Of a DNA stretch of 33,213 nucleotides, positions 1 to 33,213 are shown one piece after another; the first letter of the stretch is position 1; each line of letters begins with the position of its first letter. The stretch comes from an uncultured Cellvibrionales bacterium (lineage in GTDB: Bacteria; Pseudomonadota; Gammaproteobacteria; Pseudomonadales; UBA7239). The position numbers and the translations under genes were made by a program. The stretch spans positions 1 to 33,213 of the forward strand of contig CALMIC010000151.1 in assembly GCA_937864065.1 (NCBI GenBank). The letters run 5' to 3'. The notes below the pieces were generated by a model. It saw only the letters and a list, made by a program, of their open reading frames with translations. It made no database searches and was not told the DNA's origin.

Positions 1-2
1 AC

Positions 3-320
3 CTTAAAAAAGGCGGTGCTTATGTGCCTGGTATTCGTCCTGGTGAACAAACTGCTCGTTATATTGATAATGTCCTAACTAAGTTGACTGTGATTGGTGC
101 TGCATACATAGCTGTCGTATGCCTTATCCCCCAAGGCCTTGTTATGGCTTTCAATGTGCCGTTCTATCTTGGTGGAACTTCTTTGTTAATTGTCGTTGTT
201 GTCGTCATGGATTTTATGGCTCAGGTTCAGTCACACCTAATGTCGGCGCAGTATGACTCGCTTTTGAAGAAGGCTAACCTTAAAAATTATGGCGCTAGCT
301 CGCTAGCGCCAAAGCGCTGA
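3..320 (+). CDS. secY: Protein translocase subunit SecY, C-terminal part (5' truncated by window)
   Basis: Frame from nt 3 reads [44 protein letters not shown]..., a typical SecY C-terminus. It is followed by rpmJ and the alpha operon. Confidence 0.97.
291..310 (+). repeat. Perfect inverted repeat (8-bp arms, 4-nt loop) at the 3' end of secY
   Basis: GGCGCTAG-CTCG-CTAGCGCC, 30 nt upstream of the rpmJ ATG. Confidence 0.9.
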
Positions 321-340
321 ATTTCGAGAGGATGTGTATT

Positions 341-457
341 ATGAAAGTTCGTGCATCAGTAAAAAAAGTATGTCGTGGCTGTAAATTGGTTAAACGGAAG
401 GGCGTCCTTCGCGTAATTTGCAGTGTCGAACCCCGTCATAAACAGCGTCAGGGTTGA
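341..457 (+). CDS. rpmJ: 50S ribosomal protein L36 (absent from ORF track because of its length)
   Basis: ATG at 341 reads [38 protein letters not shown], 38 aa, with CxxC...C...H. GAGAGGA lies upstream. Confidence 0.96.
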
Positions 458-549
458 TTTGAACTCCGGTAGAGGCTAAAATTCGCGCCCCTTGAGGCAT
501 GGCTTGGCTTTGCTGGTATAGGTTATTGATTATTTTGGAGTTTTGGTAA

Positions 550-906
550 ATGGCTCGTATTGCTGGTGTCAATGTGCCTGATAACAAGCACACGGTAATT
601 GCCTTGACATATGTATATGGCATTGGACGTACCCGTGCAAAAAATATTTGTGCCAAAGCAGGCATAGCCGAGACTGTCAAAGTGGGTAGTCTGGATGAGG
701 CTAAGCTCGATGTCCTGCGCGCAGAAGTCGGCAAATATGTCGTCGAGGGTGATTTGAGACGTGAAGTGAGCATGAGCATTAAAAGGCTTATGGATTTGGG
801 TTGTTACCGTGGGCTTCGTCATAGGAAAGGGCTTCCTGTGCGTGGACAGCGCACTAAAACGAATGCCAGGACTCGGAAAGGTCCGCGTAAGGCTATCAAG
901 AAATAA
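550..906 (+). CDS. rpsM: 30S ribosomal protein S13
   Basis: [33 protein letters not shown]...[21 protein letters not shown]. Confidence 0.98.
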
Positions 907-954
907 TCTAGCGTTTCATTGCGCTCTATCAAGTTAGCGAAAGGCGAGAGAAAA

Positions 955-1353
955 ATGGCAAAGCCATCAGCAGCAAGCAGCAAAGCCCGTAAAAAGGTTA
1001 AGAAAACAGTAGTTGATGGGGTGGCGCATATCTACGCATCCTTCAACAATACGATAGTAACTATCACTGATCGTCAGGGTAATACCTTAAGCTGGGCAAC
1101 ATCAGGCGGATCAGGTTTTCGTGGCTCGCGGAAAAGTACTCCCTTTGCTGCCCAGGTTGCTGCTGAAAGGGCGGGCCAGACTGCACTTGAGTATGGGTTG
1201 AAGAATCTTGATGTGGAAGTAAAGGGGCCGGGGCCAGGTCGTGAATCTGCTGTGCGGGCTCTTAATAATTGCGGTTATAAGATCGGCAATATTACTGATG
1301 TAACCCCGATTCCCCACAATGGATGCCGTCCGCCTAAAAAGCGCCGCGTCTAA
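955..1353 (+). CDS. rpsK: 30S ribosomal protein S11 (start placed at 955, not 919)
   Basis: [52 protein letters not shown]...CRPPKKRRV. Confidence 0.97.
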
Positions 1354-1385
1354 TATTTATCTGAATTTACGAGGCCCAATTCAAG

Positions 1386-2006
1386 ATGGCTAGATATATC
1401 GGACCAAAGTGCAAGCTGTCGCGCCGCGAGGGCACCGATCTGATGCTCAAAAGTGGTGTGAGACCGCTTGAATCAAAATGTAAGGTCGAGACGGCGCCAG
1501 GGCAGCACGGTCAACGCAGGGGCAGGCTGTCTGATTATGGCGTTCAGCTACGTGAGAAGCAGAAGGTTCGCCGTATTTATGGTGTTCTTGAGAAGCAGTT
1601 TCGCAGCTACTATGCAGAGGCGGCGCGTCGCAAGGGCAATACGGGTGAAAATTTACTGCGCTTGCTCGAATGCCGCCTGGATAATGTTGTCTACAGGCTT
1701 GGCTTTGGAGCTACGCGTGCTGAAGCACGGCAGCTGGTTTCGCATAAAGCCATTTCTGTAAATGGCAGTACTGTTAATGTTCCCTCTTATCAAATCAAAG
1801 CAGGTGATGTCGTATCTGTAAGGGAGAAATGCAAGAACCAGTTGCGCATCCAGTCGGCCATGGCAATAGCTGCTCAGCGCGGACAGTCGGATTGGTTGGA
1901 ACTGAATACGGCCAAGATGGAAGGGCATTTGAAGCGCGTTCCTGATCGTAGTGATCTCTCCTCGGAAATCAACGAAAGCTTGATTGTCGAACTGTACTCG
2001 AAATAA
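1386..2006 (+). CDS. rpsD: 30S ribosomal protein S4
   Basis: [33 protein letters not shown]...; 206 aa; alpha-operon position. Confidence 0.98.
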
Positions 2007-2022
2007 TTCTTGGGACATTGAT

Positions 2023-3030
2023 ATGAAAAGTTCTGCTAATGAACTGTTAACGCCGCGTCATATAGATGTTCAGCAGGTATCGCCAACGCGTGCGAAAGTT
2101 GTATTGGAGCCTTTGGAGCGTGGCTTTGGTCATACTTTAGGCAATGCCTTGCGCAGGATCCTTCTTTCTTCAATGCCAGGCTGTGCAATTGTTGAAGCTG
2201 AAATCGAAGGCGTGTTGCATGAATACAGTGCGATAACCGGTGTTCAGGAAGATGTGATTGAGATCTTGCTCAATCTTAAGGGGATTGCTGTGGTAATGCA
2301 TGGCAACAAGGATCGTGCTGTCATGGTCCTGAATAAAAAGGGCGCTGGAGTTGTGACGGCTGGTGATATTCAGGCGGATGGCGATATTGAAATCAAGAAT
2401 CCTGATCATGTGATTTGTCACATTAACAGTAATTCAGCTTCTATTAATATGCGTCTGGCGGTCGCGCGTGGTCGTGGTTATCAACCGGCGGATGTCCGTG
2501 CTGCAGATGAAGAAGAAAACCGCACAATCGGGCGACTGCAGCTTGATGCTTCATTCAGTCCTGTGATTCGTATTGCTTATGTTGTAGAAAGTGCTCGCGT
2601 TGAGCAGCGCACTGACCTTGATAAGCTTATTATTGATATGGAGACGAATGGCACGATCAATCCTGAGGAGGCTATCCGTCGTGCTGCAACGATTTTGCAG
2701 CAGCAGTTGGCTGTGTTCGTGGATCTGGAAAGTGAGAAGGAGTCTCGTCCCGTCAAGCAGCAAGATGAAATCGATCCGGTATTGCTCCGTCCAGTCGACG
2801 ACCTTGAGTTGACCGTCAGGTCAGCAAACTGCCTTAAGGCTGAGAATATTTACTACATAGGCGATCTCATTCAGCGTACTGAAGTTGAATTGTTGAAAAC
2901 CCCGAACCTTGGTAAGAAGTCACTCACTGAAATCAAGGACATTCTGGCCTCCCGGGGATTGTCTCTTGGAATGCGTCTTGAGAACTGGCCGCCAGCCAGT
3001 CTCCGTGGCGAGGACAGGGCTTCGGCTTGA
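2023..3030 (+). CDS. rpoA: DNA-directed RNA polymerase subunit alpha (start placed at 2023)
   Basis: [42 protein letters not shown]...; C-terminal domain [32 protein letters not shown]. Confidence 0.98.
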
Positions 3031-3074
3031 ATTGATCTCTTTTTGAATTAAAGAATTTGTAAAGGTAACCTGAT

Positions 3075-3485
3075 ATGCGCCACAGACTGAGCGGCCGACA
3101 ATTAAACCGCACAAGCTCGCACCGTACTGCGATGTTCCGCAATATGGCAGCATCTTTGCTAGAGCATGAGATTATCAAAACAACTCTGCCAAAGGCAAAA
3201 GAGTTGCGTCGGGTTGCGGAGCCCTTGATTACCCTGGGTAAAAAAGACACCGTGGCTAATCGCCGGTTGGCTTTCAATCGGCTGCGCAGCAAGTCTGCTG
3301 TTGGCAAGCTGTTTTCTGAGATTGGTCCGCGCTATGAGGCTCGTCCCGGTGGCTATCTGCGTATTGTCAAATGCGGATTCCGCCCAGGTGACAATGCACC
3401 GATGGCATATGTTGAACTCGTAAATCGCCCGGAAAAAGTTCGTGCATCGGAAGTTGTAAATACTGAAGATGCTGCATCTGAGTAA
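3075..3485 (+). CDS. rplQ: 50S ribosomal protein L17
   Basis: [54 protein letters not shown]. Confidence 0.97.
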
Positions 3486-3504
3486 TTTTGATTGATAATT
3501 TTAT

Positions 3505-3530
3505 ACACCGGGCTTGCCCGGTGTTTTTGT
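3505..3530 (+). terminator. Rho-independent terminator of the alpha operon
   Basis: ACACCGGG-CTTG-CCCGGTGT followed by TTTTG, 20 bp after the rplQ stop. Confidence 0.85.
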
Positions 3531-3567
3531 TTCTAGCATTGTCTTTTTGTCAGAGGGGATTGCCATT

Positions 3568-4746
3568 ATGAAATCATTTCACCCGCCAGTGCGTACTTTG
3601 ATGGGCCCAGGTCCTTCTGATGTAAGTCCTAGAGTTCTTGAGGCAATGGCAAGGCCAACAATTGGGCATCTTGATCCCTTGTTTGTCCAATTGATGGATG
3701 AAATCAAAACGCTGACACAGTATGTATTCCAGACCGAGAACAGGCTCACTTTGCCGATTTCTGCACCGGGTTCCGCTGGCATGGAAGCGGCTTTCGTAAA
3801 TCTCGTCCAGCCAGGGGACAAGGTCATTGTCTGCCAGAATGGCGTTTTTGGTGGCCGGATGAAGGAAAATGTCGAGCGCTGTGGCGGGAATGCTGTCATG
3901 GTGGAAGACCCTTGGGGCAGGGCGGTGGATCCACAAAAGGTTGAAGATGCACTGAAGGCAAATCCTGATGCCAAGATTGTGGCATTTGTCCATGCTGAAA
4001 CTTCTACCGGGGCTCTGTCGGATGCAAAAAACATTTGTGCAATTGCAAGAAAGTACAATTGCCTGACGATTGTTGATGCGGTGACTTCGTTGGCAGGAAG
4101 CGAATTGCTTGTCGATGAATGGGGTATTGACGCTATTTATTCAGGAACACAGAAGTGCCTGTCATGTACTCCTGGCTTGTCGCCGGTCAGTTTCAGTGAT
4201 CGGGCCGTTGAGGTTATTGCAAACCGCAACACGAAAGTGCAAAGCTGGTTCCTCGATATGAACCTGGTGATGGGCTACTGGGGCGGCGGAGTAAAAAGGG
4301 CATATCACCATACAGCCCCGATCAATGCACTCTATGCCTTGCATGAAGCGTTGGTGATGGTGAAGGAGGAACGGCTGGAAAATGCCTGGGCGCGCCATAC
4401 CTATCACCACAAGGCGTTGGCTGCAGGAATTGAGGCAATGGGGCTGCAGTTCGTAGTGCCTTCATCAGAGCGTCTGCCGCAACTGAATGCCGTGACAGTG
4501 CCTGAAGGTGTTGATGAAGCGGCCGTACGTAAATTGTTGCTGGATCAGTACAGCCTTGAGATCGGTGCTGGTCTGGGTGCCCTGGCAGGCAAGGTCTGGC
4601 GTATCGGTTTGATGGGATTTGCCTGCAACCAGAAGAATGTATTGTTCTGCCTCGGCGCTCTGGATTCAGTCCTGACAGCCATGAAGGCACCTATCCAGTC
4701 CGGAAAGGCCGTCAATGCAGCAATGGCGGTTTACGCACAGGGCTGA
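3568..4746 (+). CDS. Class V aminotransferase, alanine/serine-glyoxylate aminotransferase-like
   Basis: MGPGPSDVSPRVLEAMARPTIGHLDPLF...; PLP lysine region YSGTQKCLSCTPGLSPVSFS; HHTAPINALYALHEAL. Confidence 0.9.
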   Translation: MKSFHPPVRTLMGPGPSDVSPRVLEAMARPTIGHLDPLFVQLMDEIKTLTQYVFQTENRLTLPISAPGSAGMEAAFVNLVQPGDKVIVCQNGVFGGRMKENVERCGGNAVMVEDPWGRAVDPQKVEDALKANPDAKIVAFVHAETSTGALSDAKNICAIARKYNCLTIVDAVTSLAGSELLVDEWGIDAIYSGTQKCLSCTPGLSPVSFSDRAVEVIANRNTKVQSWFLDMNLVMGYWGGGVKRAYHHTAPINALYALHEALVMVKEERLENAWARHTYHHKALAAGIEAMGLQFVVPSSERLPQLNAVTVPEGVDEAAVRKLLLDQYSLEIGAGLGALAGKVWRIGLMGFACNQKNVLFCLGALDSVLTAMKAPIQSGKAVNAAMAVYAQG

Positions 4747-4764
4747 TTTCAATTCAAGCATTGT

Positions 4765-4792
4765 AAAAAAGGCACCTTTTGGTGCCTTTTTT
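4765..4792. terminator. Symmetric (probably bidirectional) intrinsic terminator between convergent genes
   Basis: AAAAAAGGCACC-TTTT-GGTGCCTTTTTT, a perfect inverted repeat between 3568-4746(+) and 4823-5296(-). Confidence 0.88.
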
Positions 4793-4822
4793 ATTTGGGT
4801 GATTTTTACTGGCGGCGTTATT

Positions 4823-5296
4823 TCATGCGTCAGAATAAGCATCAGCACTGCCTGGTGGTTTTGCCGGGACTTCTTCGCGCAGGCCATAGGCTTCATTGAG
4901 TGTGCCAAGGTTTCCCTTTTTGGGCGCGTAATCCAATGGAGGATTGATAACAGCCCCCTCTCCCAGAATAGGGGTGGCTTTGATGTCGCCCAGCATGACA
5001 GGTTGGATATCGATATGGCCGATTTGCTGAGCGCTGGAGGCGAGGTAATCGTGCAGGTCACGATAGTCGCGTGTCAATTTACTGACCAGTGCAGCTGTGT
5101 GGTTAAAGTGCTCGGTGACCTGAGCCTGCTGCCGCTGGAGCTTTTGCTCGGCTTCTTGCAGTCTTGACTCGAGAGTTTGCCTGCTCTGGGGTCTAGCAAA
5201 ACGCCAGGCCAGCAATGCGCCGAGCAGTATGCCTATGACGCCGCTGCTCAGGGCGACGAGAATGATGTTGGGGTAGTTCTCCACGGCATGCTCCAT
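4823..5296 (-). CDS. zapG: YhcB/DUF1043-family (ZapG-like) membrane-anchored coiled-coil protein
   Basis: N-terminal TM segment (IILVALSSGVIGILLGALLAWRF), then a coiled coil, then HFNHTAALVSKLTRDYRDLHDYLASSAQQI. Confidence 0.82.
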   Translation of the reverse strand: MEHAVENYPNIILVALSSGVIGILLGALLAWRFARPQSRQTLESRLQEAEQKLQRQQAQVTEHFNHTAALVSKLTRDYRDLHDYLASSAQQIGHIDIQPVMLGDIKATPILGEGAVINPPLDYAPKKGNLGTLNEAYGLREEVPAKPPGSADAYSDA

Positions 5297-5365
5297 TGGT
5301 GCTTGTTAGCATAGAGAGCATAATGCAATCCGATGCACTGGGCAAAAATCCGGCGGGGTAAGTCA

Positions 5366-6031
5366 ATGCAATCTTCCCGACTATTGCCGCCAGGCTGGAT
5401 GAATGGGGGCGAGGGCCGGTTTCTGCTTCCGGGACCAGTAGGCGAGATGGAGATCCTGGTAAATGGTGTGCAGGCTGTGCGCGGTGTTAGTCTGCTATGC
5501 CACCCGCACCCGCTCTATGGCGGCTCAATGGACAACAAAGTGGTCTTTACGCTGGCCAGGGCATTGCGGGACAGGGGCTATGTGGCTGTGCGCTTCAATT
5601 TCCGTGGTGTCGGTGCGAGTGTTGGTGAGCATGATGGTGGTGTCGGTGAAATGGACGACGCCTACTGGCTGTTGCAGCTCATGGGTACTGCTGCATCGGG
5701 TCTGCCAGTAATACTTGCCGGCTTTTCCTTTGGCGCAGCCATTGCGGCTCGTCTGGCCTGTCGACAAGAAACTGCTGCTGTCGTGCTGGTGGCGCCCCCT
5801 GTGCCGCAATACGGCTTGCATTCAATCAGGTCAATACCTGCCCCGGTACTACTGTTGCAAGCAGATGACGATGATGTGGTAGATACCAACGCTATGAATC
5901 AATGGTGGCAGGCATTGTCAGCGCCGGAAAAAGTATTGCGACGATGGGATCAAGGTGGCCATTTCTTTCACGGCCATTTGCCGGAACTGAAAACGGCCGT
6001 GAATGATTTCCTGTCATTGCTGGGTTGCTGA
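5366..6031 (+). CDS. Alpha/beta hydrolase
   Basis: LLCHPHPLYGGSMDNKVVFTLARALRDRGYVAVRFNFRGVGAS...ILAGFSFGAAIAARLA...GGHFFHGHLPELK; start codon uncertain. Confidence 0.85.
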   Translation: MQSSRLLPPGWMNGGEGRFLLPGPVGEMEILVNGVQAVRGVSLLCHPHPLYGGSMDNKVVFTLARALRDRGYVAVRFNFRGVGASVGEHDGGVGEMDDAYWLLQLMGTAASGLPVILAGFSFGAAIAARLACRQETAAVVLVAPPVPQYGLHSIRSIPAPVLLLQADDDDVVDTNAMNQWWQALSAPEKVLRRWDQGGHFFHGHLPELKTAVNDFLSLLGC

Positions 6032-8518
6032 CTCGCGCAGTATGCTCAGCGGTGGAATGACCACGGTGCGGTAGCAGAAGGCGATACCGACGGTGGTCAC
6101 TAGTGCAGTAGTTGCAGCCGGCACCAGAATCCAGATCTCCGGATGAAAAAAATATTCCATGCGGAACATGCGTGTCTGCAGGATCCAGGCGGTGAGTTCG
6201 GCGCCGCATGCTGCCAGCAGCCCGGCGATGAGACCGATACAGAAAAATTCAACAGCAAGTGCACCAAGGATGCGCTTCCTGCCTGCACCGAGGGTGCGCA
6301 GCAGGGCGCTCTCGTGCAGCCGTTGGTCGATGCTCGCCCTGAGGCATGCAAGCAGCACGAGCAGGCCTGCAGCCAGCACCAGCACAAGGATGACTTCGAC
6401 GGCGAGGCTGGCGCGTTGCACGATAGCCTGGATGCGCACTATCAGGTCGTCGACGGGATATGCTGTAACCGAAGGATAATGGCGCAACAGTTTACTCAGT
6501 GCCGCTTCTTGCTGTTCGGTGCGGTACACGCTGGTCATCCAGGTGGCATTGAAAGACTCCAGTACGCCCGGGCCGAACAGGAAGTAGAAGTTTGGCGTCA
6601 TCCTGTCCCAGTCCAGTGAGCGGATACTGGCGATTCTCGCAGGCAATCGCGCCGAGCCGATGGTGAATACCAACTGGTCACCGACATTCACCTTGAGGCG
6701 CTTTGCCAGCCCCTGTTCAACCGAGACTGGCGCGAGGCCGTCTTCCGACTCGCCAGGCCATGTGCCGGTCACAACCACATTCTCTGGCGGAAGCTCGCTG
6801 GCCCAGCTGAGGTTCAGTTCGCGGTATACCTCGCTGACCTTTTCGTCGAACAGCTCTGTGGCCGGCTGGCCGTTGATCTCCGATAGACGCCCGCGCACCA
6901 TCGGGTAAATGTCAGTGATCGAGAGCTGGATACTGGTAAGGTCGCGGCGCAATGGTTCGACATCCTGCGAAGCGATATTGATCAGGAAAACATTCGGTGC
7001 GCCCGGCGGAATCTGCATCCGCCATTCATCCAGCAGTGAGCCACGCAAGAGCACCATGACTGCCAGCAGCATGAAGCCGGTGCCAAAAACGACGACTTGC
7101 AGCAGGGATAACCAGCGACGGCGCAGCACATTGGCCATGCCGAGCCGCCAGATGCTGCCGGCACGGGTGCCGATGGCGCGCCCTGCCTGCAAAAGCAGGG
7201 CGCCCAGTGTTGCGGCAGGGAGCAGCAGGGCGAGCATGCCCGCCATGAGTGTCGCCACCAGTTTGGCGTCCTGGCTGTAAAGCCAGAGCACTGCCGCAAT
7301 GCCGGGTAGCGCGAGCCAGAGCGTGCGGCCGTAAACAAAACTGTCGACGGTGTCGCTGCGCAACACGCGCCACGGTGGCACACCCTGTAGACGCCAGAAC
7401 GCTGGCCAGACAAAACAGAGCAGGCAGATCAGGCCGGTTGCTGCACCCATCGCCAGCGGCATCGGGCCGGCGGCAGGCAGTGCTGCCGGGATCCAGTCGG
7501 CCATGACCGTGATGAAGGCAAACTGCAACAGGTAGCCTAGGGCTGCGCCGGTCGCAGTGGCAAGCAACCACAAGCCGGCCATCTGCCCGGCGAGAAGGCC
7601 CAGCACCTGCCCCCGGGTCGCGCCGAGGGTTTTCAGCACGGCGATCATGTCAGTATGCCGGGCGCAATAACGCTGCGCGGCGAAACCCGCTGCCAGCGCA
7701 GCTAGCAGCACGCCGAGACTGCCGGAGAGACGCAAGAACAGGGCAGCTTTATCCAGTGCCCCGGCGATACCGGGCTGGTTGTCCTCCAGGCTAATGACCT
7801 TGGCTTTCTTGCCGAGCTGGGGTGTCAGCCAGGCGAAATACTGGTCCAGTGACGCGCGTTCGCCAGTGAACAGGTAGCGATATTCGACGCGACTGCCGGG
7901 CATGACCAGACCGGTGGCTGGCAAATCGCCATCGTGGATCATTGTGCGGGCACCCATGCCGTAGAAACTGCTGCCAGCATCCCCTTCACGAGTCAGTACG
8001 CGTTCGACGATGAAGCTGGCCTGCCCGATGTCGATGCGGTCACCAAGCCGGATATCGAGCTGGGCGAGGATATTGGCATCGACCCAGGCGTTGCCGGGTG
8101 CCGGGCCATGGCGAACGGACGCGGAATGGTTGGCAGCATCGCGGGTTTCCAGCTCACCGCGTTGCGGGTAGCCATCGGAAACCGCTTTCAGCGCGGACAA
8201 GGTGCTGCGTTCGCCGCTGCTGTCAGTGGTCGGGTAGACCATCGTCGGGAACAGGGCTGTGCGGGCAAAACCCAGGCCATGGCGGCTGGCTTCAGCGAGA
8301 TAGTCTGGGGCGAGGGGTTCGCTCAGCTGCAGCACGCGGTCAGCACCCAGGTAACTGCTCGCTTCGCCGACCAGCGCTTTCTGCAGGCGCTCGGCAAACA
8401 GGCTGATACCGGTAACCATGGCGACACCCAGCACCAGCGCGGCAAACAAAAGGCCAAGCTCTCCGCCCCGCCATTCCCTGCCCAGCATCCGCCAGGCCAT
8501 CGGCATGCGCAGCGTCAC
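6014..8518 (-). CDS. FtsX-like ABC transporter permease, YbbP type; proposed GTG start at 8518
   Basis: Long multi-TM protein with paired FtsX-like segments (LKTLGATRGQVLGLLAGQMAGLWLLA; LLRTLGAGRKRILGALAVEFFCIGLIAGL). The GTG overlaps the stop of the upstream ATPase gene (GTGA). Confidence 0.88.
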   Translation of the reverse strand: MTLRMPMAWRMLGREWRGGELGLLFAALVLGVAMVTGISLFAERLQKALVGEASSYLGADRVLQLSEPLAPDYLAEASRHGLGFARTALFPTMVYPTTDSSGERSTLSALKAVSDGYPQRGELETRDAANHSASVRHGPAPGNAWVDANILAQLDIRLGDRIDIGQASFIVERVLTREGDAGSSFYGMGARTMIHDGDLPATGLVMPGSRVEYRYLFTGERASLDQYFAWLTPQLGKKAKVISLEDNQPGIAGALDKAALFLRLSGSLGVLLAALAAGFAAQRYCARHTDMIAVLKTLGATRGQVLGLLAGQMAGLWLLATATGAALGYLLQFAFITVMADWIPAALPAAGPMPLAMGAATGLICLLCFVWPAFWRLQGVPPWRVLRSDTVDSFVYGRTLWLALPGIAAVLWLYSQDAKLVATLMAGMLALLLPAATLGALLLQAGRAIGTRAGSIWRLGMANVLRRRWLSLLQVVVFGTGFMLLAVMVLLRGSLLDEWRMQIPPGAPNVFLINIASQDVEPLRRDLTSIQLSITDIYPMVRGRLSEINGQPATELFDEKVSEVYRELNLSWASELPPENVVVTGTWPGESEDGLAPVSVEQGLAKRLKVNVGDQLVFTIGSARLPARIASIRSLDWDRMTPNFYFLFGPGVLESFNATWMTSVYRTEQQEAALSKLLRHYPSVTAYPVDDLIVRIQAIVQRASLAVEVILVLVLAAGLLVLLACLRASIDQRLHESALLRTLGAGRKRILGALAVEFFCIGLIAGLLAACGAELTAWILQTRMFRMEYFFHPEIWILVPAATTALVTTVGIAFCYRTVVIPPLSILRESATQQ

Positions 8519-9228
8519 GGCAGCGACTCCTCGGCGAGACGGCCGCCTTCCATGCGCAGCCGGCGCTGGCAACGTGCAGCCAGCCGCTCGTCGTGGGTGA
8601 CGAGTACCAGGGTGGCCCCACTGTTGCGGTTCAGGGCAAAGAGCAGCTCGACAACCTGGTTGGCGGTCTCGGCATCGAGGTTGCCGGTCGGCTCGTCAGC
8701 GAACAGGATGGCGGGCAGTCCGGCAAAGGCGCGGGCTATGGCAACCCGTTGCTGCTCACCGCCCGACAGGGTGCGGGGATAATGATGCAGCCGCGTGGCA
8801 AGCCCCACGCGCTGCAGGAATTCACTGGCGCGTTGCTGGCACTCGTCGACCGGGATGCCGCCGCGCAATTCAAGTGGCAGCATCACGTTTTCCAGTGCGG
8901 TCAGGGAGGGCAGCAGCTGGAAATTCTGGAACACAAAGCCGACTTTCTCGGCGCGCAGCCGGGCTTTCTGCTCTTCATCAAGCGAAGTCAGGGACTGGCC
9001 GTCAAGGGCAATGTCGCCACGGCTGGGAACATCCAGCCCGGCCAGCAGTCCCAGCAGTGTCGATTTGCCGGAACCCGATGTGCCGACTATGGCAATGCTT
9101 TCGCCGGCAGCGACCGTGAGGTTGATGTCATGCAACAACGTCAATTCACCGGCCGGCGTACTGACAGTCTTGCCGAGGCCTGCCGCCGTCAGGGCAGGGG
9201 TCGCAGCACGATTCAAGGCATTGTTCAT
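8515..9228 (-). CDS. ybbA: ABC transporter ATP-binding protein, YbbA/LolD type
   Basis: Walker A IVGTSGSGKSTLLGLLAGLD; signature LSGGEQQRVAIARAFAGLPAILFADEPTGNLD. Confidence 0.93.
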   Translation of the reverse strand: MNNALNRAATPALTAAGLGKTVSTPAGELTLLHDINLTVAAGESIAIVGTSGSGKSTLLGLLAGLDVPSRGDIALDGQSLTSLDEEQKARLRAEKVGFVFQNFQLLPSLTALENVMLPLELRGGIPVDECQQRASEFLQRVGLATRLHHYPRTLSGGEQQRVAIARAFAGLPAILFADEPTGNLDAETANQVVELLFALNRNSGATLVLVTHDERLAARCQRRLRMEGGRLAEESLP

Positions 9229-9308
9229 CCGTATTGCACTCCATACCAACACGCAGGGCCGTCAGCTACTATAGGGGCGAACCCCGAGCCAGCCATTAGG
9301 TAATTGTC

Positions 9309-9920
9309 GTGTTTGTCATCCAGCGCTTGCGCGTATTGCTCTCCTCTGCAGCTTTGCTGTTGCTTGCGCTGCCGGCACAGTCCGCCACGGTACTGGTTTT
9401 TGGTGACAGCCTCAGTGCCGCTTACGGCTTGCGCCAGGAAGAAGGCTGGGTTCATCTGCTGCAGCAGGAACTGCCGCAGCACCGTTTCATCAATGCCTCG
9501 ATCAGTGGCGAAACGACCGGCAATGGTTTGGCGCGCTTGCCGGAAGCGCTGGCGCTGCACAAGCCCGATGTGCTGGTGCTGGAGTTGGGTGCGAATGATG
9601 GCTTGCGCGGCTTTCCCTTGCACACTGTCGAGAAAAACCTGCAGGCGATGATCGAACACGGTCTGGCGGCCAATTGCCGGATCCTGCTGTTGGGTATCCG
9701 TATCCCGCCGAATTACGGGCCGCGTTACACCGAGCAGTTTGCGGCGATCTACACGAAACTGGCCGAGCGCAACCGCATCGCTGTCGTGCCGTTTTTCCTG
9801 CATGCGATTGCCGGGGATTCCGTGCATTTCCAGTCTGACACGATTCACCCGACAGCAGCGGCGCAGCCGCAGATTCTGGCGACCGTGCGCCCGGCGCTGG
9901 AACCACTCCTGGAGCCCTGA
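9309..9920 (+). CDS. tesA: GDSL/SGNH arylesterase / acyl-CoA thioesterase I-like, exported
   Basis: Signal peptide, VLVFGDSLSAAYGL..., LVLELGANDGLRG, DTIHPTAAAQ; divergent from ybbA as in E. coli. Confidence 0.93.
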   Translation: MFVIQRLRVLLSSAALLLLALPAQSATVLVFGDSLSAAYGLRQEEGWVHLLQQELPQHRFINASISGETTGNGLARLPEALALHKPDVLVLELGANDGLRGFPLHTVEKNLQAMIEHGLAANCRILLLGIRIPPNYGPRYTEQFAAIYTKLAERNRIAVVPFFLHAIAGDSVHFQSDTIHPTAAAQPQILATVRPALEPLLEP

Positions 9921-11209
9921 TGGATTCCGCTACCCTGCTTGCGCTGGATCGGCAACATGTCTGGCACCCCTATGCGGCGGCTGATAACCCGCTGCCGGTC
10001 TATGCGGTGGCGTCGGCGCGTGGCAGCACATTGCAGCTGGCGGATGGCCGCGTACTGATCGATGGCATGTCGTCGTGGTGGAGTGCCATCCACGGCTATA
10101 ACCATCCGGTGCTGAACGCTGCAGTCGAGCACCAATTGCAGTCGATGGCTCATGTGATGTTTGGCGGCCTGACCCATGGACCCGCTGTGCAGCTCGCGAC
10201 AACACTGGTCGAACTCACGCCGCAGCCATTGCAGAAAGTGTTTCTCGCTGATTCCGGTTCGGTCGCGGTCGAGGTGGCGATGAAAATGGCGCTGCAATAC
10301 TGGCAGGCGCAAGGGCACGCAGGGCGGCGCCACTTTGTCAGCTTGTGTGGTGGTTACCACGGCGATACGTTTGCTGCGATGAGTGTGTGTGATCCGGTAA
10401 CCGGCATGCATCACCTCTTTGGCGATATCCTGGCAAAACAGTTTTTCGTGCCGCGGCCAGCCTGCCGTTTCGGCGAGCCCTGCACTGATGATGATATTGC
10501 GCCGCTGCGGCGCTTGCTTGCCGAACATGGCAAGCAGGTTGCCGGCGTGATCCTCGAACCTGTGGTGCAGGGTGCCGGTGGTATGTGGTTCTATTCACCA
10601 GAATACCTGCAACAGGTGCGCAGCTTGTGCGACGAGCATGGCGTGCTGCTGATTGCCGACGAGATTGCCACCGGCTTCGGCCGCAGCGGCAAGTTGTTTG
10701 CCTGCGAGCACGCCGGCATCGCGCCTGACATCCTCTGCCTGGGCAAGGCCATGACAGGCGGTTACCTGACGCTCGCGGCAACACTGTGCACGGCACAAGT
10801 CGCCAGCACCTTGTGCAGCGGCGAAGCCGGTGTGCTGATGCACGGCCCGACGTTCATGGGCAATCCACTAGCCTGCAGTGTGGCGAATGCCAGTATCGGT
10901 TTGTTGCTATCACAGGACTGGCAAGCCAATGTTGCTCGCATCGAAAGGCAGTTGCGCGCAGGCCTGCAGCCGGCGGCGCTGTTGCGCGGCATCGCCGGGG
11001 TACGGGTGTTGGGCGCGATTGGTGTGGTCGAGCTGGAACAACCGGTCGACATGCAACGCATCCAGCCGATGTTTGTCGAACGGGGAATCTGGATCCGTCC
11101 ATTCGGCAAGCTTGTCTATGCCATGCCGCCGTTTGTCATCAGCGATGAAGAATTGCAAACGCTCACCAGCAACATGATCCACGTACTTGGAGATTACCTG
11201 CATGACTGA
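9920..11209 (+). CDS. bioA: Adenosylmethionine-8-amino-7-oxononanoate aminotransferase
   Basis: RQHVWHPYAAADNPLPVYAVASARGSTLQLADGRVLIDGMSSWWSAIHGYNHP...; CLGKAMTGGYLTLAATL; HGPTFMGNPLACSVANAS. Confidence 0.95.
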   Translation: MDSATLLALDRQHVWHPYAAADNPLPVYAVASARGSTLQLADGRVLIDGMSSWWSAIHGYNHPVLNAAVEHQLQSMAHVMFGGLTHGPAVQLATTLVELTPQPLQKVFLADSGSVAVEVAMKMALQYWQAQGHAGRRHFVSLCGGYHGDTFAAMSVCDPVTGMHHLFGDILAKQFFVPRPACRFGEPCTDDDIAPLRRLLAEHGKQVAGVILEPVVQGAGGMWFYSPEYLQQVRSLCDEHGVLLIADEIATGFGRSGKLFACEHAGIAPDILCLGKAMTGGYLTLAATLCTAQVASTLCSGEAGVLMHGPTFMGNPLACSVANASIGLLLSQDWQANVARIERQLRAGLQPAALLRGIAGVRVLGAIGVVELEQPVDMQRIQPMFVERGIWIRPFGKLVYAMPPFVISDEELQTLTSNMIHVLGDYLHD

Positions 11210-11576
11210 ACTGTATCCGGCCCTGAAACACCTGCACATGCTGTTCGCGATGGTATCCATCATCGGCTTCCTGGCACGCAGCGGGCTGAAATTTGCCGAT
11301 TCGCCACTGCTGGCGAAAAAACCGCTGAAAATCCTGCCGCATGTCAATGACACCTTGCTGCTGTTGTGCGGCATCTTGATGGCGGCCACCGCAGGCCTGA
11401 ATCCTTTCGTTCACCTGTGGCTGCTGGCCAAGATCGGCCTGTTGCTGGCGTACATTGCCTGTGGCCTGTTTGTGCTCAAGTGGAGCACTGGCAATGCCCA
11501 GCGCGTAGCCGGCGTGTTGCTGGCACTGGCCTGCTTTGGTGGGATGGGTTTTCTCGCTGTGGCGAAACCGTTCTGA
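11202..11576 (+). CDS. SirB2-like integral membrane protein
   Basis: About 124 aa, four TM-like segments, YPALKHLHMLFAMVSIIGFLARSGLKF...LKILPHVNDTLLLLCGILMA. Confidence 0.82.
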   Translation: MTELYPALKHLHMLFAMVSIIGFLARSGLKFADSPLLAKKPLKILPHVNDTLLLLCGILMAATAGLNPFVHLWLLAKIGLLLAYIACGLFVLKWSTGNAQRVAGVLLALACFGGMGFLAVAKPF

Positions 11577-11586
11577 GGGCCGGGTG

Positions 11587-11904
11587 ATGCAGAAACAGCA
11601 GGCGATCGAGAAAACGGTGCGTGAGGCGTTTGCGCCGCAGCACCTGGAACTGGCCAACGAGAGCTATATGCACAGTGTGCCGCACGGTAGCGAATCGCAT
11701 TTCAGGCTGGTGCTGGTGTCGGACGTTTTTGACGGCGTGCGTCCGGTGGCCCGACACCAGAAAGTCTATGCGGCACTCGGTGAACTGATGCAGCAGATCC
11801 ATGCACTGGCCTTGCATACTTACACCCCGCAGGAATGGCAGGCTAGCGGGGTTGCACCTGACTCGCCGCAATGCCTCGGCGGCAGCAAGCACGACCGCCA
11901 TTGA
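11587..11904 (+). CDS. BolA-family protein
   Basis: VREAFAPQHLELANESYMHSVPHGSESHFRLVLVSDVFDGVRPVARHQKVYAALGELM...IHALALHTYTPQEW. Confidence 0.93.
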   Translation: MQKQQAIEKTVREAFAPQHLELANESYMHSVPHGSESHFRLVLVSDVFDGVRPVARHQKVYAALGELMQQIHALALHTYTPQEWQASGVAPDSPQCLGGSKHDRH

Positions 11905-12944
11905 TGTTGTGGCGCATCGCATGCTGGCTGGTTGCCGCGTGCTTGCCGGCGTGCTTGTGGGCCACAACGCCCGACGCGATGCCGTTGCTGCAGGACGGCA
12001 GTTTCGCGCGCGGTGTGCAGGTGGTGCCGCCGTCCCGGCAGCACAAGGCAGTGCACCGGCAGCAGGCAATGTCTTGCTTGCCATTGCGCGATTGCAGCGC
12101 GGTGCCTGTATGGCAGTTGCAGCAATGGGGCAGTGTGCTGGACATCGCCACAGCGGCGCAGTCGGCTGATGGCTGGCTATTGCGAGACAGCGCAGGGCGC
12201 CTGCAGAAACGCCTGCAATTCGCTGATGGTCATGTGCTACTCGAGATCAACGGACTGGCGGAGTTCGCCGCCCGGCATGACGACGGCATAGCGCAATACC
12301 TCCCAGACCTGCGCCGTGCCTGGCCGCACTGGTTGCTGTCGCAGCAACTCACGCGTGTGCGCCTGTCGGATAGCAATGCCCTGCAGTTGTCCGGTGAAGT
12401 CCGCTTGTTGTTCGACAATGCGCAGCGAGCAGCTGGCTATGACCCCGCTGTGCACGCCGCCCGCTTCCTGCTGGCTATGACAGTACGCAATCGCCTGACA
12501 GGCAACTATTTCTGGTTGACGCTGCCACTGTATGACGACCGTTTTCCACGCAGCGATTTCGGTTGCCAGAAGTGCCTGGACGGCGGTGAGCGTTGCTATA
12601 CACCGCAACGGCTGGCCGACCTCGGAATCTGGCGTTGCCCGGAAGACCGCGTCGGGGCCAGTTGGTGGGAAAACGAGAAATCCGGTACCGGCAAGATGAT
12701 TTTTCGCATCCCGAGCGAGGCCTTCATGCGCGGGGATATCCACGCTGGCGCATGGGTGGCTGTTGCCGGCGACCTGCGTCCCTATGTGCTAGCAGGGATT
12801 GATGCCGTGCGCCAACGCGACCGCACATTCCCGCATGACCCGTTCTTTTATGACATCGGACTGTTTTCACTGGGCTGGGAGGTCACCGGTTTCAATCACG
12901 CGGCTGTGGAGCTGCGCGGGTGGCAGCTCAATGCCCTGCGCTGA
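11904..12944 (+). CDS. Uncharacterised exported protein with Cys-pair motif
   Basis: ATG overlaps the BolA stop. Signal peptide MLWRIACWLVAACLPACLWA; FGCQKCLDGGERCYTPQRLADLGIWRC. Long consistent ORF on the operon strand. Confidence 0.7.
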   Translation: MLWRIACWLVAACLPACLWATTPDAMPLLQDGSFARGVQVVPPSRQHKAVHRQQAMSCLPLRDCSAVPVWQLQQWGSVLDIATAAQSADGWLLRDSAGRLQKRLQFADGHVLLEINGLAEFAARHDDGIAQYLPDLRRAWPHWLLSQQLTRVRLSDSNALQLSGEVRLLFDNAQRAAGYDPAVHAARFLLAMTVRNRLTGNYFWLTLPLYDDRFPRSDFGCQKCLDGGERCYTPQRLADLGIWRCPEDRVGASWWENEKSGTGKMIFRIPSEAFMRGDIHAGAWVAVAGDLRPYVLAGIDAVRQRDRTFPHDPFFYDIGLFSLGWEVTGFNHAAVELRGWQLNALR

Positions 12945-13070
12945 GCGCTAACGACAGTTGTCCTAGGGGTTTTTACCCACGTTGGTACGGGGTTTTGCGC
13001 ATGGTTTTGCAGCGTCTTTCTGCAATGATGCCCAGCTGTTGCCAAAGATACTTACCCCCACTTTTTCGCG

Positions 13071-13733
13071 ATGCGTTCACTCCTGCTGCTTTGTGCGTTG
13101 CTGTTAGCCGGCTTCTGGCTGGTTCCTGCCACCGTGGGCGCCAGCGATGTGGCCGAGCGCGCTGAAATGCTGGAGAAATCCTTGCAAGCGGTCGAGTGGT
13201 ACACCAACGAATCCGTACGCAAGGCACTGCAGGCCGAACAGACAGGTGATAATGCCAATGCCACCCTGTTTGGCAACAAGGCCATTGAATCTGACCTGAA
13301 AGCTCAGGGGCTGCGCCAGCAAACCGCCGATGCCTGGCTGGCGGCGGGCAAGCCAGCCCGTGCCCAGGCCGTCTGGCGCCGGGCCGCTGATATGGCGCGT
13401 GAGCGTGGCGACATGCTGGCAAATCGCATACCTGTGCAATGGCAGTTGTGGCAGGATGGCAAGGGACGCGATGTGGCCGTCGACGCAGAAAGGGAGAAGC
13501 AATATCTGCTGGCGGTGTTTTTCACGGCCCAGCATTGGGATGCGGTAGCGCAATTCTCTGTCGCTGCCGGTGATGCAGAACAGCAGCGAATAGCCCTTGC
13601 CGCGCTGCAGCAGCTGTTGCCGCCCTTGCAACGCAATAACCGGCTGGCGGCTGTGTTGGTGGGTGACAGCCACGAGGCAGACTACCTCGGCCAACTACAG
13701 CGTTGGCAACAGAGGGCAGGCCAGGCTCGCTAG
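13071..13733 (+). CDS. Uncharacterised exported alpha-helical protein
   Basis: Signal peptide MRSLLLLCALLLAGFWLVPATVGA, then a helix-rich, TPR-like region (LRQQTADAWLAAGKPARAQAVWRRAADMARERGD). Confidence 0.65.
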   Translation: MRSLLLLCALLLAGFWLVPATVGASDVAERAEMLEKSLQAVEWYTNESVRKALQAEQTGDNANATLFGNKAIESDLKAQGLRQQTADAWLAAGKPARAQAVWRRAADMARERGDMLANRIPVQWQLWQDGKGRDVAVDAEREKQYLLAVFFTAQHWDAVAQFSVAAGDAEQQRIALAALQQLLPPLQRNNRLAAVLVGDSHEADYLGQLQRWQQRAGQAR

Positions 13734-13818
13734 GCTTTTGCTGGCCACAGTGGCTGCTTTCTTTCGTCATTCCGGCTGATGCGCTACAGTGCGCCACCTG
13801 CCCCGGCCGGAATGCTCC

Positions 13819-14391
13819 ATGCACCAGAATCCTGTCATCGCCGCCTTGCACAGCCGTGTGTCGACTGGCGAGCTGGCTGAGCCTGCGCCAACAACCCAGC
13901 AGCGCGAAGCGATTTTCCGTGCAGCACTACGCGCACCGGATCACGGCCAGTTGCGGCCCTGGCGCTTCGTGCAGGTAGAAGGTGATGCCAGGAGCCAGGT
14001 CGGGGCGATCATCGCCGATGTGGAAGCGCAATGTTATGGGCCACTCAGCGAGGCGCAGCGTAGCAAGGCGGCGGCCCGCCTGATGCGTGCGCCGCTGGTG
14101 CTGCTGGTGTTGGCCAAAGTGAAGGGCCACCCGAAAGTGCCTCCCATCGAGCAGCAGCTGTCAGTGGCTTGCGCCGTGCAGAATATGTTGCTCGCCGCGC
14201 ATGCCCTCGGTCTGGGTGCCATGTGGCGCACCGGCCTGGTGACGTTCGAGCCACTCCTCGCCGAGCGCCTGGGCCTGGCCGCTGACGAGCAACTGCTCGG
14301 CTTCCTCTATCTGGGTACGCCGAAAGGTGAGCCGAAGGCAGCACCCGTGCTTGATCCGGGAGAGTATTTCCGGCGCTGGGAGCAGCCATGA
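13819..14391 (+). CDS. Nitroreductase family protein (YdjA-like)
   Basis: FRAALRAPDHGQLRPWRFVQVEG...VACAVQNMLLAAHALGLGAMWRTGL...LGFLYLGTPKGEP. Confidence 0.88.
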   Translation: MHQNPVIAALHSRVSTGELAEPAPTTQQREAIFRAALRAPDHGQLRPWRFVQVEGDARSQVGAIIADVEAQCYGPLSEAQRSKAAARLMRAPLVLLVLAKVKGHPKVPPIEQQLSVACAVQNMLLAAHALGLGAMWRTGLVTFEPLLAERLGLAADEQLLGFLYLGTPKGEPKAAPVLDPGEYFRRWEQP

Positions 14392-15971
14392 GCGGCAGCA
14401 GGGCCACTACCGGGCATTTGTTGCGGTCCAGCGCACTGGTCAGTTTCATGACCCAGATCTCACGTGTGCTGGGTATGGCACGCGACATCGTGTTGGCCAA
14501 TGCGATTGGTGCTGGCCATACGCCCGGCGCGGACGCTTTCTTCCTCGCTTTCCGCATCCCGCAATTCCTGCGGAGGTTGTTTGCCGAAGGTGCTTTCCAG
14601 CAGGCCTTTGTGCCGGTGCTGGCCGAGTACCGCGCCCGCGGCGACCACAATGCCGTGCGCGACCTGGTCAACCACGTGGCCGGCGTATTGGGCGGCACCT
14701 CGCTCGCGGTCAGCATGCTCGTGGTGCTGGCTTCACCGTGGTTCACCGTGTTGTTTGCTCCCGGCTTCTGGTTGCATGACCCGGAGCGTTTCGGCCTGAC
14801 CAGCGAGATGTTGCGAATCACTTTCCCGTACCTGTTCCTGATCACGATGACAGGCTTCGCGAGTTCGGTGCTGAATACCTATGACCGCTTTGCAGCGGCG
14901 GCGGCAACACCCATCCTGATGAACCTGACGCTGATCCTCGCGGCGACAGTGGCTGCCCCGTGGTTCGAGCAGCCGGTGTTTGCGATGGCCTGGGGTGTGC
15001 TGGTCTCCGGTATCGTGCAGCTGGTTTTCCAGTTGCCGTCGATGAAGAAAATCCACCTGCTGCCGGTGCCGCGCTGGCAGTGGAAACATGAGGGCGTGCA
15101 GCGCATCCTGAAACTGATGGTACCCGCGCTGTTCGGGGTGTCGGTCAGCCAGATCAACCTGATGATGGACGCGATCCTTGCTTCGTTCCTGCCTACGGGT
15201 AGCGTGTCCTGGCTCTACTACTCCGAGCGCGTCTCCGAGTTGCCGCTCGGCGTATTCGGTGTGGCTGTGGCGACGGTCATCCTGCCGAGCCTGGCGCGCA
15301 GCCATATCACCGAATCACCGCGCGAGTTCTCGGCGACACTGGACTGGGCAATCCGCCTGAACCTGCTGATCGGCCTGCCGGCGGCATTGGCGCTGGTGGT
15401 GCTGGCCACGCCGATCCTGAGCACCCTGTTCGAGCACGGCCAGACCACAGCCCATGACATCATGATGTCCGCCTGGGCGATACGCGCCTACGCCGTTGGC
15501 CTGGTCGGTTTCATGATGATCAAGATCCTCGCGCCAGGTTTCTATTCGCGGCAGGACATGAAAACGCCGGTGCGGATTGCCGTCATCTGTGTGGTGGCTG
15601 CGCAGGTCATGAACGTGACTTTCATGGTGCTGTTCCACCAGACCCTCAACATGGGGCATGTGGGACTGGCACTGGCCACCGCCCTGGCGGCGTATCTCAA
15701 TTCCGGTTTGCTGTTCCGCGCGCTGCGTCAGCAGGGTATCTACCGTTACGGCCGCGGCTGGGGCAAGTTCATGGTCCAGTTGCTGGTGGCCAATGGCGCG
15801 ATGGTCGCTGTCCTGGCCGCTTTGCTGCAGCAATGGCCCGACTGGTCTGCCTACAGCTGGCAGCTGCGTGTGCTGTATCTTGGCGTGATGATCGCCGCTG
15901 GTATAGCGACGTATTTTGCGGTGTTGCTGCTCGCCGGCATGCGGCCCCGTCACCTGCGCTTGCAGGCGTGA
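14388..15971 (+). CDS. murJ: Lipid II flippase MurJ (MviN family)
   Basis: LLRSSALVSFMTQISRVLGMARDIVLANAIGAGHTPGADAFFLAFRIPQFLRRLFAEGAFQQAFVPVLAEY. Confidence 0.96.
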   Translation: MSGSRATTGHLLRSSALVSFMTQISRVLGMARDIVLANAIGAGHTPGADAFFLAFRIPQFLRRLFAEGAFQQAFVPVLAEYRARGDHNAVRDLVNHVAGVLGGTSLAVSMLVVLASPWFTVLFAPGFWLHDPERFGLTSEMLRITFPYLFLITMTGFASSVLNTYDRFAAAAATPILMNLTLILAATVAAPWFEQPVFAMAWGVLVSGIVQLVFQLPSMKKIHLLPVPRWQWKHEGVQRILKLMVPALFGVSVSQINLMMDAILASFLPTGSVSWLYYSERVSELPLGVFGVAVATVILPSLARSHITESPREFSATLDWAIRLNLLIGLPAALALVVLATPILSTLFEHGQTTAHDIMMSAWAIRAYAVGLVGFMMIKILAPGFYSRQDMKTPVRIAVICVVAAQVMNVTFMVLFHQTLNMGHVGLALATALAAYLNSGLLFRALRQQGIYRYGRGWGKFMVQLLVANGAMVAVLAALLQQWPDWSAYSWQLRVLYLGVMIAAGIATYFAVLLLAGMRPRHLRLQA

Positions 15972-15986
15972 TGGCGGCCTACGTCA

Positions 15987-16274
15987 TCAATCTTTCTTCT
16001 GGCCGGCGTTAAAGGCAGCCAGCTGTTCCGGCGTGGCTTCGCGCTGGTATTTTTCCTTCCACTCGCTGTACGGCATGCCGTAGACGATGCTGCGGGCCGC
16101 CTCGTAATCGACGTTTTCGCCGGCTTCGGCGGCTGCTGTGCTATACCACTTGGCGAGGCAATTGCGGCAGAAACCGGCGAGGTTCATCAGCTCGATGTTC
16201 TGCACATCCTTGCGGCTGTCCAGGTGGGCGAGCAGGCGACGGAATACGGCAGCTTCGATGGCAGTCTGTTTGTC
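15987..16274 (-). CDS. DUF1244-family protein
   Basis: MDKQTAIEAAVFRRLLAHLDSRKDVQNIELMNLAGFCRNCLAKWY...MPYSEWKEKYQ; start 14 nt after the RND permease stop. Confidence 0.85.
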   Translation of the reverse strand, partial: DKQTAIEAAVFRRLLAHLDSRKDVQNIELMNLAGFCRNCLAKWYSTAAAEAGENVDYEAARSIVYGMPYSEWKEKYQREATPEQLAAFNAGQKKD

Positions 16275-16287
16275 CATCTCTTGTCCC

Positions 16288-19200
16288 TCAGGCAGCCTTG
16301 CGCGCATGCCACCAGCGGCGGATGCGTTCAGGGATGATCATCAGCAGCGGGGTGATGACCAGGGTCAGTATCGTGGCGAATGTGAGGCCATAGACCAGCG
16401 AGGCGGCTAGCGGCTTCCAGTACTGCGCCACCATGCCGCGGGTGGTGACTTCGCGCGCCACCAGATCGATGCTGATGCCGAGGGCCAATGGCACGAGGCC
16501 GAGGCCGGCGGTGATGACGGTGAGGCACACCGGTCGCAAGCGTTGTGCACCGGTGCGTACGGCCATCTCGATCAGCGACAGCTCCGGCTGGTTGCGCCGC
16601 AGGTGGTTGTAAGTGTCGAGCAGGATGATGTTGTTGTGCACGATGACGCCGGCCAGCGCGACAATGCCGACGCCGCCGAGGATGATGCTGAACGGTTGTT
16701 GGAAGATCATGTGGCCCAGCAGCACGCCGGCTGTCGACATCACGACGGATGACAGCACCAGGAAGGTCTGGTAGAAGCTGTTGAACTGCGCCACCATCAT
16801 CGCGAGCATCAGCAGCATGGCTACCATGAAAGCCACGCTGAGGAACTGCACGGATTTTTCCTCGTTCTCCTTCGCGCCGCGGAAGCGCCAGCTCACTTTC
16901 GGGTCGAGATTGGCCTCTGTCTCCAGCCAGTGCCTGATTTCGGCGATCTTGTCATTCGGCAATACGCCGAGCGAGGCATTGGCGAAAACAGACACGACAC
17001 CGGAGCCGTTCATGCGCTGCAGCTTGTTGACGCGCGGCTTGGCGACGCGCTTGACGAAGTTGCTCAGCGGCACTGCGCCATGCGATGTATTCACTGTCAA
17101 CACATCGAGGGTTTCGATGTTGCGTTCAGACAGCGGATAGCGCACACGGATATCGACTTCTTCTTCTGCATCGTCAGGGCGGTACTTGCCGACCAGCACG
17201 CCGTTGGTGACCAGCTGCACCGCGAGGCCGGCTGCGCCGACACTGGCGCCGTACAGCGCTGCCTGGGCGCGGTCGACCTGCAGTTCCCATTCAATGCCAG
17301 GCAGTGGCATGGTGTCATCGATGTCGACCAGGCCCTGCACATTGTTTTCCAGATAGTCGCGCACCCGTGTTGCCTCGGCTTGCAGTACTTCCTGGTTGTC
17401 GGAGCGCATCTCGATCTGGATATCCTTGGCGACTGGCGGACCACCCTTGAGCTTGTCGGCAAAAATGCGGATGCCGGACAGGTGCTGGGTCCGTTCGCGG
17501 ATTTCCCAGAAGATCTCGCTGGCCGAGCGTTCGCGGGTATGCGTGGATTCCAGCGTGACGAGGATGTGGCCGATCTCGTCTTCGGAAGCATTGCGGCGAC
17601 CTTGTGCGGTGCCGACCGGATAGGCGCTGGTGTAGACAGAGACGACGCCTTCTGTCTGGCGCACGATATTTTCCACTTCCATCACCAGTGCTGCGGATTC
17701 CTGGGCTGAGAGGTTGCCGCGTGCGCTGACATTCACTTCGCCATGTTCGGTTTCCGATTCGGTGAAATAGACAGTGCCGGCATTGAACTGGCCATAGAGC
17801 ATGAAGATCACCAGCAGCGATGCCAGTGATGTAGTGATCGAGATGACCGGATGGCGCAGTACCTGCTCGATCAGCCGTGCATAGAGGCCGGTGAAGCCTC
17901 CCAGCTTGCGCGGGTCATCATGCTCGAGTATGCGCAGTTCGTCGATGGTCTTCTGGTCCATTTCCACCTTGCCGAAAAAGGCACCCAGTACCGGCAGGAA
18001 CACCAGCGCGAAAGTGATCGACCAGGACAACACGGCAAACACGGTGACAGGCAGGATGCGCATGAACTCGCCGTCCATGCCGGGCCAGAACATCAGTGGC
18101 AGGAAGGCGCACAGTGTGGTCAGCATCGACGCGGTGGCCGGGGCGAACATGCGCACCGAGGCAGCGATATAGGCTTCGCGTGGCGACAGCCCGTCTGCCA
18201 TCTTGCAGTCGGCGTATTCGGCGATGACGATCGCACCGTCGACGATCATGCCGATCGCCAGCAACAGGCCGAACAGCACCATGAAGTTGAACGAGTAGCC
18301 GAGGAAAAAGATGACTGCGATGCCGCCGAGCGAGGCAATCGGTACACCGAGGCTGACCAGCATTGCCGAGCGCAGGCCCAGTGCCGCCACCACCACCACC
18401 AGCACCAGCACCAGTGCGGCGAGGATGTTGCCTTCAAGTTCCGAGACCATCTGCAGCGAGAACGGCGTCTGGTCGAAGGTCGTGATCAGTTCGATGCCCG
18501 GTGGAAGGTGTTTGCGCTCCGCAGCCATCACATCGCGCACGGCGTTGGCGACTTCGATCATGTTGGCGCCGGCGCGCTTGTTCACTTCGATCGAGATGGC
18601 GGGCTTGCCGTCCACGCGCGTGATGCTGGAGGCGTCCTTGAAGGTGCGTCGCACATCGGCCACATCGCCGAGCTTGATCACGCCTTCGGAGGTGGCACGC
18701 AATGGCAGGTTATAGAGATCGTTGTAGTCCTCGATCAGGCCCGGCAACTTGACGGAGAAACGGCCGCGGCCGGTGTCCACCTCACCTGCCGGCACCAGCA
18801 GGTTGTTGGCATTCACGGCATTGATCAGCTCCACACCGCTGATGCCGTAGGTTTCCAGCTTGTTGCGGTCGATGACTGCTTCCAGCACTTCTTCCCGATG
18901 GCCCACCAGTTTGGCTTCGAGCACGTTCGGGATGGTCTGGATCTTGCGCTTCAATGCCTGGGCATTGTTGTAGAGCACGCGTTCCTGTACATGCTCGCCG
19001 ACGAGGCTGATCACGATGGCGGGAAATTCGTCGGAGGTGATTTCGCGGATCAGAGGCTCCTTGGCATCGTCCGGGAATTCGCCGCGCGCCCGGTCGACAG
19101 CGGCGCGCACGTCGGCCATCGCGGCATCAATGTTGATGTCGTTGTTGAATTCGATCACCACGTTGACCATGTTTTCCATGGCGCGTGCAGTGATTTCCTT

Positions 19201-19434
19201 GACACCATCGATGCTGCGCAGCTCGACTTCGGTCGGCTTGATCAGCAACCGCACACCGTCTTCCGGCGACACGCCTTCCAGCACCACCACCACCGAAATG
19301 TAGGGTGTGGCGATGTTTGGCGTGACTTCCACCGGCAGATGTCGATAGGCGTAGATGCCGACGATCATCAGCAGCACGAGCAGACTCAGGGTCGTGCGAC
19401 CCCGGTCAATAATCAGGTTGAGGAACTGGTTCAT
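16288..19434 (-). CDS. RND efflux transporter permease (AcrB/HAE1-like)
   Basis: 1048 aa; LPVEVTPNIATPYISVVVVLEGVSPEDGVRLLIKPTEVELRSIDGVKEI; GRFSVKLPG; LGVPIASLGGIAVIFFLGYSFNFMVLFGLLLAIGMIVDGAIVIAEY. Confidence 0.94.
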   Translation of the reverse strand: MNQFLNLIIDRGRTTLSLLVLLMIVGIYAYRHLPVEVTPNIATPYISVVVVLEGVSPEDGVRLLIKPTEVELRSIDGVKEITARAMENMVNVVIEFNNDINIDAAMADVRAAVDRARGEFPDDAKEPLIREITSDEFPAIVISLVGEHVQERVLYNNAQALKRKIQTIPNVLEAKLVGHREEVLEAVIDRNKLETYGISGVELINAVNANNLLVPAGEVDTGRGRFSVKLPGLIEDYNDLYNLPLRATSEGVIKLGDVADVRRTFKDASSITRVDGKPAISIEVNKRAGANMIEVANAVRDVMAAERKHLPPGIELITTFDQTPFSLQMVSELEGNILAALVLVLVVVVAALGLRSAMLVSLGVPIASLGGIAVIFFLGYSFNFMVLFGLLLAIGMIVDGAIVIAEYADCKMADGLSPREAYIAASVRMFAPATASMLTTLCAFLPLMFWPGMDGEFMRILPVTVFAVLSWSITFALVFLPVLGAFFGKVEMDQKTIDELRILEHDDPRKLGGFTGLYARLIEQVLRHPVISITTSLASLLVIFMLYGQFNAGTVYFTESETEHGEVNVSARGNLSAQESAALVMEVENIVRQTEGVVSVYTSAYPVGTAQGRRNASEDEIGHILVTLESTHTRERSASEIFWEIRERTQHLSGIRIFADKLKGGPPVAKDIQIEMRSDNQEVLQAEATRVRDYLENNVQGLVDIDDTMPLPGIEWELQVDRAQAALYGASVGAAGLAVQLVTNGVLVGKYRPDDAEEEVDIRVRYPLSERNIETLDVLTVNTSHGAVPLSNFVKRVAKPRVNKLQRMNGSGVVSVFANASLGVLPNDKIAEIRHWLETEANLDPKVSWRFRGAKENEEKSVQFLSVAFMVAMLLMLAMMVAQFNSFYQTFLVLSSVVMSTAGVLLGHMIFQQPFSIILGGVGIVALAGVIVHNNIILLDTYNHLRRNQPELSLIEMAVRTGAQRLRPVCLTVITAGLGLVPLALGISIDLVAREVTTRGMVAQYWKPLAASLVYGLTFATILTLVITPLLMIIPERIRRWWHARKAA

Positions 19435-20540
19435 GGCTTGCCAGTCGCCTCATCGGGCGTGGAATCCGGCGATGCCTCGACCTTGTCGCCGTCGGCTACC
19501 ATTTCCTGGCCTACAGTGATCAGGTTGATCTCGCTTGGCAGACCGGTGACCCAGACACCTTCCGCGCTTTCGCGCACCACCTGCACATGGTGGAACTCGA
19601 CGCGCTGCTGGTCGTTGATGATGCGCACGCCGACTTTGCCGGCATCATCGAGCGCGAGTACGGCCGGTGTGATGCGATGGGCGATGACTTCCTGCAGCGG
19701 AATGGTGATGCGGGCGGTAATGCCGTCGCGCACCGCCGTGCCCTGGGTGTCCAGCATCGCCTCGATGCGGTAGGTACGCGTCTGCGGATCGGCCGTGCGG
19801 CCGATGAAGCTGATCTGGCCGGGAATGGTGTCGCCATCCGCCAGGGTCACGTAGGCTGGCTGGCCCAGTGCGAGCGGTGCCACTTCCCGTTCGGAAGCCT
19901 GGCCAGTGGCGAGCAGGGAAGCTTCATCCATCAGGCGGGCGCAGATGGCGCCGCGATCCATCAGGTCGCCGATATCGGCGGGCCGGTCCTCGATATAGCC
20001 GGCGAAGGGCGCGCGCATCTGCAGGTGTTCGACAGCCAGTTCGGCGGCCTTGAGGTTGGCGCGGGCGTTTTCCAGCGCTGCCTTGCTCGCGGCAATCATG
20101 GTGGCCGACAGCAGGCCTTTCTCCAGCAGGCGCAGGGCTCCTTCATGGTCGATGGTGGCCTTCTCGAGCGAGGCGCGTGCTTGCGCCAGCTGCACATGGC
20201 GCCCGTCCTCCGACAGTTCGCACAGTACGTCGCCGGCTTGTACTCGCTGCCCTTTTTCAACCGGCACGGCAATGACACGGCCGGCAATCTCTGCCTTCAC
20301 ATCGACCACGCGCTTGGCCTCGGTGCGGCCCCGCACGACAATCTCGACCCGCTGCGGGCTGGCAACCAGGTGACGGGTACGTACCCTTGCGACCGTAGGA
20401 GCCTTGGTTGCACCAGCCTCTGGCGTGGCTTCAGTGGCCATGTCCGGCGCCGGCGCCGGGCGCTCCTTGAATACACCGCTGAGCATCCAGACTGATACCG
20501 TGACAATGATCAGGCTGGCGATGAGATAGGTTTTTTTCAC
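19431..20540 (-). CDS. RND efflux periplasmic adaptor (membrane fusion protein); proposed GTG start at 20540
   Basis: VEKGQRVQAGDVLCELSEDGRHVQLAQARASLEKA...MRAPFAGYIEDRPADIGDLMDRGA; stop overlaps the permease ATG. Confidence 0.9.
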   Translation of the reverse strand: MKKTYLIASLIIVTVSVWMLSGVFKERPAPAPDMATEATPEAGATKAPTVARVRTRHLVASPQRVEIVVRGRTEAKRVVDVKAEIAGRVIAVPVEKGQRVQAGDVLCELSEDGRHVQLAQARASLEKATIDHEGALRLLEKGLLSATMIAASKAALENARANLKAAELAVEHLQMRAPFAGYIEDRPADIGDLMDRGAICARLMDEASLLATGQASEREVAPLALGQPAYVTLADGDTIPGQISFIGRTADPQTRTYRIEAMLDTQGTAVRDGITARITIPLQEVIAHRITPAVLALDDAGKVGVRIINDQQRVEFHHVQVVRESAEGVWVTGLPSEINLITVGQEMVADGDKVEASPDSTPDEATGKP

Positions 20541-20697
20541 GTACGGGTCTCCGTCGGGTACTGCCGGGACGAAAGGCAAAAGACAGTTATTGATCAACAG
20601 GTTATTATTCAGTTGCGAGTGTGGTGGTCATATCTGCACTTTCCACACGGCCTTTGCGGTTTGGCTCTAAGCGTTGTTGCTGATGCTGTGTACTTAT

Positions 20698-20711
20698 GTG
20701 AACTGGTTCAC
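20698..20711. promoter_or_regulatory. Candidate operator dyad GTGAAC-TG-GTTCAC in divergent intergenic region
   Basis: Perfect 6-bp arms between the RND adaptor gene (-) and 20742-20933 (+). Confidence 0.4.
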
Positions 20712-20741
20712 GCTTTCAGGTGTTTCTGACGGGAGAAAGGG

Positions 20742-20933
20742 ATGGGTACTTTTTTTATCTGCCTGATGCTGGTGGTCATTGCCTGGCTGCTGTGGCTGAA
20801 TTACCAGACGCTGGATGGCTTCAATGAGGACCTGAAGCAGCTGCGCCTGCTGGTGGGCCACATCGAGCGCAAGGTGTCTGGTGAACCGGTATTGCCGATC
20901 GAGGGGCCGACGACAGAGGTGCCAGAAAACTGA
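20742..20933 (+). CDS. Small single-TM protein of unknown function (63 aa)
   Basis: MGTFFICLMLVVIAWLLWLNYQTLDGFNEDLKQLRLLVGHIERKVSGE...; GGGAGAAAGGG upstream. Confidence 0.6.
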   Translation: MGTFFICLMLVVIAWLLWLNYQTLDGFNEDLKQLRLLVGHIERKVSGEPVLPIEGPTTEVPEN

Positions 20934-20957
20934 TACAGGCGGCTCTTGCTGCTGCTG

Positions 20958-21650
20958 TCAGAGATCCTGTACCAGCGATTCGTTGAAGTCGTTGTCCGGT
21001 TTGTTATCTGCCGGTGCGCCGAATTCCAGGTTCCATTCTTTCAGTACCTCGGCCAGCGCCACCGCCTGGTCGTGCAGGGCAAGCAACTCTTCCCGGGAGC
21101 CTTTGGGGCCCATGTACATCTTGATGGCACGGCCCTTGGCCACCAGTGGGTGGTTCGGGTGCTGCATCTTGTAGACTTCCAGCTTCCAGCGCACCCCGTG
21201 CACCATGCTGCGGTAGAAGATCAGCTTGGTGTTGAGACTGATGCCGCCGATTTCTTCCAGTTTGCCGAATACCGAGAAATCGGTGCCGAACAGTGATATT
21301 TCCTTGCTAGCCGGGTCGGCCACGACCGTCGCGTTGCGTTTGCCTTCTGCCAGGATGGCCAAGTCGCCAAACAGTTCGCCCGGTGTGATGTAGTTCACCG
21401 GATGGGTGTTCTCATTGACTTCATCGGCGTAGACAGCCAGCTTGCCTTTCAGCACGAAGTACATCCAGGTATCGACATCGCCTTTTTTCATCACCACACC
21501 GCCCGGATCGAGGTCGACGATGCGGGAGTGGCGCAACAGGATGTCGTACTGCCACGGCTCCGACTTGGAGACATCGCGGTAGAACGGGATGCTGGCCAGC
21601 AGTTTGTCTATCTTGTCGCGCGGCAGGCCGCTGATGGGTTTGATTTGCAT
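20958..21650 (-). CDS. Cyclic-nucleotide-binding-domain protein without an evident HTH domain
   Basis: IPFYRDVSKSEPWQYDILLRHSRIVDLDPGGVVMKKGDVDTWMYFVLKGKLAVYAD...YITPGELFGDLAILAEGKRNATVVA. Confidence 0.85.
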   Translation of the reverse strand: MQIKPISGLPRDKIDKLLASIPFYRDVSKSEPWQYDILLRHSRIVDLDPGGVVMKKGDVDTWMYFVLKGKLAVYADEVNENTHPVNYITPGELFGDLAILAEGKRNATVVADPASKEISLFGTDFSVFGKLEEIGGISLNTKLIFYRSMVHGVRWKLEVYKMQHPNHPLVAKGRAIKMYMGPKGSREELLALHDQAVALAEVLKEWNLEFGAPADNKPDNDFNESLVQDL

Positions 21651-21772
21651 GGCTGATCGTGACCGGTACCACAAAACTGTTGCCGGTGCTGTCGCAACCG
21701 GATGATGCTGCAGTTTACACCACCGCTGCCACCAAGGAATGCCATTGCGCCAATTTGCCGATACGGCTCGCC

Positions 21773-22849
21773 TCAGGCGAGGTCAGCCAGCGGATGGTTT
21801 GTGACAGGCTGCACAAAATGTGCAGCGATATAGTCGTCCGGTACAGCGGCGATCGACGGGAAACGCCAGCGGGGCTGCTTGTCCTTGTCCACCAGTTGGG
21901 CCCGCACCCCTTCCGGGAAATCCGGATGGCGGCAGCACTGCACCGAGAGTGTCCACTCCATGCGGAAAGCGTCTGCCAGGCCCAGTGAGCGCCCGCGGCG
22001 CAGTTGTTCCTCGACGATGCGGGCGGTGACCGGGCAGCCGCGGGCAAGGTTTTCCAGCGCGTGCGTGAACCAGTCTTCAGGTATAGCCAGCTGTTGCAAG
22101 TTGGCCACGGCGGAGGCCAGCGGCACATTGCAGCTGTCGGCCAGTGTCTGCAAGTGGGGAGCCAGCCGGGGGGTGGTGCAGGCAGCCGGCAATGCTTGCA
22201 GCAGGCCTGCCAGCAATCTGCGATTGTGGTCGGCATCCGCCGCCCAGCCCGCATTGGCCAGCAGGCCTGGCAGCGCATCGCGGGCAAGGTCGTCGAGCAG
22301 GTAATCGGCCAGGCCGAGGGCTACGGCATCTGCGCCGTTCCACTCGCAACCGGTGATGCCGAGGAACAGCCCCAGGCCGGGCGGCAGGCGGTTCAGGAAA
22401 TGGCTGGCACCGACATCCGGGTAAAGGCCGATGCTGGTTTCCGGCATCGCGCAGCGGGTCGAACCGGTGACCACCCGGTGCGAGGCACCGACCAGCAGGC
22501 CCAGCCCGCCGCCCATCACCACGCCATGTCCCCAGGCGAGCACTGGCTTGGGGTAGCGGTGTATCGCGTAATCGAGCCGGTATTCCTGCCCGAAGAAGCG
22601 CTCGCAGTAGTCGTCACCGGCAAGGATGCCCAAGCGCATGCGCCGCACATCCCCGCCGGCGCAGAAAGCGCGGCCCTCTCCCTGCAGTACGATGCAGGCC
22701 ACATCATCCCGGCAGGCCCATGCCTCAAGCTGTGCGCGAGCTGCCACGGCCATCTCGAGCGTCAGGGCGTTAAGTGTCCTGGGTGATGCCAGCGTGAGCC
22801 AGCCGGTCACAAAGCCGTTCGCGGCTGCCTGCTCGTGAATGGAAATCAT
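21773..22849 (-). CDS. Enoyl-CoA hydratase/isomerase family protein, 3-hydroxyisobutyryl-CoA hydrolase-like
   Basis: CIVLQGEGRAFCAGGDVRRM; RYPKPVLAWGHGVVMGGGLGLLVGASHRVVTGSTRCAMPETSIGLYPDVGASHFLNRLPP. Confidence 0.9.
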   Translation of the reverse strand: MISIHEQAAANGFVTGWLTLASPRTLNALTLEMAVAARAQLEAWACRDDVACIVLQGEGRAFCAGGDVRRMRLGILAGDDYCERFFGQEYRLDYAIHRYPKPVLAWGHGVVMGGGLGLLVGASHRVVTGSTRCAMPETSIGLYPDVGASHFLNRLPPGLGLFLGITGCEWNGADAVALGLADYLLDDLARDALPGLLANAGWAADADHNRRLLAGLLQALPAACTTPRLAPHLQTLADSCNVPLASAVANLQQLAIPEDWFTHALENLARGCPVTARIVEEQLRRGRSLGLADAFRMEWTLSVQCCRHPDFPEGVRAQLVDKDKQPRWRFPSIAAVPDDYIAAHFVQPVTNHPLADLA

Positions 22850-22919
22850 GCGGTTAGCCCGTGTTTATCTGTGCAACGGCCGCTACAATAGCACCCTTGT
22901 GATTGTTGCCGGACATGCC

Positions 22920-24107
22920 ATGAAACTGCCGAACCTCCTCAAGCGTTTTTCGCTCTGCCTACCGCTGCTGTTTGCCGCTGTGCCCGTCGTTGCCGAGCCG
23001 GTGCCGGCGCCGCCCCAGCTGAATGCGAAGTCGTGGATCCTGATGGACGCGACAACCGGTTCGATCCTGCTGGAACAGAATGCCGACGAGAAATTGCCGC
23101 CGGCCAGCCTGACGAAGCTGATGACCAGTTATGTGCTGTCGTATGAAGTGGAAGCCGGTAGGGTTCGCAACGAGGACATGGTTACGATCAGCAAGAACGC
23201 CTGGTCACAGAACCCGGTATTCGGTGCCAAGTTCAACGGTTCATCGCTGATGTTCATCGCGCCGGACAAGCCGGTCTCGATCATCGACCTGCACCGCGGC
23301 ATCGTGATTTCGTCCGGCAATGATTCGACGGTGGCCGTCGCCGAACACCTGGCGGGCAGTGAACCGGCCTTTGCCGACATGATGAACCAGCATGCGCAGC
23401 GGCTGGGCATGGCGAACACCCATTTTGTCAATTCGCACGGGTTGGATGACCCGCAGCACTACACCACGGCCCGCGACCTCGCGATCCTGTCCCGCGCGAT
23501 CATCAAGACCCAGGATTACCCGCTGCATAAAGAAAAGGAGTTCACTTACAACGGCATCAAGCAGACGAACCGCAATGGCCTGTTGTGGACCGACCCGACT
23601 GTCGATGGCCTGAAGACCGGTTATACCGAGGGCGCCGGTTACTGCCTGGTGGCGTCGGCGCTGCGTGATGGCACACGCCTCATTTCCGTGGTGATGGGCG
23701 CCCCGAGCATCAAGGAGCGTGAAGCACAGACAATGACACTGCTCAACTATGGCTTCCGTTTCTTCCAGTCGATCAAGCTGTTTGATGCGAACCAGGCGTT
23801 GGATACGCGCCGCGTCTGGAAAGGCGCAGAAGACCAGCTGACAGTGATTCCTGCCCGTGAGGTATCCATGGTCGTGGCGCGCAATGTGGCAGCCAACCTC
23901 AAGACCGAGGTGCAGATTGAAAGCCCGCTTATCGCCCCCATATCGGCAGGGCAGAAAGTGGGCCAGATTCTTGTGAAGAACGGCGATGAAGTGGTCTATA
24001 CCGTCGATGCGGTGGCGCAAGCCGAGGTTCCGCGCGCCGGTTTCTTCGGTGTGCTGTGGGACAGCATCGTCTTGCTGTTCTCCGGCCTTTTCGGTATGCA
24101 GGTCTGA
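22920..24107 (+). CDS. dacA: D-alanyl-D-alanine carboxypeptidase (PBP5/6 family)
   Basis: PPASLTKLMTSYVLSYEVEAG (SxxK), SGN motif (VISSGNDSTVAVAEHLAGSE), KTGYTEGAGYCLVASA; gene order dacA-ybeD-lipB-lipA. Confidence 0.95.
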   Translation: MKLPNLLKRFSLCLPLLFAAVPVVAEPVPAPPQLNAKSWILMDATTGSILLEQNADEKLPPASLTKLMTSYVLSYEVEAGRVRNEDMVTISKNAWSQNPVFGAKFNGSSLMFIAPDKPVSIIDLHRGIVISSGNDSTVAVAEHLAGSEPAFADMMNQHAQRLGMANTHFVNSHGLDDPQHYTTARDLAILSRAIIKTQDYPLHKEKEFTYNGIKQTNRNGLLWTDPTVDGLKTGYTEGAGYCLVASALRDGTRLISVVMGAPSIKEREAQTMTLLNYGFRFFQSIKLFDANQALDTRRVWKGAEDQLTVIPAREVSMVVARNVAANLKTEVQIESPLIAPISAGQKVGQILVKNGDEVVYTVDAVAQAEVPRAGFFGVLWDSIVLLFSGLFGMQV

Positions 24108-24120
24108 GCAGGGTATTCCC

Positions 24121-24390
24121 GTGAGCCAACAGGAACCGCCAAGAATCGAGTTTCCCTGTCGCTATCCGGTCAAGGTGATGGGCGTGGCCGGTGACGAGTT
24201 CCGTGTGGCTACACTCTCGGTATTCGAGCGCCATGCCGGCACGATCAGCGAAACCGATGTCGTCATCCGCGAAAGCAGCGGCGGCAACTATGAGGCGATC
24301 ACGATCACCATCACGGCCACCGGTGTCGAACAGCTGCAGGCAATCTTTGCCGACCTGAAAGGACACCCGCTGGTCCGCATGGTCTTGTAA
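24121..24390 (+). CDS. ybeD: YbeD/DUF493-family protein (proposed GTG start)
   Basis: IEFPCRYPVKVMGVAGDEFRVATLSVFERHAG...LQAIFADLKGHPLVRMVL between dacA and lipB. Confidence 0.9.
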   Translation: MSQQEPPRIEFPCRYPVKVMGVAGDEFRVATLSVFERHAGTISETDVVIRESSGGNYEAITITITATGVEQLQAIFADLKGHPLVRMVL

Positions 24391-24393
24391 GGT

Positions 24394-25053
24394 ATGGATA
24401 CACTGCTGGTCCGCTCCTTCGCCGGATTGCAGGATTACAGCAGCACATGGCAGGCCATGCAGGCTTTCACGGCGGCGCGCTTGTCGGGTACGGCAGACGA
24501 ACTTTGGTTCCTCGAACATCACCCCGTTTTTACCCAGGGACAGGCCGGGCGCGTTGAGCACGTGCTAGCGCCCGGCGCTACACCCGTGATCCGCAGCGAC
24601 CGCGGCGGGCAGGTAACGTGGCATGGCCCTGGCCAGCTGATGACATATCTGCTGCTGGACACCCGCCGCCGCCAGCTGGGTCCCCGCCAACTGGTCTCGC
24701 TGCTGGAACAGGCGACCATTGCAGTGCTGGCTGAACTCGGGCTGGCGGGGTACGCCCGTGCCGATGCACCGGGTGTCTACGTGAACTTGCCCGTTTGTGG
24801 TGAAGCCAAGATTGCTGCCATCGGCCTGCGTTTCCGCCAGCAGGGCTGCTACCACGGCGCAGCGCTGAATATCGATTGCGAACTGGAGCCCTATGCACGC
24901 ATCAATCCCTGCGGTCACGCGGGGATGACCGTTACCAGGCTGGCAGATTTGCTGCCTGCCTGGCCTGCGCGCAGCGACATCGAGCAGCGCCTGACGCAAC
25001 AACTGGCCATGGCGCTAAACTACCGCGATATCCTGAGGTTGTCCGCCCCATGA
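24394..25053 (+). CDS. lipB: Octanoyl-[ACP]-protein N-octanoyltransferase
   Basis: [16 protein letters not shown]...[28 protein letters not shown]...[27 protein letters not shown]. Confidence 0.96.
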
Positions 25054-26042
25054 CAGATGATAGGTTCCGCACTGCAGAGAAGGCCGGCCGCAGCAAAGGC
25101 CTGCCGGTCGGTGAAAAACTGCGTGCTGCCGACAAAGTGCGACATGCGGCCAGCAACCTGATTGCGAGCGACCAGGGCTTGCGCAAGCCGGCATGGATCC
25201 GCGCCCGCATCCCGTCCGGTGCCAATGTGCAGCGCGTGCGCACGATACTGCGCGAGCGCAAACTGGCGACGGTGTGCGAGGAGGCATCCTGCCCGAACCT
25301 CGGTGAATGTTTCAGTGGTGGCACGGCCACGTTCATGGTGATGGGCGATATCTGCACACGGCGCTGCCCGTTCTGCGATGTGGCGCACGGGCGGCCTAAA
25401 CCGCTGGACCCGGACGAGCCGCGCCTTTTGGCCGAGGCCATCGCCGAACTGGGCCTGCGCTATGTCGTCATTACGTCGGTGGACCGCGACGACCTCGACG
25501 ACGGCGGTGCCGCCCACATTGCGGCCTGCATCCGCGAAACGCGGGCGCTGAATCCCGCCATCACCATCGAGACCCTGGTGCCGGATTTCCGGGGCCAGCT
25601 CGACGTGGCGCTGGATATCCTCGCCGCCGAGCCGCCGGACGTGCTCAACCACAACCTCGAGACTGTGCCCCGCCTTTACAAGAGCGTCCGGCCGGGCGCC
25701 ATTTACCCGCATTCTCTGCAGTTGATGCAGCGGTTCAGCCGGCAGGTGCCGGCGGTGCCGACCAAGTCTGGCCTGATGCTGGGGCTGGGGGAAGACAGGG
25801 AAGAGGTGGTGGGGGTGCTGCGCGATTTGCGCGCCCACGGCGTGTCGATGCTGACCCTCGGCCAGTACCTGCAGCCAACCCGTGCACACTTGCCGGTGCA
25901 GCGCTATGTCGAGCCGGTTGAATTTGAGGAGCTCGCCCTTATTGCCCGCGAGCTGGGTTTCAGTAACGTGGCCAGTGGTCCCATGGTGCGCTCCTCCTAC
26001 CACGCCGATAAACAGGCTGGTGCATTTCTGTCCGTACAATAA
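25050..26042 (+). CDS. lipA: Lipoyl synthase (radical SAM)
   Basis: [40 protein letters not shown]...; ATG overlaps the lipB stop. Confidence 0.97.
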
Positions 26043-26056
26043 TGAGATTTATTATC
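26038..26056. promoter_or_regulatory. Candidate Fur-box-like site upstream of the PBP-like/porin cluster
   Basis: AATAATGAGATTTATTATC matches 15/19 positions of the E. coli Fur consensus GATAATGATAATCATTATC by hand count; an AT-rich patch in GC-rich surroundings. Confidence 0.4.
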
Positions 26057-26194
26057 AATAATGGCGGAATGTGAAAAAAATGTCATATAACCCATGGGAA
26101 TTCCGTCACATTTTGATAGGCTGAAGGCCGTCGAGAGGACAGGATTCAACACTGTCCGGTAGGCCGGCATAAAAAAACCAGAGAGATTGTCATC

Positions 26195-26647
26195 ATGTAC
26201 AACAAGAAGCCCTCCGTAGGCACAGTGCTCTCCCGAAGCCTCGCATTGACCATAGCCTCCCTGGCTTTTGCCTCAGCGGCACAGGCCGAGATTGCTGTAA
26301 TCGTTAACAAGAGTGTCGCAGCGTCCCAGGTTTCAACAGAGGTTGTGTCGGATATTTTTCTCGGCAAGGTCAATACGTTGCCAGATGGAACCAGACTGAC
26401 GCCTGTTGACCAGGAAGCAAACCAGTCAGCAAGAACCGAGTTCTATGCCAAGGTTGTGAAAAAGGATGATGCGCAACTGAATGCCTACTGGTCGAGACTG
26501 ATTTTTACGGGCAAGGGTGAGCCGCCGAAAAAACTGGCAGACAATGCTGAAGTGATTGCACTCGTAAAAAGCAATGCGGGAACAGTAGGGTATGTTGATG
26601 CTTCAGCAGTAAACGATTCTGTGAAAGTGTTGCTGCGAGTTCCCTGA
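26195..26647 (+). CDS. Small periplasmic PBP-like protein (PstS-like type 2 periplasmic-binding fold), copy 1
   Basis: Signal peptide ending AQA; VVSDIFLGKVNTLPDGTRLTPVDQ...ARTEFYAKVVKKDDAQLNAYWSRLIFTGKGEPPKK. Confidence 0.82.
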   Translation: MYNKKPSVGTVLSRSLALTIASLAFASAAQAEIAVIVNKSVAASQVSTEVVSDIFLGKVNTLPDGTRLTPVDQEANQSARTEFYAKVVKKDDAQLNAYWSRLIFTGKGEPPKKLADNAEVIALVKSNAGTVGYVDASAVNDSVKVLLRVP

Positions 26648-26707
26648 TTGCCAATAGACATACCAGATAATCATTCGGACAAACAACTAGAAAAGAGAGA
26701 CATCACT

Positions 26708-28093
26708 ATGAGCCAGAAAAAACAGTTGGCACTGATAATCTCGGCTTTGGCGGCCATGCCGTCAGCCCAGGCCATGACTGATGCGGAAATGGAGGCTCGC
26801 TTCAAGAAGTATGAGGAAAAAATTGAAGCCCTGCAGGCTGAAGTCAAAGAACTGAAGGCCAATGGCGGTGTGGTCTATGTTGAGGATATCGACAAGCAAA
26901 CGCGTCACAACGCCAAGCAGATCGCCGATATCCAGCACAAGATGGATGCTGAAGCTGAAAAACTCAAGATCAATGGCTTCATGACGGCTGCTGTTTCCGA
27001 TGGCGATGACCCGATCGAGGCGGCACATGACATCATGGATAACCCGAATTTCCGGGGAGATGCCAAGGCTGGCCTGCAGTTCAACTACAAGCTGGGCGAG
27101 AATTCACAGGCCGTGTTGCAGCTGGTAGCGCGCAGCCACGGTAATGAGTCCTGGGAAACCAACGCCGAGTGGGCCTATATCGATTACGGCATGAGTGAAA
27201 ACCTGCATGCCCGGATGGGTCGCCTGCGTATCCCGATGTACCTGTTCTCCGAGTCAATCGACGTCGGTTACACCTATCCGTGGACGCGTCCGCCTTTGGA
27301 GGTTTACCAGACTATCCTTACCTCCTACGAGGGGGCTGACCTGTTGTACAGCTTCAATACTGGCAGCGTAAACCACACCTTGCAGCCGTTTGTCGGCTCC
27401 AGCCTGAACAACGAGAATATCGACCAGCAGTACGACACATTCCCTGTGTTTGAAGGGGTTCCAGGTGCATACCCGCCGGTACGCGCCAGGCTCAAGATGG
27501 ACCTGAAAGACTTGTATGGCATATCGTTGAATTCGACTTGGGGCAACTGGACCACGAAGGTCACCGCGATGCACCTGGGCATAGATGGCAGCCTGGTTCT
27601 GCTTGATGGCTTGCCGTTGCCGCCGCCGCTGCCAGCTGTAGCTGCGGGTGAGGTGATTACCGAGGTCAGTGACAACCTGCAGTACTATGCGATTGGCGGC
27701 ATGTATGACAACGGTTCCTTGCTGGCCATGGCAGAAGTCGCGAACTTGCGCTCTTCCGATTACACCTTCATGGGCGATGGTGTTTCCGGTCACCTGACCG
27801 GCGGTTACCGTCTCGGTCGCTGGATGCCGTATGCCACTTATGCCTGGGCCCAGTCCTACAACGATTTCAATGATTTGTACCAGATGATGGGGGCAGTGCC
27901 GAACCGCAACATGAAGTCTGTGACGCTCGGTGTGCGCCGTGAGTTAACTAACCAGCTGTCTGCCAAGCTGGAGTGGGTCAACTATTTCGACCTGGAAAAC
28001 AATGGCAACCTGGAAAGCGGTGCTACCTCGTTTGCCGGTGCGCTGGGTGATGATGCCAATGTCTATACACTGTCACTGGATGCGGTGTTCTGA
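26708..28093 (+). CDS. Outer-membrane beta-barrel/porin-like protein with N-terminal coiled coil, copy 1
   Basis: Signal peptide; coiled coil EARFKKYEEKIEALQAEVKELK; amphipathic strands; ends in Phe (LSLDAVF), typical of outer-membrane proteins. Confidence 0.78.
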   Translation: MSQKKQLALIISALAAMPSAQAMTDAEMEARFKKYEEKIEALQAEVKELKANGGVVYVEDIDKQTRHNAKQIADIQHKMDAEAEKLKINGFMTAAVSDGDDPIEAAHDIMDNPNFRGDAKAGLQFNYKLGENSQAVLQLVARSHGNESWETNAEWAYIDYGMSENLHARMGRLRIPMYLFSESIDVGYTYPWTRPPLEVYQTILTSYEGADLLYSFNTGSVNHTLQPFVGSSLNNENIDQQYDTFPVFEGVPGAYPPVRARLKMDLKDLYGISLNSTWGNWTTKVTAMHLGIDGSLVLLDGLPLPPPLPAVAAGEVITEVSDNLQYYAIGGMYDNGSLLAMAEVANLRSSDYTFMGDGVSGHLTGGYRLGRWMPYATYAWAQSYNDFNDLYQMMGAVPNRNMKSVTLGVRRELTNQLSAKLEWVNYFDLENNGNLESGATSFAGALGDDANVYTLSLDAVF

Positions 28094-28109
28094 GAAAAGG
28101 ATAAATGAG

Positions 28110-28541
28110 ATGAAGCGCAGCATGACAAGAACTGCGACAGGAGTGATGCTTTCTCTGTTATTCACTGCCGCCGCACAGGCCGAGATTGCTATTGTGGTGA
28201 ACAACAGCGTAGGTCTGTCACAAATCAATGCGGATGTGGCGTCTGACATTTTCCTGGGCAAGCTGGATGCCTTGCCGGATGGCACCAGGATGGTGCCGAT
28301 TGACCAGGAAGATGGCCAGGCTGCCCGCACGGAGTTTTATACCAAGGTCGTGAAGAAAGACGCGGCGCAGCTGAATGCCTACTGGTCCCGGCTGATCTTT
28401 ACCGGCAAGGGTGAGCCGCCGAAAAAGGTAGCGGACAACGCCGAGGTCATTGCCTTGGTCAAGAGCAACCCGAATATTATCGGTTATGTTGATGGCTCTG
28501 CAGTCAACAGCTCCGTCAAAGTGCTGTTGCGTTTGCCTTGA
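28110..28541 (+). CDS. Small periplasmic PBP-like protein, copy 2 (paralogue of 26195-26647)
   Basis: VASDIFLGKLDALPDGTRMVPIDQEDGQAARTEFYTKVVKKDAAQLNAYWSRLIFTGKGEPPKK; aligns ungapped with copy 1. Confidence 0.85.
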   Translation: MKRSMTRTATGVMLSLLFTAAAQAEIAIVVNNSVGLSQINADVASDIFLGKLDALPDGTRMVPIDQEDGQAARTEFYTKVVKKDAAQLNAYWSRLIFTGKGEPPKKVADNAEVIALVKSNPNIIGYVDGSAVNSSVKVLLRLP

Positions 28542-28569
28542 GCCAGCCGGATGGTGTGATCTGGGTCAC

Positions 28570-28596
28570 AAAGGGGGCATAAACAGCCCCTTTTTG
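28570..28596 (+). terminator. Intrinsic terminator-like hairpin after PBP-like copy 2
   Basis: AAAGGGGGC-ATAAACA-GCCCCTTTTTG. Confidence 0.75.
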
Positions 28597-28666
28597 TTAG
28601 GAAGGTTTGACAGGTTTTTTACGCGTCGTTAATTTCGGCATTGCAAGGGAACCAGGAGGTATGTGC

Positions 28667-29875
28667 ATGTCTGTCATGACTGGCAAAAAAATGTATATGG
28701 CGCGGGCAATAGCTGCTGCCGTATTGTCGCAGGCAGGTGTGGCATCCGCTATGGATACAGGTTCACCGATTAGCGTTGATGGATTCGGTACCCTCGCCGC
28801 AGTGCATAATGACAATCACTCAGTGTCTTTCTACGACGCCGACGACCGGACTGACTGGAACACGGATTCCATGCTTGGCCTGCAGGTAAAGCTGCCCCTG
28901 CTGGATCGCCTGAGCCTGACCGGGCAAGTGGTGGCGCGCGGCTACGAGAATTACGACCTGCAGGTGGAATGGATGTTTCTTACCTATGAAGCAGCCGATG
29001 ACCTCTACCTGCGCGGCGGCCGCTTGCGCATCCCTTTCTTCATGTTTTCCGACTCGCTGGAAGTCGGCTACAGCTATCCCTGGATCCGTCTGCCGGTTGA
29101 TGTCTATGGCCAGCTGGGCTTCACCACGTTTGAAGGAGCGGATGCGGTCTACTCCATGCCGATAGGCAACATGAAGCTGGAGCTGCAGCCGTTTGCCGGC
29201 TCAACGAAGCCTGATTACATCCGCTCTGGCCAGAATGGCCGCCTGGAAGTGAGCAACCTGTGGGGTCTGCATGCTGTACTGGGCAATGACTGGCTGGAAC
29301 TGCACGCCAGCCATACCGAGGGTGATTTTGACCTGCGTGGCATTGATAGCATCAGCGGTTATCTCGGCGGGCTGGAGATGGCCGGGTTTCCTGCCGTGGC
29401 AGACCAGTTCGGCACCAACAACCGCCACGGGACGTTTGATGGCCTCGGATTTGATGCCAATCTGGATAATTTCCGACTGATCGGTGAATACACGCGGAGG
29501 GGCACCGATGGCCTGATTGCCAACACGACCGGCTGGTACACGACGCTCGCCTACACCTACAAGGCGTTCACGCCGCACATCACCTTTTCCGAGCTGAAAA
29601 CCACAGAAGATTTCAGCGGTGAAATACTGGCCGCGACGGCCATGCCGCCGATGCTGGCGATGGGCACCATGCAGTTTGCCCATATGAACAAGGTCAACGA
29701 GTCTTCGGTAACCGTGGGCTTGCGTTGGGATGTGGCCAACAATACAGCGCTGAAAATGGAATGGCAGCGGATCAACCCCGACAATGACTCGTCACCCCTC
29801 TTTGCTGTTCGGGATTTCACTTATGCCGGCGATCCGGTCAATGTCTACAGCGTTGCGGTAGATTTCGTCTTCTGA
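28667..29875 (+). CDS. Outer-membrane beta-barrel/porin-like protein, copy 2 (lacks coiled coil)
   Basis: AGGAGG 7 nt before ATG 28667; signal peptide; shares GRLRIPxxxFSxSxxVGYxYPWxRxP and EGADxxYS with copy 1; ends VDFVF. Confidence 0.78.
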   Translation: MSVMTGKKMYMARAIAAAVLSQAGVASAMDTGSPISVDGFGTLAAVHNDNHSVSFYDADDRTDWNTDSMLGLQVKLPLLDRLSLTGQVVARGYENYDLQVEWMFLTYEAADDLYLRGGRLRIPFFMFSDSLEVGYSYPWIRLPVDVYGQLGFTTFEGADAVYSMPIGNMKLELQPFAGSTKPDYIRSGQNGRLEVSNLWGLHAVLGNDWLELHASHTEGDFDLRGIDSISGYLGGLEMAGFPAVADQFGTNNRHGTFDGLGFDANLDNFRLIGEYTRRGTDGLIANTTGWYTTLAYTYKAFTPHITFSELKTTEDFSGEILAATAMPPMLAMGTMQFAHMNKVNESSVTVGLRWDVANNTALKMEWQRINPDNDSSPLFAVRDFTYAGDPVNVYSVAVDFVF

Positions 29876-29897
29876 CGCCTATCCACTGAAGGAGGCA

Positions 29898-30104
29898 TCA
29901 GGCCGGATTGGCTTGATGCTGTTGTTGCATCATGATTCGCTGGGGCAGGAACGCAAACAATGCGCTCATCGCTTCCTGACAAGCCGAGCGCACCATGTTC
30001 TCGGTAATCGGCTGTTCGTTGCCATCAGCATCAACCAATGCGCCATAATGAAAATCGGTGGCCCAGGGATTGGCTTCCGGAAACTGGCCTGTTGTCGTAT
30101 TCAT
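29898..30104 (-). CDS. Small uncharacterised protein (68 aa)
   Basis: MNTTTGQFPEANPWATDFHYGALVDADGNEQPITENMVRSACQEAMSALFAFLPQ; same strand as alaA and 30188-30631. Confidence 0.55.
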   Translation of the reverse strand: MNTTTGQFPEANPWATDFHYGALVDADGNEQPITENMVRSACQEAMSALFAFLPQRIMMQQQHQANPA

Positions 30105-30187
30105 GGTAAATACCCCGCGTCTGCCCTTTATTCAAATATAGACCATCCTTGTGACATTGCCATGACGCAGGTCAGGCCCTGGCCCGG

Positions 30188-30631
30188 TCAGTGTTTCTTG
30201 GCCTCGGTAAGCAGGTGCTGCATGATGCGGCGGATAGTGAACGAGGCGCCGCTTTTTACGGCAAAGCGCAGCTGGTGGACATGGCTGGCGTGCTCGTCGG
30301 CCACGGAAGCCGGCATGGATTCTTCTTGGGGCTGGAATCGGATCTCGCTGCGCGTGGTCAGCAGCGTCAGGGCCTTGTGGGTCAGCACGGCCTGGTCGAT
30401 CGCCTCCCGGTTGATCACATCGACATAGCGCAACAGCCCGGCATCGGCCAGCCACACCATGGTGCTGAAGCAGGCCTGGTGGCGGTCGCTGTGCAGGCCG
30501 TACTCGTCCGGCTCGTCCGGGCCGGAAATGTCCTCCACATACACCGTGTATGGCCGGGGGAAATACTGGTAGAGCACGAGCAGTATTCGTGCGGCATCCT
30601 TGTAGAAATCATCGATATGCAGATCGCCCAT
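30188..30631 (-). CDS. Uncharacterised cytoplasmic protein (147 aa)
   Basis: MGDLHIDDFYKDAARILLVLYQYFPRPYTVYVEDISGPDEPDEYGLHSDRHQACFSTMVWLADAGLLRYVD...; 15 nt after the alaA stop, same strand. Confidence 0.72.
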   Translation of the reverse strand: MGDLHIDDFYKDAARILLVLYQYFPRPYTVYVEDISGPDEPDEYGLHSDRHQACFSTMVWLADAGLLRYVDVINREAIDQAVLTHKALTLLTTRSEIRFQPQEESMPASVADEHASHVHQLRFAVKSGASFTIRRIMQHLLTEAKKH

Positions 30632-30646
30632 GCCGGCAGGCCTGCC

Positions 30647-31861
30647 TTACTGGCGGTACTTGCCGATGAAATCGGCGAACTGTTCGATGGCGTATTTCAG
30701 CTCATCAACGCGCGGCAGGATCACGATGCGGAAATGTTGCTGGTCCACCCAGTTGAAGCCGGAGCCTTGCACGATGAGGATTTTTTTCTGCCGCAGGAAA
30801 TCCAGTGCCAGTTGTTCGTCATTCCTGATCGGATGTATGGCAGGATCGAGACGCGGGAACATGTACAGTGCGCCCATTGGCTTCACGCAGGAAACGCCCG
30901 GTATCTCGTTCAGCATTTTCCAGGCGATGTCGCGCTGCTCGCGCAGGCGGCCACCCGGCTGGATATATTCGTTGATGCTCTGGTAGCCGCCGAGCGCTGT
31001 CTGGATGGCGAACTGGGCAGGCACATTGGCACACAGCCGCATCGAGGCCAGCATATCGAGGCCCTGGATGTAGTCGCGGGCGATGTCCTTGTTGCCGCTG
31101 ATGATCATCCAGCCAGAACGGAAGCCGGCGAGGCGATACGTCTTCGACAGGCCGTTGAACGTCACGCACAGCACATCGGTGGCCAGTGTCGCCATCGGCG
31201 TGTGCACGGCATCCTCGTAAAGGATCTTGTCGTAGATTTCATCGGCAAAGATGATCAGGTCGTGCTCGCGGGCAATGTCGACGATCTGCTGCAGGATCGC
31301 CTTGTCATATACGGCTCCAGTCGGGTTGTTCGGGTTGATGACGACGATCGCACGGGTGTTGGGTGTGACCTTGCTGCGGATATCGGCGATATCCGGGTTC
31401 CAGCCGTTGTTCTCGTCGCACAGGTAGTGCACCGGCTTGCCGCCGGCGAGTGACGTCGATGCAGTCCACAGCGGATAATCAGGTGCCGGGATCAGCACCT
31501 CGTCGCCGTTATCGCACAGCGCCTGCAGGGCCATCGCGATCAGTTCGCTGGCGCCGTTGCCGAGATAGATGTCGTTGATCTGCACGCCCTGGATGCCAAG
31601 GCGCTGTGTTTCATGCATGACGGCCTTGCGCGCCGCAAACATGCCCTTGGATTCGCTGTAGCCCTCGGCATTCGGCAGGTTGTAGACCACATCTTTCAGG
31701 ATCTCGTCCGGCGCAGTGAGGCCGAAAGGCGCAGGATTGCCGATATTGAGCTTCAGGATACGCTGGCCCGCTTCTTCCATGCGGTACGCTTCTTCCAGCA
31801 CCGGGCCGCGGATGTCATAACAAACGCCGTCCAGTTTTTTCGATTTGCGGATCTCTTTCAT
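30647..31861 (-). CDS. alaA: Class I/II aminotransferase, alanine aminotransferase AlaA; start at 31861 (404 aa)
   Basis: MKEIRKSKKLDGVCYDIRGPVLEEAYRMEEAGQRILKLNIGNPAPFG...; VINPNNPTGAVY; FNGLSKTYRLAGFRSGWM. Confidence 0.94.
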   Translation of the reverse strand: MKEIRKSKKLDGVCYDIRGPVLEEAYRMEEAGQRILKLNIGNPAPFGLTAPDEILKDVVYNLPNAEGYSESKGMFAARKAVMHETQRLGIQGVQINDIYLGNGASELIAMALQALCDNGDEVLIPAPDYPLWTASTSLAGGKPVHYLCDENNGWNPDIADIRSKVTPNTRAIVVINPNNPTGAVYDKAILQQIVDIAREHDLIIFADEIYDKILYEDAVHTPMATLATDVLCVTFNGLSKTYRLAGFRSGWMIISGNKDIARDYIQGLDMLASMRLCANVPAQFAIQTALGGYQSINEYIQPGGRLREQRDIAWKMLNEIPGVSCVKPMGALYMFPRLDPAIHPIRNDEQLALDFLRQKKILIVQGSGFNWVDQQHFRIVILPRVDELKYAIEQFADFIGKYRQ

Positions 31862-31957
31862 GAATGGCTCGCTGCTGCGGGGCAGGAAAAGCAAAGGGTA
31901 GGCTATTATACGCTTTCCGGGTGGCCACAGATTGCCCGTTTCGTCGAGAGGATAAGC

Positions 31958-33213
31958 ATGAACAAGATCGGGAAGAAGGTGCTGCACGTAGCCTGCCTGC
32001 TGGCTGGCACGGCAATGCTGGGGCAGGTTGCCCAGGCAGCCCAAAGGGTCGAGATGCGGGAAATTGACCTGGCAGCAATCAGGGCGGCTGGTGGTGCGGG
32101 CATGTCCGTCACGGGCCAGGGCTTGCAGCAGGCACTGCAGCTCGACCCGCGCAACAGTTTCCGCCAGCTGAAACAGTCGAAAGATCCACAGGGCAATGTA
32201 CATGTCCGTTACCAGCAGCTGTTTGACGGGGTGCCGCTGTATGGCGAGCAGCTGGTGGTGCACGGGAATGCCGGTGGCCAGGTCTATGCCCTGACCGGCC
32301 GTGCGGTGGATGGCATTGAAAATGATATCGATGCCGGTGATATCCGCCAGCAGGGCCTGTCCGCCGCTGACGCTGCAGACAAGGCGCGGCGGCAACTGGA
32401 TCGCTTCATGCGCCTGCCAGCCGGGGTTGCAGCTTCGTTCCGCAACGAGAAGATCGAGCTGATGATCTACCTTGATGCGAAGGATGTCGCACATGATGTC
32501 TGGCTCGTGAGCTATGTGGCCGAAGCCAGTGGTGTCGCGCCGGTACGGCCGTTCTTCATCATCGATGCGGACAATGGCGACGTGCTGAAGGCCTGGAACG
32601 GCATGGCGCATGCCAGTATCGGCACCGGGCCCGGAGGCAACGAGCGCATCGGCCAGGTCGAGTATGGCACCGACGACAGGCCCTTTCTCGACGTGACCCA
32701 GGTGACATCGACGTGCACGATGAACAATGCGGCGGTCAAGACGGTCAACATGAATGGCGGTACCGGTGATTTCAATGCCGCATACAGCTATAACTGCCCG
32801 CGCAATACCGTAAAGACCATCAACGGCGCCTACTCGCCGCTCAACGATGCGCATCATTTCGGCGCCGTGACAGACGCGATGTTCGATGCCTACTTCGGCG
32901 TGAATCCGCTGGATTTCCAGATCGTGTTGCGCGTGCACTACGATGTCGATTACGACAATGCGTTCTGGGATGGCAGCTATACCAACTTCGGTGATGGCAC
33001 CCAGACAGTTTTCTATCCGTTGGCCAGCTCACTGAATGTTGTGGCGCATGAAGTGGCGCATGGCACCACGGAACACAATTCCAACCTGCAGTATTACGGC
33101 CAGTCTGGTGGCATCAACGAGTCCTTTTCCGATATCGTCGGTGAGGCGGCAGAATTCTATGCCTATGGCACGGTGGACTGGCTGGTCGGCGCCGATGTGA
33201 TGGTTGGCAAGAA
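31958..33213 (+). CDS. M4 (thermolysin-like) metallopeptidase with FTP/PepSY-type propeptide, 3' truncated by window
   Basis: ATG at 31958 gives MNKIGKKVLHVACLLAGTAMLGQVAQA (signal), HVRYQQLFDGVPLYGEQLVVHGN (FTP), VVAHEVAHGTTEHNSNL (HExxH), GGINESFSDIVGE. Absent from ORF track because it has no stop in the window. Confidence 0.93.
   Translation, partial: MNKIGKKVLHVACLLAGTAMLGQVAQAAQRVEMREIDLAAIRAAGGAGMSVTGQGLQQALQLDPRNSFRQLKQSKDPQGNVHVRYQQLFDGVPLYGEQLVVHGNAGGQVYALTGRAVDGIENDIDAGDIRQQGLSAADAADKARRQLDRFMRLPAGVAASFRNEKIELMIYLDAKDVAHDVWLVSYVAEASGVAPVRPFFIIDADNGDVLKAWNGMAHASIGTGPGGNERIGQVEYGTDDRPFLDVTQVTSTCTMNNAAVKTVNMNGGTGDFNAAYSYNCPRNTVKTINGAYSPLNDAHHFGAVTDAMFDAYFGVNPLDFQIVLRVHYDVDYDNAFWDGSYTNFGDGTQTVFYPLASSLNVVAHEVAHGTTEHNSNLQYYGQSGGINESFSDIVGEAAEFYAYGTVDWLVGADVMVGK

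Follow-up and report, generated by a model that had tools for sequence, protein, structure and literature searches.

The window, a stretch of 33,213 nucleotides from an uncultured Cellvibrionales bacterium, carries four intact genes that encode two short secreted proteins resembling the phosphate-binding protein PstS (PBP1 and PBP2) and two porin-like barrels (barrel1 and barrel2). A sequence-only reading had described the order as PBP, barrel, PBP, barrel, all on the + strand with short gaps, and this layout is confirmed, with 60 nt between PBP1 and barrel1, 16 nt between barrel1 and PBP2, and 119 nt between PBP2 and barrel2. As that reading also stated, the PBPs have no ABC transporter partner here, and neither an ABC transporter gene nor a sensor gene adjoins the four genes in the window. 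The features of the locus are as follows.

26043..26194, + strand: intergenic leader 3' of lipA; the bases at its end and the start codons, AGAGAGA..CATGTA.AACAAGAA, match the barrel1 start in G003, a genome of the same genus
26195..26647, + strand: PBP1, 150 aa, secreted single-lobe PstS-like protein, an extra copy 5' of barrel1
26708..28093, + strand: barrel1, 461 aa, predicted 16-stranded porin with an N-terminal periplasmic coiled coil
26780..26956, + strand: barrel1 residues 25-83, predicted helices or coiled coil 5' of the first strand, absent from barrel2 according to model and alignment
27230..27322, + strand: barrel1 residues 175-205, predicted strand 5-6 loop, at the position of porin constriction loop L3
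28110..28541, + strand: PBP2, 143 aa, single-lobe PstS-like protein, conserved as the partner 3' of barrel1
28568..28597, + strand: candidate terminator hairpin AAAGGGGGC...GCCCCTTTTT, then TGTTAGG, between PBP2 and barrel2, fold -13.9 kcal/mol
28661..29875, + strand: barrel2, 404 aa, porin-like barrel, divergent paralogue of barrel1

Scans with consensus promoters and terminators gave background levels only, and the hairpin at 28568-28597 was not among the terminator calls.

History and conservation of the barrel and PBP pair

PBP1 and PBP2 align without gaps, sharing 98 of 139 residues (71%), and a recount from AEIA to the C-terminus gives exactly 91 of 120 identical residues, where about 91 had been counted before. 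Synonymous sites between the two genes are saturated (dS ~2.4, dN 0.16), which indicates purifying selection on both proteins. The barrels, which had been said to share a diagnostic block while diverging more, do have GRLRIP...YPW.R.P..VY...EGAD..YS...LQPF.GS in common, at only 29% identity over 419 columns (E 1e-36). The description of the locus as a tandemly duplicated two-gene module does not hold, since the usual pair consists of a barrel followed by a PBP and the barrels are far more divergent than the PBPs. A single tandem duplication of the pair was rejected given the identities of 71% and 29% and the situation in G003, where barrel1 lies directly behind lipA and PBP1 is absent from that position. 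Because the end of the leader and the start codons match those of the G003 barrel1, PBP1 occupies the site that barrel1 holds in that genome. The PBP downstream of barrel2 is present in G003 and missing from this locus, and a search for a PBP remnant 3' of barrel2 found none. This locus has gained one PBP and lost one, and PBP2 is the partner of barrel1, in the barrel-then-PBP phase.

Among 57 genomes of the order, a short PBP is present in 21 of the 21 genomes that bear a barrel, and for 70 of 82 barrels a PBP lies on the same strand no more than 400 bp away. The pairing is therefore conserved elsewhere, a point on which the sequence-only reading had staked its idea of a dedicated module. The barrel precedes the PBP in 55 cases and follows it in 19, so that the phase assumed earlier, PBP then barrel, has to be reversed, with PBP2 going with barrel1 here. 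The pair is found across Gammaproteobacteria and as far as Burkholderiales, in many marine bacteria, and reaches up to 16 paralogous pairs in one genome. Paralogous pairs co-diverge, with a Mantel r of 0.91 (p 6e-4) for 11 pairs of HdN1 and of 0.71 (p 2e-4) for 11 pairs of G023. A variable gene order, together with the gain and loss of a PBP at this locus, might point to chance neighbours, brought together by hitch-hiking or operon drift and not coupled in function, but the pairing of most barrels in many families, the co-divergence of paralogous pairs and the keeping of the partnership in both orders render such an origin barely credible. In the literature, searched among open-licence papers only, no description of a porin and half-PBP pair was found.

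The structural model of barrel1 (pLDDT 83.5) shows 16 strands, with ~30 residues in the loop that joins strands 5 and 6, and its Foldseek matches are V. cholerae OmpT, the Vibrio chitoporin VhChiP and PorB (E<=1e-11). The C-terminal Phe (F461 in barrel1) is invariant in 57 members of the barrel family. Porin_4 is matched by 18 of these 57, while the window barrels score under the Pfam cut-off, barrel2 reaching only E 0.035. The strand 5-6 loop region is conserved between the barrels in the alignment and strand table, and in barrel1 (residues 175-205) it holds most of the diagnostic block. On this model, barrel1 is predicted to be a 16-strand outer-membrane porin, sharing with 16-stranded Gram-negative porins such as OmpT, chitoporin and PorB the predicted strand number, the conserved strand 5-6 loop and the C-terminal Phe, and differing from them in that the barrels are usually linked with a half-PBP and that barrel1 carries an N-terminal coiled coil resembling that of ScrY. 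FapF, a barrel with a coiled coil, was dropped as a candidate since the model has 16 strands and its best fold matches are porins.

The tight linkage and co-divergence of the half-PBP with the barrel, and the coiled coil of barrel1 as a possible periplasmic docking site in the model, would also accommodate a half-PBP that is an accessory of the porin (an assembly factor, periplasmic plug or gate) with an indirect receptor link. Against this reading, which is doubtful, stand the 17 of 85 short PBPs without an adjoining barrel, the four genomes with a PBP but no barrel, and the several short PBPs that adjoin PAS-GGDEF proteins.

The short PBPs and the PstS fold

The AF2 model of PBP2 (pLDDT 89.7) resembles PstS in lobe II alone (query-based TM 0.63 over 120 columns), with an alignment restricted to residues 76-184 of 4exl, and at 143 and 150 aa neither PBP has the two-lobed type II periplasmic binding fold. 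The mature protein comprises only ~120 residues, and lobe I is absent, so that the part of the phosphate site contributed by lobe I is missing too. Where PstS lobe II has the phosphate motif S-R-x-D-G-S-G-T, the aligned PBP motif reads D-Q-x-E-G-x-x-x-R, and the position of E. coli R135 is occupied by Gln (80%), Leu (19%) or Val (1%), never by Arg, in 85 short-PBP sequences. PF12849 (PBP_like_2) is matched by 43 of the 85 at E<=0.01 and TIGR02136 by 65 of the 85 at E<=0.001; the window PBPs score 26.8 and 17.1 bits against TIGR02136, under its family cut-off of 206.6, and the Pfam search returned no PBP match for either. Compared with PstS and other substrate-binding proteins of these two families, the short PBPs have the lobe II fold, a signal peptide and weak profile matches in common, and lack lobe I, the phosphate ligands and an ABC transporter partner.

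With the lobe-I half of the site absent and the lobe-II arginine replaced by Gln or Leu, a phosphate-based name for these proteins is misleading. The label may be wrong for many short proteins scored as "phosphate ABC transporter substrate-binding", the present family being one lobe of the fold, without the phosphate site and tied to a porin. The periplasmic ligand carrier proposed earlier is likewise unlikely in its usual sense of a classical clamshell, because the PBP is single-lobed and has lost the PstS phosphate ligands.

A sub-threshold TIGR02136 match and the PstS fold could be taken to mean that the PBPs work for the Pst phosphate transporter or for some other ABC transporter to which they are not linked. 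However, contig C205 of the same genome carries an apparently complete pstS-C-A-B-phoU cluster with its own PstS of 359 aa, on which ground the PBPs were rejected as Pst subunits; the short PBPs are without lobe I and the phosphate arginine; and no permease family stands out among the neighbours at ~80 loci. No ABC permease or ATPase adjoins the PBPs in the window, and no ABC transporter family is among the 25 commonest neighbour families of pair loci. Service to such a transporter is very improbable.

A four-helix receptor domain and the proposed sensor

The commonest families flanking pair loci are signalling proteins (GGDEF, PAS, MCP, cyclase), and the pair is accompanied by one type of four-helix receptor domain, which is periplasmic and occurs both in chemoreceptors (MCPs) and in hybrid histidine kinases. 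MCPs of the same family adjoin the pair in >20 loci of many genera. With a profile built from pair-adjacent MCPs, hybrid kinases not being used, the domain is found in 18 of the 57 order genomes, 17 of which have a barrel (Fisher p = 7e-10, the genomes not being phylogenetically independent), and 12 of its 27 copies adjoin a barrel. Among 184 genomes of the class, 18 of 21 genomes with the domain have a barrel (p 6e-13, and 1e-11 outside the own order, again for genomes that are not phylogenetically independent), and 13 of 21 copies adjoin one. Hybrid kinases, a type absent from the set on which the profile was built, account for six of the adjacent receptors. The commonest weak match of the domain is TarH (6 of 17 members, E down to 3e-4). 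The pair does not require the receptor: at the cut-off applied, the domain is missing from 16 of the 34 class genomes that have a barrel, and many short PBPs, some of them without a barrel, adjoin PAS-GGDEF proteins or cyclases that do not carry it.

No receptor is encoded within the window. A whole-genome profile search of the bacterium's own genome gives a single match, a HAMP-GAF-HisKA-HATPase-3xREC hybrid kinase on another contig (C67:1010-4540), unlinked to the pair, with a sensory domain ~20-37% identical to those of the other receptors; none of the five MCPs in this genome matched the receptor domain that accompanies the pair when compared with it directly.

An alternative is a dedicated uptake pair, in which the porin would admit a solute and the PBP bind and carry it to an unlinked inner-membrane transporter without signalling. 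Such a pair would agree with the conserved and co-diversifying partnership, with up to 16 paralogous pairs per genome that resemble a substrate-specific porin set, with the conserved strand 5-6 loop region and with the derivation of the small protein from a solute-binding fold. It is nevertheless rather unlikely, as the one-lobed PBP forms no clamshell and has lost its phosphate ligands, signalling genes dominate the neighbours with no transporter family among the commonest, and the association with one receptor domain is strong. Of the earlier proposal of a dedicated uptake or sensing unit, the sensing role gains independent backing from the receptor-domain association; the classical ligand carrier is unlikely.

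Pairing, co-diversification, loss of the phosphate ligands, and the co-occurrence and adjacency of the receptor domain are established at the level of sequence. The recurrence of the pair across many marine bacteria in the company of one receptor family suggests a role as the outer component of a sensing system that has received little study, not as a nutrient transporter. The reading we favour, at a little under an even chance, is that porin and half-PBP make up the front end, in outer membrane and periplasm, of a sensor that spans the envelope, whose signal flow, ligand and contacts we infer. Solute would enter via the porin, with the loop-3 region setting selectivity; the half-PBP might bind the periplasmic face of the porin or, alternatively, the four-helix domain of the receptor; porin loading or solute arrival would alter the amount of half-PBP reaching the receptor; and the receptor would pass the signal on, an MCP to the flagella and a hybrid kinase to a phosphorelay. 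In this bacterium, two different porins and two closely similar half-PBPs would probably feed one receptor, the hybrid kinase. A broader form of this sensor, which we hold more tentatively, is a previously undescribed modular system combining a selective porin, a half-PBP messenger that has lost ligand clamping, and one four-helix receptor domain with exchangeable output (chemotaxis or hybrid kinase), some genomes having expanded their porin channels to a dozen or more in parallel. Should the receptor link be right, these bacteria read the traffic through outer-membrane pores directly, a genome carrying a dozen pairs would feed many solute-specific signals into chemotaxis or phosphorelays, and the reporting of porin traffic across the envelope becomes directly testable.

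Comparison with known envelope sensors

In the binding-protein-assisted chemoreception of E. coli, represented by MBP-Tar and RBP-Trg and involving the LamB porin, the binding protein has two lobes and also serves an ABC transporter. The proposed sensor likewise joins a porin, a periplasmic partner derived from a binding protein and a four-helix chemoreceptor, but here the partner is a half-protein without a linked transporter, its gene lies beside that of the porin, and the output can be a hybrid kinase.

In the YfiBNR system of Pseudomonas aeruginosa, an outer-membrane and a small periplasmic protein control an inner-membrane signalling enzyme by sequestration, YfiB being a lipoprotein with an OmpA-like domain and the output a diguanylate cyclase (PMC4655355, PMC2837407). 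The likeness lies in the proposed working, with an outer-membrane protein and a small periplasmic protein; the difference is that YfiB is no porin and that the output there is a diguanylate cyclase. For the present pair, genes of the receptor domain adjoin a barrel in some relatives (12/27 and 13/21 cases), and the receptor is unlinked in the bacterium's own genome.

OmpS of Alcanivorax dieselolei, also from the marine Gammaproteobacteria, is described in PMC6304351 as proposed to detect a solute and to trigger the expression of chemotaxis genes. As far as that description goes, it resembles the present barrels as an outer-membrane protein proposed as a solute detector feeding chemotaxis, and differs in being a TonB-dependent receptor for which no half-PBP is described there.

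The four-gene locus and its phase

Four intact genes lie downstream of lipB-lipA, encoding short secreted PstS-like half-proteins (PBPs) and porin-like barrels in the alternating, same-strand order that the sequence-only reading had described:

26195-26647, + strand, PBP1, intact gene
26708-28093, + strand, barrel1, intact gene
28110-28541, + strand, PBP2, intact gene
28661-29875, + strand, barrel2, intact gene

Both PBPs carry an N-terminal signal peptide with an AxAE end, and they align gap-free at 71% identity over 139 residues; from AEIA onwards 91 of 120 residues are identical, exactly the number counted earlier. The barrels share 29% identity. PBP1 and PBP2 show a dN of 0.16 with saturated dS, and both copies have therefore been kept by selection. 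The barrel1 model, comprising 16 strands preceded by helices at 25-83 (pLDDT 83.5), matches the porins OmpT, chitoporin and PorB in fold comparison. In this predicted model, most of the block previously considered diagnostic of the barrels spans the end of strand 5 and the loop joining strands 5 and 6, where porins have their constriction loop. Elsewhere in the window, a 68-aa open frame (MNTTTGQFPEANPWATDFHYGALV...) follows barrel2 on the opposite strand (29898-30104, - strand), and a 238-aa protein (20958-21674, - strand) has a cyclic-nucleotide-binding domain (PF00027, E 7e-14) as its sole Pfam match.

In G003, a genome of the same genus, lipA is followed by a barrel 66% identical to barrel1 and then a PBP; a second contig has a PBP end, barrel2 (67%), a PBP and then the downstream gene that is found in the window too. 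Gene order is likewise barrel then PBP in G002, a genome of the same family. Barrel1 and PBP2, separated by 16 nt, are therefore the old pair, which reverses the PBP-then-barrel phase proposed earlier; across 57 genomes of the order, 55 barrel-first arrangements stand against 19 PBP-first ones. PBP1 occupies the position held by barrel1 in G003, and the AGAGAGA leader and MYNKK start of PBP1 recur in that G003 barrel. Barrel2 has no PBP of its own on its 3' side, where a search for a remnant found none. Within this genome the PBPs are alike and the barrels far apart, and the short stretch available from G003 points the same way; we infer that two porins of differing selectivity share one periplasmic surface.

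A conserved pair with half of PstS

A survey of 84,980 species, one genome each, yielded 180 relatives of the short PBP. Gammaproteobacteria of the Oceanospirillales and Alteromonas types account for most of the best 80, which also include some Burkholderiales, and 59 of these loci have a barrel homologue near the PBP. Among the 57 order genomes, 25 have the PBP and 21 the barrel, all 21 also possessing the PBP; of 82 barrels, 70 are accompanied on the same strand by a PBP no more than 400 bp away. Barrel and PBP co-diverge within genomes rich in pairs (Mantel r 0.91 and 0.71). The conserved pair is almost certainly real. Gamma proteobacterium HdN1 contains 12-13 barrel/PBP copies, including a tandem triplet of pairs near 2.14 Mb, and another genome contains 16.

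The confident PBP model (pLDDT 89.7) aligns with PstS structures across some 120 columns, with a TM of 0.63 on the query and about 0.36 on the target, and the family profile (85 members of about 130-150 aa) aligns to 4exl residues 76-184, corresponding to lobe II alone. Lobe I, with the remaining phosphate ligands, is missing. The PstS motif S-R-x-D-G-S-G-T has become D-Q-x-E-G-x-x-x-R, its arginine being kept in none of the 85 aligned members, and family matches are weak (PF12849 in 43 of 85, TIGR02136 in 65 of 85). Another contig of the same genome, C205, carries an apparent pstS-C-A-B-phoU cluster, its permease, ATPase and PhoU named from reading of the frames; the short PBPs are therefore apparently not needed for Pst transport. 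The earlier observation is confirmed. Its interpretation finds partial support and is corrected: the usual phase is barrel then PBP, and the PBP is a lobe II that has lost the phosphate site.

Signalling neighbours and a candidate receptor domain

Signalling families are the commonest among genes neighbouring the pair or PBP. MCPs with one sensory-domain family are neighbours in more than 20 loci, and on the barrel tree the MCP label turns up repeatedly, in distinct regions. Class III cyclases are neighbours in the Thalassolituus group, where seven loci have a membrane protein upstream of the pair on the same strand, two scanned examples matching the cyclase domain. PAS-GGDEF proteins adjoin PBPs without a barrel; in seven loci (about 4200-6450) such PBPs lie directly behind GGDEF proteins, the two scanned being PAS-GGDEF, and the half-PBP may accordingly serve other signalling enzymes too. 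In Alteromonas and Thalassotalea (L098-L118), paired genes for a periplasmic adaptor and an RND pump precede genes in the order PBP-barrel-MCP; the RND linkage may be simple within-genus synteny.

The periplasmic domain of the MCPs is predicted to be four-helix and weakly resembles TarH; a profile of it, built from pair-adjacent MCPs, was run against genomes. The domain occurs in 18 of the 57 order genomes, the barrel being present in 17 of these 18 (Fisher p 7e-10); in 21 of 184 class genomes, 18 with the barrel (p 6e-13); and, outside the order, in 19 class genomes, 16 with the barrel (p 1e-11), all statistics that count genomes of non-independent species. Of the 27 copies in the order, 12 are no more than 2.2 kb from a barrel; of the 21 outside it, 13 adjoin one. 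Hybrid histidine kinases, a class absent from the profile seed, account for six of the order's barrel-adjacent copies and are divergently transcribed from the pair. Likewise absent from the seed, a betaproteobacterial MCP adjoining a short PBP has the domain at 5e-42.

The window's own genome has a single copy, in a 1177-aa hybrid histidine kinase (C67:1010-4540, on another contig) with HAMP, GAF, HisKA, HATPase and three receiver domains, preceded by a small receiver-like protein; none of the genome's five MCPs has the domain. In its sensory domain the kinase shares 37% identity with the G002 kinase and about 20-24% with the MCPs. Related kinases at two loci in other genomes adjoin CheR/CheB-like genes.

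The favoured reading, rated slightly less likely than not, is a sensing mechanism in which a solute would pass through or occupy the porin, the half-PBP would shuttle between porin and receptor domain, and the receptor would report to flagella or a phosphorelay. Chemoreception of the MBP-Tar type is one of the two nearest working analogies. The other is YfiBNR, in which a small periplasmic repressor is sequestered by an outer-membrane protein (PMC4655355); the porin/half-PBP pair is a member of neither.
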